Shown here one piece after another: positions 1-64,000 of a stretch of DNA of 64,000 bases. A model generated the notes under the pieces. The model ran no database searches and had not been told where the DNA came from. It saw only the letters and a list, made by a program, of their open reading frames with translations. Made by a program: the position numbers and the translations under genes. The stretch comes from Polynucleobacter rarus. Lineage in GTDB: Bacteria > Pseudomonadota > Gammaproteobacteria > Burkholderiales > Burkholderiaceae. Position 1 is the first letter of the stretch. Each line of letters starts with the position of its first letter. The stretch lies in NCBI RefSeq assembly GCF_003072505.1, contig NZ_NTGB01000001.1, forward strand, positions 2,731,622-2,795,621, given 5' to 3'.

Positions 1-1
1 T

Positions 2-577
2 GGATTATTACCCTTGGCTACTGCCATTTTAGGAGCAATCCGCCATCATGAGAAGCCGTCAATTGGATTTTGGATTAGCGCTGTGATTGGATCAACATTA
101 GTAGTTATTTTCTCATTTATTACCGGAGGGGGAAAAGTAGCCCACGATGATTGGTTGTTATTTGGAGCCTGTCTTTTTGCCAGTATCGGCTATTCTGAAG
201 GTGCTGATTTATCTAGAGTGATGAACCCTAAAGTGGTGATATCTTGGGTGCTTGTTCTCTCACTTCCGATTAATTGCATCCTGTCCTATTTAACCTTGGA
301 TGTCGATTTTCTACAACTATCTTTAAAGTCTTCAATCGCTTTTCTTTATTTAGCATTCTTCTCCATGTATATTGGTTTTTTCTTCTGGTATGAGGGGTTG
401 AAGGTCGGAGGTATAGCGAGAGTCAGTCAAGTACAGTTAATACAACCCTTTATTACTATGATTGCCGCCAGTTTCTTACTAGGCGATGAACTTACAGTTC
501 TCAATCTAGTTTTTGCTACACTCGTGGTGTTAACCGTAATGATTGGTAAAAAAATGCTGATTGTTAAATCTAACTGA
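2..577 (+). CDS. DMT/EamA-family membrane transporter (5' truncated)
   Basis: The reading frame is open from the window edge and ends at a TAA, so the true start lies upstream; about 191 residues are visible. The protein is almost entirely hydrophobic, with roughly six membrane segments broken by short polar loops. The last part (FFWYEGLKVGGIARVSQVQLIQP, split here into FFWYEGLKVGG and IARVSQVQLIQP) looks like the end of the second EamA repeat of drug/metabolite transporters, where a conserved small/polar patch precedes the final two helices. Members export small metabolites across the inner membrane. The substrate cannot be read from sequence. A glycosyltransferase follows 41 bases downstream on the same strand. 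Confidence 0.8.
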   Translation, partial: GLLPLATAILGAIRHHEKPSIGFWISAVIGSTLVVIFSFITGGGKVAHDDWLLFGACLFASIGYSEGADLSRVMNPKVVISWVLVLSLPINCILSYLTLDVDFLQLSLKSSIAFLYLAFFSMYIGFFFWYEGLKVGGIARVSQVQLIQPFITMIAASFLLGDELTVLNLVFATLVVLTVMIGKKMLIVKSN

Positions 578-618
578 GAGTTTTATATTCTACTGTCACG
601 AATTGATCATTGACCCAT

Positions 619-1410
619 ATGCCTAAAGTATCTGTTTATATCATCGCTTTTAATGAAGAAAGAAAAATTGCAGATGCAATTCATAGTGTTGCTTGGGCTG
701 ATGAAATTATTGTCATTGATTCGCATAGTAAGGACCGAACCGCTACCATTGCAGAAGAACTTGGCGCCAAAGTTGTCCAAGTTGAATTCAAGGGGTTTGG
801 TCAATTAAGACGCGATGCAGTCAGTGCTTGTTCACATGAGTGGGTCTTTAGTTTAGATAGCGATGAGCGATGCACGCCAATGGCGGCTCAAGAAATTCAA
901 CAAATTATTAACCAAAATCTTAGTGATGTTTGTTATGTTCCTCGGCGAAACTTTTTCTTAGGTAAAAAAATAGAACATTCGGGATGGTATCCTAACTATC
1001 GACAACCCCAGCTATTTAAAAAATCATGCCTAACTTATGACAATAGTCCTGTCCACGAGGGATATGAAATTTCTAAAGGCGCAAAGGTGATTTATTTAAA
1101 TCATGCGATTTGGCAATTGCCGTTCAATGACTTAAGTGAGTCTATTGCAAAAATGAATCGATACTCTACCTTAGGTGCGTCGAAAAGTCGTCAGAAAGGT
1201 TCAACCTATGCAAAAGCGCTTGGACATGCTAGCTGGGCGTTTATTCGACATTATTTCTTTAAAAAAGGCTTCTTGGATGGCTGGGCAGGATTTTTTATTG
1301 CTTTCTCCTATTTTGAGGTCACCCTGTACCGTTATGCCAAAGCAGTTGAGCTCGCTCATCACGAGGAGTGGGATGCACAATGGAAACAAATTCAAAAGAC
1401 AGACGTGTAA
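619..1410 (+). CDS. Family 2 glycosyltransferase, WaaE/KdtX-like
   Basis: GT-A fold glycosyltransferase of about 263 residues. The N-terminus (SVYIIAFNEE) is the usual beta strand and nucleotide-sugar loop. DSHSKDRT at residues 34-41 and the metal-binding DSDE at 80-83 are the family signatures. The spacing and the later NYRQPQLFKK segment resemble the WaaE/KdtX group that adds a sugar to the lipopolysaccharide inner core. I chose the ATG at 619 because the protein starts directly with the first strand; an in-frame TTG nine bases upstream is possible. No strong ribosome site is visible. Acceptor and sugar donor are inferred only from family resemblance. The gene overlaps the start of the following exporter gene. 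Confidence 0.85.
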   Translation: MPKVSVYIIAFNEERKIADAIHSVAWADEIIVIDSHSKDRTATIAEELGAKVVQVEFKGFGQLRRDAVSACSHEWVFSLDSDERCTPMAAQEIQQIINQNLSDVCYVPRRNFFLGKKIEHSGWYPNYRQPQLFKKSCLTYDNSPVHEGYEISKGAKVIYLNHAIWQLPFNDLSESIAKMNRYSTLGASKSRQKGSTYAKALGHASWAFIRHYFFKKGFLDGWAGFFIAFSYFEVTLYRYAKAVELAHHEEWDAQWKQIQKTDV

Positions 1411-2813
1411 AAATAATGAGCTCCCGTAAATATAATCTCGTTTTGTATCTCGTCGCCACAACTTTCTTTATGGAAACCCTGGATAGTACGGTGATTGCAA
1501 CTGCTCTACCTAAAATGGCAGAGGACTTTGGGGTTGCTCCCGTGGATGTTGGTATCGGTATTACCGCGTATCTCCTAACTTTAGCTACTCTGATTCCGAT
1601 TAGTGCTTGGTTAGCCGATCGGTTTGGTACCCGAAATATCTTTACCATTGCCATTATTATTTTTACTGGCTCCTCTATTTTGTGTGGCTTGAGCGAAAGT
1701 CTTTGGTTCTTTACCCTATCTAGAGTTTTACAGGGAGTTGGCGGGGCGCTCATGGTGCCAGTAGGTAGAATCATCGTTCTGAGAAACACCAAAACCGAGG
1801 ACATTATTAGAGCCGTTGGTTTAATTACTTGGCCTGGTCTGATTGGGCCGGTGGTTGGGCCTGCAATTGGCGGCTTTTTAACGAGTTATGCCACTTGGCA
1901 TTGGATATTTTTCATTAATGTACCGATTGGTATTGTTGGAATTTATTTGAGCTGGGTACTAATTGAGCCATTTAAAGAACAAAATCAGAAGCCGCTTGAT
2001 TATTTGGGTTTTCTTTACACAGGAACCTCATTATCCAGCCTGATTTATGCAATTGAATTGAGTAGAAAGATTCAAGAAACTCAAATTGCTTGTGTTAGTT
2101 TTGTTATTTTGGGGGTCATTGCGGGCGTGCTTTCCATTCGTCATCTCAAGCGTGCTCTAAACCCAATGATTGATTTAAGTTTGTTCAGTATTCCTACCTT
2201 TAGTATTACGATGTGGGTGGGTTTATGGATTCGAACAGCACTCTCGGCGATTCCATTTTTAATCCCTTTGTATTTACAAGTGGGTTTAGGGATCGACCCC
2301 TTTATTGCCGGACTTTTAGTATTGAGTGTTTTCATTGGTAATTTAGTCATGAAGGCATTTACAACGCCCATGCTCAATCGTTTTGGCTTTAAAAAGTTAA
2401 TGACTATTAATGGCTATTTAGTCATCCTCTCCTTTTTAGCCTGTGCGTTAATCACCAAAGAAATGCCATTTTGGATGATGGCATTGATTTTATTCATGAA
2501 TGGCTTATTTAGGTCATTGCAATTTACCTCGATTAATACCCTATCCCTAGCAGATGTTCCAAAGCCACAAATGAGCTCAGCCTCTGCCCTTGCTAGTACC
2601 GCGATGCAAATTAGCATGGCTTTAGGTATTGCTGTTGGTTCATTAATTCTGACCCTAGCAAGCCTTATCAACCAAGGTAATGCGCAAACGCCCCTTATTC
2701 AAGACTTCCGACTAGCTTTTGTTCTCATCACTCTGTTACCTATATGTAGCTTATGGAATTTGAGTATGTTAAGTAAAGATGCCGGCAATTCCTTAAGGAA
2801 ACTAAAAAATTAG
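1380..2813 (+). CDS. MFS transporter, DHA2 (EmrB/QacA-like, 14-helix) family
   Basis: Inner-membrane proton-driven exporter of about 477 residues. The first helix contains the DHA2 hallmark LDSTVIATALP. The loop after helix 2 (ADRFGTRN) is the MFS motif A, and the helix 4/5 region (SRVLQGVGGALMVP, then WPGLIGPVVGPAIGG) is the antiporter motif C. Start choice: GAGGAG at 1363-1368 lies 11 bases before the ATG at 1380; an alternative ATG at 1416 lies just after the stop of the upstream gene. The first choice overlaps the glycosyltransferase by 31 bases, so the two are probably co-transcribed. No membrane-fusion partner (EmrA) is seen here. The substrate is unknown. Confidence 0.88.
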   Translation: METNSKDRRVKIMSSRKYNLVLYLVATTFFMETLDSTVIATALPKMAEDFGVAPVDVGIGITAYLLTLATLIPISAWLADRFGTRNIFTIAIIIFTGSSILCGLSESLWFFTLSRVLQGVGGALMVPVGRIIVLRNTKTEDIIRAVGLITWPGLIGPVVGPAIGGFLTSYATWHWIFFINVPIGIVGIYLSWVLIEPFKEQNQKPLDYLGFLYTGTSLSSLIYAIELSRKIQETQIACVSFVILGVIAGVLSIRHLKRALNPMIDLSLFSIPTFSITMWVGLWIRTALSAIPFLIPLYLQVGLGIDPFIAGLLVLSVFIGNLVMKAFTTPMLNRFGFKKLMTINGYLVILSFLACALITKEMPFWMMALILFMNGLFRSLQFTSINTLSLADVPKPQMSSASALASTAMQISMALGIAVGSLILTLASLINQGNAQTPLIQDFRLAFVLITLLPICSLWNLSMLSKDAGNSLRKLKN

Positions 2814-2902
2814 TTTTTTCCATGCAGTTATCTTAGAATGTTACCTAATACAGAATTAATTAAATAACTAGAAAAGCATTTATTGCTTGAGACATATTAA
2901 TA

Positions 2903-3799
2903 ATGAAAATTCTCTTTATTGGCGTAGGAAAGATGGGTTTACCCATGTCAGGTCACCTTTTAAAACAAGGTCATGAAGTTCGTGTGCAAGATCCCGATTC
3001 AAGCCGATTGGTAGAAGCGAAAGCTTCAGGACTAGAGATTGGGGACCAATCTCTGGATTCCATAGAAGATTTTCAGTGGGCAGACTATGTTTTTTCCTCT
3101 TTACCAAATGACAAAGCATTTTTAGAGGTTGCGAATCTCGTTGCAAAAAAAGCCTCAAAGAACACCAGATATGTTGATACCAGTACGATTTCGATTGGTG
3201 CTTCAGCAAGTGCCGCTGAATTATTGAAACAGGCTGGGATTGAGTATTTACGAGTTGCTGTATCCGGTAATAACCACATGGCAGCTGCAGCAAATTTGAC
3301 GATACTCGCTTCAGGGCCCAAAGAAATTTACGATGAAGCACAGCCACTTCTTTCTAGCTGGGGAGCAAGTCAGTTTTATTTAGGCGATCAAGAGCAAGCG
3401 CGCCTCATGAAGTTGGTGGTGAATTTGTTAATTGCCCAAACCAGTGCGATGTTGGCAGAGGGTTTAACTTTAGGCCGCTTAGGGAATTTGGATTGGCAAG
3501 ATATGTGGCAAGTCTTAAGTGCCTCAGCAGTAGGCTCACCAATTCTGAAAGCTAAATCTGCGCAGTTAGGAATGCCGCTAGGTAGTCGGGATTTTAGTCC
3601 AACCTTCACCGTGCATCAAATGATTAAAGATTTGGAACTGATTACGAGTGCGGGTGACGATCTAGGCGCCTCACTTACTCAAACGAAGACAACCTTAGGC
3701 TGGATGAACCAAGCTATTGCACAGGGTGATGGCTTATTGGATTATGCAGCAATTATTAGAGTGTTAGAAAGACAGGTCGGAATTAAAGACCTCTCTTAA
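2903..3799 (+). CDS. NAD(P)-dependent beta-hydroxyacid dehydrogenase (3-HIBADH family)
   Basis: Cytosolic oxidoreductase of 298 residues. An N-terminal Rossmann domain carries GVGKMGLPM at residues 7-15. The substrate loop VSGNN lies at 120-124 and the presumed catalytic lysine at 170 (RLMKLVVN), followed by the helical C-terminal domain. The family oxidises 3-hydroxyisobutyrate, tartronate semialdehyde, 6-phosphogluconate and related acids. The second Gly of the usual SGG loop is Asn here, so substrate preference may differ. It opens a same-strand run with a paralogue and an amidohydrolase, which suggests one catabolic pathway. The exact substrate is not recognisable. Confidence 0.88.
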   Translation: MKILFIGVGKMGLPMSGHLLKQGHEVRVQDPDSSRLVEAKASGLEIGDQSLDSIEDFQWADYVFSSLPNDKAFLEVANLVAKKASKNTRYVDTSTISIGASASAAELLKQAGIEYLRVAVSGNNHMAAAANLTILASGPKEIYDEAQPLLSSWGASQFYLGDQEQARLMKLVVNLLIAQTSAMLAEGLTLGRLGNLDWQDMWQVLSASAVGSPILKAKSAQLGMPLGSRDFSPTFTVHQMIKDLELITSAGDDLGASLTQTKTTLGWMNQAIAQGDGLLDYAAIIRVLERQVGIKDLS

Positions 3800-3838
3800 G
3801 TAAAAATTTATTTATTAGCAAACAAACGGAGAAATAGT

Positions 3839-4765
3839 ATGGCGCAAAAGATTGGTTGGATTGGCTTAGGACGTATGGGTGAGTCGATGGTAAAACGTTT
3901 AACTCAAGCAGGATTTGGGGTAGATGTTTGGAATCGCACTAGAAGTAAAGCTGATCCACTTGCAGCATATGGCTGTACTGTGGTGGATAACATTATCGAT
4001 TTATCTGGCTGCGAAACAGTGATCACCATGGTTTCTACCACCAAGGATTTGAAGCAGGTTTTATTTGGTGAAGGTGGTTTAGTAACTGGTGCGCAAAAAC
4101 CTAAGGTCGTGGTGGATAGTTCTTCTATTTCACAAGAAGGCTCTGCAGAAGTGCGTCGTGAACTAGAGGCTCTAGGAATTGCTTATTTGTGTGCGCCAGT
4201 CTCGGGTAACGCAAAAGTTGCTAAGGCTGGTAAATTATTAATGGTTTCATCTGGTCCTAAAGAGCTCTATGACCAAGTTGAGCCTTACTTCCAAGCAATT
4301 GCCAGAAAATGTATGTGGATTGGTGAAGGTGAACTCGCTCGTGTTTGGAAGATTGCCCACAATACGATGTTCGGAGTAGTGATTCAAAACTTATGTGAGA
4401 TCACTGTTTTAGCTGAAAAAGCGGGTATTCCAAGACATTTATTCTTAGAGAGCATTAATGACTCTGTTCTAGGTTCAATGTATACCCGCTATAAAACGCC
4501 GGTCATGACAAATTTGACTTTTGATCAAGTAACATTTACACCAGAGTTACTCTTAAAGGATATGGATTTAGGTATGTCCGCAGCCAAGGCGCATGGCGTT
4601 GCGATGCCAGCTGCTGCAGCAACCCGTGAGTCCATTGCGAGAACAGTTGGTAGAGGTTATGGCGATATCGATTTCTCAGTTTTACTAGTTGAAACAGCGA
4701 GAGATGCTGGCTTAGAGTTAACTTCTGAGAATAAAGTAATTAGCGATGGTTTAGAGGCAAAATAA
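3839..4765 (+). CDS. NAD(P)-dependent beta-hydroxyacid dehydrogenase, second paralogue
   Basis: A 308-residue member of the 3-hydroxyisobutyrate dehydrogenase family. It shows GLGRMGESM at residues 9-17, the substrate loop VSGNA at 121-125 and the presumed catalytic lysine at 171 (ARVWKIAHN). It has the same overall design as the gene before it but clearly different sequence, so this is not a recent duplication. It has a good start with GGAGA upstream. Its TAA is followed immediately by the GTG start of the amidohydrolase gene, so the two are translationally coupled. Like its neighbour it has Asn where SGG is usual. The substrate is unknown. Confidence 0.88.
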   Translation: MAQKIGWIGLGRMGESMVKRLTQAGFGVDVWNRTRSKADPLAAYGCTVVDNIIDLSGCETVITMVSTTKDLKQVLFGEGGLVTGAQKPKVVVDSSSISQEGSAEVRRELEALGIAYLCAPVSGNAKVAKAGKLLMVSSGPKELYDQVEPYFQAIARKCMWIGEGELARVWKIAHNTMFGVVIQNLCEITVLAEKAGIPRHLFLESINDSVLGSMYTRYKTPVMTNLTFDQVTFTPELLLKDMDLGMSAAKAHGVAMPAAAATRESIARTVGRGYGDIDFSVLLVETARDAGLELTSENKVISDGLEAK

Positions 4766-6106
4766 GTGGCTAAAACAATCTTAATTCGCGGAGCGGCAAT
4801 CGTCACGATGGATGCCCTTGGAGAAATCTCCAAGGGAGATATCCTGATTGAAGATGACAAGATCAAAGATATTTCCTTGCACATTGATGCTCAGGCGGAT
4901 GAAGAGATTGATGCTCAGGGTTATATCTTAGTACCTGGGTTTATCAATGCCCATATGCATACATGGCAAACAGCATTGCGTGCCTTAGCTTCTAACTGGA
5001 CACTTTTAGAATACTTCCAGAAGATGCATTCTGGCTTAGCTAAGGTGTTTGAACCTGAGGATTTGTATATTGCAACCTATATGGGTGCTTTAAATCAAAT
5101 CAATTGCGGCACGACAACGCTTGTTGATTGGTGCCACAATAATAAAACACCTGAGCATAATGACGCGGCAATTTCCGGATTATTAGAATCCGGTATCCGT
5201 AGCGCATTCTTTCATGGCACACCAAAACCCGAACCGAAGCCTGGTGAAACGCCTTTCTGGGAAATACCACATCCTAAACATGAGCTATTAAGATTAATGA
5301 AGAATTACGAAAGTAATTCTTTACTAACGATTGGTTGTGCTGTTTTAGGACCTCATTACTCCACCTTAGATGTTGCTCTACATGATTTTGCAATGGCAAA
5401 AGAGTTAGGGATTGTGGCATCGATGCATCAAGGTGGTGGGCCAGCAAGAACCCCAGAAGGTTGGCAAGTGCTGGAGTCAAAGGGACTACTAGGACCCCAT
5501 ATTAATATTGTGCATGGTCACGCACTGTCGGATGAGCAACTCAAAAGATTTTGTGACTTAGGTATGTCTTTCTCCGCAACAGCTGAAAATGAAATGACCC
5601 AAGGCCATGGTCATCCATTAACTGGAAGATTAAGGGCGCTTGGAAAAGCGCCATCTCTCGGCGTTGATTTAGAGAGTGTTTGTAGTGGTGAAATGTTTAT
5701 CCAAGCACGTGTTGCTTTAGGAATACAACGCAGCTTAGATAACTTTGAATACCGTGAATTACACGGCAGTATTCCGCCAACTTCAACGATTACAACGCGT
5801 GAGGCGCTATCTTGGGTCACTATTGAGGGTGCCAAGATGCTAGGTCAAGAAAATAGAATCGGTAGTTTAGCTGTTGGAAAGCAAGCTGACTTGGTGATGA
5901 TTCGAGCAACTGATATTAATATGCAACCTGTTAACGATTTGGTTAGTTCGGTTGTGATGCAAACGAGTTTGGCTAATATTGAGAATGTCATGATTGCTGG
6001 AACTTGGCAAAAACGTCATGGTGCTTTACTTGCAAAAAATGTACCTAGTAAAGTTCAAGATTTAAATGCGTCAGCGAACAAAATAAAACAGGCCTTAGGC
6101 TTATAA
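4766..6106 (+). CDS. Amidohydrolase, TRZ/ATZ (chlorohydrolase/cytosine deaminase-like) family
   Basis: Metal-dependent hydrolase of 446 residues. A small N-terminal beta-sandwich leads into a TIM barrel. The first metal motif is NAHMH (His63, His65). Further presumed ligands are His221 (SMHQGGG), His250/His252 (IVHGHALS) and Asp301 (GVDLES). The C-terminal segment (GSLAVGKQADLVMI) is the usual return to the beta-sandwich. The family removes amino groups or halides from heterocycles, e.g. S-adenosylhomocysteine/methylthioadenosine, triazines and cytosine. The GTG start directly abuts the TAA of the upstream dehydrogenase gene. Its place between a dehydrogenase pair and a TctC-type binding protein suggests breakdown of an imported compound, but the substrate is not evident. 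Confidence 0.9.
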   Translation: MAKTILIRGAAIVTMDALGEISKGDILIEDDKIKDISLHIDAQADEEIDAQGYILVPGFINAHMHTWQTALRALASNWTLLEYFQKMHSGLAKVFEPEDLYIATYMGALNQINCGTTTLVDWCHNNKTPEHNDAAISGLLESGIRSAFFHGTPKPEPKPGETPFWEIPHPKHELLRLMKNYESNSLLTIGCAVLGPHYSTLDVALHDFAMAKELGIVASMHQGGGPARTPEGWQVLESKGLLGPHINIVHGHALSDEQLKRFCDLGMSFSATAENEMTQGHGHPLTGRLRALGKAPSLGVDLESVCSGEMFIQARVALGIQRSLDNFEYRELHGSIPPTSTITTREALSWVTIEGAKMLGQENRIGSLAVGKQADLVMIRATDINMQPVNDLVSSVVMQTSLANIENVMIAGTWQKRHGALLAKNVPSKVQDLNASANKIKQALGL

Positions 6107-6125
6107 AAACGTTAGGGAGAACAGT

Positions 6126-7100
6126 ATGAAAATTAGTAAACTTTCTTTTTTGAAAGGCTGCATGGCCTTATCATTTATTGCTCTAAGCGCAATGAGTCAG
6201 GCTCAAAATTATCCAACTAAGCCAGTTCACTTTGTTGTAGCCTTTACAGCTGGAAGTGGTACTGACATTATCGCTAGGGCGGTTGGGGATGTGATGGGCA
6301 CAAGTCTTGGTCAACCCCTCATTATTGATAATAAACCTGGCGCTGGTGGAACCATTGCTGCCTCACAGGTAGCTAAATCTGAACCAGATGGATATAACTT
6401 ATTAGTCCATTCTTCTGGACATGCTTTAAATCCCTTTATTTACCCAAGCCTGAGTTACGACACATTAAAAGACTTAACAGGTGTGATTCCGCTTGCAGCT
6501 CTGCCTAATGTTCTCGTTGTCTCACCGAATAAGCCTTGGAAGAATGTTGCTGATTTAATTGCAGCGACCAAGGAAAAACCTGGAGATCTCAATTTTGCTT
6601 CTGCAGGTGTTGGTAGTGCCACCCATATGAATGCTGAAAAATTTAATTTATACGCTGGTATTAAAGCGACTCATGTACCTTATAAAGGAACACCAGAAGC
6701 TATTTCAGACGTAATTGGGGGACGTGCTGATTGGTTTTTTGCGCCTTTATCTTCAGCTTTACCATTAATTCAAAGTGGTAAATTAAAGGCGTTAGCGGTG
6801 AGTACTCCAAAGAGAACTAGTGCCTTACCAAATGTGCCAACTACAGTTGAGGCAGGCGTGCCAAACTCTGAATATGTTTTTTGGGTTGGACTGATTGCTC
6901 CGTCAGCTACTTCCCCTGTGATTATTAAAAAACTCAATGATGAGGTCATTAAAGCTTTGAATAGCCAGGAAGTAAAAGACCGTTTTACAAAATTAGGTGC
7001 AGAACCTTTACCAATGTCCCCAGAAGCCTTTAATACATTTATTAAAGCTGAGATGGACGTGGCTAGCAAAATTAGTAAAGCGGCAAATTTAAAGAATTAA
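6126..7100 (+). CDS. TctC/Bug-family tripartite tricarboxylate transporter binding protein
   Basis: Periplasmic solute-binding protein of 324 residues. A Sec signal peptide (basic start, hydrophobic stretch, cleavage near SQAQ-NYP) precedes the Bug fold. Family landmarks are YPTKPVHFVV, the loop FTAGSGTDIIAR, DNKPGAGG and the C-terminal PEAFNTFIKAE. Bug proteins bind carboxylates or related anions and normally deliver them to TctAB, which are not in this window. The gene lies 19 bases after the amidohydrolase gene with a GGGAGA ribosome site, so it is probably in the same transcript. The ligand may be the substrate of that enzyme set; this is inference. Confidence 0.92.
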   Translation: MKISKLSFLKGCMALSFIALSAMSQAQNYPTKPVHFVVAFTAGSGTDIIARAVGDVMGTSLGQPLIIDNKPGAGGTIAASQVAKSEPDGYNLLVHSSGHALNPFIYPSLSYDTLKDLTGVIPLAALPNVLVVSPNKPWKNVADLIAATKEKPGDLNFASAGVGSATHMNAEKFNLYAGIKATHVPYKGTPEAISDVIGGRADWFFAPLSSALPLIQSGKLKALAVSTPKRTSALPNVPTTVEAGVPNSEYVFWVGLIAPSATSPVIIKKLNDEVIKALNSQEVKDRFTKLGAEPLPMSPEAFNTFIKAEMDVASKISKAANLKN

Positions 7101-7115
7101 GCAGCAAATAAGATG

Positions 7116-7131
7116 AATGATTCGAATCATT
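7116..7131. promoter_or_regulatory. Perfect 16-base palindrome between tctC-like and amidohydrolase genes
   Basis: AATGATTCGAATCATT is exactly self-complementary and lies in the 47-base gap between the Bug gene and the exported amidohydrolase gene. It is not followed by a T run, so it is not a standard terminator. It could be an operator or only a weak RNA hairpin. Confidence 0.3.
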
Positions 7132-7147
7132 AAACAAGGAGACACGC

Positions 7148-8245
7148 GTGAATAATAGACGAGCATTTTTGAGTACTTCAGCAAAAGCATTAGGTGGTTT
7201 AACTTTTTGTGGCTGTGGACTTTTACATGCCGTAAACGCCCAAACCAATAAGCCATTAAGAAGACCTCCAGTCATCATTAATGGCAAGAAAATAAAGGCG
7301 ATTGATGTACACGCCCACTGTTTATTTCAAGACTCTATCGATCTGATGGGAGAAGATGCAAAGTCAGTACCGCCTCCAACAAAGGGTCAAAAAGAACACT
7401 TTATTCAAGTTGACGAACGGATTGCAAACATGCAGTCAGAGGGTATCGATTTGCAAGTGTTGAGCGTGAACCCCTTTTGGTATCGTCAAAACAAAGAAAC
7501 CGCAGCAGAAATTTGTCGGATCAATAATAAAAATTTAGCAGAGTTATCTGCACAAAAACCTGACCATTTCCGGGCCTTTGCTTCACTTGCAATGCAGTTC
7601 CCTGAATTGGCTGTAGAGCAACTCGAAGAGGCAGTAAAAAAATATGGACTCGTCGGAGCTGCCATCGGTGGTAGTGTTCTTGGTGATGACTTTTCGAATC
7701 CTAAATATCATCCAGTACTCGCTAAGGCGCAAGAGCTCAATGTTGCCTTATTTATTCATCCCCAAAGCACTCCCCAATTAGCCTCTCGTTTTAAAGGCAA
7801 TGGTTGGTTATCGAACGTGATTGGTAATCCTCTCGACACAACGATTGCGTTACAGCGCTTAATTTTTGATGGCGTATTTGATAAGTACCCACAACTTAAA
7901 GTAATCGGTGCGCACGGTGGTGGTTATTTAGGTTCTTATGCACCTAGGTCAGATCATGGTTGTTTTATTTCACCACAAAATTGCGATCCAAGTATTAACT
8001 TAAAGAAAAAACCAACCGAGTATTTACGTCAAATTTATTTTGACTCTCTCGTCTTCACACCAGAGGCTTTAAGGCACTTAGTAGCACAGGTAGGGGCAAG
8101 TCAGATTATGATTGGTACTGATCACCCGATTCCATGGGAAGAAAAACCAGTTGATCATGTGATGGCAACACCTAATTTGTCGAACCAAGATCGAATTAAT
8201 ATTCTCTCTTCAAACGCAGCAAAAGTGCTCGGTATTAAGATTTAA
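7148..8245 (+). CDS. Exported amidohydrolase-2 (ACMSD-like) family protein
   Basis: A 365-residue protein with a Tat-type signal. The N-terminus NRRAFLSTSAKALGG has the twin arginine followed by a small hydrophobic stretch ending near NAQT. The mature part is an amidohydrolase_2 TIM barrel: DVHAH with His55/His57, a later HPQS histidine, GAHGGGYLG, and the terminal GTDHPIPW with the metal-binding aspartate. Members are decarboxylases or hydrolases of aromatic and lactone acids (ACMSD, gamma-resorcylate decarboxylase, LigI-like). The GTG start has an AAGGAGA ribosome site. A strong terminator follows, so this gene ends the run that begins at 2903. An exported member is less common; function and substrate are not known. 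Confidence 0.85.
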   Translation: MNNRRAFLSTSAKALGGLTFCGCGLLHAVNAQTNKPLRRPPVIINGKKIKAIDVHAHCLFQDSIDLMGEDAKSVPPPTKGQKEHFIQVDERIANMQSEGIDLQVLSVNPFWYRQNKETAAEICRINNKNLAELSAQKPDHFRAFASLAMQFPELAVEQLEEAVKKYGLVGAAIGGSVLGDDFSNPKYHPVLAKAQELNVALFIHPQSTPQLASRFKGNGWLSNVIGNPLDTTIALQRLIFDGVFDKYPQLKVIGAHGGGYLGSYAPRSDHGCFISPQNCDPSINLKKKPTEYLRQIYFDSLVFTPEALRHLVAQVGASQIMIGTDHPIPWEEKPVDHVMATPNLSNQDRINILSSNAAKVLGIKI

Positions 8246-8262
8246 GAATTTTTAAAGCAAGT

Positions 8263-8291
8263 GATCCCAAGATAGACTCTTGGGATCTTTT
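8263..8291 (+). terminator. Intrinsic terminator after the exported amidohydrolase gene
   Basis: A perfect ten-base stem GATCCCAAGA / TCTTGGGATC encloses a five-base loop and is followed by TTTT. It lies 18 bases after the amidohydrolase stop and before the 3' end of the convergent MmgE/PrpD gene. It closes the plus-strand catabolic transcript. Confidence 0.85.
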
Positions 8292-8297
8292 CTAAAC

Positions 8298-9665
8298 TTA
8301 TTTAGATAACGCTAACAACTTGTTTAAGTTGGCTTGATTTTTTAAGTCCCAACAAACTGCAAGTAAATCCAGTGTTTGTTGCTCACCGATGATTGGGTGT
8401 GTTAAACCTTTGAATTTATTTTCGAGGTCAGAATTGGTCATTGGATTTTCTAAAGAACCAATTGCATTCTTAACAAAAATATGGATTTTTTGACCATCTT
8501 TTAAGACAGCAGTCACATCAGCAGAGGCCTCACTGATTGAATCGTCAACTGTAGCTATTACCTTGGCGCGTAATTCAACCATATCTGGACGGGTAACAAT
8601 CTCATCATGATATTCATCTTCAGAAGCACGACCAAACACTAGGCCAGCAGCGCAACCGTGGTAGACGCTAAACTTTCCTTCTAAACCATCTTTAGGAGTT
8701 TTCTTACCTGTGAGTTCTAGTACTAAGGAGTGAACTTTTAATTCAATGCGCTCTAGGTTCTCAGGGGTAACACCTTTTGCTTTTAACTGTACACAAGCAT
8801 CAATACTTGGGTGAATCACGATACCGCAAGCAAATGGCTTGTAAGAGTTAAAGGAAATTTCAAAGCGTTTACCTAAATCCGTCGTAATTTCTGACCAATC
8901 ATATTTTGTGGAGAAAGACTGAATCATGCCACGCGGTGCTTCGAGTGCTTTCGTGCTAGCAGTAAAGCCATGTTTCGCGAGTAAGGCTGAAGTAAGACCA
9001 GCTCTGGCTGCGCCACCAGGATGGAACGGTTTAGTCATGGTACCAAACTGTTCTCTGAAGCCAACGGGTTGTGAAGCCGCAATACCCAAAGCCATTTGAG
9101 TTTTAGCAACATCTAATCCTAGTAAACGAGCACAAGCTGCCGCAGCACCAACAGTTCCCGTTGAACCAGTGATATGCCAGCCACGATCATAGTGATTCGG
9201 ATAAATACAATTACCAATACGACAAGCAACGTCAATACCAATTACTAACGCATCTAAAATTTGTCGACCAGAAGCACCAATATGCTCAGCTAATGCTAGG
9301 ACAGCAGAGGCAACTGGACCCGCTGGATGAATAATCGTTTTTAGATGAGTATCATCAAAATCAAAGGTATGTGAACTAATGCCATTGATGAGGGCAGCAC
9401 CAGCCATATCAACGCGCTCAGCGCGACCTAGGATAGTCGCTTGCTCAGCTGGAGCAAATTCTTGGATAGCAGCTAAAGCTGCTTGAACGCTTTCGTGGTT
9501 TGCCGCGCCTACTGCACAACCTAACCAGTTAAGGAAGGTACGGTGCGCTTCATGATCGACCTCATCACTCCAACCAGCTGAAGGATGATTAGTAACAAAT
9601 TCTGCAAGAATTTGAGTAATGGGAGGGGCGTTACGATCTGCTTCTACTTGGGTATTAATGGCCAT
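8298..9665 (-). CDS. MmgE/PrpD family protein
   Basis: Cytosolic protein of 455 residues. Recognisable family stretches are FLNWLGCAVGAA near residue 50, the helical ADRVDM/INGISSHTFDFDDTH region (here INGISSHTFDFDDTHL at about 100-115), GWHITGSTGTVGAAAA, and the KPF-HPGGAARAG segment. The family includes 2-methylcitrate dehydratase (PrpD), cis-aconitate decarboxylase and iminodisuccinate epimerase, all acting on small polycarboxylates. It is not next to prpB/prpC, so a methylcitrate role is not supported. It lies just upstream of, and on the same strand as, a Bug binding protein gene. That fits uptake and conversion of a carboxylate, but the substrate is unknown. Confidence 0.9.
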   Translation of the reverse strand: MAINTQVEADRNAPPITQILAEFVTNHPSAGWSDEVDHEAHRTFLNWLGCAVGAANHESVQAALAAIQEFAPAEQATILGRAERVDMAGAALINGISSHTFDFDDTHLKTIIHPAGPVASAVLALAEHIGASGRQILDALVIGIDVACRIGNCIYPNHYDRGWHITGSTGTVGAAAACARLLGLDVAKTQMALGIAASQPVGFREQFGTMTKPFHPGGAARAGLTSALLAKHGFTASTKALEAPRGMIQSFSTKYDWSEITTDLGKRFEISFNSYKPFACGIVIHPSIDACVQLKAKGVTPENLERIELKVHSLVLELTGKKTPKDGLEGKFSVYHGCAAGLVFGRASEDEYHDEIVTRPDMVELRAKVIATVDDSISEASADVTAVLKDGQKIHIFVKNAIGSLENPMTNSDLENKFKGLTHPIIGEQQTLDLLAVCWDLKNQANLNKLLALSK

Positions 9666-9677
9666 ATTAACTTTCTT

Positions 9678-10670
9678 TTAATCGAGTGAAATTTTTCTTT
9701 CTTTTGCTACTTTTGTCCAGCGGTCTATATCGTCTTTGATATAAATTGAAAATTGCTCAGGGGACATAGGCATTGGCGTAATTGCTTCCGCAGATAAACG
9801 CTCTTTGAGTTCTGGATTTTGAATCGCCTTGTTGATTTCTTGATTGAGCTTATCCCGAATCGCCAAAGGCAACTTGGCTGGGGCTGAGATACCATACCAC
9901 TGAACTCCATCAAAGCCGTCGAACCCAGACTCTTTAAAAGTGGGTACATCTGGAATTAAAGGATGTCTTTTTGTTCCACTAACAGCGATCGCCCGAAGTT
10001 TGCCAGATTTAAGATGCGGCAGAGCCGCTGCAAGTCCTGGGAACATAGATAAAGTTTGACCACCTAAGGTATCAATAAAAGCTGGACCAATACCACGATA
10101 GGGAACGTGAGTACTAGGAAAATTAGCTTGTATTTTTAACTGCTCCATCGCGAGATGAGTTAAAGTTCCAGGTCCAGCCGAGCCATAGCTCATCGTATCA
10201 GGGTGTGCCAAAGCATAAGCGACAAACTCTTTAAGATTTTTAATGGGTAAACCAGCATAAACTGCTAGTACGTTGGGTGTGCCACCGACCATCGCAACAG
10301 GGGTGAAATCTTTGATTGCATCGTAAGGCAACTTTCTTACTGCTGGATTCGTGCCGTGGGTGCCAACATAAGACAGGAGCAATGTATACCCATCTGGAGT
10401 AGCACGCGCCACGGCCTGGCTGGCAATAACTCCACCACCACCACTTTGGTTGTCTACAATAAAACTCTGCCCTAAAGCTTTTGTGAGACTGTCAGCAACT
10501 GTTCGGGCAACTAAATCTACCCCACCCCCTGGTGCCACAGGCGCAATAATCTTTACAAGTTTTGTAGGGTACTCGGCCGCGTTGAGGGTGCCGAAAAATA
10601 ATAATCCCGTAACTAAAGTGATGATAAATTGAAAGAATCTCACAGAAAATTGATTGAAAATTGAATTCAT
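9678..10670 (-). CDS. TctC/Bug-family solute-binding protein
   Basis: Periplasmic binding protein of 330 residues. It has an N-terminal hydrophobic segment ending near LNAAEYPTK, then the Bug markers KIIAPVAPGGGVDLVAR, DNQSGGGG, the THVPYRG loop and the C-terminal PMSPEQFSIYIKDD. It sits 12 bases upstream of the MmgE/PrpD gene on the minus strand, so the two are probably co-transcribed. It is divergent from another Bug gene with only 65 bases between the starts. The ligand is unknown. No TctA or TctB membrane gene is in the window. Confidence 0.92.
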   Translation of the reverse strand: MNSIFNQFSVRFFQFIITLVTGLLFFGTLNAAEYPTKLVKIIAPVAPGGGVDLVARTVADSLTKALGQSFIVDNQSGGGGVIASQAVARATPDGYTLLLSYVGTHGTNPAVRKLPYDAIKDFTPVAMVGGTPNVLAVYAGLPIKNLKEFVAYALAHPDTMSYGSAGPGTLTHLAMEQLKIQANFPSTHVPYRGIGPAFIDTLGGQTLSMFPGLAAALPHLKSGKLRAIAVSGTKRHPLIPDVPTFKESGFDGFDGVQWYGISAPAKLPLAIRDKLNQEINKAIQNPELKERLSAEAITPMPMSPEQFSIYIKDDIDRWTKVAKERKISLD

Positions 10671-10735
10671 TTTGCTTATCCCTAACCTATCTGTAGAATA
10701 GTTGATATCTAATTAAAACCACTAAAGGGTAAATT

Positions 10736-11731
10736 ATGCCTAAAATTTTTGATAGATTACAAATTCATAGTTATCGATCTTTGTTAGGCTTAGTTTTTAT
10801 GAGCATGTTATGCTCACAAGTCCATGCCCAGCAGGCATATCCGGTTAAAGCCATTAACTTTATTGTGCCATACGGTGCTGGCGGAGGCGCTGATTCAAGA
10901 AGTAGACAAATTGGTCTTGAATTGAGCAAAATTTTAAATGTACCGGTCATTGTGGAAAATAAACCAGGCGCTGGTGGCAATATTGGTACAGAATATATTG
11001 CTAAGGCAAATCCTGATGGTTACACCATTGGTATGGGAAATTTTGCTCCACTAGCAGTCAATAAAACCTTATTTGGCAACTTGAAATATGACCCTGAAAC
11101 AGACTTAACGCCGATTATACTAATCGAAAAGGGGCCACTTGTTTTAGTAGTGCATCCAAACTCCCCATACAAATCAGTTGCGGACATTGTGGCTGATGCT
11201 AAAGCCAAACCAGGCGTTTTAACATTTGCTTCAGGTGGTATTGGTGGAAGCCACCAATTATCAGCCGAGTTATTTAAGCAAAGCGCTGGGATTGACATGA
11301 TTCATGTGCCCTATAAAAGTGGTGCTGCCGCTTTAACTGACTTAATGGGTAGTAATGTAAATTTGATGTTTGATCAAATGTACTCAGCGATGCCGAGTAT
11401 TACTGCTGGAAAATTAAGACCACTCGCAATTACGAGTAAAAAAAGATCACCGATGCTTAAAGATGTACCAACTTTTGCCGAAGTTGGCTACCCCTCAGTA
11501 GCTGTAGATAATTGGCAAGGTCTCGTAGCCCCCAAGGGCACGCCTAAAGCCATTGTTGATAAGTTGAATGCTGCGGTCAATCAAATCTTAAAAGATCCCA
11601 AAGTGATGGAATTTATATTAAGTCAAAGTAATGAAGTGGGCGGAGGTTCTCCGGAAGATTTCGCAAAATTAATTAAATCCGAGTCCACGAAGTGGAGCGC
11701 AGTGGTCAAAATCGCAAACATCAAACCCTAA
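10736..11731 (+). CDS. TctC/Bug-family solute-binding protein
   Basis: Third Bug protein in the region, 331 residues. The signal peptide ends near VHAQ-QAYPVK. Domain markers are NFIVPYGAGGGADSRSR, ENKPGAGG, the MIHVPYKSG loop and the terminal GGGSPEDFAKLIKSE. The start ATG follows AAAGGG. It is transcribed away from the Bug/MmgE-PrpD pair, from a short shared intergenic region. Its 3' end lies ten bases from the convergent prfC stop. The sequence differs enough from the other two that different ligands are likely. Confidence 0.92.
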   Translation: MPKIFDRLQIHSYRSLLGLVFMSMLCSQVHAQQAYPVKAINFIVPYGAGGGADSRSRQIGLELSKILNVPVIVENKPGAGGNIGTEYIAKANPDGYTIGMGNFAPLAVNKTLFGNLKYDPETDLTPIILIEKGPLVLVVHPNSPYKSVADIVADAKAKPGVLTFASGGIGGSHQLSAELFKQSAGIDMIHVPYKSGAAALTDLMGSNVNLMFDQMYSAMPSITAGKLRPLAITSKKRSPMLKDVPTFAEVGYPSVAVDNWQGLVAPKGTPKAIVDKLNAAVNQILKDPKVMEFILSQSNEVGGGSPEDFAKLIKSESTKWSAVVKIANIKP

Positions 11732-11741
11732 ATAATTCCAA

Positions 11742-13373
11742 CTAAGACAGCAGGTCTTTTTGGAATACAAGACCTGCATGTTCACGCAGCGCATGAAACT
11801 CAATATCTTTCCAAAGTTGTTGAGCTACCTCTAATTCAGAGCGGTGCGCCGCTAAAAATACCGGTGCCCCCACTACATCCTCACTCATACGGTGGGAGTT
11901 ATCGTTAATAAATTTCTTAAGAATAGCGGGGTCTTTGCTACTTACCCAACGTGAGAGTGAGTATCTAGAGGGTAACAGCCTAACTTCAGCGTTATATTCA
12001 CTCTTTAATCGATGCGCTACGACTTCAAACTGTAATTGACCAAAGGCACCTAATAACATTTGTCCACCAAGCATCGGCTTGAAGACCTGAATCGCACCCT
12101 CTTCACCTAACTGCATCAATCCATCACGGAGTTGTTTAGTCCGTAAAGGGTCTGCGGTTTCAACCATTTTAAAAATTTCAGGTGCAAAAAAAGGCAATCC
12201 TGTAAATTGCAGTTTTTCACCTTCGGTAAGCGTATCACCCAGTTGCAGCAATCCATGATTAGGGATACCAATAATATCGCCAGGGAATGCCTCGTCAAGA
12301 ATATCTCGTCTCTGAGACAAAAAGGAAAGCGCATTATTGGTCCTTACTTCTTTGCCATTTCTGGAAATTTTTAAACGCATTCCTCGCTCAAAATAGCCCG
12401 AACAAATTCGTAAAAAGGCCACGCGGTCACGATGCGCAGGATCCATATTCGCTTGAATTTTAAAAACAACGGCAGAAAAGTTTTTTTCAGATGGAAACAC
12501 TTCACGTTGAATGGTAGCGCGAGATTTTGGGGCCGGAGCTAGCTCAACTAGAGTATTAAGAATTTCTTGTACGCCAAAATTATTAATGGCTGAACCAAAA
12601 AAGACGGGAGATTGCTGGCCATTTAAAAAGGCCTCTTGATCGAAGCTAGGCATTGCCCCTTGCACGAGATCCACTTCATTTAAGGCGGTTTCTAAGGATT
12701 CACCTAATTTTTTTTGAAGTGCAGGATCGGAGATACTTACGAGTTGGTCTGCTTGATGCCCAATCCTATCTTCACCCGCTTTAAACATTCGCATTTGTGA
12801 ACTGGCAATGTCAATCACACCACTGAATGATTTACCCATACCGACCGGCCAAGTAATTGGGACTACCGACATGCCAAGCGCTTGCTCAATTTCGTCCATT
12901 AAATCTAGCGGCCTTTTTACTTCGCGGTCCATCTTATTAATAAAGGTAATGAGTGGCGTATTTCTTGCCCGGCACACTTCAATCAATCTTCTTGTTTGAG
13001 CTTCTACACCATTTGCCGCATCAATAACCATTAGAGCAGAGTCAACCGCAGTTAAAACGCGGTAGGTGTCTTCAGAAAAGTCTTGGTGACCGGGAGTATC
13101 CAAAAGATTAATAATGCAATCTCGGTACTCCATTTGCATTACAGAACTGGCAACAGAAATACCCCGTTGTTTTTCAATTTCCATCCAATCAGAAGTGGCA
13201 TGGCGGCTCGCTTTACGTGCTTTCACGCTGCCAGCAATTTGAATAGCTCCTGCGTACAAAAGTAACTTTTCAGTTAATGTGGTCTTGCCGGCATCTGGGT
13301 GAGAAATAATCGCAAAGCTTCTTCTTCGCCCAACTTCTTTTTCAATAGTGCTGATTAGTGGGTGATTTGACAT
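11742..13373 (-). CDS. prfC: Peptide chain release factor 3 (RF3)
   Basis: Translational GTPase of 543 residues, the normal RF3 length. It recycles RF1/RF2 from the ribosome after peptide release. The G domain shows SHPDAGKTTLTEKLL (G1, about residues 22-36), the RGISVASS switch, LLDTPGHQDF (G3) and INKMDRE (G4). The domain 2/3 part includes the GDIIGIPNHG and GQLQFEVVAHRL segments seen in RF3. It is a stand-alone gene, convergent with the Bug gene on one side and preceded by an outer-membrane protein gene on the same strand. Confidence 0.97.
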   Translation of the reverse strand: MSNHPLISTIEKEVGRRRSFAIISHPDAGKTTLTEKLLLYAGAIQIAGSVKARKASRHATSDWMEIEKQRGISVASSVMQMEYRDCIINLLDTPGHQDFSEDTYRVLTAVDSALMVIDAANGVEAQTRRLIEVCRARNTPLITFINKMDREVKRPLDLMDEIEQALGMSVVPITWPVGMGKSFSGVIDIASSQMRMFKAGEDRIGHQADQLVSISDPALQKKLGESLETALNEVDLVQGAMPSFDQEAFLNGQQSPVFFGSAINNFGVQEILNTLVELAPAPKSRATIQREVFPSEKNFSAVVFKIQANMDPAHRDRVAFLRICSGYFERGMRLKISRNGKEVRTNNALSFLSQRRDILDEAFPGDIIGIPNHGLLQLGDTLTEGEKLQFTGLPFFAPEIFKMVETADPLRTKQLRDGLMQLGEEGAIQVFKPMLGGQMLLGAFGQLQFEVVAHRLKSEYNAEVRLLPSRYSLSRWVSSKDPAILKKFINDNSHRMSEDVVGAPVFLAAHRSELEVAQQLWKDIEFHALREHAGLVFQKDLLS

Positions 13374-13462
13374 GGTAAGTACTGCAAGAAAAGTATAAAT
13401 CTTGCTTAAATGAGTAAAGCTAGATTATAGGGCTTCCTCGAAGTAAAGCCCTTTTTGAATCC

Positions 13463-14317
13463 CTAAAACCTAATTGAAACACCCATTTTTCCGATAGATG
13501 AATGGGGACCTTCAACAAAATTGTTGGTTAATAAGTGACTAGTTCTTAGGTAAGAGGCAACTAAGTCTATATCTGGCCGGATGGAATAGAGAAAGCCAAA
13601 TTGTAAAGAGGTATTAAACGGAGAGTCTGAGTTAGCAATTGCAGAAACCAAGGCAATATCAAAACCAATTTTAAATTTAGGATTTACCTTCCAAACCGGG
13701 GCAATACCAAATGTATAGAGTGTCGTTCTATTATCTGGATTTAAATCTGTGCCCATTGGAATATTCTCGTTATAGGGGGCATAGGTAACGTCGGCATTCA
13801 GGTAGAAATCGAATTGTTCGCCGTAGTAGGAAGCAATCAAGTTGGAACCACCACCTATTTTTGCCATACCAAGACCAGCAATTTGTTGATTTTGGGTTTC
13901 AGGAAGGTTCAGGTAAGGCCTTACCGCAAAACTAAAACTATTTTCCCCGTTCCCATAAAAACGATACTTTGCACCCAGTTGCCAGTTCGCTATGGGAAAA
14001 TAAGAGCCATTGGGCTGTTGGTAATAAACCAAGCCAAAAGACGCTTCAACATTATTTGTAATCCCTCTTGAGATAGTAATTGGAAATGCAATGGACCGAT
14101 CCGCGCCAAAAAAGATTTGATCTTCTGCATCAGTGCTTAGTGACTTGAATTGAGGATTGGGGTCAGATTTTTCAAAAATATTATAAAAATAAAGATCTAA
14201 CTGATATTTCCCGGGTTCAAGCGTGCTTGCGTCCTCAGTAAAAAAGGGCTCATAGGCTTGTACTGATGAAGAAAAAACCAAAATACAGGTAATATAAAAA
14301 AGAGAGAAAAATTTCAT
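13463..14317 (-). CDS. Predicted outer-membrane beta-barrel protein
   Basis: A 284-residue protein with a clear Sec signal peptide (cleavage near SVQA-YEPF). The rest is alternating short amphipathic strands rich in Tyr, Phe, Asn and Gly, ending in the aromatic C-terminus VSIRF typical of BAM-inserted barrels. EDASTLEPGKYQLDLYFY near the mature start resembles transporter-like outer-membrane proteins annotated as hypothetical in Burkholderiales. I do not recognise a function. It has the same plan as the 14961 gene (signal, EPGEF/LEPGKY strand, barrel), so the two may be distant paralogues. Confidence 0.7.
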   Translation of the reverse strand: MKFFSLFYITCILVFSSSVQAYEPFFTEDASTLEPGKYQLDLYFYNIFEKSDPNPQFKSLSTDAEDQIFFGADRSIAFPITISRGITNNVEASFGLVYYQQPNGSYFPIANWQLGAKYRFYGNGENSFSFAVRPYLNLPETQNQQIAGLGMAKIGGGSNLIASYYGEQFDFYLNADVTYAPYNENIPMGTDLNPDNRTTLYTFGIAPVWKVNPKFKIGFDIALVSAIANSDSPFNTSLQFGFLYSIRPDIDLVASYLRTSHLLTNNFVEGPHSSIGKMGVSIRF

Positions 14318-14475
14318 CTTTAAGTAAAGAAGGTGTTTAATAGGTAAATACTAAGGGATATAAATTTCATTTATTTGAAAAGCTTAATTTATGAAGACCT
14401 AACAATAAAGCTAGGCAATAATTAGTAAAATTCATCATATTAAGATACTAGCAATTTTTTACAAAAGGATAACTC

Positions 14476-14955
14476 GTGGCTGACCCACTCTTAGACATCG
14501 TCGGTGAAAGTATTAAATTATCTGTCGCACCAGTTTTTTTATTAACCGCCGTCGCGGGAATGATTAGCGTTTTGACTCAGCGTGTAGCAAGAGTAATCGA
14601 CCGCTCAAGATTCTTACAAATGGAATTACACAACGAAGGGAACATGCCTTTAACGCCTCTCTTAGTAAGGATTTATAACCAAGAACTTCATAATCTTGCC
14701 AAAAGAGCAACGGTCGTGAATACCTCAATGGTTTTACTTGTGGTCTGCGCGATTTTCATTGCATTAACTATTTTGGAATTGTTTTTGTCCGAAACCGCCT
14801 CCGGCAGGATTGTTACATCTAAAACATTGATGTACACATTTATTGGGGGTGTCGTTTGTTTTGTATTTGCGCTGATAGGCTTACTCATTGAAGTGCTACT
14901 GGCATCCTATACTGTTAGAATGAAGCCCATCTCTAAACAAACTCTACCAATGTAA
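14476..14955 (+). CDS. DUF2721 family inner-membrane protein
   Basis: A 159-residue protein starting at GTG. SVAPVFLLTAVAGMISVLTQR (two halves SVAPVFLLTAVAG and MISVLTQR) is the first membrane helix with the conserved family end R-V-A-R-x-x-D-R (RVARVIDRSR). Two further long hydrophobic segments follow near residues 80-100 and 115-140. This matches the DUF2721 pattern. The function of the family is unknown. The gene is five bases upstream of a predicted outer-membrane protein gene and probably co-transcribed with it. An AAAGGA ribosome site precedes the GTG. Confidence 0.8.
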   Translation: MADPLLDIVGESIKLSVAPVFLLTAVAGMISVLTQRVARVIDRSRFLQMELHNEGNMPLTPLLVRIYNQELHNLAKRATVVNTSMVLLVVCAIFIALTILELFLSETASGRIVTSKTLMYTFIGGVVCFVFALIGLLIEVLLASYTVRMKPISKQTLPM

Positions 14956-14960
14956 ATATA

Positions 14961-15737
14961 ATGAAATTTAGAATCCTATTAGTCCTTAGTTTCATTTGTT
15001 TTAACGTCAACGCTGCTTTTTTAGATGAAATTCAAGTGTACGATGGAGAAATAAATGAGCCGGGAGAATTTGGCCTTGAGTTACATATCAATACAACGGT
15101 GAGAGGTAATACAACACCAGAGTTTGATGGACAACGAACATCCCAATCGGGCACTAGATTAACCCCGGAGTTTTCCTACGGCTTATCCAAGACAGTTGAG
15201 CTAGGGTTTTATTTGCCAACGATTTATACTCCAGGCTATGGCTATGAGTTAGCGGGATATAAACCGCGTTTAAAGTGGTTGCCAATTCAAGCTAATGAGC
15301 AATCTCCTTGGTCCCTTGGTGTAAATCTTGAATACAGTGATTTGAAATGGGGCATGGAGTTACCTCGTAAAAATATCGAGTCACGATTTATTATTGGTTG
15401 GGAAAATAGCCAATGGTCATTAGCATTTAATCCGATTTTATCCGTAGCACTTTCTGATGGCCAGGACCGAACGCCTAACTTTTATTATGGTGCCAGAAGC
15501 ATTTATAAATTGGAAGGAGCACTTTCGGGAGTGGGTCTAGAGTACTATCAAGGAGTTGGACCAATAAATAGTTTCCCCGCAAACAACTCTCAAGCTAAGC
15601 AAGTTTTTGCTATCTTTGAAACCAAAGCAGAGCGTGGTTTGATGAATAATTTTGACCTTCACTTTGGTGCCGGTTTTGGTTGGGACTCGGCCGATACCTT
15701 TACCTTAAAACTAATTCTTACCCCGAAGCTTCATTAA
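14961..15737 (+). CDS. Predicted outer-membrane protein of unknown function
   Basis: A 258-residue protein with a signal peptide (cleavage near VNA-AFLDE). The mature part starts EIQVYDGEINEPGEFGLELH and continues as alternating strands with Trp/Tyr girdles, as in outer-membrane barrels. The end (TLKLILTPKLH) lacks the classical final Phe. It follows the DUF2721 gene closely. Proteins of this kind occur in Burkholderiales as hypotheticals; no ligand or function can be assigned. Confidence 0.65.
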   Translation: MKFRILLVLSFICFNVNAAFLDEIQVYDGEINEPGEFGLELHINTTVRGNTTPEFDGQRTSQSGTRLTPEFSYGLSKTVELGFYLPTIYTPGYGYELAGYKPRLKWLPIQANEQSPWSLGVNLEYSDLKWGMELPRKNIESRFIIGWENSQWSLAFNPILSVALSDGQDRTPNFYYGARSIYKLEGALSGVGLEYYQGVGPINSFPANNSQAKQVFAIFETKAERGLMNNFDLHFGAGFGWDSADTFTLKLILTPKLH

Positions 15738-15771
15738 TTAACTTCAAATTTCGAAGCGCGTAATTAAGCAG

Positions 15772-15808
15772 AGTGCTCTAAAAAATCTGATCGATTTTTA
15801 AGAGCACT
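15772..15808. other. Long hairpin at the 3' end of the GDT1-type gene
   Basis: Two 16-base arms (15772-15787 and 15793-15808) pair with one mismatch around a five-base loop. The hairpin covers the last codons and the stop of the minus-strand cation-exporter gene, in the gap between convergent genes. No T run follows on either strand, so it is probably an mRNA 3' stabiliser or atypical terminator rather than a classical one. Confidence 0.45.
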
Positions 15809-16356
15809 AAAACTCCCATGATGAGAAAAATAAACGCTGCAATAGTATGAATTAATTTGAGAGGTAATTGTTTTGCAAAAGAATTACCTAAAAAAACTGC
15901 AGGGACATCTGCAATCATCATACCAAGTGTAGTGCCAATTACCACTAGGATAGGCGAGGGATAATGCGCTGCCATTGCAATTGTTGCCACTTGAGTTTTA
16001 TCACCCATTTCCGCCAGAAAAAAAGTGACTAAGGTCGTAATAAATACACCAGACTTCACGCCAAAAGAAGCTTCTTCATCTTCAATTTTATCTGGCACTA
16101 ATGTCCACAATGCCATTGCAATAAAGGAGAGTCCGAGCACCCAACGTAAAATCTCTGGGCTTAATATTTGGGTAATCCACACACCAAGTATGCCAGCAAG
16201 ACCATGATTCAAAATAGTTGCAAACAAAATACCTAAAATAATTGGTACGGACTTTTTATATTTGGCGGCAAGTAAAAAAGCTAATAATTGAGTCTTATCA
16301 CCCATTTCAGCAAGCGTCACAATGCCAGTACTGACTAGAATGCTGTGAAGGTCCAT
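15778..16356 (-). CDS. TMEM165/GDT1 (UPF0016) family cation exporter
   Basis: A 192-residue inner-membrane protein with six predicted helices. It has two copies of the family motif: LAEMGDKTQLLAF near residue 16 and LAEMGDKTQVATI near residue 114. The acidic and polar residues of these motifs bind the cation. Bacterial members export manganese (MneA/MntX-type), and eukaryotic ones move Mn or Ca. The initiating ATG overlaps the end of the dsbB reading frame by one base, so the genes are coupled. I did not recognise a yybP-ykoY manganese riboswitch upstream. The cation is inferred from the family. Confidence 0.88.
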   Translation of the reverse strand: MDLHSILVSTGIVTLAEMGDKTQLLAFLLAAKYKKSVPIILGILFATILNHGLAGILGVWITQILSPEILRWVLGLSFIAMALWTLVPDKIEDEEASFGVKSGVFITTLVTFFLAEMGDKTQVATIAMAAHYPSPILVVIGTTLGMMIADVPAVFLGNSFAKQLPLKLIHTIAAFIFLIMGVLVLLKIDQIF

Positions 16357-16841
16357 TAGTACGCCTTTTTTCTGTTAAATAATGAGTAACCAAATAACAC
16401 TATTAATAAAAAAAACCAAATGAGTGACCAGTTAGGAACAGATAAACCGAAGATGGGAGGTAAGGGCATACTACAAAAACCATCCGCTTTAAAGAAAAAA
16501 GGTAAAGCTTGTACTATCTCAAATTGATTGATAAAAACCTCTAGTGGATCTAAACCACAAGAAATTTCCGGGTACGCGATAACGTAGGCATGACGAAGAG
16601 CTATGATCAAACCAAATAAGCTTGCAAGTAAAGCGAACAGGTGAAAAGATATTCGTGCTTTAGGAATGTTGAATGCAAATAGACAACTCAGGCCAACGAA
16701 TAAAAACCCAATCCTTTGTAAAATACATAACGGACAAGGCGGGTAATGAACCCCATTTAATCCAACGTGTTGTAAAAATAATGCCACCCCTAGTAAGCAA
16801 AAACAAACTAGCGAAATAAGCAGATAAGAGGTTTTAGGCAT
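16356..16841 (-). CDS. dsbB: Disulfide bond formation protein B
   Basis: Inner-membrane quinone-linked oxidase of 161 residues that re-oxidises the periplasmic thiol oxidase DsbA. It has four hydrophobic segments. The first periplasmic loop carries the CPLC pair in YPPCPLCILQRIGF. The second loop has the second cysteine pair (ISCGLDP and DGFCSMPLP, about residues 95 and 122). Length and spacing are normal for DsbB. It is upstream of and coupled to the GDT1-type exporter gene; this pairing looks positional rather than functional. Confidence 0.93.
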   Translation of the reverse strand: MPKTSYLLISLVCFCLLGVALFLQHVGLNGVHYPPCPLCILQRIGFLFVGLSCLFAFNIPKARISFHLFALLASLFGLIIALRHAYVIAYPEISCGLDPLEVFINQFEIVQALPFFFKADGFCSMPLPPIFGLSVPNWSLIWFFLLIVLFGYSLFNRKKAY

Positions 16842-16936
16842 GGATTATTTTTAAAGTTAATTTAGAATAACTGCTTTAAGAAGTTACTAGGTCAAACAAA
16901 CTTGATATAGTTAGAGTATTGTAAAGGGAGTAAAAA

Positions 16937-17380
16937 ATGACAGCAAAAAGTATTAAATTGAAATTATTCTTATTCTTAGTGATTGTATTAGGGTTATGTG
17001 CACTCTATACGTGGATAACCTTAACATACACCTATTCTGAGGGTAGTAGAGCAGGTTTTTTACAAAAGTTTTCTAAAAGAGGATGGGTTTGTAAGACTTG
17101 GGAAGGCGAGATCGTAACGGGTAGTATGCTTGGTAATCAAGAAAAGTTTATGTTTTCCGTACGTGATCCAGAGTTAGCTAAAGAGGTCAATGCTGCTATC
17201 GGTAAAAGAATCGAAGTGGATTATGCTCAACATATAGGGGTCCCTTCCAACTGCTTTGGTGAAACAGAATATTTTTTAAAGAACATCAAAACAGTCCCTG
17301 AAAGTATCACTTTTCAAAGAGACGTGCAAAATGGGGCAGTTGAGCCTGCTAAAGAAATAACGAATGATTCGATGAAATAG
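16937..17380 (+). CDS. Hypothetical single-span membrane protein
   Basis: A 147-residue protein with a lysine-rich start and one strong hydrophobic segment (about residues 10-30). A soluble domain follows with RGWVCKTWEGEI, FMFSVRDPELAKEV and a second cysteine in VPSNCFGETEYF. The topology suggests an inner-membrane anchor with a small periplasmic domain in which the two cysteines could pair. The ribosome site AAGGGAG is good. I do not recognise a named family. dsbB lies next door in the opposite direction. Confidence 0.7.
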   Translation: MTAKSIKLKLFLFLVIVLGLCALYTWITLTYTYSEGSRAGFLQKFSKRGWVCKTWEGEIVTGSMLGNQEKFMFSVRDPELAKEVNAAIGKRIEVDYAQHIGVPSNCFGETEYFLKNIKTVPESITFQRDVQNGAVEPAKEITNDSMK

Positions 17381-17469
17381 TAGCACTTAAATCATTCATG
17401 AATATGGTTTACAAAAATATATAAGCCCTACAGCTAATCAAAATAAGGGTTATCCTTAGTAAAAAGTTC

Positions 17470-17497
17470 TTACAGGCTTATAAATTCGAGGTAAAAT
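17470..17497 (+). promoter_or_regulatory. Candidate sigma-70 promoter for hupB
   Basis: TTACAG (17470-17475) and TAAAAT (17492-17497) are separated by 16 bases. The predicted transcript starts near 17504, giving a leader of about 70 bases before the TTG start of hupB. This is a pattern match only. Confidence 0.4.
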
Positions 17498-17503
17498 GAA
17501 TCC

Positions 17504-17545
17504 GTACATTAATTAATTTAGGTACATCTCTAGAGTAAGTACATT
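17504..17545 (+). repeat. Three GTACAT repeats in the hupB leader
   Basis: GTACATT (17504), GTACATC (17522) and GTACATT (17539) are spaced 18 and 17 bases apart, between the candidate promoter and the hupB ribosome site. Such regular spacing, near 1.7 helical turns, could be a protein site, or an RNA feature in the leader. Confidence 0.45.
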
Positions 17546-17573
17546 TTTAGTTATTCATATTAAGGAGCATAAT

Positions 17574-17858
17574 TTGAACAAAGCAGAACTCGTTGCAGCT
17601 ATTGCTGGCGAATCAGAATTATCTAAGACTAAGGCAGAACATGCTTTAAACGCAGCGCTCGAAGCAATTAAAAAAGCAGTTACAAAAGGCGATAACGTTC
17701 AGTTAATCGGCTTTGGCACATTCAGTTCAGGTAAGCGTGCTGCACGTATGGGCCGCAATCCAAAAACTGGCGAAGCAATTAAAATTGCCGCTTCAAAAAC
17801 TGTTAAATTTACTGCTGGTAAAGCATTTAAAGATAGCGTTAATAAGCGTAAGAAGTAA
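17574..17858 (+). CDS. hupB: DNA-binding protein HU-beta
   Basis: Nucleoid protein of 94 residues. It matches the HU/IHF fold from end to end: [13 protein letters not shown] helix, the [18 protein letters not shown] arm (about residues 46-63) with the DNA-intercalating proline, and the C-terminal [13 protein letters not shown] helix. The start is TTG at 17574: AAGGAG at 17562-17567 is correctly spaced and no in-frame ATG exists. It is a single-gene unit with its own leader and a strong terminator downstream. Confidence 0.97.
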
Positions 17859-17896
17859 TTAAATTGAAACCTCATTCAATGAGGATCAATTAAGAC

Positions 17897-17922
17897 CCCC
17901 AATGTAATTGGGGTTTTTTTTT
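17897..17922 (+). terminator. Intrinsic terminator of hupB
   Basis: A seven-base stem CCCCAAT / ATTGGGG with a three-base loop is followed by nine T. A second hairpin just upstream (17862-17890, CCTCAT/ATGAGG flanked by AATTGA/TCAATT) may act on the opposite strand for rodA, whose stop is at 17934. Confidence 0.92.
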
Positions 17923-17933
17923 GGTTTGAACTT

Positions 17934-19076
17934 TTAGGTTTGAACTAAGCGGCGATGCCGATGGATACTCATCAAAATCCCAACACCTAAGCCCAATGTT
18001 GTTAATGCTGTACCCCCATAACTAATGAAGGGCAATGGTACTCCTACAACTGGCAATAGTCCGCTTACCATAGCCATATTCACAAAAGCATAGGTAAAGA
18101 AAATAAGTGTTACTGAACCACCAAGTAGCCTCGTGTACAAATTGGGCGCACTTGCGGCAATTTTTAAACCGCGCTGAATTAACAATAAAAATAAAATTAA
18201 TAAAACAAAATTACCAACTAAGCCAAACTCCTCCGAATACACAGCAAAAATAAAATCAGTATGTTTTTCTGGAATAAAGTCTAAATGAGTTTGTGTACCT
18301 TTCAGCCAACCCTTACCTAATAATCCACCAGAACCAATAGCTATCATTGATTGAATGGTGTGAAAGCCTTTACCTAGAGGATCTGTTGTAGGGTCTAATA
18401 AAGTACAAACACGGTGTTGTTGGTAACTTTTTAATATTGGCCAAGTAACACCTTTGGCACAGATGGTGTCACCAAAAATGACGATTAAAAGAATGCCAAT
18501 TACGCCAAGCCCAATAAAAGGTAAGATAAATTTCCAGGGTAAGCCCGCTAAAATAATGACATAAAAACCAGCTGCAAAAACTAAGATTGCAGTTCCTAAG
18601 TCCGGCTGTCTAGCAATTAAAATAGTGGGTAATAATAAAAATAAAAATGCAACACCAAAATCCCATAGCTTAGTGTTTTCTTCGCGCTTATAAAAATACC
18701 AAGAAAGCATCATTGGCATTGCAATTTTCATAATTTCTGAGGGCTGAATGACCATACCAATATTTAGCCATCTCCGAGCCCCTTTTTTGATTAAACCAAA
18801 AAGAGCAACCGCGATTAAAAGTCCGAGACCAATTGAATAAATCCAAACGGAAGCTTTTTCTAACCATTTAACTGGAACCCTCGAGGTAAACCACATAATG
18901 ATGAATGCTATCATTAGGTTTCTCAATTGTTCTACCCAGGTAATTACAGTACCTGAACTAGCAGATAAAAAGGTCACGTTACCGACAACGATTAAGGCTA
19001 GTAAGATAAAACTCAGATTAGGATCTAATCCCGCCCAAAGAAACCGGATACGTTTAATTAATGAGCGTTTTTCCAC
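17934..19076 (-). CDS. rodA: Peptidoglycan glycosyltransferase RodA
   Basis: SEDS-family polymerase of about 380 residues with roughly ten membrane helices. It polymerises lipid II during cell elongation together with PBP2. Family landmarks are the WLNIGMVIQPSEIMKIAMP stretch, RQPDLGTA, the extracytoplasmic loop with HLDFIPEKHTDFIF, and the final GVPLPFISYGGTA. I chose the GTG at 19076 because GGAGGT lies nine bases upstream; an in-frame GTG at 19097 would give seven extra residues but has no such site. The start overlaps the end of mrdA by 19 bases, which fits coupled synthesis of the two partners. It is the last gene of the mre operon. Confidence 0.95.
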   Translation of the reverse strand: MEKRSLIKRIRFLWAGLDPNLSFILLALIVVGNVTFLSASSGTVITWVEQLRNLMIAFIIMWFTSRVPVKWLEKASVWIYSIGLGLLIAVALFGLIKKGARRWLNIGMVIQPSEIMKIAMPMMLSWYFYKREENTKLWDFGVAFLFLLLPTILIARQPDLGTAILVFAAGFYVIILAGLPWKFILPFIGLGVIGILLIVIFGDTICAKGVTWPILKSYQQHRVCTLLDPTTDPLGKGFHTIQSMIAIGSGGLLGKGWLKGTQTHLDFIPEKHTDFIFAVYSEEFGLVGNFVLLILFLLLIQRGLKIAASAPNLYTRLLGGSVTLIFFTYAFVNMAMVSGLLPVVGVPLPFISYGGTALTTLGLGVGILMSIHRHRRLVQT

Positions 19077-20974
19077 TCTGGGATACCTCCGGGCCACTTA
19101 TTGAGTATTAAATAATCAAAAGCTTGGCGAACAATTGGCGCAGCAGCAGTTGCACCGAAGCCAGCATTTTCAACCACAATAGCCATTGCGTATTTGGGAT
19201 TATCCGCTGGCGCAAAACCAATATACAAAGCATGATCTCGTTTGAATTCTGAAACCTGACTTGCGTTGTAATTTTTACCAGCTAAACTAAAAACTTGAGC
19301 AGTACCTGTTTTACCAGCAACGAGGTAACTAACACCAGCAAAAGGAACTTGGCCAGTACCGATTTGATTAACACCAATCATTCCATCAGTAATTGTTTTA
19401 ATGTTTTCAGGCTTAAGATCTACAACCCTCGACTCTGATGGAACGGTTAAGATTTTTTCATGCGTAATGGGATCTTCAATTACCTTGACGAGATGAGGCT
19501 TCATCACTTTGCCGTTATTTGCCACAATTGCTGTTGCTTGAGCAAGCTGTAGAATTGTATAACTGTTATACCCCTGACCAATCCCAATCGAAATTGTCTC
19601 TCCATCAATCCATTTTCCCTTAATGGGATCTTTAAAGTAATTACGCTTCCATTCCTTTGAAGGCAATATTCCTTTAACCTCCCCGTTAATATCTATTCCG
19701 GTCAACTGCCCTAAGCTAACTTTCTCCATAAACTTCGCAATCGCATCGATTCCCATATCTCTGGCAAGCATGTAGTAATAAGTATCACAGGATAATGCAA
19801 TAGAGCTTTGCATATTGACTAAACCATGACCATTTTTAGCATCGTCTCGAAAGATATTATTTCCAAACTGAAAATAACCAGGGTCGGAAATTGCCTGACT
19901 AGCAGTACGAAATTCCCCCTCAAGAGCTGCTAGTGCCATAAAGGGTTTAAAAGTGGAGCCAGGGGGATAGGTGCCACGTAATGGACGATTAAATAAAGGT
20001 TTTTCAGGGGATTCGTTTAACTGTTTCCAAAGGTCAGAGTCAATCCCATCAACAAAGGCATTAGGGTTAAAAGTTGGCATGGAAACAAAAGAAAGAACAT
20101 CCCCAGTAGCAACCTCGATAACTACTGCAGCTCCACGACGTTTTTCATAGAGTTGCTCTATTAGATACTGTAATTTAATATCAACCGCTAAAGTTAAATT
20201 CGAGCCTGGGATAGAGGGAGTAACTGATAAATTACGAATCACTCGTCCCCCAGCAGTAATTTCTACCTGATTTGAACCGACAATGCCCCTTAAGTATTTT
20301 TCATAACTTTGCTCAATACCAATTTTTCCGACAGACTGAATACCTTTAATACGAATTGCCTTCAGATCATCAGGGGTGTTTTCATCAGCGTCTTCTTCTA
20401 ACTCCGCCAATAATTTTTCTTTATCCTTAATCGACACTTTACCTGTGTAGCCTAGTAAATGAGAGCCAAGTTGTTGATAAGGATATTCTCTAAAATATCG
20501 AACTTGAACATCAACGCCTGGGAATTCAAAACGGCGCGCATAAAACCTTGAAACTTCCTCGTCACTAAGGAAGTTTCTAATCGATAAATTTTCTGTTTTC
20601 TTACTATTCTGAATAGTCCTTAGAAATTGTTGTTTGTCTCGAGACGGTATCCGAATAACTTTATCTAAGGCATCTATTAATTCTGCAGGAGGTAAATTGA
20701 TTTCTGCCGGAGTAATTTCTAGCGAGTAGGATGGCATATTATTAGCAATGACAACCCCATTCCGGTCGATGATAAGCCCGCGTTGGGCTGGAGTCGTAAT
20801 AATTGCAATACGGTTACTCTCAGAAGCCGTAGAGTACTTCTTATGCATAATCACTTGCAGCCAAAAAAACCGTAAAAATAACAGGGACAAGCAAATGATG
20901 ACAAACCAAACAGCTATTTGGATTCTCTTTTGAAAATTATCTAAACGAATCGCCGGATCTATTTTGTTAGACAT
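19058..20974 (-). CDS. mrdA: Penicillin-binding protein 2
   Basis: Class B PBP of about 638 residues, the transpeptidase partner of RodA in elongation. It has a short cytoplasmic tail, one membrane helix near residue 20-40, a PBP dimer domain, and a transpeptidase domain with SXXK (GSTFKPF), SXN (SCDTYYY) in the usual arrangement, and KTG (AGKTGTAQ). The chosen ATG at 20974 is preceded by GGGG; a GTG at 20995 overlapping the mreD stop would add seven residues. Operon order mreB-mreC-mreD-mrdA-rodA is standard. Confidence 0.96.
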   Translation of the reverse strand: MSNKIDPAIRLDNFQKRIQIAVWFVIICLSLLFLRFFWLQVIMHKKYSTASESNRIAIITTPAQRGLIIDRNGVVIANNMPSYSLEITPAEINLPPAELIDALDKVIRIPSRDKQQFLRTIQNSKKTENLSIRNFLSDEEVSRFYARRFEFPGVDVQVRYFREYPYQQLGSHLLGYTGKVSIKDKEKLLAELEEDADENTPDDLKAIRIKGIQSVGKIGIEQSYEKYLRGIVGSNQVEITAGGRVIRNLSVTPSIPGSNLTLAVDIKLQYLIEQLYEKRRGAAVVIEVATGDVLSFVSMPTFNPNAFVDGIDSDLWKQLNESPEKPLFNRPLRGTYPPGSTFKPFMALAALEGEFRTASQAISDPGYFQFGNNIFRDDAKNGHGLVNMQSSIALSCDTYYYMLARDMGIDAIAKFMEKVSLGQLTGIDINGEVKGILPSKEWKRNYFKDPIKGKWIDGETISIGIGQGYNSYTILQLAQATAIVANNGKVMKPHLVKVIEDPITHEKILTVPSESRVVDLKPENIKTITDGMIGVNQIGTGQVPFAGVSYLVAGKTGTAQVFSLAGKNYNASQVSEFKRDHALYIGFAPADNPKYAMAIVVENAGFGATAAAPIVRQAFDYLILNKWPGGIPEWKNAH

Positions 20975-20994
20975 TGTTAATAACCCCGAAATCA

Positions 20995-21480
20995 CTACAA
21001 TTTTCTTCGAGCTAAAAAGGTACCAAGATGCGTTAATACTTTTCTAACGAGGGGCCAAAGACATAATTCAATCACTGCAGGAAATAAAATATAAGAAACT
21101 GAGAAAAAAAAGGATGGAACCAGCAACCAAAAAATAATATTAATGATGGAATGGATTAATAAAAATATTTGGAACACAACTAGCAATTGACCGAGCGGAG
21201 AATTCGTTAATAATTTTCTACTCCAAAAAAACATGACAACACTTCCTACGACGTAACCCATGGCATGTAACCCTAGTGGACAAGAGGTCTGAATATCCAT
21301 CATTAAGCCGAGTAGGAAAAATAAAATCAAGCTGATTTTTTCAGGGAAAAACAATACCCAATAAAGCAAGACAGGCAAGATGAAATCAGGAATCCAAGGA
21401 TGATTACCCCAAGGAAGCATATTGATCATAAAGGCGAACAATAAGGTCATTGTCATACTCATCAAGAAATTTGACCTCAT
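20995..21480 (-). CDS. mreD: Rod shape-determining protein MreD
   Basis: Small inner-membrane protein of 161 residues with about five hydrophobic helices and a short basic C-terminus. It belongs to the elongasome core that links MreB filaments to MreC and the PBP2-RodA synthase. Sequence is weakly conserved in this family, and the call rests on size, topology, the family-like segment IQTSCPLGLHAMGY, and its position between mreC and mrdA. Its ATG overlaps the mreC stop by one base. Confidence 0.93.
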   Translation of the reverse strand: MRSNFLMSMTMTLLFAFMINMLPWGNHPWIPDFILPVLLYWVLFFPEKISLILFFLLGLMMDIQTSCPLGLHAMGYVVGSVVMFFWSRKLLTNSPLGQLLVVFQIFLLIHSIINIIFWLLVPSFFFSVSYILFPAVIELCLWPLVRKVLTHLGTFLARRKL

Positions 21481-22379
21481 CAGTTAACCCTTTTGAAGTT
21501 TTTCTTGTTCTTGATGGATTCAGGAACTATTGGGTTAGGGGCATCGTTGCTAGGACGATAAAGCAATACGATCAAATGTTTGGACGTATTTAAATCAGCT
21601 AATGGACGACAAGAGATTTGAGCTCCAGAATTATCTAAAGCACGTTCTATTTTAGTAATAATTGCGACAGGAATACCCGGAGGAAAAACCCCATCAATTC
21701 CTGAGGTTGATAAATAATCCCCGACATCTAAATCACCAAAATTACTTATAAAACGAAGTTCTAAAGGAGCAGCTCTACCCGCCCCAAATACAACCCCTCG
21801 TTGACCACTCCTAGACACCATTACAGGAATCGTAGCATCTTTTTCTTCGAGCACAGCGACTTCCGCGACATCATCGTATAAACGCACCACTTGGCCAATA
21901 ATACCGGCTTCATTTGCTACAGGCATTCCTAATAAAATGCCATCTTTTTTCCCACGAGAAATGACTATTTTTTGAGAACTCGGATTAATTGGGTTGTAAA
22001 TGATCTCTGCTGCAATGGAGGTGTAGGGACTTTGCTCTTTTAATTGAAGTAATTTACGAAGATTCTTGTTTTCAGATTCTAAATTTTCACTAGTACTAGA
22101 TAGTAAAGTAAGATCTCTAATCGAATTTTTTTGTTCGGCGATGGTTTCTTTCATCGTTCGCATTGTCATCAAGTCATCACCCCAACTAGACATAATTTTG
22201 CCTGGTTGACTAACTAGGATTTGAACCGGATGCAGAAGGTGCTGAATTACAGAACGAATTTGATCTGCAGATTGATACTTCAGATCAAGAACCATTAGCA
22301 AAATTGCAATCGCAACTAGCCACAGCGTTTTATAAACTGGAGCACCTGTATTGAAAAGCGCTGGTGGACTCCTGAACAA
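21480..22379 (-). CDS. mreC: Cell shape-determining protein MreC
   Basis: Periplasmic scaffold protein of 299 residues with one N-terminal membrane helix (about 18-35). A coiled coil spans about 75-110 (KETIAEQKNS and ENLESENKNLRKLLQ), followed by the two-barrel MreC domain, with ISRGKKDGILLGMPV and GIIGQVVRL typical of the family. It connects MreB, MreD and the PBPs. A Lys/Asn-rich tail follows the barrel. It sits 26 bases after mreB and overlaps mreD, so it is within the same operon. Confidence 0.95.
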   Translation of the reverse strand: MFRSPPALFNTGAPVYKTLWLVAIAILLMVLDLKYQSADQIRSVIQHLLHPVQILVSQPGKIMSSWGDDLMTMRTMKETIAEQKNSIRDLTLLSSTSENLESENKNLRKLLQLKEQSPYTSIAAEIIYNPINPSSQKIVISRGKKDGILLGMPVANEAGIIGQVVRLYDDVAEVAVLEEKDATIPVMVSRSGQRGVVFGAGRAAPLELRFISNFGDLDVGDYLSTSGIDGVFPPGIPVAIITKIERALDNSGAQISCRPLADLNTSKHLIVLLYRPSNDAPNPIVPESIKNKKNFKRVN

Positions 22380-22405
22380 GCTATACCTCTAGCGTAGAGT
22401 GAAAT

Positions 22406-23479
<1,074 letters not shown>

Positions 23480-23526
23480 TTATTAATTAATAGAATGTAT
23501 AAACCATATGATACTGCAAGCACATT

Positions 23527-23820
23527 ATGAAAACTGAAGAAATTACACATTTAGCCAAGCTATCTAGTTTAGAGGTGCCAGAAAATGAAATTGAGGCTCT
23601 ATCTGAAGCGCTAGAGTCAATTTTGCAATTGGCCAATCAATTGCAATCTATCGATACGGTTGGGATTGAACCATTATTCCACCCAATTGAAATGATTACC
23701 CCTTTAATGCAGCCCCTACGTCCCGATCAGGTGACAGAGTTAAATCAACGAGAAGCGAATATGGCAAATGCCCCAGCGCAATTTGAAGGATTATTTTTAG
23801 TTCCAAAGGTGATCGATTGA
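23527..23820 (+). CDS. gatC: Asp-tRNA(Asn)/Glu-tRNA(Gln) amidotransferase subunit C
   Basis: A 97-residue chaperone-like subunit that stabilises GatA and clamps GatA to GatB. The N-terminal helices ([12 protein letters not shown] and [16 protein letters not shown]) and the later [14 protein letters not shown] segment are typical. It is the first gene of gatCAB, which makes Gln-tRNA(Gln) and/or Asn-tRNA(Asn) by transamidation. The stop overlaps the gatA start. Confidence 0.95.
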
Positions 23821-25331
23821 ACCTACATCAAATGACCATTGAAAAGTTACACGAAGCCTTAATTAACAAACAGTTAAGTAGCGTCGAAGTAACTAACTAT
23901 TTTTTAAATCGTATCGATACTGCAAAAGACTTAAACGCCTATATTGATGTGCAACCAGAGCTTTCTTTAGCGCAAGCTCGACAAGCTGATCAACTGATTG
24001 CACAAGGTAATCAAGGATATTTAACAGGGATTCCCATTGCACATAAGGATGTATTTGTGACAAAGGGTTGGAAATCTACTGCCGCTTCGAAGATGCTGGG
24101 AAATTATCAAAGTCCTTTTGATGCTACTGTTGTGGAAAAACTGGGAATGCTAGGCTCAGGCATGGTTTGCCTTGGTAAAACCAATATGGATGAGTTTGCA
24201 ATGGGGTCCTCCAATGAAAACTCAGCTTTTGGCCCGGCTTTAAACCCTTGGAATTTAGATTATGTTCCAGGTGGCTCATCAGGTGGATCGGCAGTGGCGG
24301 TTGCGGCAGGCTTAACAATAGCCGCCACAGGAACAGATACTGGGGGCTCTATCCGTCAACCTGCGGCTTTTTGCGGAATTACAGGGATAAAACCCACTTA
24401 TGGGCGTGTTTCCCGGTATGGGATGATTGCCTATGCATCCTCATTGGATCAGGCTGGGCCAATGGCTAAAACGGCGAGTGAGTGCGCCTGGTTAATGAAC
24501 GCTATCGCGGGCAAAGACTTACGGGACTCTACAAGTATTGAACGAGAAAACGAGGACTTTACTCGCTTGTTGGGCGCCAATTGGGATTCTAGTAACTCAA
24601 ACGCCAGTCAACCTCTTCAAGGACTCAAAATTGGGGTGCCTAAGGAGTTCTTTGCAAAAGGCTTGAATCATGAAGTCAAACTGGCTATTGAGGAAGCATT
24701 AAAGCAATTCGAAGCACTTGGTGCCGTTTGTGTGGAAGTCTCTTTGCCAAAAACAGAATTATCAATCCCGGTCTACTATGTCTTAGCTCCCGCTGAAGCT
24801 TCGAGTAATTTGAGTAGATATGATGGTGTTCGCTATGGTTATCGCTCAGAGAAATATAAAGATTTAGCTCAAATGTATACCCATTCAAGAACTGAGGGCT
24901 TTGGTGCCGAAGTAAAGCGTCGTATTTTGGTGGGCGCTTATGTTTTGTCACAAGGGTACTACGAGGCATATTATTTGCAGGCACAAAAAATAAGAAGAAT
25001 CATTGCCCAAGATTTTCAGACTGCCTTTACGCAGTGTGATGTTTTGATGGGGCCTGTTGCGCCAGATGTGGCCTGGAAAATTGGTGAAAAATCAAAGGAT
25101 CCAATTGCTATGTATCTAGAAGATATTTTTACTTTGAGTGCTAACCTAGCAGGACTACCTGCTATGAGTCTGCCATGCGGATTTAATCAATCAGGCTTAC
25201 CGATTGGTTTACAGATGATTGGCAATTATTTTAATGAGGCTGAAATGCTTCAAGTTGCAAATCATTTTCAAACTGCGACAGAGTGGCATTCAATGCAACC
25301 ATTACAAAATGTAGCAGGTGAAAAATCATGA
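23817..25331 (+). CDS. gatA: Asp-tRNA(Asn)/Glu-tRNA(Gln) amidotransferase subunit A
   Basis: Amidase-signature subunit of 504 residues that releases ammonia from glutamine for GatB. The Ser-cisSer-Lys triad is visible: Lys in AHKDVF (about residue 77), and the two serines in [15 protein letters not shown] (about 150-165) and [10 protein letters not shown] (about 173-182). The start is a TTG overlapping the gatC TGA (TTGA) with AAGGTG upstream; an ATG 15 bases later is a possible alternative. Its stop overlaps the gatB start (ATGA), so the three genes are translationally coupled. Confidence 0.97.
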
Positions 25332-26824
25332 GTCAAATTGAATGGGAAGTTGTAATCGGTCTTGAGACACACGCACAATTGATGACGCAGTCAAAAATAT
25401 TTAGTGGTGCCAGTATTGCTTTTGGGGCAAGTCCCAATGAACAAGCCTGTGCCGTTGATTTAGCGTTGCCAGGTACTCTACCAGTGTTAAACGAAGAGGC
25501 TGTCAATCACGCGATTCGCTTTGGTTTAGCGATTGGCTCTGTAGTCGCGCCAATGAGTGTTTTTGCTCGAAAAAACTATTTTTATCCTGATTTACCAAAG
25601 GGATACCAAATTAGTCAATTTTCTTTACCAGTAGTCGTTGGTGGAAAAATAATGATTGAAGTAGATGGACAAGTCAAAGAAATTCAATTGACTAGAGCTC
25701 ATCTCGAAGAAGATGCGGGTAAATCATTACATGACGATTTTGCTGGCCCTCATGGAGAGTCATCCAGCGGCATAGATCTCAATAGAGCCGGCACACCATT
25801 ATTAGAAATTGTTACAGAACCAGTAATGCGCAGTGCAACTGAGGCGGTAGCCTATGCAAAAGAGCTACATGCTTTAGTGATGTGGTTAGGTATTTGTGAT
25901 GGCAATATGCAAGAGGGTTCGTTCCGTTGCGATGCCAACGTTTCTGTAAGACCAAAGGGACAAAAAGAATTTGGTACACGTTGTGAGATTAAAAATTTAA
26001 ACTCGTTTAAATTTTTAGAGGAAGCAATTCTCCATGAAGTGCAAAGGCAAATTGAATTAATTGAAGATGGTGGTCGAGTGGTACAAGAAACACGTTTGTA
26101 TGACCCAGACAAAATGGAAACACGGAGTATGCGTAGTAAAGAAGATGCGCAAGACTATCGTTATTTCCCCGATCCTGATTTGTTGCCCCTCCAAATATCT
26201 CAAGAGCGAATTAATGGTATTCGTGCTTTGATGCCTGCTTTACCTAAAGAGTTACGCGAAGAGTGGCAAAACACATATGGTCTGAGTAGCTACGATACTG
26301 GTTTACTAACGCAAGATAAGGCTTTAGCACACTTTTTTATAGAAGTATTAAAGTTAATTGAGATTGACCTAGCGAAGCCAGCAGCGAATTTGATGGCAGG
26401 TGAATTTGCTTCTGCCATGAATAAAGAAAGTTTGAGCGCAGACTTGGCACCAGTGCGGCCAATACATATTGCTGAGTTACTCAAAAGAACTAAAGATGGG
26501 ACGATCTCCAACAAAATCGCAAAAGAGATCTTTTCACAAATATGGGAACTTGGCCTCAATGCATCTAATCGCCAAGAGTCTATTTTGTTAGAAGGATTAG
26601 TCGACCAAATTATTGACCAAAAAGGCCTGCGTCAAATTAGCGATGTAGGAGCTATTGAAAAAATTATTGATCAGGTATTAATCGAGAATCCAAAGTCAGT
26701 TGAAGAGTATCGGAGTGGTAAAGAAAAAGCCTTTAACGCACTCGTTGGGCAAATTATGAAAGCCTCAAAAGGAAAAGCAAATCCGGGACAAGTCAACACT
26801 TTATTAAAACAGAAACTAATATAA
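25328..26824 (+). CDS. gatB: Asp-tRNA(Asn)/Glu-tRNA(Gln) amidotransferase subunit B
   Basis: A 498-residue kinase and tRNA-binding subunit that activates the misacylated Glu or Asp on tRNA and transfers ammonia. The cradle domain opens with [12 protein letters not shown] and includes [16 protein letters not shown], the [11 protein letters not shown] segment, and [14 protein letters not shown]. The C-terminal YqeY-like tail ends with [13 protein letters not shown]. It is the last gene of gatCAB. A DUF484 gene follows after a few bases. Confidence 0.97.
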
Positions 26825-26843
26825 TTTATTGAGGAATCACGGA

Positions 26844-27503
26844 ATGCTTGAACCTATATTAGAAAATGACTCACTGAACCAGTCACAAAAAGAACAAGAA
26901 GAGTTGGTTGCGCATTGGCTATTATCGACCCCAGGTTTTTTTGATAGACACCCACAACTATTGTTGAGTATTGACTTAGGATCCTCTTTAGACGGACGTG
27001 TCCTATCTTTACAAGAAAAACAAATGAATGTTTTAAGAAATAAAAATCGTGATCTAAATCAACGTACAACAGAAATGCTTCGGTTTGGGATGGAAAATGA
27101 TTTGACCCAAAATTTGATGGTGCAATGGTTAGAAGATCTTTGTGGCAAAAAAACGAAAGAAGACGTGATTGAAAACATTACTAATGGACTCAATAGTATG
27201 TTTAAAGTGGGTAGTGTGGCATACATTCCTCCCGCAGAAATTGAGGCGGCTATTTTAGAGAATTTAAACAAAGAAATCATTGTGGGAAGTCTACCTGCCG
27301 AAATCAATTTTCCATCTCTGCAAATTACAGATGAAGTTGGTAGTTTTGCTTTAGTGCCACTCCACATCCATGAAAAAAAATTCGGCGCCATCTTGTTTAT
27401 CAGTAAAGATATTTCTAAGTACACCTTAGATACAGGCTTGGTATATTTAGAACAATTAGGAAGGCTAGCTGCTGCTGCCCTGAGCCGATTTGAGGATGAT
27501 TAA
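26844..27503 (+). CDS. DUF484 family protein
   Basis: About 219 residues. The N-terminal VAHWLLSTPGFFDRHPQLLLS is the DUF484 signature, followed by a coiled-coil stretch around residues 60-90 and a GAF-like domain ending with YLEQLGRLAAAALSRF. The role of the family is unknown; it is regularly found next to xerC, as here (three-base gap). The ATG at 26844 follows GAGGA at a good distance; an in-frame TTG at 26829 would overlap that site, so I rejected it. Confidence 0.85.
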   Translation: MLEPILENDSLNQSQKEQEELVAHWLLSTPGFFDRHPQLLLSIDLGSSLDGRVLSLQEKQMNVLRNKNRDLNQRTTEMLRFGMENDLTQNLMVQWLEDLCGKKTKEDVIENITNGLNSMFKVGSVAYIPPAEIEAAILENLNKEIIVGSLPAEINFPSLQITDEVGSFALVPLHIHEKKFGAILFISKDISKYTLDTGLVYLEQLGRLAAAALSRFEDD

Positions 27504-27506
27504 TCA

Positions 27507-28508
27507 ATGATTCAAAGTGGTAGTCCTTCGAAACAATCTTTGGAAGTCGGGCTATTTCTTGAAGAGTTAAACGTAGTTCGGCAATTATCAAAGCACACCA
27601 TTAAAGCGTATGATCAAGACTTGCTAAAGTTATATGCATTCTTAGATGAATTCAATCTGCAAGTTCATCACGTTCAGGCGCATCACATCAGAAATTGGGT
27701 TGGTAAATTGCATGGACAGGGACTTTCAGCTAGATCCATAGCGCGCTTATTATCCGCTTGGCGAACTTTTTTTGATTGGCTCAAAAAACCCCACCCTAAG
27801 TTGCCAATGCTAGGAATGACAAATAATCCAGTCGTAGATATTAAAGCGCCAAAAAAAGCAAAGTCCTTGCCGAAAGCTCTCAGTGTGGAGCATACGCAAG
27901 TACTAATGGAATATGCAAAAAAACAAAAAGATTCGACAGATTTATCAAGTGATCAATACTGGGCGGTCGTTAGAGATTATGCAATTGTTGAGTTGTTTTA
28001 CTCGTCAGGATTACGTCTGTCCGAATTACTAAGTATTGAGATGCGCTTATCTGGCGCACGTCAAAATGATCGACAAAGTTGGATAGATTGGGAAGCAGCA
28101 GAAGTGAATGTATTTGGTAAGGGTAGTAAACGGCGGATTGTTCCGGTGGGACAAATGGCGATGCAAGCGCTCATTAGTTGGCGTGCTGAATGGGAAAAAA
28201 AGATACCAGAACTGAATGGACCGCTCTTTATCAATGAGAAAGGTGCTAGACTATCACCCCGAACGGTTCAGGTCAGGTTACAAAAATTGGCAATGAATGC
28301 AGGTCTGCCAACGCATGTTCACCCACACATGCTTAGACACTCCTTTGCAAGTCACGTTTTACAATCTTCACATGATTTGAGAGCTGTTCAGGAAATGTTA
28401 GGACATGTCAGTATTGGTAGTACCCAAATTTACACTTCATTAGATTTTCAACATTTAGCGCAGGCTTATGATCAAGCCCACCCTAGAGCAAAACCAGAAA
28501 AAAGTTAA
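27507..28508 (+). CDS. xerC: Tyrosine recombinase XerC
   Basis: Site-specific recombinase of 333 residues that, with XerD, resolves chromosome dimers at dif. The N-terminal SAM-like core-binding domain (RQLSKHTIKAYDQDL) precedes the catalytic domain. Catalytic residues are Arg170 (SSGLRLSELL), Lys205 in the FGKGSK turn, His274/Arg277 (HPHMLRHSF), His300 (LGHVS) and the nucleophile Tyr309 (QIYTS). The location directly after a DUF484 gene is the standard chromosomal xerC context and argues against an integrase of a mobile element. Confidence 0.94.
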   Translation: MIQSGSPSKQSLEVGLFLEELNVVRQLSKHTIKAYDQDLLKLYAFLDEFNLQVHHVQAHHIRNWVGKLHGQGLSARSIARLLSAWRTFFDWLKKPHPKLPMLGMTNNPVVDIKAPKKAKSLPKALSVEHTQVLMEYAKKQKDSTDLSSDQYWAVVRDYAIVELFYSSGLRLSELLSIEMRLSGARQNDRQSWIDWEAAEVNVFGKGSKRRIVPVGQMAMQALISWRAEWEKKIPELNGPLFINEKGARLSPRTVQVRLQKLAMNAGLPTHVHPHMLRHSFASHVLQSSHDLRAVQEMLGHVSIGSTQIYTSLDFQHLAQAYDQAHPRAKPEKS

Positions 28509-28510
28509 CT

Positions 28511-29716
28511 ATGCAAGCCAATCTTATTTTAGCTACCGGTAAAGAAAGAGCGCCGATGCAAGGGCATCCTTGGATTTTTTCAGGAGCGATTAAAAGCTTT
28601 TCAGGAAAAATGAGCTCGGGTTCAACCGTCACAGTTCACAGTGATGATGGCAAGTTTATTGGCCGAGCAGCCTATAGCCCATCGTCACAAATTAGAGCAA
28701 GAATTTGGTCATGGGATGAAAACGAACCTATTGACCATGCTTTCTTCAAACGAAAGATTGCAACTGCCATTGCCCATCGAAATAAATGGGTTAAGGGGAC
28801 TAATGCGATTCGATTGATTTTCGGTGAAGCTGATGGTCTGCCCGGGCTAGTAGTTGATCAATACAACAATATTTTGGTCTGTCAGTTTTTGAGTGCAGGG
28901 GTCGAACATTGGAAAGAGGTAATCGTCGGCATCTTACAAAGCCAAACACAATGTGAGACGATTATTGAGCGTTCTGATGCAGCTGTTAGAGAGCGTGAAG
29001 GATTACCGCTCATTAGTGGAGTACTCTACGGCGAGTTAAAAACCCCTGAAGTGATTGCCCTAGAAAATGACATCCAATACTTAATTAACCCTTTTGAGGG
29101 TCATAAAACAGGTTTTTATATTGATCAGCGTGATAATCGTGGTCTCGTGGCGCAGTGGGCAAAAAACTGTCGAGTTTTAAACACCTTTTGTTATACAGGT
29201 GGATTTTCTTTAGCCGCTTTATATGGCGGTGCGAGTGAAGTGATCTCTGTCGATTCTTCAGGAGATGCATTAGCTATTGCACAACGACAAGTGGAGTTAA
29301 ATGGTTTTGATCAAAGTAAAGCAAAGTGGTTAGATCGAGACGCCTTTGAGGTGTTAAAAGAATTGAGAGTCGCCCAAGAGTTATTTGACATCATTATTCT
29401 TGATCCGCCAAAATTTGCACCATCTGCTCAGCATTTAATCCGAGCAAAAAAAGCATATAAAGACATTAATCGTTCCGCTATGCAAATGTTAAGACCAGGC
29501 GGACTGCTTTTCACCTTTTCATGTTCTGGAGCGATGGATTTAGAAACTTTTGATCAAACTGTAATAGCTGCAAGCATTGAGGCGGCAAGTCACAAAAAAG
29601 ATGAAAATTTAAAATTTAGGGTCTTAAAACGCTTGACATCAGGCCAAGACCACCCTAAATTAATTTCCTTTCCCGAAGGTGACTATCTAAAAGGTCTCCT
29701 TTTGGAAAGAATTTGA
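28511..29716 (+). CDS. RlmI-like class I rRNA methyltransferase
   Basis: A 401-residue SAM-dependent methyltransferase. An N-terminal PUA domain (about residues 1-75, with HPWIFSGAIKS) leads into a Rossmann-type domain: VLNTFCYTGGFSLAA is the SAM motif I, VDSSGDAL the acidic strand-2 end, and ILDPPKFAP the motif IV. FTFSCSGAM contains the cysteine of the C-terminal motif. This layout is that of RlmI/YccW, which makes m5C1962 in 23S rRNA. It is two bases after xerC, likely in the same transcript. The exact rRNA target is inferred. Confidence 0.88.
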   Translation: MQANLILATGKERAPMQGHPWIFSGAIKSFSGKMSSGSTVTVHSDDGKFIGRAAYSPSSQIRARIWSWDENEPIDHAFFKRKIATAIAHRNKWVKGTNAIRLIFGEADGLPGLVVDQYNNILVCQFLSAGVEHWKEVIVGILQSQTQCETIIERSDAAVREREGLPLISGVLYGELKTPEVIALENDIQYLINPFEGHKTGFYIDQRDNRGLVAQWAKNCRVLNTFCYTGGFSLAALYGGASEVISVDSSGDALAIAQRQVELNGFDQSKAKWLDRDAFEVLKELRVAQELFDIIILDPPKFAPSAQHLIRAKKAYKDINRSAMQMLRPGGLLFTFSCSGAMDLETFDQTVIAASIEAASHKKDENLKFRVLKRLTSGQDHPKLISFPEGDYLKGLLLERI

Positions 29717-29765
29717 TGTACATTAGAGCGTTATATTAGTAATTTAATTTTTTTTGTAGGTTTTT

Positions 29766-30815
29766 ATGGCACTTATACCAGTAACAATTTTGACAGGTTT
29801 TCTTGGCAGCGGGAAAACAACCCTTTTAAAACATATCCTTACTGAAAAGCATGGCAAAAAAATTGCCGTGATTGAAAACGAGTTTGGCGAAGAAAATATT
29901 GATAATGAAATCTTAATTCAAGATAGTAATGAACAAATTGTTCAAATGAGTAATGGTTGTGTCTGTTGTACGATTCGTGGCGATCTTGTAACCGCCTTGA
30001 ATCAACTTTGGGAACAACGCAAAAATAAGCAAATTGATTTTGATCGCGTCGTGATTGAAACGACAGGAATCGCTAATCCTGGGCCTGTTGCCCAGACATT
30101 TTTTATGGATGATGATGTCGCTGAACATTACGCTTTAGATGCTGTAGTCACCCTAGTAGATGCTAAGCATGGCGATATGCAACTGAATGAACATGAAGAA
30201 GCTCAGCAACAAGTTGGCTTTGCAGATCAAATCTTTATTACAAAAACCGATGTAGCGGATCAAAAAGGGGTTCAGGCGCTCCGTAACCGCTTAGTTCATA
30301 TGAATCCAAAGGCACCGATTAAAGAAATTCAACAAGGTGTGGTGAATTTAGATGAAGTATTTGACCTACACGGCTTTAATTTAAATGCAAAGCTTGATAT
30401 TGACCCGCATTTTTTAGAGCAAGAAAATCATGATGACTGTGGACACGATCATGACCACGATCATGACCACGACCATGATCACCACCATGGCCATGACCAC
30501 CATCATCATAACCATACTGATCGCATACAGTCTTTTGTGTTTAGAAGTGAAAAACCTTTTGACCATAAAAAATTAGAGGACTTTTTAGGTGGGATTTTGT
30601 CCGTTTTTGGTGAAAAACTTCTCCGTTATAAGGGTGTTCTCTTTATAAAGGGATCCAATCGTAAAGTAGTATTACAAGGCGTTCATGAAATGATGGGTAG
30701 CGATATGGCTGGCCCTTGGGGTAAAGAGTTAAAACAAACGAAGTTAGTATTTATAGGGATTGATTTACCAAAAGATACCCTTATGATGGGCCTTGAAGGT
30801 TGTTTAGTGAATTAA
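29766..30815 (+). CDS. CobW/COG0523 family GTP-binding metallochaperone
   Basis: A 349-residue G3E GTPase. GFLGSGKTTLLKH (residues 11-23) is the P-loop, the metal-binding CxCC motif is GCVCC at 64-68, ETTGIANPGP is the switch region and TKTD the base-recognition motif. A His/Asp-rich linker around residues 220-250 and a CobW C-terminal domain follow. COG0523 proteins deliver or buffer zinc, cobalt and other metals. Zinc is favoured here because the downstream neighbours are a DksA without the zinc finger, a ZnuD-like receptor and a His-containing small protein. That link is inference; no clear Zur box was found. Confidence 0.9.
   Translation: MALIPVTILTGFLGSGKTTLLKHILTEKHGKKIAVIENEFGEENIDNEILIQDSNEQIVQMSNGCVCCTIRGDLVTALNQLWEQRKNKQIDFDRVVIETTGIANPGPVAQTFFMDDDVAEHYALDAVVTLVDAKHGDMQLNEHEEAQQQVGFADQIFITKTDVADQKGVQALRNRLVHMNPKAPIKEIQQGVVNLDEVFDLHGFNLNAKLDIDPHFLEQENHDDCGHDHDHDHDHDHDHHHGHDHHHHNHTDRIQSFVFRSEKPFDHKKLEDFLGGILSVFGEKLLRYKGVLFIKGSNRKVVLQGVHEMMGSDMAGPWGKELKQTKLVFIGIDLPKDTLMMGLEGCLVN
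30442..30516 (+). repeat. Low-complexity His/Asp codon repeat inside the CobW gene
   Basis: An in-frame degenerate repeat built from CAT/CAC and GAT/GAC codons, including two tandem copies of GATCATGACCAC. It encodes a run of alternating His-Asp followed by His clusters, typical of metal-buffering loops in COG0523 GTPases and prone to length change. Confidence 0.85.
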
Positions 30816-30870
30816 ATAACCAATTTATATTGATTTCACATAAAGTGTGTAAAGTAAAAAGGGAGACAAT

Positions 30871-31422
30871 ATGGCAACCGATAAAAAACTAAAAGAGCCA
30901 AAAGAGATAAAATCAGCACCCGGTTCAACAAAAGCAAAAACATCTGCAAAAAAAAGTGAAACAACAAAAGAAATGATTACAAAAGTAAAGAAAACTGAAG
31001 AAATCCAAGTTCATGAGATTATTTCTGAAGAGGCTTTGTTAAAAATGTCTGAAAAAGACTATATGGCAAAAGTGCAATTGGAGTTTTTTAAAGATCGTTT
31101 GCAACATTTAAAAGAAGATCTCCTGAAGAATGCCAGTACCACCTCAGAAAATCTGCGCGAAAACAATCTAGTGCCTGACCCTGCTGATCGTGCGACGATT
31201 GAAGAAGAACATGCCTTAGAACTTCGCACACGTGACCGCGAAAGAAAGCTGTTAAAAAAAGTAGAACAGGCTTTAGGTCGTATTGAATCAGGGGAGTATG
31301 GTTGGTGTGAAGAAACGGGTGAGGCAATTGGCATTTCTCGCCTGCTAGCTAGGCCAACCGCTAACTTATCTTTAGAGGCTCAAGAGCGTAGAGAACTTCG
31401 CCAAAAACTATTTGGTGATTAA
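30871..31422 (+). CDS. dksA: RNA polymerase-binding transcription factor DksA
   Basis: A 183-residue secondary-channel regulator acting with ppGpp. The coiled-coil tip holds DPADRA with Asp103 and Asp106, equivalent to the functional acidic tip of E. coli DksA. The zinc-finger region reads GWCEETGEAIGISRLLARPT, with only one cysteine (146) instead of four, as is common in betaproteobacterial DksA. A Lys/Ala/Thr-rich N-terminal extension of about 50 residues is present. GGGAGA precedes the ATG. It stands 55 bases after the CobW gene and ends at a strong terminator. Confidence 0.93.
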   Translation: MATDKKLKEPKEIKSAPGSTKAKTSAKKSETTKEMITKVKKTEEIQVHEIISEEALLKMSEKDYMAKVQLEFFKDRLQHLKEDLLKNASTTSENLRENNLVPDPADRATIEEEHALELRTRDRERKLLKKVEQALGRIESGEYGWCEETGEAIGISRLLARPTANLSLEAQERRELRQKLFGD

Positions 31423-31459
31423 TCCTTCCGTGTAGTAAAAAAACGCAATCAATCTTAAT

Positions 31460-31497
31460 GCTAGAAAAATGAATCATACATTCTTCTAGCGTTTTTT
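31460..31497 (+). terminator. Intrinsic terminator of dksA
   Basis: GCTAGAA (31460-31466) pairs with TTCTAGC (31484-31490), with an inner AATG/CATT extension, and is followed by GTTTTTT. It separates dksA from the convergent TonB receptor gene. Confidence 0.88.
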
Positions 31498-31502
31498 CTT
31501 CT

Positions 31503-33533
31503 CTAATAAAATACGCTTAGACCTAAGATAAAACTTCTGCCAGCTAGAGGGGCATTGATGCGAATTGACTCGACGGTGGTGGAGTATCGAATCGTATCAT
31601 TCAAAAGATTATTCGCCATGAGATAAAGATTACCATCGGTCGAGCCAAAGTTCATTTTGCGCGCAACCCGAAAATCTAATTTGTTATAACTAGGCGTCGA
31701 GTAGGTTTCAAAAGTAGCTAACCGAGTTTGCCCTAAACCATGAATCAAACTTAGCTTTGAGGACCATAAGCCCTGTTCATAGCCAACGTGCCCACCTACT
31801 CGAACAGTGGGTTGTAAGGGGAGGTTCGAGTTATCATCAAAAGTCCCTCTCGAGCCATCACTAAATAACCTGGCAGAAAAGCCGGGCCCTTGAGAATTTA
31901 ATAGTAATTCTGATTCAAAGCCAGTGAGTGTTGCGTTCGCTTGCGTAAACTGTCTAACGGGGTAGTTAGAGACGAGATCACTTTCACTCGTATAAAGCCC
32001 ATAAATATAATTCTTCGTTTTATTTTGATAAAGGTTGATTTGGCCCTGCCAAAGGCCTTGTGTTTTCCGCCAAGCCCATTCAATTTGATAGGTAGATTCT
32101 TTGCTTAAGGAGGAGTTACCAATGTCAAAAGTCGCAGTGGAATCATGGTTACCATACGCATATAATTCATCAACGGATGGCGCTCGTTGAATCATTTGCA
32201 AGGTCAAACCCGTCTTATAACCCTCAGCATAATTCCAAAAGGCACTACCCGAGGCAGATAATAAGTTTTCTTGAACATCTACCCTCTTAGGAGGGCTATA
32301 TCCGCCAGGATTAGAGAATTGTGGATGATCCGTATAGGCCATGCTGCTATCAGGACTTTGGTTTGTTTTTTCGAATCGAAGGCCGGTTTTAAAGTCAATT
32401 GCCGCAAGGGAAGTATTTTCAACCAAAAAGATTGCCAGACTATTTGATTGAGTTGATGGAATAACTGCCGCGGTATTTCCAACGCTAGTAAGGTCAATAG
32501 CGCCTAATTTCCCACTGCGCAGTTGAAGCCCTAGAGAACCGAACCAGTTCGCGTAAACATCATGAAAAGCCTCTAAACGGACTTGATTCACAACATTTGT
32601 GAAGTTGGTTTGAGGAATGTGGTCGACTGAATTCTCAGTATGCTGATAATTGGTATAAGCATATTTAAGGTCTAATTTTGAGAAACCTTCAATAGGATTT
32701 TTGATTACATGGACCAGATCCAGCCTTTTTTGGAGTAAATCAATAAAAGAGCCTTCGACAGAAGGAATACCATAATTATTCCGATATTCACCATAGGAAA
32801 TTCCTGTGTAGGATTGATCACCATGAAAAGTAGCACCAAAGCCAAGATCTGATAATTGCTGGGATGAATAATTTTGAGTCATGCCATCTGGGCGAACATA
32901 ATCATTACTTGATTTTTTAACACCATCAAAATGAAGCGACCAAGGTCCGACAGATCCTTCGGTTAAGACCCCAGCTAAAAAGCCCTGATTTTGAAAGTTA
33001 TATTGAGATTGGAATTCTGTATAAGGGCTAGTAGGTTGCTCTTCGGCAATGCGGTTATTTTCGAGCGTGATTAATCCAGCACTAGAGCCTGCTCCAAATC
33101 TGAGAGCTTCACTACCTCTGAGGACTTGTATTTTTTGTAAAAAGACCGGGTCGGAACTAACAGCATGGTCATCTGAAAGACTTGATAGATCACCAGAGCC
33201 CATCCCATTTTGTAAAATGGGCACTCGACTGCCTGACATGCCTCTTAGAACTGGGCGACTGGCATTGTTGCCAAAAGAAGTGCTACTGACTCCTAATTCT
33301 CCACTCAATAAATTACCTAAGTTGCTGGTATCTTGTTGTGAAACATTAACTATTGGTAAGGATAGTGCTGCATCACCCTGCTTAGAAGCAGATCCCGTAA
33401 TCGTGATTTCCTCTAATTCTGTATAAGCTTGATTCTGCTTCGGCAAAACATCTTGTGCTAGACAGAGGGTGAGATTCATTGATGTAACGCAATAGACCAA
33501 GAAAAAAACAAAACTCTTTTGAAAACAATACAT
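31503..33533 (-). CDS. TonB-dependent outer-membrane receptor, ZnuD-like
   Basis: A 676-residue receptor with a signal peptide (cleavage near CLAQ-DVLP). A TonB-box-like ELEEITITGSAS segment leads into the plug domain, and a 22-strand barrel ends with the aromatic SVFY. The plug contains RPVLRGMSGSRVPILQNG and DLSSLSDDHAVSSDP followed by IQVLRGSEALRFG. This resembles the DxSxLSPDHAVxxDP segment of zinc receptors of the ZnuD group. I therefore favour zinc over siderophores, supported by the CobW and DksA neighbours. It is preceded on the same strand by a small His-containing protein gene. Confidence 0.85.
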   Translation of the reverse strand: MYCFQKSFVFFLVYCVTSMNLTLCLAQDVLPKQNQAYTELEEITITGSASKQGDAALSLPIVNVSQQDTSNLGNLLSGELGVSSTSFGNNASRPVLRGMSGSRVPILQNGMGSGDLSSLSDDHAVSSDPVFLQKIQVLRGSEALRFGAGSSAGLITLENNRIAEEQPTSPYTEFQSQYNFQNQGFLAGVLTEGSVGPWSLHFDGVKKSSNDYVRPDGMTQNYSSQQLSDLGFGATFHGDQSYTGISYGEYRNNYGIPSVEGSFIDLLQKRLDLVHVIKNPIEGFSKLDLKYAYTNYQHTENSVDHIPQTNFTNVVNQVRLEAFHDVYANWFGSLGLQLRSGKLGAIDLTSVGNTAAVIPSTQSNSLAIFLVENTSLAAIDFKTGLRFEKTNQSPDSSMAYTDHPQFSNPGGYSPPKRVDVQENLLSASGSAFWNYAEGYKTGLTLQMIQRAPSVDELYAYGNHDSTATFDIGNSSLSKESTYQIEWAWRKTQGLWQGQINLYQNKTKNYIYGLYTSESDLVSNYPVRQFTQANATLTGFESELLLNSQGPGFSARLFSDGSRGTFDDNSNLPLQPTVRVGGHVGYEQGLWSSKLSLIHGLGQTRLATFETYSTPSYNKLDFRVARKMNFGSTDGNLYLMANNLLNDTIRYSTTVESIRINAPLAGRSFILGLSVFY

Positions 33534-33584
33534 AACAACTCCCCATACAAAGATGGATTAAAAACTAAACCAAAGAAAGATTAA

Positions 33585-33998
33585 TTAGCGGGAGGAGATT
33601 GAAGGGGGGGCTCTACTTAAAAAATTCCAGTAAAGTTTTTTGTAGAACTCGCGGGGGTTAATAAGAGTATTGAAGAAAAAGACGAGTGCAGTGATTAAAG
33701 GGACTTGGAAAGCGATAAAGACCGCTGTAGCTAAAGAGCACGCGTCTAAGGCTAAACAGTTATGATTCAGAGAAGAATTGGGCGGAATATTACCTGGAAG
33801 TCCGCCTAAACGACTTTGCTCAACTTGTAAATCTGTGGAGTTCTGATAACTCGTGCTCGATGATGCAGTCTTAGCAGAAGCGAACCCATGATGAACAGAG
33901 TGACTCAATCCAAAAAATTGCGTCCAAAGTAGAGTTAAAGTTATGATAAAAATAACTAGACGATTGGTAGCGAAGGGTAAGGGTTGTTGAACAAACAT
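33585..33998 (-). CDS. Small membrane-associated His/Cys-containing protein upstream of the receptor
   Basis: A 137-residue protein. A hydrophobic N-terminal segment (about 13-32) leads to GLSHSVHHGFA, then a Ser/Thr-rich linker, NHNCLALDACSLA with two cysteines, a second hydrophobic helix (about 88-108) and an SRAPPS ending. The pattern resembles DUF2946-type proteins found beside metal receptors. The histidines and cysteines suggest metal contact in the periplasm. Gene order puts it first in a two-gene unit with the ZnuD-like receptor. I do not recognise a characterised homologue. Confidence 0.65.
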   Translation of the reverse strand: MFVQQPLPFATNRLVIFIITLTLLWTQFFGLSHSVHHGFASAKTASSSTSYQNSTDLQVEQSRLGGLPGNIPPNSSLNHNCLALDACSLATAVFIAFQVPLITALVFFFNTLINPREFYKKLYWNFLSRAPPSISSR

Positions 33999-34099
33999 GA
34001 CATTAATTTACCATTCTATTTGGCTAGAAGATGAAATAATAGTGTTTTGATCTTCAAATAATCCTTTGTTACTAAAAAGAATCTGCAATATGTATTAAA

Positions 34100-34117
34100 T
34101 TCTTATTAAAATAAGAA
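34100..34117. promoter_or_regulatory. Perfect inverted repeat between the metal-receptor unit and argB
   Basis: TTCTTATT-AA-AATAAGAA is an exact 18-base palindrome in the 159-base divergent region. Position fits an operator for either direction. AT-rich palindromes can arise by chance, and it does not match the Zur consensus I know. Confidence 0.35.
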
Positions 34118-34157
34118 AATAAATTTGGTATCACTAAATAACCGCTAATTAAAAAAC

Positions 34158-35060
34158 ATGGACAAAACCCAACTCACTTTAAGTGACATCGCACCTATAC
34201 TCAAGGCTGAAATACTAGCGGAGGCTCTGCCATATATTAAAAAATACCATGGTAAAACAATCGTCATTAAATACGGCGGCAACGCTATGACGGAAGAACG
34301 CCTCAAAGAAGGCTTTGCTAGAGATGTGATTTTGTTGAAACTAGTTGGTATGAACCCTGTCGTTGTGCATGGTGGTGGACCTCAAATTGACGATGCATTA
34401 AGAAAAATTGGTAAAGCGGGAACCTTTATCCAAGGTATGCGTGTAACTGATGATGAGACGATGGAAGTTGTCGAGTGGGTATTGGGTGGTGAAGTTCAGC
34501 AAGATATAGTCATGATGATTAATCAGTTTGGCGGTCAAGCTGTTGGCTTAACCGGTAAAGATGGTGGCCTGATTAAGGCAAAAAAACTCTGGATGGCTGA
34601 TAAGGATGATCCATTAAAGAAAATTGATATTGGTTTTGTAGGAGAAATTAGTTCGATCAATCCTGCGGTAGTCAAAGCCTTACAGGATGATGCCTTTATT
34701 CCAGTGATCTCACCGATTGGCTTTGGTGAAGATGGTCGTGCTTACAACATTAATGCAGATGTTGTTGCAGGAAAAATGGCTGAGATTTTGAATGCAGAAA
34801 AATTAGTAATGATGACAAATATTCCTGGAGTAATGAATAGTAAAGGGGAATTATTAACGGATTTATCTGCAAAAGAGATTGACGAGTTGTTTGCCGATGG
34901 TACTATTTCAGGTGGCATGCTACCTAAAATCTCTTCAGCCTTAGATGCAGCAAGATGTGGGGTCAACTCAGTACATATTATTGACGGTAGAATTGAACAT
35001 TCGCTTCTATTGGAAATTTTGACAGAACAAGCTTTTGGAACAATGATCAGGTCGAACTAA
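34158..35060 (+). CDS. argB: Acetylglutamate kinase
   Basis: Amino-acid kinase of 300 residues, second step of arginine synthesis (N-acetylglutamate + ATP). The phosphate loop is IKYGGNAM (about 33-40), followed by [10 protein letters not shown] (about 71-80) and the nucleotide-side segments GEISSINP and MMTNIPGVM. The final [14 protein letters not shown] and SVHIIDGR are typical. The N-terminal helix before the fold is of the kind found in arginine-sensitive hexameric enzymes, so feedback inhibition is possible. It starts a run of five coupled genes (argB-slmA-metX-metW-ampG). Confidence 0.96.
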
Positions 35061-35061
35061 A

Positions 35062-35700
35062 ATGAGTACCTCACCTACCGAAAACTCGACTGTTGATAAT
35101 TTGGATACCAGCGCTCGCAAACGACCAAAACCAGGTGAGCGGCGTATTCAAATCTTACAAGCTTTAGCTCAGATGTTAGAAAACCCCCAGGGCGATCGAG
35201 TTACAACTTCAGCCCTCGCGGCTAAGATACAGGTTTCTGAGGCTGCACTGTATCGTCATTTTGCCAGTAAAGCACAAATGTTTGATGGCTTAATTGCCTT
35301 TATCGAACAAAGTATTTTTGGACTCATCAATCAAATTATCACGAGAGATGAAAACGGCATGCAACAGATTAAAGAAATCGCTTCTATTTTGTTGGCATTT
35401 GCAGAAAAAAATCCCGGAATGACAAGAGTGTTACTCGGGGATTCATTATTTCAAGAGGACGCTAGATTGCAAGAACGGATCAACCAACTCTTAGAGCGTG
35501 TTGAAGCTTCATTGAAGCAGTCTTTTAGAATTATGCAGACTCAACAAAATCTGAATTGGGAGCCTGAAGAAATTAGTCGTCGTTCGAGTTTGATCATGGC
35601 TTTTGTCGTTGGAAACTGGCATCGGTTTGCAAGAAGTGGCTTTAAGAAATCACCGATGGAGCATGCCTTGCCGTCGCTTAACATCATCTTGATGGTATGA
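35062..35700 (+). CDS. slmA: Nucleoid occlusion factor SlmA (TetR family)
   Basis: A 212-residue TetR-type protein that binds sites over the chromosome and blocks FtsZ assembly over the nucleoid. The helix-turn-helix covers about residues 45-70 ([21 protein letters not shown], with [13 protein letters not shown] as recognition helix), preceded by KRPKPGERR as in SlmA. The position directly after argB is usual for this family. The start is two bases after the argB stop, and the TGA overlaps the metX ATG. A local repressor role is less likely than nucleoid occlusion given the strong N-terminal similarity. Confidence 0.92.
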
Positions 35701-36827
35701 GTAGTTTAAATACCCAATTACATCACCTACAATTTTTTGAGCCGATACAACTTCAGTCTGGCGCATCGTTTGGGCCGTATACGCTGGTTGTAGAAACCTA
35801 TGGCACACTCAATGCAGATTGTTCTAATGCAATCTTAGTCTGTCATGCCCTGAATGCCTCTCATCATGTTGCTGGGGTAAATGAAAAAGGGCAGGTTGGT
35901 TGGTGGGATAACTTAATTGGTCCCGATAAGTGTGTTGATACAAATGATTATTTTGTGATTGGGATTAATAATTTAGGATCTTGTTTTGGTTCAACCGGAC
36001 CGATGAGCAAGAATCCTAGTACTGGTGAACCCTATGGCTCTCAATTTCCTGTCTTAACTGTCGAAGATTGGGTGAAGACGCAAGAGCGTGTCGCAAACCA
36101 CTTCCAAATCAAAAAATTCGCTGCCGTAATGGGAGGTAGCTTAGGAGGCATGCAAGCGCTAACTTGGGCAATTTTGTATCCAGAACGATTAGAGCATTGT
36201 GTGGTGATTGCTTCTGCTGCAAATTTATCTGCGCAAAATATCGCGTTTAATCAAATTGCAAGAAGCGCCATTATGAGTGACCCCGATTTTCATGACGGTA
36301 ATTTTTATGCTCATGGAGTGGTGCCCAATCGTGGCTTGCGCGTAGCGAGGATGGTTGGTCATGTCACTTATTTATCTGATGATGATATGGATCAGAAATT
36401 CGGTCGAACACTCAGAAGAGCAACGAACGAAGCTCAAGATTATCGGTTTAGTTTCGATACTGAATTTGAAGTAGAAAGTTATTTACGGTATCAAGGAGAT
36501 AAATTCTCGGAGTATTTTGATGCGAATACCTATCTTCTCATTACGCGTGTGCTCGATTATTTCGACCCTGCAAAATCCTTTAACGGTAATCTGAATGAGG
36601 CGTTAAGTCAGGTTCTGGCGAAATTTTTAGTGATTAGTTTTACAACCGATTGGCGTTTTGCACCGTCCCGTAGTCGTGAGATTGTGAAAGCCTTATTAGA
36701 CAATCAAAAAGAAGTATCTTATGCTGAAATTGATGCACCGCATGGACATGACGCTTTCTTATTGGATGATCCAAGATACCACCAATTAATCAAAGCCTAT
36801 TTTGATCAAATGAAGCGGGAGAAATAA
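35697..36827 (+). CDS. metX: Homoserine O-acyltransferase
   Basis: Alpha/beta-hydrolase fold acyltransferase of 376 residues that activates homoserine for methionine synthesis. The nucleophile elbow is GGSLGG with Ser148, the [10 protein letters not shown] substrate loop lies at about 98-107, and the His of the triad is in [11 protein letters not shown] near the C-terminus. Whether the donor is acetyl- or succinyl-CoA cannot be told with certainty. It overlaps slmA by four bases and metW by one base (TAATG), so metX and metW are made together. Confidence 0.95.
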
Positions 36828-37420
36828 TGAACTCGAATATCAGAGCTGATTTTTCCGCCATCGCTGATTGGATCAAACCGCATTCAAGCCTACTCGATGT
36901 TGGCTGTGGTGACGGTGAGTTTTTAGAGTTTATCCAAGCAGTGAAGCAGGTAAAAACTTACGGTGTAGAGATTTCGGATCAAAGTGTACTTGCTTGCGTC
37001 TCCCGTGGGTTAAATGTGATTCAGCAAGATTTAGAGGGTGGACTCGCTTTATTTGAGGATAAAAGCTTTGATACGGTGGTGCTTTCTCAAACCTTACAAA
37101 CGATCCATCAAACTGAGAAAATTTTGCATGAGGTGGCACGGGTTGGTAAAGAATGTGTTGTCTCATTTCCTAATTTTGCCCATTGGTCTCATCGTCTTGA
37201 CGTTTTAATGGGGCGGATGCCCGTCTCAAAATCGCTGCCCTATCATTGGTATGACACACCTAATGTGCGGGTATTAACGATTGCAGACTTCGAATTGCTT
37301 GCCAACCAAATTGGACTTACAATACTCGACCGGGTTGTTTTAGATGGCGGCCAGAGAGTAAATTGGTTCAGTAATTTTTTTGGTAGTTTAGCAATTTATA
37401 GAGTGTGTTCGACGAAATGA
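36827..37420 (+). CDS. metW: Methionine biosynthesis protein MetW
   Basis: A 197-residue class I methyltransferase-fold protein. SLLDVGCGDGEFL is the SAM motif I (about residues 22-34), VEISDQSVL the next acidic loop, and the conserved SFPNFAHW and PYHWYDTPNVR segments identify MetW. It works with MetX in homoserine acylation or its control. The start overlaps the metX stop, and its own stop overlaps the ampG start (ATGA). Confidence 0.94.
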   Translation: MNSNIRADFSAIADWIKPHSSLLDVGCGDGEFLEFIQAVKQVKTYGVEISDQSVLACVSRGLNVIQQDLEGGLALFEDKSFDTVVLSQTLQTIHQTEKILHEVARVGKECVVSFPNFAHWSHRLDVLMGRMPVSKSLPYHWYDTPNVRVLTIADFELLANQIGLTILDRVVLDGGQRVNWFSNFFGSLAIYRVCSTK

Positions 37421-38814
37421 CAAGATTAGATATTCATCCCGCCAAAGAGCAAATATCAAAAACTTCATCATCAATAAATCATCAAAACAAAAGCTGGGTA
37501 AATATCCTTAAAACATATACCCAGTGGCGCACACTCCGAATGTTGGGCTTAGGTTTTTCTGCTGGTTTACCACTCTTACTCGTTTTAGGCACTTTGAGTT
37601 TTTGGTTACGGGAAGCCGGTATTGATCGAACGACCATTGGATTCTTATCTTGGATTGGCTTGATGTATGGCTTTAAATGGGTTTGGGCACCTCTAGTTGA
37701 CCGTTTACCCATTCCCTTTTTCAGTCAAAGAATTGGGCGACGTAAATCTTGGTTGCTTTTAGCACAGATCTTCGTGATTTTAGGCTTGCTCGGGATGACG
37801 CAAGCTAACCCTGTACTGAATTTATCAATCTTAGTGTGGAGTGCCCTTCTTGTCGCCTTTGGTTCAGCAACTCAAGACATTGCACTAGATGCCTTCCGAA
37901 TTGAATCAGCCTCTGCCGAGGAACAGGGCGCCTTAGCGGCTGCCTATCAAACCGGTTATCGCTTAGCGATGATTTGGGCGGGAGCAGGAGCTTTATGGTT
38001 GGCTGCAAGAGCACAGGGTGAAAGTACCGGATATGATTTAGATGCGTGGCATGTGGCCTATGGATGGATGGCTGCTTCCATGTTGCCGGGCATCATTATT
38101 GTCTTGATCTCAAAAGAGAATGCGCCAACGATGACGAAGACGTCACCAAAAAATCCGTTAGCTTGGTTAAAAGAAGCATTTTTCCAACCCTTTGCTGAGT
38201 TTATTGGTCGGTACGGATGGTACGCAATTTTGATCTTATCCTTAATCGCTGTCTACCGAATTAGTGATGTTGTAATGGGCATTATGGCTAACCCCTTTTA
38301 TGTGGATATGGGCTATACCAAAGATGAGGTGGCAGCTACTTCGAAAGTTTTTGGTGTCATTATGACTCTCGTAGGTGCTTTTATCGGTGGAGGATTAACC
38401 ATTCGTTTTGGGATTTTAAGAATCCTAATGGTGGGTGCTTTTTTATCAGCGGTGAGTAATTTATTATTCGCTTGGCTAGCGACTGTCGGGCATGACCTTT
38501 ATGGCTTAATCTTTGTGATTTCTGCCGATAACTTAAGTTCTGGCATTGCATCAGCTGCTTTTATTGCTTACATCTCATCACTTACCAATATCCAATATAG
38601 TGCAACGCAGTATGCTTTATTTAGCTCGATGATGTTGATCGTACCAAAATGGTTAGCAGGTTTTTCAGGGATGTTTGTAGATCATTTTGGATACCAACAA
38701 TTTTTTGTTTTTACAGCAATTATTGGTATGCCAGTTTTCATTCTCATTTATTTTGTCGAAAAATTTGCTTCTAAAGAATTTGAAAAGCCTTATTCGGATA
38801 ATACAAAATCATAA
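37417..38814 (+). CDS. ampG: AmpG-like muropeptide permease
   Basis: MFS-type inner-membrane protein of about 465 residues with 12-14 helices. It imports anhydro-muropeptides for cell-wall recycling. Family landmarks are LGFSAGLPLLLVLGTLSFWL (with GLPLLLV), GLMYGFKWVWAPLVDR, the IGRRKSWLL loop and SATQDIALDAFRIE. The ATG at 37417 overlaps the metW TGA and is preferred over an in-frame GTG at 37405. A polar N-terminal tail of about 30 residues precedes the first helix. It converges on xthA with a 25-base overlap of coding ends. Confidence 0.93.
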   Translation: MTRLDIHPAKEQISKTSSSINHQNKSWVNILKTYTQWRTLRMLGLGFSAGLPLLLVLGTLSFWLREAGIDRTTIGFLSWIGLMYGFKWVWAPLVDRLPIPFFSQRIGRRKSWLLLAQIFVILGLLGMTQANPVLNLSILVWSALLVAFGSATQDIALDAFRIESASAEEQGALAAAYQTGYRLAMIWAGAGALWLAARAQGESTGYDLDAWHVAYGWMAASMLPGIIIVLISKENAPTMTKTSPKNPLAWLKEAFFQPFAEFIGRYGWYAILILSLIAVYRISDVVMGIMANPFYVDMGYTKDEVAATSKVFGVIMTLVGAFIGGGLTIRFGILRILMVGAFLSAVSNLLFAWLATVGHDLYGLIFVISADNLSSGIASAAFIAYISSLTNIQYSATQYALFSSMMLIVPKWLAGFSGMFVDHFGYQQFFVFTAIIGMPVFILIYFVEKFASKEFEKPYSDNTKS

Positions 38815-39578
38815 TCAATGATGAGCGGGGCGTGATCAGAAAACCGCTCTTCTTTATAAATCTTTTGAGTCCTTGCAGTTTTGGCTAATGCATCACTGAC
38901 GATGTGATAGTCAATGCGCCAACCAACATTATTCGCATAAGCTTGTCCGCGCTGACTCCACCATGTGTAGCAACTGTCCGTTGTATTTGGCTCTAATAAG
39001 CGATAAACATCGGTAAACCCTTCTTGCGAAAAGAGGTGAGTTAACCAAGCGCGTTCAGCTGGTAAAAAACCAGAGTTTTTGACATTACCCTTCCAGTTCT
39101 TTAAATCGATTTCATGATGAGCGATATTGATATCGCCACATAAAATAATTTCACAACCAGATTTTTTGAGTTGCACAAGAAACGGCAAGAAGACGTCTAA
39201 AAATCTAAATTTTGCGGCTTGTCGATCCTCAGAGGCAGAGCCCGATGGGAAATAGGCAGAGATGATCCAACGCTTGCCAAACCGAAGAGCCGTGTATCGC
39301 CCTTCGTTATCAAACTCTTCAACACCAAAGCCAGTAACGATTTCATCGGGTTGATGGCGAGTATAAATACCAGTGCCACTGTAGCCTTTTTTCTGCGCAA
39401 AATGAAAATAGCCTTGGTAGTTTCCAGGCTTTATAAACTCTTTCCCAAGATCATTAGCTTGGGCTTTAATTTCTTGTAAACAAACAAAATCAGCGTCACT
39501 TGTTGCTAGCCATTGTAAAAAGCCCTTTTTTGTAGCAGCGCGGATGCCGTTTAAGTTGGCGGAAACGATTTTTATCAT
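38790..39578 (-). CDS. xthA: Exodeoxyribonuclease III
   Basis: Endonuclease/exonuclease/phosphatase-fold AP endonuclease of 262 residues for base-excision repair. SANLNGIRAA lies at 6-15, the metal-binding Glu36 in CLQEIKAQ, the catalytic GDINIAH near residue 148-154, and the C-terminal SDHAPLIIDY carries the His. The Asn in GDIN and the WWSQRGQAYANNVGWRIDY stretch are typical. Its 3' end overlaps that of ampG on the other strand. Confidence 0.94.
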   Translation of the reverse strand: MIKIVSANLNGIRAATKKGFLQWLATSDADFVCLQEIKAQANDLGKEFIKPGNYQGYFHFAQKKGYSGTGIYTRHQPDEIVTGFGVEEFDNEGRYTALRFGKRWIISAYFPSGSASEDRQAAKFRFLDVFLPFLVQLKKSGCEIILCGDINIAHHEIDLKNWKGNVKNSGFLPAERAWLTHLFSQEGFTDVYRLLEPNTTDSCYTWWSQRGQAYANNVGWRIDYHIVSDALAKTARTQKIYKEERFSDHAPLIIDYDFVLSE

Positions 39579-39634
39579 AAGAGTCAGAAGAAGTTTAAAA
39601 AAGATGATTTACCATCTGAGATTATTTTGGTCTA

Positions 39635-40018
39635 TCAGTGTAAATTAGGAGAGTATATGACCCCAAATTTTTCAGATAATGTTAAAAGCCTTTTGTCGAG
39701 AGTCCATAACCTAGAGCCGGATGTGATGATGGTGGATGCTAATAGAATCATATCAACTATGCCACACCCCATTCCGTAAAGGCACTCTCGTTCTATGAAG
39801 TCCATTACCTCTTCTAAGCTTGGCAAATGGGGCTTTTCCAGAGAGCTTAAGTCAGACAATGTATTAGATCTTGAAGGCGGAGTTCCACATGCAAGCTCAG
39901 CGATTACCAAGGGATGAAGAAGTACTGAATCTGATTCAAGTAAGTCAATTAATCTCGGGTTAAGAATACGGAAATGATTGATCCATACAGAAGTATCTAC
40001 TAAAACAGTAATCATCAA
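39635..40018 (-). CDS. vapC: PIN-domain toxin VapC
   Basis: A 127-residue ribonuclease toxin. The four acidic PIN residues are present: Asp8 in LVDTSVW, Glu41 in IAELACG, Asp88 in [10 protein letters not shown] and Asp107 in LWTLDKRL, so it looks active. The start ATGATGA overlaps the antitoxin stop, giving strict coupling. The pair lies between xthA and pyrE with no other accessory genes. RNA targets are unknown. Confidence 0.92.
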
Positions 40019-40212
40019 ACGGAACCATCTCTGCGAGGAATATCATTCATCTCTGGCATTGTGGCACCTAAAGCTATTAAACGCTTTGCTGCTCTTACAC
40101 GAACGAAAGTCTTAATCGCCTCTCGGAACAAATCAGACTTATCCATTGAAGGGTCAGCAAGTTCTAAAGCCTTCTCATATAAAGAATCATCAATCGTTAC
40201 TGTAGTTCTCAT
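40015..40212 (-). CDS. vapB: VapB-type antitoxin
   Basis: A 65-residue protein whose N-terminus [15 protein letters not shown] is a ribbon-helix-helix DNA-binding strand. The C-terminal part ([15 protein letters not shown]) is the extended toxin-binding arm typical of VapB partners. I chose the ATG at 40212 because GAGAAG lies six bases upstream; an ATG at 40233 would add seven residues. It is expected to neutralise VapC and repress its own promoter, where an inverted repeat is found (40242-40272). Confidence 0.88.
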
Positions 40213-40241
40213 TTTAGCTTCTCTACGCATCATTTAAAGCA

Positions 40242-40272
40242 TCATTATACATCTTAAATAACATCATAATGA
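40242..40272 (-). promoter_or_regulatory. Candidate vapBC promoter/operator
   Basis: On the minus strand a TATAAT -10 box (plus-strand 40244-40249) overlaps an inverted repeat TCATTAT / ATAATGA (arms 40242-40248 and 40266-40272, 17-base spacer). Position 30-60 bases before the vapB start fits an autoregulatory site bound by VapB. The -35 is weak. Confidence 0.5.
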
Positions 40273-40346
40273 GTGTGTGTAAACAAAAGAGAAAGCAAAA
40301 TCTATAGCGACTTAAAATATACTAAATCAATCTTATCTTATTCACT

Positions 40347-41009
40347 ATGAACTCAAACTCTTTCGAATTTATCCAGTTTTCTCTAGATGCTAAAGTCTTA
40401 GCCTTTGGATCTTTCAAAACTAAAGCGGGTCGTATGTCCCCTTATTTTTTTAATGCTGGCGATTTTAATGATGGAGCAAGATTGGGCGCCTTAGGGGAGT
40501 TTTATGCCAATGCCTTGCTAGCGAGCCAAATCGAATTTGATATGTTATTCGGCCCAGCCTATAAAGGAATTACCTTGGCAGCCACTACGGCAGTCGCATT
40601 AGCCAAGAAAAATAAAAATATCCCCTTCGCCTACAACCGTAAAGAAGTAAAAGACCACGGTGAGGGCGGCACACTCGTAGGCGCAAAACTACAAGGTAAG
40701 GTAGTGATTATCGATGATGTGATCTCTGCAGGCACCTCAGTTCGTGAGTCCGTAGAAATCATTAAAAAAGCTGGGGCACAGCCCTGTGCGGTTCTCATTG
40801 CCTTAGACCGGATGGAACGTTCTGGTGACGCAGTCAATGTTGGCGAATTCTCAGCCGTGCAAGCAGTTCGGGAAGAGTTTGGTATTCCTGTTATCGCAAT
40901 TGCGAATTTACAAGATTTACTGGATTTTTTACAAAATACATCTGATGAAAATCTACAGCAAAATTTATCAGCAGTACAAGCTTATCGTAATAGCTATGGT
41001 ATCAAATAG
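40347..41009 (+). CDS. pyrE: Orotate phosphoribosyltransferase
   Basis: Transfers the phosphoribosyl group of PRPP to orotate in pyrimidine synthesis. It has 220 residues. The PRPP motif is VVIIDDVISAGTS (about residues 119-131). The flexible loop YNRKEVKDHGEGG (about 94-106) carries the catalytic Lys, Glu and His. The N-terminal FGSFKTKAGRMSPYFFNAG is typical of the enzyme. It is a single gene, convergent with dapF. Confidence 0.95.
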   Translation: MNSNSFEFIQFSLDAKVLAFGSFKTKAGRMSPYFFNAGDFNDGARLGALGEFYANALLASQIEFDMLFGPAYKGITLAATTAVALAKKNKNIPFAYNRKEVKDHGEGGTLVGAKLQGKVVIIDDVISAGTSVRESVEIIKKAGAQPCAVLIALDRMERSGDAVNVGEFSAVQAVREEFGIPVIAIANLQDLLDFLQNTSDENLQQNLSAVQAYRNSYGIK

Positions 41010-41016
41010 CCTTAAC

Positions 41017-41892
41017 TTATAAGGATGGGACATCAATTTTGCCTTCAAATACCGTGGCGGCCGGTCCAGTCATCATGACATTTGCTCCAACACCCTCAGT
41101 TAGGTATTGCCACTCAATCAAGAGTTCTCCACCTTTGGTGTGAACCGCCACAGGAGAATCCAGCAGGCCTTGTAAGATGCCTGCAACAACTGCAGCGCAG
41201 GCGCCTGTGCCACAAGATAGAGTTTCTCCTGAACCACGTTCAAACACTCTCAAGCGAATCGTTTGGCGATCAATGATTTGCATAAATCCTGCGTTAACAC
41301 GCGCCGGAAAACTTGGGTGATGTTCAATTAAAGGACCGGTTAAGAGAACCGGCGCTTCATCGACCGAATCAACGACTTGAACAGCATGTGGATTACCCAT
41401 CGAAACAGGGGTAATCCAAAAAGATCCTTGTGGTGTCGGTAATAAATAATTGGTCGTGTTGGCGACTATATTTGATTCAAGATCTTTTGGATTGAAGGGA
41501 ATGATTGGCAAGTCTAGGATGGGTGCTCCCATATTTACTTCCACTAAACCGTGATCTTTTTCACTGAGGGTTAGTAAAGTATGGGCTACCTCCACCTTAA
41601 TTTGTTTTTTGTCCGTTAGATTTTTTTCTCGAACAAAACGTACAAAGCACCTCGATCCATTACCGCACTGTTCTACTTCTGAGCCATCATGGTTAATGAT
41701 GCGATATTTAAATTCGGCGTCAGGACGAGTTGGTTTTTCAATTAATAAAATTTGATCAGCACCAATCCCAAATTGTCGATCTGCTAAAAAACGCCATTGT
41801 GCACGACTCATATCAGAGAGATCTTGGTGGATACCATCAATCACAATAAAGTCATTGCCAGCACCATGCATTTTAGTAAAGTGAAGTTGCAT
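41017..41892 (-). CDS. dapF: Diaminopimelate epimerase
   Basis: Cofactor-free racemase of 291 residues converting LL- to meso-diaminopimelate for lysine and peptidoglycan. The two catalytic cysteines are Cys76 in EQCGNGSRCFVRF and the one in LSCGTGACAAV (about residue 228). MHGAGNDF at 8-15 is the usual N-terminal motif. It is the third gene of a minus-strand run with two acyltransferases, two bases after the second of them. Confidence 0.96.
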   Translation of the reverse strand: MQLHFTKMHGAGNDFIVIDGIHQDLSDMSRAQWRFLADRQFGIGADQILLIEKPTRPDAEFKYRIINHDGSEVEQCGNGSRCFVRFVREKNLTDKKQIKVEVAHTLLTLSEKDHGLVEVNMGAPILDLPIIPFNPKDLESNIVANTTNYLLPTPQGSFWITPVSMGNPHAVQVVDSVDEAPVLLTGPLIEHHPSFPARVNAGFMQIIDRQTIRLRVFERGSGETLSCGTGACAAVVAGILQGLLDSPVAVHTKGGELLIEWQYLTEGVGANVMMTGPAATVFEGKIDVPSL

Positions 41893-41894
41893 AT

Positions 41895-42791
41895 TTAATA
41901 AAATTTAGCTTGTTGGTCGGGGCGATTTTTAAATCGCTTATGCACCCAATAATACTCTTCTATACGAGGCCTGATGAGTGCTTCAAAATGCTGGTTTAAC
42001 CTTGTAGTATCTTTTACGACATCACCACTTGGAAAGTTGTCCCAAGGTTTGCTAATGTGGCAGGTATAAGATTTTCCATCTGGATTTAGTGAGGTTGAGA
42101 AGCTACACACCTCCACTTTGGCTAACTGCGCCATTCTAGAAACGGAAGTTACGGTACAGGTCTGAATACCAAAGAAAGGGACAAAGATGGAATCCTGCAG
42201 GCCAAGATCCATGTCGGGAGAAATCACAACGGGATGGCCAGATTTAACACTACGTAATAATTCGCGAGTGGAGTGTAAACGGTTTAACAACTTTGCGCCA
42301 AACCGCTGTCGCCATTGATGAATACGAATATCAAAAAAACTATTTTTCATCTTTACATAAAGCGTGGTTGGATCTTTAATACCTAATTCCGACATATACA
42401 GCGATAAGGCGATGGACCCAGCTTCTATGCCCATTAAATGGATGCCAACCAATAGTCTTGGGGTGCCATCGTTTAAGGGCACATCACTCTGCACGGTTAC
42501 GAGTTCTTTAATTTTTCTTTTTGAACCCACCCAAAAATAGGCTCTCTCCGTCATACTCCTACCAAATAAACGCCAATTTTTTTTAGCAAGCGTTGCACGC
42601 TCCTGATCTGATAATTCTGGAAAACATTTCTGTAAATTAATCTCAACTACTTTTGTACGCTCAATAGGTAATTTACTAGCAATCGTTCCTAGAAGATCAC
42701 CAATAAGATGGTTTACTCTAATCGGCAAGCAGGACAAAAAATATAAAAAACCTAAGGCTAAGTAATTGAGAAAAAGGTATATGAACTTCAT
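41895..42791 (-). CDS. Lipid A biosynthesis acyltransferase (LpxL/LpxM family)
   Basis: A 298-residue inner-membrane-associated acyltransferase. The HX4E motif is His118...Glu123 in GIHLMGIEAG, followed by the VISPDMDLGLQDSIFVPFFG region common to late lipid A acyltransferases. An N-terminal hydrophobic segment anchors it. It adds a secondary acyl chain to Kdo2-lipid IV A. It is nine bases downstream of a paralogue; which of the two acts first cannot be told from sequence. Confidence 0.9.
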   Translation of the reverse strand: MKFIYLFLNYLALGFLYFLSCLPIRVNHLIGDLLGTIASKLPIERTKVVEINLQKCFPELSDQERATLAKKNWRLFGRSMTERAYFWVGSKRKIKELVTVQSDVPLNDGTPRLLVGIHLMGIEAGSIALSLYMSELGIKDPTTLYVKMKNSFFDIRIHQWRQRFGAKLLNRLHSTRELLRSVKSGHPVVISPDMDLGLQDSIFVPFFGIQTCTVTSVSRMAQLAKVEVCSFSTSLNPDGKSYTCHISKPWDNFPSGDVVKDTTRLNQHFEALIRPRIEEYYWVHKRFKNRPDQQAKFY

Positions 42792-42800
42792 TCAGTGATA

Positions 42801-43661
42801 TCAGGGGATAGTCGATTCAGCTACTGGAGCGGATACTCCCATAGGAGCTTTGTAACGATTGTAGGACCAAAGATATTGCTCGGGGTGATCAATTATCACT
42901 TCTTCTAAGGCTTCGTTAATTTGCTGCGCAGACTCGGAAGAAATGGCACTCAAAGGTGTTGCAAGTCTTTTGGCATACATCACCCAACCTTGACCTTTGG
43001 GTTTGCGAATCGCAGAAAAAATGATGGTCGGCACGGCATTCTTATTGGCAATCTTGGCAGGAAGTACAGCTGTGTAAGCCAATTTACCGAAGAACGGCGC
43101 CCAAACCCCCTCCCCATCTCCCGGTACTTGATCTGGCAAAATACCAACCGCCTCACCCTTTTGAAGAGCTCTAGCCACCTGTCGTACCCCCTGCAAATTT
43201 GCAGGTACAAAATTCATTTGCGGATGGGCGCGCCCTTTTTCAATCAGCTCATTTAACCAAGCCTGTTTGGCAGGCTTATAAATAATTGTCGCCGTAAAGT
43301 GTTCAGCCAATACCCTTGGAATCATTTCAAAGGCACCTAAATGAGGGGTTAGCATCAATAAGCCACGACCTTCAGCAAAAGCAGTTTCTACCAAATCCCA
43401 ATCCCTAATTTCAGTCATAGAAAGCGCCTTTTGGGGGTTGCGCCAAATCCAAAGACTATCAGTTAATAACATTCCTGAAGCCTTTGCACAAGCAATCGAA
43501 TCAATCTTTACCTGATATTTTTTTGTCGCAAGGGATGTGTTTTCAAGAATATAACGGCGATCACTTTTTGAAAATTGGAAAGTTAAAAAGCCTAATAAAG
43601 CCCCAATCCATTGAAGCCATCTCAGGGGCAAATAGCCTAAAAAGTAAATAATCCATCTCAT
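42801..43661 (-). CDS. Lipid A biosynthesis acyltransferase (LpxL/LpxM family), first of a pair
   Basis: A 286-residue paralogue of the following gene. The HX4E motif is His107...Glu112 in TPHLGAFEMI, followed by GILPDQVPGDGEGVWAPFFG. It is the first gene of the unit acyltransferase-acyltransferase-dapF, divergent from metK. The region upstream is shared with the metK promoter and riboswitch. The call to the LpxL family is firm; acyl specificity is unknown. Confidence 0.9.
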   Translation of the reverse strand: MRWIIYFLGYLPLRWLQWIGALLGFLTFQFSKSDRRYILENTSLATKKYQVKIDSIACAKASGMLLTDSLWIWRNPQKALSMTEIRDWDLVETAFAEGRGLLMLTPHLGAFEMIPRVLAEHFTATIIYKPAKQAWLNELIEKGRAHPQMNFVPANLQGVRQVARALQKGEAVGILPDQVPGDGEGVWAPFFGKLAYTAVLPAKIANKNAVPTIIFSAIRKPKGQGWVMYAKRLATPLSAISSESAQQINEALEEVIIDHPEQYLWSYNRYKAPMGVSAPVAESTIP

Positions 43662-43689
43662 GCCACTATGATATGCAATTTTTGTGGAT

Positions 43690-43718
43690 TTGAAAAAATA
43701 TTCTTTTAAAGATATAAT
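43690..43718 (+). promoter_or_regulatory. Sigma-70 promoter of metK
   Basis: TTGAAA (43690-43695) and a consensus TATAAT (43713-43718) are exactly 17 bases apart. The start would fall near 43725, twelve bases before the riboswitch stem. Confidence 0.8.
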
Positions 43719-43736
43719 AGGATAAATGTTTTAAAG

Positions 43737-43785
43737 TCGCCGAGTTAAAGACAACTTGCAGGGCGAATCAAAAATTCTGCTAAAG
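43737..43785 (+). ncRNA. SAM-II/SAM-V-type riboswitch in the metK leader
   Basis: The leader fits an H-type pseudoknot. Stem 1 is TCGCC (43737-43741) with GGCGA (43762-43766). Stem 2 is GCAG (43758-43761) with CTGC (43777-43780), followed by TAAAG. The conserved TTGCA and GCTAAA elements of the SAM-II aptamer are present in the right order, and the gene controlled makes SAM. SAM-V shares this core, so I do not separate the two. The expected effect is lower metK expression when SAM is high. A hairpin at 43799-43830 near the ribosome site may be the expression platform. Confidence 0.78.
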
Positions 43786-43798
43786 CGTCGCCGCATGG

Positions 43799-43833
43799 AT
43801 AAGTTTTCGGCACGTGTTGTCATAACTTATTTT
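43799..43833 (+). promoter_or_regulatory. Putative expression-platform hairpin of the metK riboswitch
   Basis: ATAAGTT (43799-43805) pairs with AACTTAT (43824-43830), followed by TTT and then the AGGA ribosome site (43834-43837). The 3' half can instead pair with the aptamer loop: AGTT/AACT and GACAAC/GTTGTC (43743-43755 with 43816-43827). The two folds exclude each other. Confidence 0.5.
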
Positions 43834-43846
43834 AGGAATCCATAGC

Positions 43847-45013
43847 ATGGCGAATGATTATCTTTTTACCTCTGAGTCCGTATCCGAAGGACATCCAGAC
43901 AAAGTCTCCGATCAAATTTCAGATTCAATCCTTGACGCAATTATTGCGCAAGACCCAACAGCAAGGGTCGCAGCAGAAACCCTTTGCAACACAGGCCTCG
44001 TTGTTTTGGCAGGTGAAATTACGACAACAGCCAATGTTGACTACATTAAAGTAGCTAGAGATACGCTGAAGTCAATTGGCTATGACAATACAGAATACGG
44101 TATTGATTACAAAGGTTGCGCCGTATTAGTTGCGTATGACAAACAAAGTCCTGACATCAAGCAAGGTGTTGACAGTGCTGAGGATGATCCATTAAACATG
44201 GGCGCTGGCGATCAAGGCTTAATGTTCGGTTATGCCGTTAATGAAACTCCAGAATTAATGCCCCTACCAATTCACTTATCGCATCGTTTGGTGGAGCGTC
44301 AGTCCCAGTTAAGAAGAGATGGTCGCTTGTCTTGGCTCCGTCCAGACGCAAAGTCACAAGTGACCTTGCGTTATGTTGATGGCATGCCGCATTCGATTGA
44401 TACAGTAGTGTTGTCAACACAGCATGCTCCAGAAATCGAGTTAGCTGCTCTCAGAGAAGCGGTAATTGAGGAAATCATTAAACCAGTATTGCCAAAAGAA
44501 TTAATCAAAGGCGAAATTAAATATTTGGTAAACCCTACTGGTCGATTTGTAATTGGCGGCCCACAAGGTGATTGCGGTCTAACTGGCCGTAAAATTATTG
44601 TGGATACCTATGGTGGTTCATGCCCTCATGGTGGTGGTGCATTCTCGGGTAAAGATCCTTCAAAAGTTGATCGTTCAGCAGCTTATGCAACCCGTTACGT
44701 GGCGAAAAATATAGTAGCAGCCGGTCTTGCTACGAAGTGTTTAGTGCAAGTTTCCTACGCTATCGGTGTAGCTAAACCTACATCTGTATGGGTGAGTACT
44801 TATGGAACTGGCGTGATCTCAGATGAGAAAATCGCTCAGTTAGTGAGTGAACACTTTGATTTGAGACCAAAAGGAATTGTGCAAATGTTGAATTTATTAC
44901 GCCCAATTTATCGTAATACAGCTGCTTATGGGCATTTCGGTCGGGAAGAGCCAGATTTCACATGGGAGAAAACCGATAAGGCAGCAGCATTAAAAGCAGC
45001 AGCAGGTTTATAA
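43847..45013 (+). CDS. metK: S-adenosylmethionine synthetase
   Basis: Makes SAM from methionine and ATP; 388 residues, normal length. Signatures are [14 protein letters not shown] (about 12-25), [12 protein letters not shown] (about 117-128) and the P-loop-like [16 protein letters not shown] (about 262-277). The ATG has AGGA nine bases upstream. It is preceded by a strong promoter and a SAM-II/SAM-V-type leader, and followed by the SAH riboswitch of ahcY, so the genes are controlled separately although adjacent. Confidence 0.98.
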
Positions 45014-45030
45014 TAGTAAAAATTCTTCAA

Positions 45031-45114
45031 GGAGCGTTGCGAGGATGTTTTCTTAATACGAGAAAACACCCCAGGCTTGAAGGGGCTCTTTTGGGCCTTA
45101 GCAACGGCGCTCAC
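45031..45114 (+). ncRNA. SAH riboswitch upstream of ahcY
   Basis: GGAGCGTTGCGA (45031-45042) and GCAACGGCGCTC (45101-45112) form the conserved basal stem. The inner GGATGTTTTC / GAAAACACC hairpin (about 45043-45069) and the CCAGGCTTGAAGGGG core (45071-45085) match the SAH aptamer consensus closely. SAH riboswitches are on-switches in front of ahcY, which removes SAH. The aptamer leads straight into a terminator hairpin, which indicates transcriptional control. Confidence 0.92.
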
Positions 45115-45139
45115 TAACCTAGTAATGCATGGTTGGTGG
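45112..45139 (+). terminator. Terminator hairpin after the SAH aptamer
   Basis: CACTAACC (45112-45119) pairs with GGTTGGTG (45131-45124 read backwards) around TAGTAATGCAT-type loop bases, and eight T follow at 45132-45139. Its first base is also the last base of the aptamer's basal stem, so SAH binding and termination can compete. It would also end read-through from metK. Confidence 0.8.
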
Positions 45140-45184
45140 GCTTTTTTTTGCTCTCAATTATGCCAATAATTTATCGGAGAATAT

Positions 45185-46621
45185 ATGAACTTACCAATGA
45201 ATGGCACTTCTAACGATTTTGAAATCGCAGATATTACCTTAGCTGATTTTGGTCGCAAAGAAATAGCAATTGCTGAAACAGAAATGCCAGGACTCATGGC
45301 AATTCGTGATGAGTACAAAGTAACCCAACCACTCAAGGGTGCCAGAATTACTGGATCACTCCACATGACGATTCAAACAGCTGTTTTGATTCAAACATTA
45401 CAAGCTTTAGGAGCGCAAGTCCGTTGGGCTTCTTGCAATATTTACTCTACCCAAGATCACGCAGCTTCAGCCATTGTGGCAGACGGAACACCAGTTTTTG
45501 CGATTAAGGGTGAAACTTTAGAGCAATACTGGGACTTTACACACCGTATTTTTGAGTGGACAGATGGCGGTTATTCGAACATGATTTTGGATGACGGCGG
45601 TGATGCCACTTTACTCTTGCACTTGGGTGCCCGCGCAGAAAAAGATTTAAGCATTTTAAGTAATCCAACGAGTGAAGAAGAAACAATTCTTTATGCATCA
45701 ATTAAAGCAAAACTCTTAAAAGATCCAACTTGGTACTCAATCAGACTTGCACAAGTTAAAGGTGTAACAGAAGAAACGACTACTGGTGTGCATCGTTTGT
45801 ATCAGATGTTTAAAAAGGGCGATCTCAAGTTCCCTGCAATTAACGTGAATGATTCCGTAACAAAGAGTAAGTTTGACAATCTTTATGGTTGCCGTGAATC
45901 ATTGGTTGATGCGATTAAGCGTGCAACGGACGTTATGATTGCCGGTAAAGTTGCTGTTGTAGCTGGTTATGGTGACGTAGGTAAAGGTTCTGCTCAAGCC
46001 CTGCGCGCTCTATCAGCTCAGGTTTGGGTGACTGAAGTTGATCCGATTTGTGCTTTGCAAGCTGCGATGGAAGGTTATCGTGTTGTAACGATGGATTATG
46101 CTGCTGATAAAGCAGATATTTTCGTATCAGCTACTGGTAATTATCACGTGATTACTGAAGAGCACATGTTGAAAATGAAGAACCAAGCGATTGTCTGTAA
46201 TATCGGTCACTTTGATAATGAGATCGATGTTGCTAGTATGGAAAAATATCGTTGGGAAGAAATTAAGCCACAAGTTGACCATATCATTTTCCCAGCAGCT
46301 AATGGCCAGCCAGAAAAGCGTATCATTATTTTAGCTAAAGGTCGTTTGGTCAATTTAGGTTGTGGTACTGGCCATCCTTCATATGTAATGAGCTCCTCTT
46401 TTGCCAATCAAACGATTGCACAAATTGAACTTTGGACGAAGTCAAATACGAATGAGTATCCGATTGGTGTTTATACTTTACCGAAGCACTTGGATGAAAA
46501 AGTTGCAGTTTTGCAATTAAGATCATTAAATGCTATGTTGACCACTTTGCGACCAGACCAAGCAGATTACATTGGCGTATCACAAAACGGTCCATTTAAA
46601 CCCGATCACTATCGTTATTAA
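45185..46621 (+). CDS. ahcY: Adenosylhomocysteinase
   Basis: NAD-dependent hydrolase of 478 residues that splits S-adenosylhomocysteine into adenosine and homocysteine, relieving product inhibition of methyltransferases. The NAD loop is [14 protein letters not shown] (about 258-271). DHAASAI and [13 protein letters not shown] are substrate-side stretches, and the C-terminal HLDEKVA...KPDHYRY is typical. It is preceded by its own riboswitch and terminator and by a CGGAGA ribosome site. metF follows eight bases later. Confidence 0.98.
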
Positions 46622-46628
46622 TTTGTCA

Positions 46629-47465
46629 ATGAAGATCTCTGAGATTGAAGTTAGCGTTGAGTTTTTTCCTCCGAAAACACCAGAAGGCGCGAGTAAATTA
46701 AATTTGGTTTCGCAACGTCTTACGGAGGCGATTAAACCAAGTTTTTGCTCGGTAACTTTTGGTGCCGGAGGATCTACTCAAGAAGGGACCATTTCTACGG
46801 TTCAACAACTCCTGGCGAATGGGAACGATGCAGCACCTCATTTGTCTTGTGTGGGCAGTTCCAAAGAAAATGTCCTCTCACTCGTTCAGCGTTATCAAGA
46901 AATGGGTGTAAAGCGGATTGTTGCTCTGCGTGGAGATTTACCTTCTGGCATGGGGCAATATGGCGAATTTCATCATGCTAATGAATTGGTATCGTTTATT
47001 CGTGAAAAAACCGGTGATTGGTTTCATATTGAAGTAGCGGCGTATCCTGAATTTCATCCGCAAAGTATTTCTGCAGAAGCAGATTTGCAACACTTTGTAA
47101 ATAAAGTGAAAGCAGGAGCAAACTCAGCGATTACCCAATATTTCTTTAACTCAGATGCCTATTTTCAGTTTTTAGATGATGTGGAATCACGCGGTGTAAG
47201 CATCGATATCGTACCTGGCATTATGCCAATTACAAGTTCTACACAACTGATGCGCTTTTCTGATACCTGCGGTGCAGAAATTCCTCGTTGGTTAAGACGT
47301 CGCTTAGAAGGATTTGGTGATGATACGGAATCTATTAAAGCGTTTGGCGAGGAAGTTGTGAGCGATTTGTGCTTACAACTCATGAGTGGTGGAGCGCCAG
47401 GTTTACATTTTTATTCTTTAAATATGGCAGAACCTACGATTCAGATTGTCAAAAATCTAGCTTAA
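46629..47465 (+). CDS. metF: 5,10-Methylenetetrahydrofolate reductase
   Basis: FAD-dependent TIM-barrel enzyme of about 278 residues giving 5-methyl-THF for methionine synthase. EVSVEFFPPKTPEG lies at the N-terminus, FCSVTFGAGGSTQEG at about 40-54, then RIVALRGDLP and the NSAITQYFFN strand. I chose the ATG at 46629, just after the ahcY stop; an upstream start would overlap ahcY by 50 bases. Together metK, ahcY and metF cover three steps of the methyl cycle and are probably partly co-transcribed. Confidence 0.96.
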   Translation: MKISEIEVSVEFFPPKTPEGASKLNLVSQRLTEAIKPSFCSVTFGAGGSTQEGTISTVQQLLANGNDAAPHLSCVGSSKENVLSLVQRYQEMGVKRIVALRGDLPSGMGQYGEFHHANELVSFIREKTGDWFHIEVAAYPEFHPQSISAEADLQHFVNKVKAGANSAITQYFFNSDAYFQFLDDVESRGVSIDIVPGIMPITSSTQLMRFSDTCGAEIPRWLRRRLEGFGDDTESIKAFGEEVVSDLCLQLMSGGAPGLHFYSLNMAEPTIQIVKNLA

Positions 47466-47998
47466 TCGAAGTAAAACCGGATGCCTTGTGCTTCCAATTG
47501 AATATGCGATGGTACCGATGGTGTCATCGCATTTTTATTGGTAAATTCGTACACCGTGATGCCATTTAAAAGTTGGGCGATTACAGGGTTAACCTGTGCT
47601 AACTGTTGCTCTGTAGAGGCATACTTATTTTCAACTTCGATAGACTCTATTTGAGGTTGAACCAAGATAATTTTTTTTGTCAAATTATCATAGTGGAAGG
47701 ATGAGCTAAAGTTAATTCTGCCTTTGATTGGTCTTTGATTAGGGAGAAGAATGGAGATCGAGCTCAACGCTTGGATTCGTTGGGAACTTTCACTAGTAGA
47801 AACGTCGGTATTGTTTAATTGGATGATTAAAAATGGCGAAAAGTCTTTGGTAATCGGTGAATGCAATTGCAAATAGAGATTAACTACCGAGGTTGGCAGC
47901 AAGTAATCGGATTTGGCTTGGACGAACAAACTAAAAAAACAGCCAAAGAGAAGAATGAAAAAATTTTGACACATCGCCTTGAGTAACTTTCTCATCAT
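47462..47998 (-). CDS. DUF1439 family periplasmic protein
   Basis: A 178-residue protein with a signal peptide (hydrophobic about 10-27, cleavage near VQAK-SDY). The mature part resembles the DUF1439/YceB-like fold: LPNQRPIKGRINFSSSFHYD and YASTEQQLAQVNPVIAQLLNGI near the end. No lipobox cysteine is evident. The function is unknown. Its ATG overlaps the TGA of the fthC gene upstream, and its end overlaps metF by four bases on the other strand. Confidence 0.72.
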   Translation of the reverse strand: MMRKLLKAMCQNFFILLFGCFFSLFVQAKSDYLLPTSVVNLYLQLHSPITKDFSPFLIIQLNNTDVSTSESSQRIQALSSISILLPNQRPIKGRINFSSSFHYDNLTKKIILVQPQIESIEVENKYASTEQQLAQVNPVIAQLLNGITVYEFTNKNAMTPSVPSHIQLEAQGIRFYFD

Positions 47999-48612
47999 TG
48001 GGGCATCAAATAAAGTGAGGATTCTGTGAGTAGGGCTTGTAATGGGTGGTCATGAGGTTGCGGTTGCCAAATGGGGTGATCTGTTTGGGAAAGTTCTAGA
48101 GCAGTTCCTAATAAAAAAGGCTTAATCTTTTGCTCTTGATAGGCTTCCATGGTTCTGTCGTAGTAACCCCCGCCATAGCCAATTCGCCAAATTTTATGAT
48201 TCGCAAAAAACCATCCGACACAAGGTGCAATAATTAAATCTGGCAGGATGAATTCTTCACTGCATGGCTCAGGAATATTAGCAAACCCCTTTTTCATTGT
48301 CGTTTTATCATCCCAAGCGCAAAATCGTAAAGCTTGTTGGTATTGAGTGACTGGTAATGCAAGTTTTCTATTAGAATCATAGCTTTGCCACTCTAATAAA
48401 GCCCCCTTTAGATCAAGCTCACCGTGAATTGGCCAATAAAAAGCGATATTTTTTATATTTAATGAATATAACGTGTCGATTTTCTGTATAGCCATTAAAA
48501 TCCTACTATGCAGTAGATTTTCAAAATGAGGTGATGTAGCAAGTTGAGCTTGTCGTTCCTTGCGCAATTCGATCAATTGTTTTCTTGCCGATTTATTTTG
48601 TTCTTCATGCAT
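47995..48612 (-). CDS. 5-Formyltetrahydrofolate cyclo-ligase
   Basis: A 205-residue ATP-dependent enzyme that returns 5-formyl-THF to the folate pool (5-FCL/YgfA). The N-terminal helix has KSARKQLIELRKERQA with the substrate-phosphate Arg/Lys. The catalytic segment is IAPCVGWFFANHKIWRIGYGGGYYDR, given here as APCVGWF and RIGYGGGYYDR (about 150-160). It neighbours metF, another folate gene, but is on the opposite strand. Confidence 0.92.
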   Translation of the reverse strand: MHEEQNKSARKQLIELRKERQAQLATSPHFENLLHSRILMAIQKIDTLYSLNIKNIAFYWPIHGELDLKGALLEWQSYDSNRKLALPVTQYQQALRFCAWDDKTTMKKGFANIPEPCSEEFILPDLIIAPCVGWFFANHKIWRIGYGGGYYDRTMEAYQEQKIKPFLLGTALELSQTDHPIWQPQPHDHPLQALLTESSLYLMPQ

Positions 48613-48652
48613 AGGAGTTCATATCCGTTGAAAGGGTCTTTAGTAAGAATAT

Positions 48653-50650
48653 ATGCGCCATTTAAAACCATCCTTAACTAAGTATTTTCAAGTTACTTTA
48701 ATATTTTCTATTATTACTTGTTTTGTATCCTTTAGTCATTTATGGGCAAAAGAAGTAAAAAATACAAAAAATGGATCGACCACGAAAAATGCTAGCGAAA
48801 ATACGCAAGCACAAAGTCAAAATAATAAGGGTACCAACTCTCAAGAATTGACCGATAAGGATCTCTTATTCATTGATTTAAGAGAAGCTGCCCGTCAAAA
48901 TGATTTATTAAAAGCGATACAAATTGCTGGAAATCTGAAAGATTATCCTATGCAAGATTACGTCGAATACTTTAAATTAAAACCGCGTCTGTACGAGTCT
49001 TCAGGACGCGCTAATCCTGCTACGGATGCTGATCGTGAAGTGGAAAGATTCTTACAACGATATAAAGATTCTGGCCTTGCAGATCGACTACGGAATGACT
49101 GGATTTTGGTTTTAGGAAAACGCAGAGATTGGAATGAAGTGGATCGTCAGTATGCACAATTTGCTTTAGATGATGATACGCAGGTGAAGTGCTATTCCTT
49201 TCTTGCTAGATTGTATAAAGGCGAAAATCCTAAACAGGTGGGTTTGGCTGCACGTGCCGCCATTTTGGATTCAAGATATTTTGGTGATGCCTGTCCAGAT
49301 GCTGTCCAAGCTTTACAGGCGCGAGGCGGGCTATCTCAATCTGAGGCAGAAGCAATTAGCCGAATTGCATCTGAAAATGGCCTGGATACTCTTTCCAAAA
49401 AAATAAGTAATGATCCAATTTTTGAAATGGTTAAATTGGCAAGAACGAATCCGACCACTGCTTTAATCAAACTCGAAGAATTTGATTTTTCTGGATCCGC
49501 GGAGAATCGAGGCTTAATGTATGGTGTAGTTGGTCAGTTTCTGGCAAAAAAACAAGATCCAAAGGCACTGGAGGCATTTAAGCGTCAACATCAATTAAGT
49601 GACAGTACGTTGTTATCGCCAGAATCTTCTGAATGGAAAGTCCGAGCAGCGCTAAAAGAAAAAGATTGGAAATTTGTGAAAGAGTCCATTGATGGAATGC
49701 CAGATTGGATTCGGCAACGAGATCCCGCCTGGACCTATTGGTATGGTCGTGCATTGAAGGAACTCAAAGACCCAAGAGCAAATGAGTATTTTCTGTCCAT
49801 ATCATCGCAATTTAACTTCTATGGACAACTGGCGCTCGAAGAATTAAATAAGCCTATTACGATTCCGACAAAAGTGACGGTAAGTGATCCCGAAATCACA
49901 GCGATTGCTCTTAATCATCCCGCCTTCGATAAGGCGGCGAAGTTATACGCGATGAATCTGAGAACAGAGGGTAATCGGGAGTGGAATTGGGAACTAAGAA
50001 ATTTATCCGATCGTGAGTTGATTGCAGCAGCTGAATACGGAAAAAAAATTGGCTTATTAGATAGAACAGTAAACACAGCAGACCGAACAAAATCAGAACA
50101 TAATTTTTCGTTACGATACCCTACACCTTATATCGAAAAACTAAATCCGATTACTCAAAAAATTAATTTAGATATCCATTGGGTCTATGGCTTAATTCGT
50201 CAAGAGTCACGATTTATTATTTCTGCTAAATCAGGCGTGGGTGCTTCAGGTCTAATGCAAGTGATGCCTACGACTGGTAAGTATGTGGCTAAAAAAATAG
50301 GCTTAGCAGATTTTCGTCCTGAGAATCTTTCTGAAATCAATACTAATTTGATAATTGGGTGTAACTATTTAAATATGGTACTGGGTGATTTAGATGGTTC
50401 TTGGGGTTTAGCATCCGCCGCCTATAATGCGGGACCTAGTCGACCAAAGCAATGGCGACAATCGTTAAAAAAGCCGGTAGACGGAGCTATTTTTGCAGAG
50501 ACGATTCCTTTTAATGAAACCAGAACCTATGTAAAAAATGTGTTGTCGAACGCAGTTTATTACGCACATTTAAATGGTAAAACAAATTCACTAAAAGAAA
50601 AATTAGGAAATGTTTATCCAGCCGTAGCAGTATCTTCGAATTTACCTTAA
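48653..50650 (+). CDS. slt: Soluble lytic murein transglycosylase
   Basis: Periplasmic enzyme of 665 residues that cleaves peptidoglycan with formation of 1,6-anhydro ends. It has a signal peptide (about 1-32), an Asn/Gln/Lys-rich linker, a long alpha-superhelical U/L domain, and a C-terminal lysozyme-like domain. The catalytic glutamate is Glu518 in LIRQESRF, followed by SGLMQVMPTTG and AAYNAGPSRPKQW, the usual family motifs. Its products are substrates for the AmpG-type permease encoded at 37417. Confidence 0.95.
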   Translation: MRHLKPSLTKYFQVTLIFSIITCFVSFSHLWAKEVKNTKNGSTTKNASENTQAQSQNNKGTNSQELTDKDLLFIDLREAARQNDLLKAIQIAGNLKDYPMQDYVEYFKLKPRLYESSGRANPATDADREVERFLQRYKDSGLADRLRNDWILVLGKRRDWNEVDRQYAQFALDDDTQVKCYSFLARLYKGENPKQVGLAARAAILDSRYFGDACPDAVQALQARGGLSQSEAEAISRIASENGLDTLSKKISNDPIFEMVKLARTNPTTALIKLEEFDFSGSAENRGLMYGVVGQFLAKKQDPKALEAFKRQHQLSDSTLLSPESSEWKVRAALKEKDWKFVKESIDGMPDWIRQRDPAWTYWYGRALKELKDPRANEYFLSISSQFNFYGQLALEELNKPITIPTKVTVSDPEITAIALNHPAFDKAAKLYAMNLRTEGNREWNWELRNLSDRELIAAAEYGKKIGLLDRTVNTADRTKSEHNFSLRYPTPYIEKLNPITQKINLDIHWVYGLIRQESRFIISAKSGVGASGLMQVMPTTGKYVAKKIGLADFRPENLSEINTNLIIGCNYLNMVLGDLDGSWGLASAAYNAGPSRPKQWRQSLKKPVDGAIFAETIPFNETRTYVKNVLSNAVYYAHLNGKTNSLKEKLGNVYPAVAVSSNLP

Positions 50651-50672
50651 CTACTTTGAAATTGGATTTGAT

Positions 50673-51581
50673 ATGACGCAACAAGTTTTATTGATTGGTG
50701 GTACTGGATTTGTAGGATCCCATCTCATCCGAGAATTGCTTGCGCAAAACGATTCTGTTGTGGTTGCTAAAAGATCAAATAGCCCCTCAAAATACACAAT
50801 CCAATCAGGTGCTAAAGTGATTACTCATCATGATTTTTCAGAGATGGGTGTTCGTGAGCTATTGGCTAATGTTGCTTCAGACGCAGTGGTTATCAATTTA
50901 GTGGGCGTACTCCATGCAAAACAAGAAGATCCTTACGGCCCAGAGTTTTTAGAAGCACATGTCAATCTTCCCGCATACATTATTTCGGGTATGAAATTTT
51001 TAGGAATGAAACGATATCTTCACATGAGTGCACTAGGTGCCGATGCAGATGGGCCGTCTATGTACCTAAGGTCCAAGGGAGATGCCGAAGATATGGTGAG
51101 AAATTCGGGTCTAGACTTTACCATTTTTAGACCATCAGTAATTTTTGGTAAAGATGATCAGTTCATTAATATGTTTGGCAATTTACAGAAGTACTTTCCT
51201 CTGATGCCTTTAGGAGGAGCGAAAGCTGTCTTTCAGCCGGTGAGTGTTGACGATGTGAGTAAAGCTTTTGTCCAATCGATTGCAATGCCCCAAACGATTC
51301 ATCAGACCCTCGATTTATGTGGTCCGCGCGTATATACCTTAGCGCAAATTGTGCAATTTGCTGCAAAACGCCAAGGTGTATCACGCCCGATTATTCCACT
51401 ACCCTATTGGGCGGCTTATCTTCAAGCGAGCTTACTCGAGTTCATGCCCGGTCCAAAAATCATGTCACGAGATAACCTAGCTTCGATGAAAGCAGCCAAC
51501 GTATTACCTCCTAGTGCAATGAATCCATTAGAGGCTGTATTTGGTATTACTCCTACGCCATTAGAAAGTTTATTAACTTGA
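50673..51581 (+). CDS. NDUFA9-like NAD(P)-binding protein
   Basis: Atypical short-chain dehydrogenase of 302 residues. VLLIGGTGFVGSHLIREL is the dinucleotide-binding motif (about 4-21). VVINLVGVL and the HMSALGA segment (about 116-122) belong to the group that includes the complex I accessory subunit NDUFA9. The usual YxxxK active site is replaced by YLRSKGDAE. It may bind a nucleotide without being a classical enzyme; the function in bacteria is unclear. The stop overlaps the cca start. Confidence 0.85.
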   Translation: MTQQVLLIGGTGFVGSHLIRELLAQNDSVVVAKRSNSPSKYTIQSGAKVITHHDFSEMGVRELLANVASDAVVINLVGVLHAKQEDPYGPEFLEAHVNLPAYIISGMKFLGMKRYLHMSALGADADGPSMYLRSKGDAEDMVRNSGLDFTIFRPSVIFGKDDQFINMFGNLQKYFPLMPLGGAKAVFQPVSVDDVSKAFVQSIAMPQTIHQTLDLCGPRVYTLAQIVQFAAKRQGVSRPIIPLPYWAAYLQASLLEFMPGPKIMSRDNLASMKAANVLPPSAMNPLEAVFGITPTPLESLLT

Positions 51582-52681
51582 AAATTTACGTCGTTGGTGG
51601 AGCGATTCGGGATCAATTGCTCGGTTTGCCTGCAAAGGACCGAGATTATGTTGTGGTTGGTAGCTCGCCGGAAGAAATGATTGCCAAGGGGTTTATTCCC
51701 GTGGGTCAAGATTTCCCTGTTTTTTTACATCCCCAAACAAAAGAAGAATACGCTTTAGCTAGGACAGAGAGAAAGTCTGGTCAAGGATACAAGGGTTTTA
51801 CTTTTTATACCTCACCTGAAGTCACTCTCGAGCAAGATTTAATTCGGCGTGATTTTACAGTTAACGCCATGGCGCGAGAGATAAACTCAACGGGAGATTA
51901 TCTTGGTCCAGTCATTGATCCTTATGGGGGCCAAAAGGATTTAACTAACCACCTGTTTCGTCACATCAGTGATGCCTTTAAGGAAGATCCACTACGCATA
52001 TTACGTTTGGGTAGATTTTTGGCGCGTTTTGAGAGTTTTACAGTAGATGCGACTACTCGAGCATTAGTGAAAGAAATGGTGCAAAACGAGGAGTTAAAGT
52101 ACCTAGTTCCAGAGCGAGTGTGGCAGGAAATGAGCAGAGGACTATTAGAAGTAAAACCCTCTCGGATGCTGGAGTTTTTGTTTGAGATTGGCGTGAACGA
52201 AACTTTTTTACCAAGGCATTTATTTACCTCTGAAGCTTTAAAAAAAATCGGTGACCAATTAAATCAACTTGCCCAAGAAGGTGCCCCACTAGACTTTAGA
52301 CTCGCTGTACTCTTGTGTGAGCTAGAGCCACATTTAGCAGAAGATTGGCAAGAGCATCATAAAGTTCCAACAGACCTAAAAAACTTTACCCGTGGATATC
52401 GTCTGGTTAGTCAACTTTTAAAAAATTCAACTAACAGTGCAGAGGATTATTTAGCACTATTTGATGCAACAGATCTTTGGAGAAAGCCAGCTCGTTTTCA
52501 GGATTTCATGAAGTTGGCAGAGTCTTTAGGCCTCAGTACTTTGGTACTTAAAACTGTTACTTTGACGGCCCAAGAGGTTAACGCTGGAGAGATTGCTAAA
52601 GGTATTGCGAGCCACAATGGCAAAGACATTGCACTCGCGGTAACTAAGGCCAGGCTTACAGCAATCGCATCCGCCCTCTGA
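51578..52681 (+). CDS. cca: CCA-adding tRNA nucleotidyltransferase with degenerate HD domain
   Basis: Adds or repairs the 3' CCA of tRNA. It has 367 residues. The nucleotidyltransferase head is intact: VVGGAIRDQLLG (about 4-15), the DRDYVVVG acidic pair (about 21-28), DLIRRDFTVNAMA (about 88-100) and EDPLRILRLGRFLARF. The C-terminal half is shorter than the roughly 410-residue gammaproteobacterial enzyme. Where E. coli has the HD metal motif after a DxRFAxL strand, this protein has DFRLAVLLCELEP, and the following His-rich segment is missing. The 2'-phosphohydrolase activity is probably lost. It starts at TTG overlapping the upstream TGA. Confidence 0.93.
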   Translation: MKIYVVGGAIRDQLLGLPAKDRDYVVVGSSPEEMIAKGFIPVGQDFPVFLHPQTKEEYALARTERKSGQGYKGFTFYTSPEVTLEQDLIRRDFTVNAMAREINSTGDYLGPVIDPYGGQKDLTNHLFRHISDAFKEDPLRILRLGRFLARFESFTVDATTRALVKEMVQNEELKYLVPERVWQEMSRGLLEVKPSRMLEFLFEIGVNETFLPRHLFTSEALKKIGDQLNQLAQEGAPLDFRLAVLLCELEPHLAEDWQEHHKVPTDLKNFTRGYRLVSQLLKNSTNSAEDYLALFDATDLWRKPARFQDFMKLAESLGLSTLVLKTVTLTAQEVNAGEIAKGIASHNGKDIALAVTKARLTAIASAL

Positions 52682-53879
52682 ATCCTGGTAAGGTGTTCAT
52701 TAACTCATCCAAGGATTTGTCTTGGAGCCGATTCATGGACCAAGCTGCTACTTTAAAAAGTTCGCCCATTTCGGCTTCAGAAATTAGTTTTTGCAATGCA
52801 TTACTCTGCGGTAAAAATTGCTTGGGATCATGCATATCCACATTTGCGAGAAGTAATTCACCAATGCCGGCGTCCAGTAAATAAGCCCCCTGACTAAGAT
52901 AAGCAATCAACTCCAACCCCTGTGCTTGAGCTACTTGATTTAAGCTAGACCACTGGACATGAGCGGTTAAATCGCATAAGCCTGGTAAGTAAAATAAGTC
53001 GTCGATCGAATGATGTTGATGGTGGGCAATCAGCGTTCCTTGAGATCTTTGGGGATGATAATATTCTTTAGCCGGAAAGCCATAATCAATGGTGATCAAC
53101 AAACCCTGACGCATAGATTTGGCAATCGTAGAAAGCCAAGACTGGGCACGTAAATGGGTTTCGGTTTGATAGCCCTCTGTAAATTCATCAGCATGCTCAA
53201 GCAAGTACCTAGGCAATTCCTGAGCAGGAACTACTTTGAGGTCGGTCCATAACCAGTGGTCTGAAAAAGAAGGTGAGCAAGCGTCAGGATTGATAGTAAT
53301 CCCTCTGTAATACCATGCATCTGATCGTTTAACGATGACATCAACCGGGATGGCATCAATTACCTCATTAGCTAGAATGATGCCGTCAAACTCCACTGGC
53401 ATTGCAGTGAGCCATTCTATTGCAACAGGTATTTGATGCTCTTTAATAAATTGATGAATGTGTTCTTGTTGGCGTTGTTGCAAATCAGGTGAAACCTCTA
53501 AAATTTGGTAAACATGTGGCAAGGTATTTAACTGCTGCAATTCCAGCAGAATACTTGAGGCCAAAGCGCCAGAACCAGCCCCAAACTCTAAAATTTTGGC
53601 AATATGCCTTCCATTGCGGAAATGTTGAATGACCGGAGAGATGGTTTGAGCAATACTTGCACCAAAATATGGACTGATTTCTGGAGCAGTTATAAAATCT
53701 CCCTTTGAGCCAAATTTAATGGACCCGCCGGTGTAATAGCCAAGTTTGGGCTCATACAAGACCAAATTCATATAATCTGAAAACAAAAGACCGTTTTCAG
53801 AATTTTTTACAAGATCATCAATAAGGTTAGATAATTGACGACAATGGGATAATGCTTCGGTATTGCTTAGTATTTCCAT
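52656..53879 (-). CDS. MidA/NDUFAF7-like class I methyltransferase (COG1565)
   Basis: A 407-residue SAM-dependent methyltransferase. GGSIKFGSKGDFITAPEISPYFG (signature parts GDFITAPEISP) near residues 55-70 is specific to this family. ILEFGAGSGALASSIL is the SAM motif I (about 92-107), and ILANEVIDAIPVD follows. Mitochondrial NDUFAF7 methylates an arginine of complex I; the bacterial substrate is less clear. Its 3' end overlaps that of cca by 26 bases on the other strand. Confidence 0.9.
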   Translation of the reverse strand: MEILSNTEALSHCRQLSNLIDDLVKNSENGLLFSDYMNLVLYEPKLGYYTGGSIKFGSKGDFITAPEISPYFGASIAQTISPVIQHFRNGRHIAKILEFGAGSGALASSILLELQQLNTLPHVYQILEVSPDLQQRQQEHIHQFIKEHQIPVAIEWLTAMPVEFDGIILANEVIDAIPVDVIVKRSDAWYYRGITINPDACSPSFSDHWLWTDLKVVPAQELPRYLLEHADEFTEGYQTETHLRAQSWLSTIAKSMRQGLLITIDYGFPAKEYYHPQRSQGTLIAHHQHHSIDDLFYLPGLCDLTAHVQWSSLNQVAQAQGLELIAYLSQGAYLLDAGIGELLLANVDMHDPKQFLPQSNALQKLISEAEMGELFKVAAWSMNRLQDKSLDELMNTLPGFRGRMRLL

Positions 53880-53895
53880 GAAAGATCTAAATTAA

Positions 53896-54675
53896 ATGAA
53901 CCAACAAAATAAAATTGCACTTATCACCGGTGCCGCAAAACGAGTAGGGCAAGTGATTGCGCTACAAATGGCTGCGGCTGGCTGGGATATTGCAATTCAT
54001 TATGGTAAATCAAAGCAAGAGGCTCTAGGGGTAATTTCGCAAATTGAAGCTTTAGGCCGTCGTGCGATTGCGATAGAAGCCGATTTAGAAAATGCAGAAG
54101 AAGTAAAAAGAATTGTCCCTGAATGTGTGGATCGTTTGGGTATGCCTGATTGCTTGGTTAACAATGCTGCTATGTTTGAATATGATGAGCCGAGTGCCTT
54201 TCAGAGCGATTTACTTGCTAAACATATGCAGGTGAATCTAGCTGCCCCTTTGCTACTGTCAGAGAAGCTCTATCATTTATATGCTGCAATGACACCGCCT
54301 TTAGAACCAGGCGTGATTATTCATTTATTAGATCAAAAGTTAGATAATTTAAATCCTGACTTTTTCTCATACACCTTGTCGAAAGCTGCCTTAGAGGCTG
54401 CGATGAAAATGCAAGCTTTGCATTTTGCACCTTTACTCAGAGTCGTTGGCTTAGCTCCTGGTATTACGATGGTTTCTGGGGATCAATCCGCCGTGGGTTT
54501 TCAGCAAGCCCATCAAATGACACCATTACAAAGATCCTCTTCACCAGAAGATATTGCCCAAGCTGTGCTCTATATATGTAGTGCTAGAGCAATGACCGGA
54601 ACCACCCTACAAATTGACGGGGGACAACATTTGTTTGGCTCACGCAGAGATGTAATGTTTTTAACGAACGAATAA
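53896..54675 (+). CDS. Short-chain dehydrogenase, FolM/pteridine reductase-like
   Basis: A 259-residue SDR. LITGAAKRVGQVIA (about 8-21) has the TGxxxR cofactor loop seen in pteridine reductases, NNAAMFEYD is the central motif, and YTLSK (about 155-159) the catalytic pair, with ALAPG-like VGLAPGIT after it. DQK in the strand before YTLSK replaces the usual catalytic serine, as in the dihydromonapterin reductase FolM group. The next gene, seven bases downstream, is folB-like, which supports a pterin role. The substrate is inferred. Confidence 0.85.
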   Translation: MNQQNKIALITGAAKRVGQVIALQMAAAGWDIAIHYGKSKQEALGVISQIEALGRRAIAIEADLENAEEVKRIVPECVDRLGMPDCLVNNAAMFEYDEPSAFQSDLLAKHMQVNLAAPLLLSEKLYHLYAAMTPPLEPGVIIHLLDQKLDNLNPDFFSYTLSKAALEAAMKMQALHFAPLLRVVGLAPGITMVSGDQSAVGFQQAHQMTPLQRSSSPEDIAQAVLYICSARAMTGTTLQIDGGQHLFGSRRDVMFLTNE

Positions 54676-54681
54676 GGATTT

Positions 54682-55089
54682 ATGACTTTATCAACCAATA
54701 CGAATTTGCTGGCTAATTGCCGCAGATTGTTTCTGAAAGATTACGATGTGCCGATGAATATCGGTGTGCATGAGTTTGAAAAAAAAGCGGAACAACGGGT
54801 GATCATTAATATTGATTTGTATGTGCCTTTAAGGGATAACTCGCCGAAAAAAGATGACTTAGCTGAAGTGGTGGATTATGACTTTATGCGAGAGACAATT
54901 AAGTCGATTGTGAGTCGAGGGCACATTCAATTACAAGAAACTCTCTGTGACGAAATTATGCAAAAAATGTTGGCCCATCCTTTGGTGGTCGCGGCAAGAG
55001 TTAGCTCAGAGAAGCCTGATGTGTATCCTGATTGTGCCAGTGTTGGCGTTGAATCTTTCCAAATAAAAAAACAGCAACTTTTTAAGTAA
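54682..55089 (+). CDS. folB: Dihydroneopterin aldolase-like protein
   Basis: A 135-residue member of the FolB/T-fold family that cleaves or epimerises dihydroneopterin in folate synthesis. The core shows [23 protein letters not shown] (NIGVHEFEK and QRVIINIDL as landmarks), [11 protein letters not shown] and LQETLCDEI with the catalytic acidic residue. It sits between an SDR of the pteridine reductase type and ttcA, with two to seven bases between genes, so the three are one transcript. Confidence 0.88.
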
Positions 55090-55091
55090 AT

Positions 55092-55979
55092 ATGTCAGCA
55101 GATCCCCGCAAAACCGCCTACGAAGAAAATAAATTAGCCAAAAAACTTTGTCGCTTAGTTGGTCAAGCGATTGGCGACTTCAATATGATTGAAGATGGCG
55201 ATAAGGTCATGGTCTGTGTCTCGGGCGGCAAGGATAGCTATGCCATGCTTGATATTTTGCTTAAACTGCGCACGCGAGCCCCGATTCATTTTGATATCGT
55301 TGCTGTGAATTTGGATCAAAAACAACCTGGATTTCCTGAAGAGATTTTGCCAAACTACCTTCGTAATTTAGAGGTCCCTTTTCATATCGAGGAACAAGAC
55401 ACGTATAGTATTGTGAAACGGGTCGTTCCAGAAGGAAAAACTACTTGTGGTTTATGCTCAAGATTAAGAAGAGGTATCCTATACCGCGTAGCCGATGAGC
55501 TCGGAGCAACGAAGGTTGCTCTAGGTCATCACCGCGAAGATATTTTAGAAACCTTATTACTTAATATGTTTTATGGCGGCAAACTAAAGGCAATGCCACC
55601 TAAATTAAAGTCTGATGATGGTAAACATATTGTGATTCGACCCTTAGCGTATGTGCCAGAAAAACACCTAGAGGCTTACGCAGCTCAAGAAAACTTCCCA
55701 ATTATTCCTTGTAACCTCTGTGGTAGCCAAACAAATTTACAACGCGTGGCGATGAAAGAACTGTTGAAGTCATGGGAAAAAAGTCATCCAGGTAGAGTTG
55801 AGAGTATTTTCAAGTCTTTAACTCAGGTTACGCCGTCTCATTTATTAGATTCATCGCTTTTTGATTTTCAACATTTATCTGCAGAAGGTGATGCTATTGA
55901 GGGAGATAAAGCCCTAGAGGAAGGATTGGATTCATCTTGCATAAGTGTGGGAAATGTACAATTGATTCAATTTGATTAA
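55092..55979 (+). CDS. ttcA: tRNA 2-thiocytidine biosynthesis protein TtcA
   Basis: ATP-dependent iron-sulfur enzyme of 295 residues that thiolates cytidine 32 of some tRNAs. The PP-loop is [12 protein letters not shown] (about 44-55), and the two CxxC pairs that bind the cluster are CGLCSR (about 118-123) and CNLCGSQ (about 208-214). [19 protein letters not shown] is the family's second nucleotide motif. A nonconserved acidic tail of about 40 residues follows the domain. Confidence 0.95.
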
Positions 55980-56013
55980 TTAATCTTTTACTTCAATTAG
56001 ATAAACTTCGCCT

Positions 56014-57381
56014 ATGAACATCGTCATACTCGCTGCTGGACAAGGTAAACGGATGAAAACTACTTTACCAAAGGTACTTCATCCAGTTGCGGGCACTTCA
56101 ATGCTTGGACATGTTTTGACGGCAGTTGGACACATTGCAGAGTCTGCTCTGCCTTGTGTGGTGGTTGGTCACGGATCGGAACAAGTTCAAGACTATCTAA
56201 GTAAAAATTATCCAAATGTTCGAACTGCTGTTCAATCAGAACAAAAGGGTACTGGTCATGCGGTATTTCAAGCATCCCCGTTTTTATCAAGCGATGCTAC
56301 GACCATGATTCTCTATGGTGATGTGCCCCTAACTCAAGCTACGACACTGCACAAAATGAAGCAGTTAGCGAGTGATGGTGGGCTAGTTGTGCTTACTCAA
56401 CTCATGGAAAATCCAACAGGTTATGGCAGGATTGAGCGTAATCTGAATGGTGAAGTCATTGGGATTGTTGAAGAGAAAGATGCCTCACCTTCCCAAAGAG
56501 AAATTAAAGAAATTAACACTGGCATGATGGCTTGTGATACGGCTGACTTAAAAAGATGGCTTGGTTTATTACAACCTAATAACGCGCAAGGTGAATACTA
56601 TTTAACCGATATTATTGCTTTTGCTGCCAAAGAGGGAGTTCCAATTAGAACTACTCAGGCTCAATACGACTGGGAGGTTCAAGGCGTCAACAGTCGTGCA
56701 CAGTTAGCGGCCCTTGAGCGAGAGTATCAAGTCTTTTTGGCAGGGAATTTGTTAGATAACGGTGTGACTTTAGCCGATCCAGCCAGAATTGATATTCGGG
56801 GCAATTTTAATTGTGCAAGTGACGTAACGATTGATGTGGGTTGTGTTTTTGAAGGTAATGTTGAAATTGCCGCAGGTGTAAAGATTGGCCCTTATTGTGT
56901 GATTAAGAATGCCACGATTGGTAAGGGTACTCAAATCCATGCTTACACACATATTGAAGATGCCACAGTAGCGAATGATGCCGTGATTGGACCCTATGCA
57001 AGATTAAGACCTGGAGCCCAAATTGCGGAGCAAGCACACATTGGAAACTTTGTAGAAGTAAAAAATAGTCAAATTGGTGTGGGTAGTAAAGCTAACCATT
57101 TGTCATACATTGGTGATGCGGTGGTAGGATCCGGCGTAAATATTGGTGCTGGAACGATTACTTGTAATTACGATGGTGTTAATAAATATCAAACCATTAT
57201 TGAAGATGGCGCATTTATTGGTTCAGATACACAACTCGTAGCCCCGGTGAGAGTTGGTAAAGGTGCAACCCTCGGAGCGGGGACAACTTTAACCCAAGAC
57301 GCACCTCCGGATCAATTGACAATTAGCCGAACGAAGCAAATTAGCTTGGTTTGGAAGCGACCAGAAAAAATCAAAAAATAA
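56014..57381 (+). CDS. glmU: Bifunctional GlmU (GlcN-1-P acetyltransferase / GlcNAc-1-P uridyltransferase)
   Basis: Makes UDP-GlcNAc for peptidoglycan and lipopolysaccharide; 455 residues. The pyrophosphorylase domain starts ILAAGQGKRMKTTLPKVLHP (LAAGQGKRM as signature) and includes GTGHAV and YGDVPL. The C-terminal left-handed beta-helix (about 250-450) shows hexapeptide repeats and the acetyl-transfer histidine region IGNFVEVKNSQIG, then GAGTITCNYDG. It is 18 bases upstream of glmS, which supplies its substrate precursor. Confidence 0.97.
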   Translation: MNIVILAAGQGKRMKTTLPKVLHPVAGTSMLGHVLTAVGHIAESALPCVVVGHGSEQVQDYLSKNYPNVRTAVQSEQKGTGHAVFQASPFLSSDATTMILYGDVPLTQATTLHKMKQLASDGGLVVLTQLMENPTGYGRIERNLNGEVIGIVEEKDASPSQREIKEINTGMMACDTADLKRWLGLLQPNNAQGEYYLTDIIAFAAKEGVPIRTTQAQYDWEVQGVNSRAQLAALEREYQVFLAGNLLDNGVTLADPARIDIRGNFNCASDVTIDVGCVFEGNVEIAAGVKIGPYCVIKNATIGKGTQIHAYTHIEDATVANDAVIGPYARLRPGAQIAEQAHIGNFVEVKNSQIGVGSKANHLSYIGDAVVGSGVNIGAGTITCNYDGVNKYQTIIEDGAFIGSDTQLVAPVRVGKGATLGAGTTLTQDAPPDQLTISRTKQISLVWKRPEKIKK

Positions 57382-57399
57382 TTTTATTAAGGCAAAATT

Positions 57400-59223
57400 A
57401 TGTGTGGAATCGTTGGAGCAGTTTCTAAAAGAAACATTGTCAGCATCTTAGCAGAAGGACTATCTCGCTTAGAGTATCGGGGATACGATTCCTGTGGTTT
57501 AGCCGTGATCAATGAAAAAAACCAACTTGAGCGCAGCAGAACTAAAGAGCGCGTTGCTGAGCTGAAAGAAAATACGATCTCTTTGTATGGCGCAACTGGG
57601 ATTGCACACACACGTTGGGCAACCCATGGCAAGCCGAATACAGATAATGCCCACCCGCATTTTTCAGGTGATTTGATTGGCGTAGTACATAACGGCATTA
57701 TTGAAAATTATGAGTCTTTAAGAGCAGAGTTAATTGGCAAAGGTTATTTATTCACCTCCCAAACAGATACCGAAGTAATTGCTCACTTGGTGCATGAGCA
57801 TTATTCATCAATGGATCATCGTAATTTGGTGGAGGCTGTTAGACTTATTCTTCCTAGGTTACATGGCGCTTATGCTATCGGTGTGATTGCTCAAGATATG
57901 CCTGGTGTTTTAGTTGGTGCTAGAGCAGGCTCGCCCTTAGTTGTCGCCTACGGTGAGCAGGAAAACTTCCTAGCTTCCGATGCATTAGCTGTTGCTGAGC
58001 ATGCTAAAAGTATGACTTTTCTAGAGGAGGGAGATTTGGTTGCCCTGACCCCTGATTCAGTCAAGATCATGAATTTTGCAGGTGAGCTCCTTGAAAGAGA
58101 GATCCGTCCGGTACCAGCTCAAGCTGCTTCAGTCGAGCTCGGGCCTTATCAACATTTCATGCAAAAAGAAATCTTTGAACAACCGACCGCCATTGCCAAT
58201 ACGATTGGTAATGTAGAAAAAATTGATTTTTATTTATTCGGCGCTACCGAGCAAGAATGGTCGGATATTAATCAAGTATTGATTTTGGCTTGTGGCACGA
58301 GTTATTACTCAGCCTGCGTTGCCAAATATTGGATTGAGGCTATGGCAGGGGTTTCAACGCAAGTGGAAATAGCCAGTGAATATCGCTACAGAGTAAGCGT
58401 ACCAAATCCAAAAGCATTGGTTGTGGTGGTTTCACAATCTGGCGAAACAGCAGACACTTTAGCCGCCCTTCGGCACGCAAAATCTTTAGGCCATCATAAA
58501 ACTTTAGCGATTTGTAATGTAGCCTCAAGTGCCATGATGCGGGAAACGCTCTGGAAGTTCCAGACCAATGCCGGTACTGAAATTGGTGTGGCTTCCACCA
58601 AGGCATTTACAACCCAATTAGTTGGTTTATATTTCTTGGCATTAACCTTAGCTAAATTAGGTAAGGGTAATGTGCCTATTAACGAAAAAGAACACATTGA
58701 TCGCCTGCGCCATTTGCCGGCTGCTTTAAATGCAGTATTAGCCTTAGAGCCTCAGGTGATTGCTTGGGCACAACAATTTGCAAAACATCAGAACGCATTA
58801 TTTTTAGGCAGAGGAATGCATTATCCAATCGCACTAGAAGGTGCTTTGAAGTTGAAGGAAATTTCATATATCCATGCAGAAGCTTATCCTGCTGGCGAAT
58901 TAAAACATGGGCCGCTCGCTTTAGTGGATGAGAGTATGCCAGTGGTAACCGTTGCGCCGAATGATGATTTGTTGGAAAAACTCAAATCAAATATGCAAGA
59001 AGTAGCTGCTAGGGGTGGCCAGTTATACGTGTTTGCCGATGTGGACGCCCATATTCAAGCAAGTCCAGGTATCCACGTAATTCGTATGCCAGAAAATTAC
59101 GGGAGCCTTTCTCCTATTCTTCATGTGGTGCCATTGCAATTATTGGCCTATCATACTGCTCTAGCTCTCGGAACTGATGTTGATAAACCGAGAAACTTAG
59201 CAAAAAGTGTAACGGTGGAGTAA
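57400..59223 (+). CDS. glmS: Glutamine-fructose-6-phosphate aminotransferase
   Basis: First enzyme of the hexosamine pathway, 607 residues. Cys2 is the N-terminal nucleophile of the glutaminase domain (MCGIVGAVS), with [11 protein letters not shown] and [11 protein letters not shown]. The isomerase part has two SIS domains: [10 protein letters not shown] and [15 protein letters not shown], then [25 protein letters not shown] (in parts), and the C-terminal KSVTVE. No glmS ribozyme is present or expected. It forms an operon with glmU. Confidence 0.98.
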
Positions 59224-59437
59224 ACATCACTCTAGAAGTTATTTTGGCCTTACACAGAAGAAGAGATTTTTTTTAGTAGTAAGGTACTTGAGAACTAAAA
59301 CTGGTTTTATTTGTATATAAAAGAGTTTCGTGAAGTCTGTATTGTTCAATATTTAGACAATTTGACAATCACGAAATTGTGGAACTGTAACATCCTCCAT
59401 CTATACGTAAATCAACTTTTTAATCTCCAAAAATAAA

Positions 59438-59755
59438 CTAAAAACCGTGAAATAAACGGTCTATGGCAGTAATAATCAGATTTTGTTGGTCTTTTAATGA
59501 ACAAACTTCATTTTTTAAAATAGAGCATGGAACTGCTGCCATACTTGGAGTTTCTAAGACAAATTTAGAGCCGTTAATAGTAAATTGGGGTAGCAAATCT
59601 TGAGGAAGCTTTACTTTTTTGTATTGTTTAGCATCCCTTAAAGGGATCACAACCCTAGTGGAAAGACCATCTAACAAATCAGTTTGAACATCGACAAGAT
59701 AAGGGGTGGATATGTTTTTGTCAGAAGAGTTATCGTAGACTGTAAATCGTGCCAT
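59438..59755 (-). CDS. ccdB: CcdB-type toxin
   Basis: A 105-residue protein. MARFTVYDN at the start, YLVDVQTDLLDGLSTRVVIPL and ETPSMAAVPCSIL match the CcdB SH3-like barrel that targets DNA gyrase. The last residues are IDRLFHGF; in the F-plasmid toxin the gyrase-poisoning end is Trp-Gly-Ile, so the tryptophan is replaced by His while the Gly stays. The ATG overlaps the ccdA stop (TAATG). I prefer this start over an ATG 15 bases upstream inside ccdA. Activity is uncertain. Confidence 0.88.
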   Translation of the reverse strand: MARFTVYDNSSDKNISTPYLVDVQTDLLDGLSTRVVIPLRDAKQYKKVKLPQDLLPQFTINGSKFVLETPSMAAVPCSILKNEVCSLKDQQNLIITAIDRLFHGF

Positions 59756-59976
59756 TAAAAACTTCTCCACTGCTCAAGGGGGAGTCCCTCTAACTCTATG
59801 ATTTTATTGTAGGAAGAGAAGAAATCAGAGTGTTCAAGCTTCCATAGCCTTTCTTTTTCAGACTTAATATAAGCCTCTAAAAATGAATTACAGACTTGTG
59901 AAATATTAATGCCTAGAAGCTTAGCTTCTTCCAAAACTAGAGAGTCCAAAGAAAGATTAACTGCTTTTTTGGGCAT
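59755..59976 (-). CDS. ccdA: CcdA-type antitoxin
   Basis: About 73 residues from the ATG at 59976. KKAVNLSLDSLVLEEAKLLGINISQ is the ribbon-helix-helix DNA-binding part (given as KKAVNLSLD and EEAKLLGINIS), and the C-terminal LEGLPLEQWRSF is the disordered toxin-binding arm. An ATG at 60012 would add 12 residues but coincides with the predicted transcription start, so it would be leaderless. It is the first gene of ccdAB and probably represses its own promoter. Confidence 0.88.
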   Translation of the reverse strand: MPKKAVNLSLDSLVLEEAKLLGINISQVCNSFLEAYIKSEKERLWKLEHSDFFSSYNKIIELEGLPLEQWRSF

Positions 59977-60018
59977 TTGATTGGTTAAATTCAAAGGGAT
60001 AATATTGATCATTCATGA

Positions 60019-60057
60019 ATTATACTTATAGTTTATGCGCATGTAAAATATGCATAA
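60019..60057 (-). promoter_or_regulatory. ccdAB promoter with overlapping inverted repeat
   Basis: On the minus strand TTTACA (plus-strand 60042-60047) and TATAAT (60019-60024) are 17 bases apart, a near-consensus sigma-70 promoter. An imperfect inverted repeat with arms TTATGCGCAT (60033-60042) and ATATGCATAA (60048-60057) covers the -35 box, as expected for CcdA-CcdB autorepression. Confidence 0.65.
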
Positions 60058-60112
60058 ATCTTGCGTAAAGTTAGGGGTTTAATTATTAAAATAAACTCTT
60101 AATTTTTTTAAT

Positions 60113-60397
60113 TTAGGCGTTAAGTTGTCGAGCTACAGGGCGCGAAACTTCATTTCTGGAAAGCCGACTTTCTAAATACTCACGCATTTCATGCCAAGGA
60201 ATTGTTTTTCCAGTTGCAACAATGCCACCATAACGCTCTTCTGCCACCAAATCAAAATTTACCTGAAGATTATCTAATTCAGTTTTTTCTAAAATTGCTT
60301 CAAGAATGAAATTGTGAGTAGAAGTGCCGGAGCGTTCTGCTGCTGCAACGACGGGGGCTTTAAGTTCTTCGGGTATTCGTATGGTTGTTGTTGGCAT
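60113..60397 (-). CDS. Ribbon-helix-helix protein, orphan antitoxin-like
   Basis: A 94-residue protein. TTTIRIPEELKAPVVAAAERSGTSTHNFILEAI is a ribbon-helix-helix of the CopG/Arc/DUF1778 kind (key parts TTTIRIPEEL and GTSTHNFILEAI). The C-terminal half (about 50-94) is polar and would be the partner-binding arm. No toxin reading frame follows: the next 100 bases lead into the ccdAB promoter. It may be a leftover antitoxin, or a solo repressor. An 18-base palindrome lies 33 bases upstream of its start. Confidence 0.75.
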   Translation of the reverse strand: MPTTTIRIPEELKAPVVAAAERSGTSTHNFILEAILEKTELDNLQVNFDLVAEERYGGIVATGKTIPWHEMREYLESRLSRNEVSRPVARQLNA

Positions 60398-60430
60398 AGT
60401 TCTATTTAATTAGTAAAGTATTGATTCAAA

Positions 60431-60448
60431 GTATCACAAAAGTGATAC
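60431..60448. promoter_or_regulatory. Operator-like palindrome between the RHH gene and the DUF3293 gene
   Basis: GTATCACAAAAGTGATAC has seven-base perfect arms around four A. An outer pair ATTGAT (60420-60425) / ATCAAT (60449-60454) flanks it. The site is in the divergent region and is a good candidate for binding by the ribbon-helix-helix protein. Confidence 0.65.
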
Positions 60449-60524
60449 ATCAATCAATTAAAGACTATCGACAATTAGATAAATGATAGGCCAAGTTTAC
60501 AAATATGATTAAGCTAAATAAATT

Positions 60525-61244
60525 ATGACTACAAATACAAACTCGGCAAACCACCAAGTTTCCCCTCAACTCATCAAAGCTTACCGTCAGGTCTCTTATG
60601 TCGTGTTTGAAAAAGATACAGAGATTGTCCTTAAAGTTGGCAAAGTAAGCCCAGAGTTGGTGTCGATCATGAAAAATAATCATGTCAACTGCGCTGCATT
60701 TTTAACTGCTTACAACCCACATAGTCAGCAAGTTGGATTAACAGTTAATGAACAATCCCAAGCAAAATTAATCGGAGAATTGCAAACATTGAATATCAAT
60801 TATTTACTAGGTGAAGGTCGCGATGATTCAGGAAAATGGCGGGCTGAGTCTAGTGTGCTTGCCTTGGGCATTAACTTACAGAATGCAGAAATCTTGGCCG
60901 ATCAATTTAAACAGAATGCTTTTGTTTGGATCAATAATACAGATGGATTAGTAAATTTAAGACTTTGTTATCCAATTGCCATCCCTACTCCTGAAGAAAT
61001 AAATCAATGGATATCAGAATTGCCTCAAGGGTTGCAGGATTTTGCAAGGCAGAAACCATACTCAGAGTTGGCTTGGATCATGAGCGCCCCAGTGCAAGAA
61101 ATCCACCACTGGCTCAATAACGAATCCTGGGACCTCAATACTCCTTGGCCACTAGCAAGACCTGATGGGTCTGCAATGGGTGTTGGAACTGAGCTAGATC
61201 GTGTATTTCGTCTGATTCATGCAGGAGTTCGGCGATTTAACTGA
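60525..61244 (+). CDS. DUF3293 domain protein with extra C-terminal region
   Basis: A 239-residue soluble protein. The N-terminal part matches the DUF3293 pattern: an LIKAYRQVSYVVF start, AFLTAYNPHSQQ, and GRDDSGKWRAESSVLALGI followed by DQFKQNAFVWI (about 120-145). The function of DUF3293 is unknown. About 85 further residues (from PTPEEINQW) are not part of the usual short domain and contain PVQEIHHWLN and GTELDRVFRLIHAGVRRF. This end vaguely recalls antitoxin Xre/MbcA-type tails, but I would not assign it. It is divergent from the orphan RHH gene. Confidence 0.72.
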   Translation: MTTNTNSANHQVSPQLIKAYRQVSYVVFEKDTEIVLKVGKVSPELVSIMKNNHVNCAAFLTAYNPHSQQVGLTVNEQSQAKLIGELQTLNINYLLGEGRDDSGKWRAESSVLALGINLQNAEILADQFKQNAFVWINNTDGLVNLRLCYPIAIPTPEEINQWISELPQGLQDFARQKPYSELAWIMSAPVQEIHHWLNNESWDLNTPWPLARPDGSAMGVGTELDRVFRLIHAGVRRFN

Positions 61245-61405
61245 CGGACAAAAAATTAGGGCAATTTAAGGTCTTGTAATACTTTTGAAATGCGATTCGA
61301 ATTATGATGAGAATTGTTTTTTTAAAATGCTTTCCTAAGTGTCAAGCAACATAAAACAGATAAAAACCACTTTATTCAAAATTTAATAATGAAAGACGGC
61401 TGCAA

Positions 61406-61885
61406 ATGAAGACATACAACATACTTTTCTTGTGTACTCACAATGCCGGAAGATCTATTATTGCCGAGGCATTAGCTTCCACGCAGGCAAAAGGAAAATT
61501 CATTGGTTATTCTGCAGGTTCAGCGCCAGGAACCGAAGTAAGTCCTTACGCAATCGAGATTGCTCAAGAACATGGCTATGATTTATCAAAATTACGCAGT
61601 AAAAGCTGGGATGAATACGCCTTACCAGATGCACCGCACATGGATTTTATTATTACCGTTTGCGATAATGCAGCCGGTGAAGAATGTCCTTATTGGCCAG
61701 GTAACCCAGCAGTAGCACATTGGGGATTTCCTGACCCATCTTTAGTGGTAGGCTCAGAAGAAAAAAAACGCCAAGCCTATAAAGATGTAATGGTAGGTCT
61801 AAAAAAGAGGATTGATATTTTGGCCGATTTACCAGAAGAGTCACTTGATTCACTAAACATTAAAGCAATTCATAATCAAGTTTAA
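61406..61885 (+). CDS. ArsC-like arsenate reductase / low-MW protein tyrosine phosphatase family
   Basis: A 159-residue protein. The phosphate loop is CTHNAGRS (Cys10 to Arg16), the CX5R signature. A second cysteine pair lies in TVCDNAAGEECPYWPG (about 89-104), as in thioredoxin-linked arsenate reductases. KSWDEY and HWGFPDPS are further family marks. Thioredoxin-coupled ArsC turns arsenate to arsenite. No arsR, acr3 or arsB gene is nearby, so a resistance operon is not supported. The P-loop differs from the common C-VHN-SARS form. Confidence 0.85.
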   Translation: MKTYNILFLCTHNAGRSIIAEALASTQAKGKFIGYSAGSAPGTEVSPYAIEIAQEHGYDLSKLRSKSWDEYALPDAPHMDFIITVCDNAAGEECPYWPGNPAVAHWGFPDPSLVVGSEEKKRQAYKDVMVGLKKRIDILADLPEESLDSLNIKAIHNQV

Positions 61886-61894
61886 GCAATGATA

Positions 61895-62626
61895 TTAGGA
61901 GGGATTACTAGAAAGTTGAAGTAGTTCCTCTGTATTCAACCAGCGCCACTCCCCTTCAGGAAGATCATTAGGAAGTGTATATTCACCGATTTGAAAACGG
62001 TGTAATTGCGCCACATGATTACCAACGGCAGCAATCATTCTTTTAACTTGATGATAACGACCTTCGACAATCGTCATGTTGATTTGAAAATCACTGATTT
62101 GTTCACAAGCTACTGCATTACAAGGGCTTGGATCATCATCGAGAACCACTCCAGTTAATAAATGTTCAATTTGTGCAGACTTAAGCTGTTCAGAAGTTGT
62201 AATTTGATAAACCTTCCCAATATTTTTCTTAGGAGAGGTCATTTTATGAATAAATTGACCATCATCGGAGATCAGTAAAAGCCCAGTAGTATCTTGATCT
62301 AAGCGACCAACACATTGCACACCTCTTTCAACAAAAGGGGCAGGTAAAAGACCGTATACACTGGGATGATGTTTGGTTTTATGAGAACACTCATAGCCGG
62401 TAGGCTTATTAAAAACAATATAGGCTTTTTCATGAAACTCCCAATCTAGACCATCGATTGTAAGTTTGAGGTCAATTGGACTGAACAATTCTTGAGGATC
62501 TTCAATTAGTACATCATTTACTTTCACTAAATCAGCTAATACTAGGTTATTACAATGCCGACGTGTGCCAAAGCCTTGACTGAACAAAATCTTATCTAAA
62601 GGAAGCTTTTTGATAGAAGTAGCCAT
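61895..62626 (-). CDS. RsuA-family rRNA pseudouridine synthase
   Basis: A 243-residue enzyme. The N-terminal S4-like domain (about 1-60, LDKILFSQGFGTRRHCNNLV) is followed by the catalytic domain. GRLDQDTTGLLLIS (about 101-114) carries the nucleophilic aspartate, and VVEGRYHQVKRMIAAVGN-type EGRYHQVKRM the substrate loop. The closest characterised type is RsuA, which makes pseudouridine 516 of 16S rRNA; the exact site is inferred. It is convergent with the ArsC-like gene. Confidence 0.9.
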   Translation of the reverse strand: MATSIKKLPLDKILFSQGFGTRRHCNNLVLADLVKVNDVLIEDPQELFSPIDLKLTIDGLDWEFHEKAYIVFNKPTGYECSHKTKHHPSVYGLLPAPFVERGVQCVGRLDQDTTGLLLISDDGQFIHKMTSPKKNIGKVYQITTSEQLKSAQIEHLLTGVVLDDDPSPCNAVACEQISDFQINMTIVEGRYHQVKRMIAAVGNHVAQLHRFQIGEYTLPNDLPEGEWRWLNTEELLQLSSNPS

Positions 62627-62807
62627 TTGAAATTGTGTATAAAAAAGATATTGTAAGTCACTGACTACTCCCCATAACTAAATCAAGGGGCTTTACGCTG
62701 CTTTTGGTAAGCTTGTACGAAATTAAAAATAGAGGAATCAGGTTAAATACCGTAAGTAATTACACAAAAACTAGTCTAAATAAAAAACCTAACAAAAGGA
62801 TTGAAAA

Positions 62808-63251
62808 ATGAAACATCTTATTTACAAGCTATTACAAATTACTGCGATTACTTTCTCTATCAGTGGCACGACTTTCGCAGCACTCCCTGATCCATTAGAT
62901 CCTCGGGAAGTTGCAAATATGCCCTTTGAACAAAGACAAGCGCGAGCAAAAGAGATACATGAGTTAATGAAACAAGCAACTCCGGAAGAGCGCAAAGAGT
63001 TTCATCAAAAACTACGTTTAAAAATGCAGGCGCTATCTCCGGAAGAAAGAAAAGCAATGCATGAAAAAATGAGAGAAGATTGGAAAACTTTAACACCTGA
63101 ACAAAGGGAACAAGTAAAAAAACAGCGACATGCTTACTTAAGATCACTTACACCAGAACAAAGGGAAGAGATGAAAAAAGAAAGACATAGGCTCCTCGAA
63201 AAATTTCCACCAAAAGAACGGGAAGGCTGGAATAACGAATTAACAAAATAA
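62808..63251 (+). CDS. Periplasmic helical protein, DUF3106/CpxP-like
   Basis: A 147-residue protein with a signal peptide (cleavage near TFA-ALPD). The mature part is highly charged and helical with four or five imperfect repeats based on L(T/S)PE(E/Q)R (about residues 58, 77, 96, 115). Such LTxxQ-type repeats occur in CpxP/Spy/ZraP-like periplasmic sensors and in DUF3106 proteins. It is five bases upstream of an ECF sigma factor gene, suggesting it helps sense envelope conditions. AAAGGA precedes the ATG. The signal sensed is unknown. Confidence 0.82.
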   Translation: MKHLIYKLLQITAITFSISGTTFAALPDPLDPREVANMPFEQRQARAKEIHELMKQATPEERKEFHQKLRLKMQALSPEERKAMHEKMREDWKTLTPEQREQVKKQRHAYLRSLTPEQREEMKKERHRLLEKFPPKEREGWNNELTK

Positions 63252-63255
63252 TTAA

Positions 63256-63822
63256 ATGAGTCTTTATTTGAAAAAAAGAAGATGGGAAAACGATAAAGAA
63301 TTACTTGCCACTGCTGTAGGTGGTAATTCTTTAGCAACAACTGAGCTATTGCAGATGCTGAGTAATGATGCAATTGCCCTCGCCTGGCGCCTTATGGGAA
63401 CAATGTCAGACGCAGAAGATGTAGTGCAAGAGTCATACTTAAAACTATGGAAGAATTATCTACACTTTCAGGGGGAAGCAAAACTTAAAACGTATTTTTA
63501 TACAATTGTACAAAGACAGTGTTTTGATCAGCTCAAAAAGAATCACAAACAATGGAGTCAAGTTGATATTGATTTGGACACAATCGTTTCAGAGGTATCA
63601 CTGATAGATTCAAAGATAGAAGAAACCAATAAAATGAAATCTGCAATCCACATTTTGCCCCCAAAGCAAAGGATTGCTATTGTGATGTGGGCTTATTATG
63701 ACAATACATCTGAAGAAATTGCGACAAAATTAGAGATGAATAAGAACGCAGTAGATCAATTGTTGTTTAGGGCGAAGGCAAATTTAAAAAAATATTTCGA
63801 GAGTGAACAAAATGAAAGATGA
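63256..63822 (+). CDS. RNA polymerase ECF sigma factor
   Basis: Group 4 sigma factor of 188 residues. Region 2 (about 35-85) includes AWRLMGTMSDAEDVVQESYLKLWKN with the DAEDVVQE recognition-core segment. Region 4 (about 130-180) has LPPKQRIAIVMWAYYDNTSEEIATKLEMNKNAVDQLLFRAK-type elements: LPPKQR and the helix-turn-helix NTSEEIATKLEMNKNAV. Its stop overlaps the next gene by 11 bases, the usual coupling of sigma and anti-sigma genes. The promoter it reads is unknown; an autoregulated promoter upstream of 62808 is possible. Confidence 0.92.
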   Translation: MSLYLKKRRWENDKELLATAVGGNSLATTELLQMLSNDAIALAWRLMGTMSDAEDVVQESYLKLWKNYLHFQGEAKLKTYFYTIVQRQCFDQLKKNHKQWSQVDIDLDTIVSEVSLIDSKIEETNKMKSAIHILPPKQRIAIVMWAYYDNTSEEIATKLEMNKNAVDQLLFRAKANLKKYFESEQNER

Positions 63823-64000
63823 ACAATTAAAGCTAATACTTTTAAATGAGCCGTCACCGAAAATAAGTAAAAAATTTTCTGACCATCTACAAAGTCGGTT
63901 AGAGATGTTGCAAGCGGATGTTCCCCAATTAAACTCTTCGAAAAGTATGGCGATATCTTTGAAAAAGAATTATTGGCAATATCTGATTATGAGTTTTATG
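63812..64000 (+). CDS. Putative sigma regulator/DUF3619-like membrane protein (3' truncated)
   Basis: The frame opens with ATG at 63812 inside the end of the sigma gene and stays open to the window edge (63 codons). The visible part is a polar helical N-terminus (FSDHLQSRLEML), then a basic stretch (KKNYWQY) and the start of a hydrophobic segment (LIMSFM). This fits a single-span protein with a cytoplasmic N-terminus, as in anti-sigma factors or the DUF3619 proteins next to ECF genes in Burkholderiales. The zinc-binding HxxxCxxC motif is absent. The call depends on sequence beyond the window. Confidence 0.6.
   Translation, partial: MKDEQLKLILLNEPSPKISKKFSDHLQSRLEMLQADVPQLNSSKSMAISLKKNYWQYLIMSFM

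Follow-up and report, generated by a model that had tools for sequence, protein, structure and literature searches.

A divergent SAM-II-type element in the metK leader of Polynucleobacter rarus, a probable SAM-dependent translational OFF switch found patchily among betaproteobacterial relatives

According to the accessible text of Leyn 2014 (PMC4239095), beta-proteobacterial metK was left without a known methionine regulator after a search that failed. A pseudoknot in front of metK in Polynucleobacter rarus raises the question of whether an RNA element acts on this gene, to which class it would belong and by which route it would work. We analysed a window of 64,000 nucleotides (the whole stretch of DNA under study), in which an earlier note, made from the letters alone, had placed a riboswitch of SAM-II/SAM-V type at this site. 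The reading we favour, with good confidence, is that this element of the metK leader would belong to the SAM-II riboswitches as a divergent form and would work as a SAM-dependent translational OFF switch. The promoter, the aptamer and the gene are laid out as follows, in positions of the window:

43690–43718, forward strand: sigma-70-like promoter TTGAAA-17-TATAAT, 11 of 12 consensus positions
43737–43789, forward strand: putative SAM-II-type aptamer, an H-type pseudoknot, from pair counts and the match of covariance model R2 (43734–43792)
43737–43741, forward strand: 5' strand of P1, TCGCC, paired with 43762–43766 in 100% of the cells of 21 sequences, with both-side changes in 2 of its 5 pairs
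43744–43744, forward strand: G at the SAM-II U10 position, where U10 would contact the adenine-binding U (role from the SAM-V structure)
43750–43752, forward strand: P2b strand GAC, of the 3' pseudoknot helix, paired with GTC 43787–43789 in 92.1% of cells, 2 of 3 pairs changed on both sides
43756–43760, forward strand: TTGCA element, from the sequence
43758–43761, forward strand: pseudoknot strand GCAG, paired with CTGC 43777–43780 in 97.5% of cells, with A-U/G-C exchange in relatives
43762–43766, forward strand: 3' strand of P1, GGCGA, from pair counts
43777–43780, forward strand: pseudoknot partner strand CTGC, from pair counts
43779–43784, forward strand: GCTAAA, invariant in 21 of 21 sequences; by our mapping, U43781 and A43782–43784 match the SAM-contacting stretch (contacts from the SAM-V structure, accessible part of PMC6061858)
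43787–43789, forward strand: P2b strand GTC, common to P2b and a competing anti-helix, from pair counts and helix energies
43847–45013, forward strand: metK, S-adenosylmethionine synthetase, 388 aa, an open reading frame with three Pfam S-AdoMet_synt domains

Read from the sequence, both stems described in the earlier note do pair (TCGCC 43737–43741 with GGCGA 43762–43766, GCAG 43758–43761 with CTGC 43777–43780), and TTGCA and GCTAAA stand in their places. The third helix, P2b, had been missed; it is only 3 bp long in the window leader, and since its GTC strand lies at 43787–43789 the aptamer extends to 43789. As for the promoter, a consensus-like site is indeed present upstream, but P1 begins 18 bases past the −10 box and not 12 as had been stated, a spacing of 12 being obtained only from a start near 43725. 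The region holds 2 promoter-like sites against 1.2 expected in shuffles, so that the promoter scan alone is weak.

By BLASTN the leader block is kept in 35 of the 37 genomes of the window's genus, its own genome counted, which places the pseudoknot beyond chance; the leader found matches in 44 of 61 genomes, and in the other genomes of the genus the matched block is 81–96% identical. The structure was examined in 21 diverse aptamers, aligned with MAFFT and not fitted to the structure, from which a covariance model, R1, was also built. The 12 pairs of the pseudoknot are paired in 97.2% of cells, with both-side changes in 6 of the 12. Shuffles never reached the observed value (0 of 500) on four of five measures; for further pair types, the fifth measure, 29 of 500 reached it. 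When the partners were slid by 1–3 columns, 22–48% of cells were paired in the 21 sequences, a comparison that favours the proposed pairing over the slid versions because the structure was read off the same sequences. The paired changes support the predicted pseudoknot. In two genomes of the genus the element was not found: one (G033, complete) gave no BLAST match and a best R1 score of 14.1 bits, and the other (G028, 78% complete) gave no BLAST match and a best R1 score of 21.1 bits (E 0.004), and was counted as not found.

The existing Rfam models do not call this structure. At the curated Rfam cut-offs the only match in the whole window is an SAH riboswitch before ahcY. The earlier note had named a search with the Rfam SAM-II and SAM-V models as its check, and these models lend the claim no support: in a permissive search SAM_alpha (RF00521, SAM-II) gave the leader 12.8 bits, E 1.2 over 211 bases, with a cut-off of 36, and SAM_V (RF01826) gave no match in the metK leader at E up to 10. 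The same held in 20 further metK loci, none of which reached the SAM_alpha cut-off and one of which matched at E up to 10, with 20.4 bits; thus Rfam calls the element in 0 of the 21 metK loci scanned. Of the aptamers in 20 loci of metX, metZ or metH, 7 score at or above the SAM_alpha cut-off, and 13 stay below it at 26.8–35.5 bits. From these 20 SAM_alpha-like aptamers, and from no metK leader, we built a second covariance model, R2, which finds the metK leader in the 64 kb window with 41.3 bits and E 3e-10, the next match having 11.6 bits. R2 also matches all 40 metK leaders given to it (out of 42; two terminator-type leaders, L091 and L100, were left out), the weakest, L040, with 15.5 bits and E 0.013. 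Since R2 bridges the two groups, we read the low Rfam score as a limit of the Rfam model. A chance resemblance, to which the Rfam E of 1.2 over 211 bases would lend itself, is scarcely conceivable beside the R2 value in 64 kb, the covariation and a leader block kept by 35 of the 37 genus genomes.

The bases of the pocket point the same way. The correspondence of leader positions to SAM-II numbers (43744 taken as U10) is a mapping of our own. With it, positions 13 and 18 are homopurine in 157 of 163 aptamers among the matches listed (98 G-G, 59 A-A, 6 others). A homopurine pair at 13/18 was inferred for SAM-II by Barrick and Breaker, in the part of their paper accessible to us, and the covariation seen here fits such a putative pair, the equation of the positions being our reading. 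Among the matches listed, moreover, U11 and GCUAAA are present in 164 of 164 aptamers and UUGC in 163. Strong conservation of sequence would by itself suit a leader whose structure is a binding site for a protein or an sRNA and not for SAM, yet it is the bases of the SAM-II pocket that are conserved, they recur before metZ, metX and metH, and a SAM_alpha-like model finds them, which makes such a binding site highly improbable.

The choice between SAM-II and SAM-V, which the earlier note had left together, turns on the 3' end. A SAM-V riboswitch would have the same SAM pocket, no 3' helix and a Shine-Dalgarno sequence hidden directly beside the aptamer. Core and pocket are indeed the same, and SAM-V is translational (PMC6061858, accessible part), as the metK leaders also appear to be; SAM-V is further described there as a riboswitch of marine bacteria, with the Shine-Dalgarno hidden right at the aptamer. 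In the leader, however, the Shine-Dalgarno lies 44 nt past the aptamer end, the 3' helix, absent from SAM-V in the available text of Meyer 2009, is paired in 92.1% of cells, no SAM_V match appears even at E up to 10, and the training loci of the R2 model that finds the element are SAM_alpha-like. Huang and Lilley, as far as the accessible part of PMC6061858 goes, propose a short helix at the 3' helix site in SAM-V too. We give the SAM-V reading only a slim chance, and membership in that class was rejected on the missing SAM_V match and the presence of P2b. The comparison thus supports a predicted SAM-II variant, and it is the SAM-II half of the earlier proposal that holds, through the R2 match, the leaders of other genes that score at SAM_alpha level, P2b and the 13/18 covariation. 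By Rfam score alone the element would fall outside the family; it is filed as divergent SAM-II on account of the R2 matches, the SAM_alpha-scoring relatives and the 13/18 covariation. With SAM-II (RF00521) it shares P1, the pseudoknot stem, P2b, UUGC, GCUAAA, the homopurine covariation, the control of methionine/SAM genes and a promoter just upstream of P1. It differs in its score far under the Rfam cut-off, in G replacing U10, in the target metK and in a separate translational platform made of a blocking stem and a competing anti-helix; among the matches listed, many named metK leaders also carry a longer stretch, often capable of forming a hairpin, before GCUAAA.

In the sample of the order, R1 matched 161 of 200 genomes with an E of 0.01 or less; under the stricter limit of 1e-4 it matched 126 of 274 genomes in the class sample and 34 of 299 in the phylum sample, the samples overlapping. 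Duplicates removed, 172 matches, drawn from the better-scoring R1 matches in the order and from the earlier loci, gave 164 distinct aptamers in 142 loci, a set in which weak aptamers, for example those with long inserts, are under-represented because the better-scoring matches were taken. By the gene within 1 kb, among the matches listed, they divide into metZ 46, metK 42 (11 of them from the window's own genus), MATE-type transporter 33, metH 13, metX 11 and other 19. Gene names come from clustering with one representative each. In NCBIfam the metZ representative matches O-succinylhomoserine sulfhydrylase, that of metX homoserine acyltransferase MetX, that of metH methionine synthase, and a fragment the MATE model; metK and a MATE were checked in Pfam. 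In named genomes an exact pattern scan returned at least 119 stretches, and among the matches listed 77 of 80 loci, those of Burkholderia, Ralstonia, Bordetella, Cupriavidus and Thauera among them, have metK no more than 1 kb away; of the other three, two end too early to tell and one (Silvimonas, L274) has another gene. With one genome taken per family of the order, the element stands before metK in 13 of 49 evaluable families, and in the other 36 neither unfiltered R1 nor inspection by eye found it before metK; one family (f7) was left out of this count because its metK starts at a contig end. The element before metK is widespread but patchy. In one family (f47, genome G082), the metK leader L237 resembles by eye a sequence of SAH-riboswitch type (GAGGAGCGTTGCGA, CCAGGCTCGG, CAACG) and not SAM-II.

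Aptamers also occur in tandem. Among the matches listed, 22 loci (L038, L058, L073, L092 and others) have two SAM-II aptamers with a T-run between them, defined only as four T in a row; a MATE-type gene lies within 1 kb in 16, and 6 of the 22 were labelled 'other' by the gene within 1 kb. In L038 the MATE gene is PF01554 and a 106-aa open reading frame without Pfam match lies in between. One genome of 5.1 Mb (G478) has ten R1 matches, those listed being mostly pairs about 100 nt apart. Tandem SAM-II riboswitches are already known, with 44 cases in the accessible part of PMC9481103.

The metK aptamers differ from the metX/metZ/metH ones at position 10: among the matches listed, 38 of 42 metK aptamers have G there, against 1 of 70 metX/metZ/metH aptamers, and T stands there in 46 of 46 metZ, 11 of 11 metX and 12 of 13 metH aptamers; the scan of named genomes says nothing on U10, since its pattern contains G10 by design. 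In the SAM-V structure U8, by our mapping the counterpart of U10, is hydrogen-bonded to U47, which binds the SAM adenine (PMC6061858, accessible part). Because the altered base would be the one that holds the adenine-binding U, the G10 form might be a SAM-II relative with a changed ligand preference, for example relaxed towards SAH, and both the distribution of G10 and the SAM-V contact would suit this. The U that matches the sulfonium-facing one, U11, and GCTAAA are nevertheless kept in all 164 aptamers listed, a change at U10 would in our judgement touch adenine binding and not the choice between SAM and SAH, and SAH has its own riboswitch at 45023–45119 in the same cluster; a changed preference is therefore unlikely, and we keep to a SAM-II variant that would respond to SAM.

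Base 10 goes together with the type of output. Among the matches listed, a terminator-like hairpin is absent in 41 of 50 G10 aptamers and present in 98 of 114 others; with the metK rows excluded, 10 of 12 G10 aptamers are without terminator and 96 of 110 others have one. These calls come from a crude detector, and several of the 7 'terminators' of G10 metK aptamers, for instance in L067 and L148, turn out to be the blocking stem with U-rich sequence after it. Four metK aptamers have U10, two with a terminator (L091, L100) and two without (L115, L127). In the 22 tandem loci listed, G10 occurs in 1 first aptamer and 8 second aptamers, so that the U10 side comprises metX, metZ, metH and 21 of 22 tandem first aptamers, and the G10 side metK and 8 of 22 tandem second aptamers. 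We would put forward, tentatively and as a possibility to be taken seriously, a distinct betaproteobacterial G10 branch of SAM-II in which base 10 is matched to output, U10 to terminators and G10 to translational platforms; the single base would then tune affinity or off-rate to slower translational control, and metK would be the unseen SAM feedback point of the class. The element offers a natural test of the matching of one aptamer base to transcriptional or translational output.

How the metK aptamer might act on translation was sought in the sequence downstream, whose parts are the following:

43786–43792, forward strand: 5' strand of the predicted anti-helix, CGTcGCC, pairing with GGCACG 43809–43814; shuffle fraction 0.06 in the window leader
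43793–43800, forward strand: 5' arm of the predicted hairpin enclosing the Shine-Dalgarno and the start region, in duplex with ATCCATAGC; shuffle fraction of the Shine-Dalgarno stem 0.055 in the window leader
43809–43814, forward strand: 3' strand of the anti-helix, GGCACG, from helix energies and shuffles
43816–43821, forward strand: GTTGTC, a genus-specific second anti-aptamer pairing, complementary to the aptamer loop GACAAC 43750–43755
43834–43837, forward strand: Shine-Dalgarno AGGA, in the internal loop of the blocking hairpin, 9 nt before the ATG, from sequence and folds
43838–43846, forward strand: 3' arm of the blocking hairpin, directly before the metK ATG, from duplex and folds

Two helices were compared across metK leaders, 103 out of 110 being used, 70 of these from named records (77 named metK loci are listed, 4 of them without a start within 140 nt). 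For the blocking stem, a leader's own arms gave −14.5 kcal/mol against −10.1 for swapped arms in 37 metK rows, the remaining 5 of the 42 (four that have U10, one whose gap is 244 nt long) being omitted. Leaders that are related, or alike in base composition, can push the outcome of a swap test upwards, and we therefore rely on shuffles, run alongside a control region: against dinucleotide shuffles the blocking stem falls below 0.05 in 30 of 103 leaders, and the control region in 7 of 103. In L240, and in the Caballeronia record L283 whose sequence is the same there, the stem is a 14-bp match of GCTTCAGACTCCAA with TTGGAGTCTGAAGC. The anti-helix, GCGU-C-GCC with GGC-N-ACGC, has its GUC in common with P2b; own sides gave −14.8 and swapped sides −12.9 kcal/mol in the 103 metK leaders, 44 of 103 fall below 0.05 against dinucleotide shuffles, and the two sides vary together across lineages, as in GCGUCGCGCC/GGUGCUACGC. 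The majority of leaders fail these shuffle tests individually, and the window leader is borderline in both (0.055 and 0.06). All 35 leaders examined in the window's genus could also pair GACAAC, or GGCAAC, with GUUGUC, and this pairing appears in the folds of the window transcript, both cut 44 nt past GCTAAA and at full length. Another candidate, an antisequestrator of the pseudoknot/P1 3' strand with GUCGCC, was rejected (p 0.058 against swaps, 3 of 37 below 0.05 against shuffles).

Equilibrium folding of the 103 leaders showed no release of the Shine-Dalgarno, whose mean opening was 0.26 with and 0.25 without the GCGUC tail; in 61 of 103 leaders the tail gave the larger opening (Wilcoxon 0.039; neither this nor the Fisher values take the relatedness of the genomes into account, and they should not be read as true probabilities), and a gain above 0.3 was seen in 0 leaders. 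In transcripts cut before the Shine-Dalgarno, the tail was paired downstream with a probability above 0.5 in 44 of 103 leaders against 24 of 103 with shuffled downstream sequence, a modest excess. In the full-length fold of the window leader with its aptamer, the anti-aptamer pairing is kept and the Shine-Dalgarno is mostly open (paired probability 0.27), which is what an ON state would require.

From these parts a mechanism can be sketched in which SAM likely represses metK translation. With SAM present, the three helices of the aptamer (P1, the pseudoknot stem and, at the 3' side, the short P2b) would close and take up the GUC strand; the sequence past GUC, so freed, would pair with the Shine-Dalgarno/start region and block metK translation. 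With SAM absent, GUC and its neighbours would pair with the downstream GGC-N-ACG(C) in competition with P2b, helped in the window's genus by GACAAC pairing with GUUGUC, and the anti-helix would keep the blocking arm in a loop and leave metK open. Because the blocking hairpin is the more stable one, control would need to be kinetic, during transcription, and the nearly equal equilibrium opening with and without the competing strand, which speaks against an easy version of this scheme, would likewise require the switch to act at that stage. Comparison is the source for the pseudoknot, for its kinship with SAM-II, for both downstream helices (taken as a class) and for the association with metK; that SAM is the ligand, that it would turn metK off and that it would do so during transcription is our inference.

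Part of this picture has precedents. SAM-II is placed in Alpha-, Beta- and Gammaproteobacteria in the available text of Meyer 2009, terminators with SAM-II in alpha- and beta-Proteobacteria are mentioned in that of Barrick and Breaker 2007, and Bordetella bronchiseptica is among the abbreviations of the motif figure in that of Corbino 2005, while the accessible text of Leyn 2014 (PMC4239095) lists SAM_alpha only in Rhizobiales and Rhodobacterales. The same text describes the metXZ RNA element, like ours a betaproteobacterial pseudoknot, before metX/metZ and with a terminator, the terminator/antiterminator acting on metXW/metZ; compared by description, the SAM-II aptamers that we find before metX/metZ are very probably this element. 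The Sinorhizobium metA riboswitch (PMC9373788, accessible part) is likewise a case of translational SAM-II control, and differs in being alphaproteobacterial and in front of metA. A 2022 article on a fluoride riboswitch tool (PMC8814607) suspects regulatory elements in the 5'UTRs of B. thailandensis metK, metX and metZ, 'which we confirmed (unpublished data)' in a table note, as far as its accessible part goes. In the open-access literature we found no SAM-II riboswitch described before betaproteobacterial metK, and one may exist in subscription journals or preprints. As far as these searches reach, the new side is metK, with a variant aptamer and a translational platform, and the element would fill the metK gap of Leyn 2014 for part of the beta-proteobacteria (13 of 49 families sampled). 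The metXZ element and the Rfam family RF02424 would both be tied to SAM-II.

RF02424 (Bp2_287, a Burkholderia 'sRNA') covers the same DNA stretch before metX/metZ on the opposite strand of the SAM-II aptamer; the accessible part of PMC3521395 places this RNA upstream of methionine genes. It lies opposite a SAM_alpha match in 7 of 20 metX/metZ/metH loci, in L039, in L037 and in genome G205, all far below its cut-off of 70. In genome G153 it scores 107.5 bits, and the other strand has a SAM-II-like aptamer, a terminator and an O-succinylhomoserine sulfhydrylase gene. Over 6 genomes it matched in 3, above cut-off in 1; three weak matches in G127 and G205 have no SAM_alpha overlap, and in a control set of 14 genomes 3 had weak matches, 0 above cut-off. 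The loci concerned by the opposite-strand matches are L191, L192, L039, L037, L162, L166, L093, L154, L081, L128 and L167. The family may have been modelled on the wrong strand.

Beside metK, finally, the SAH riboswitch at 45023–45119 (48.5 bits) lies between metK and ahcY-metF and is followed, by eye, by a hairpin-like stretch and a T-run. A putative SAM sensor and an SAH sensor, of opposite expected sign, thus stand about 1.2 kb apart in one methyl-cycle cluster, and several relatives have the same arrangement.
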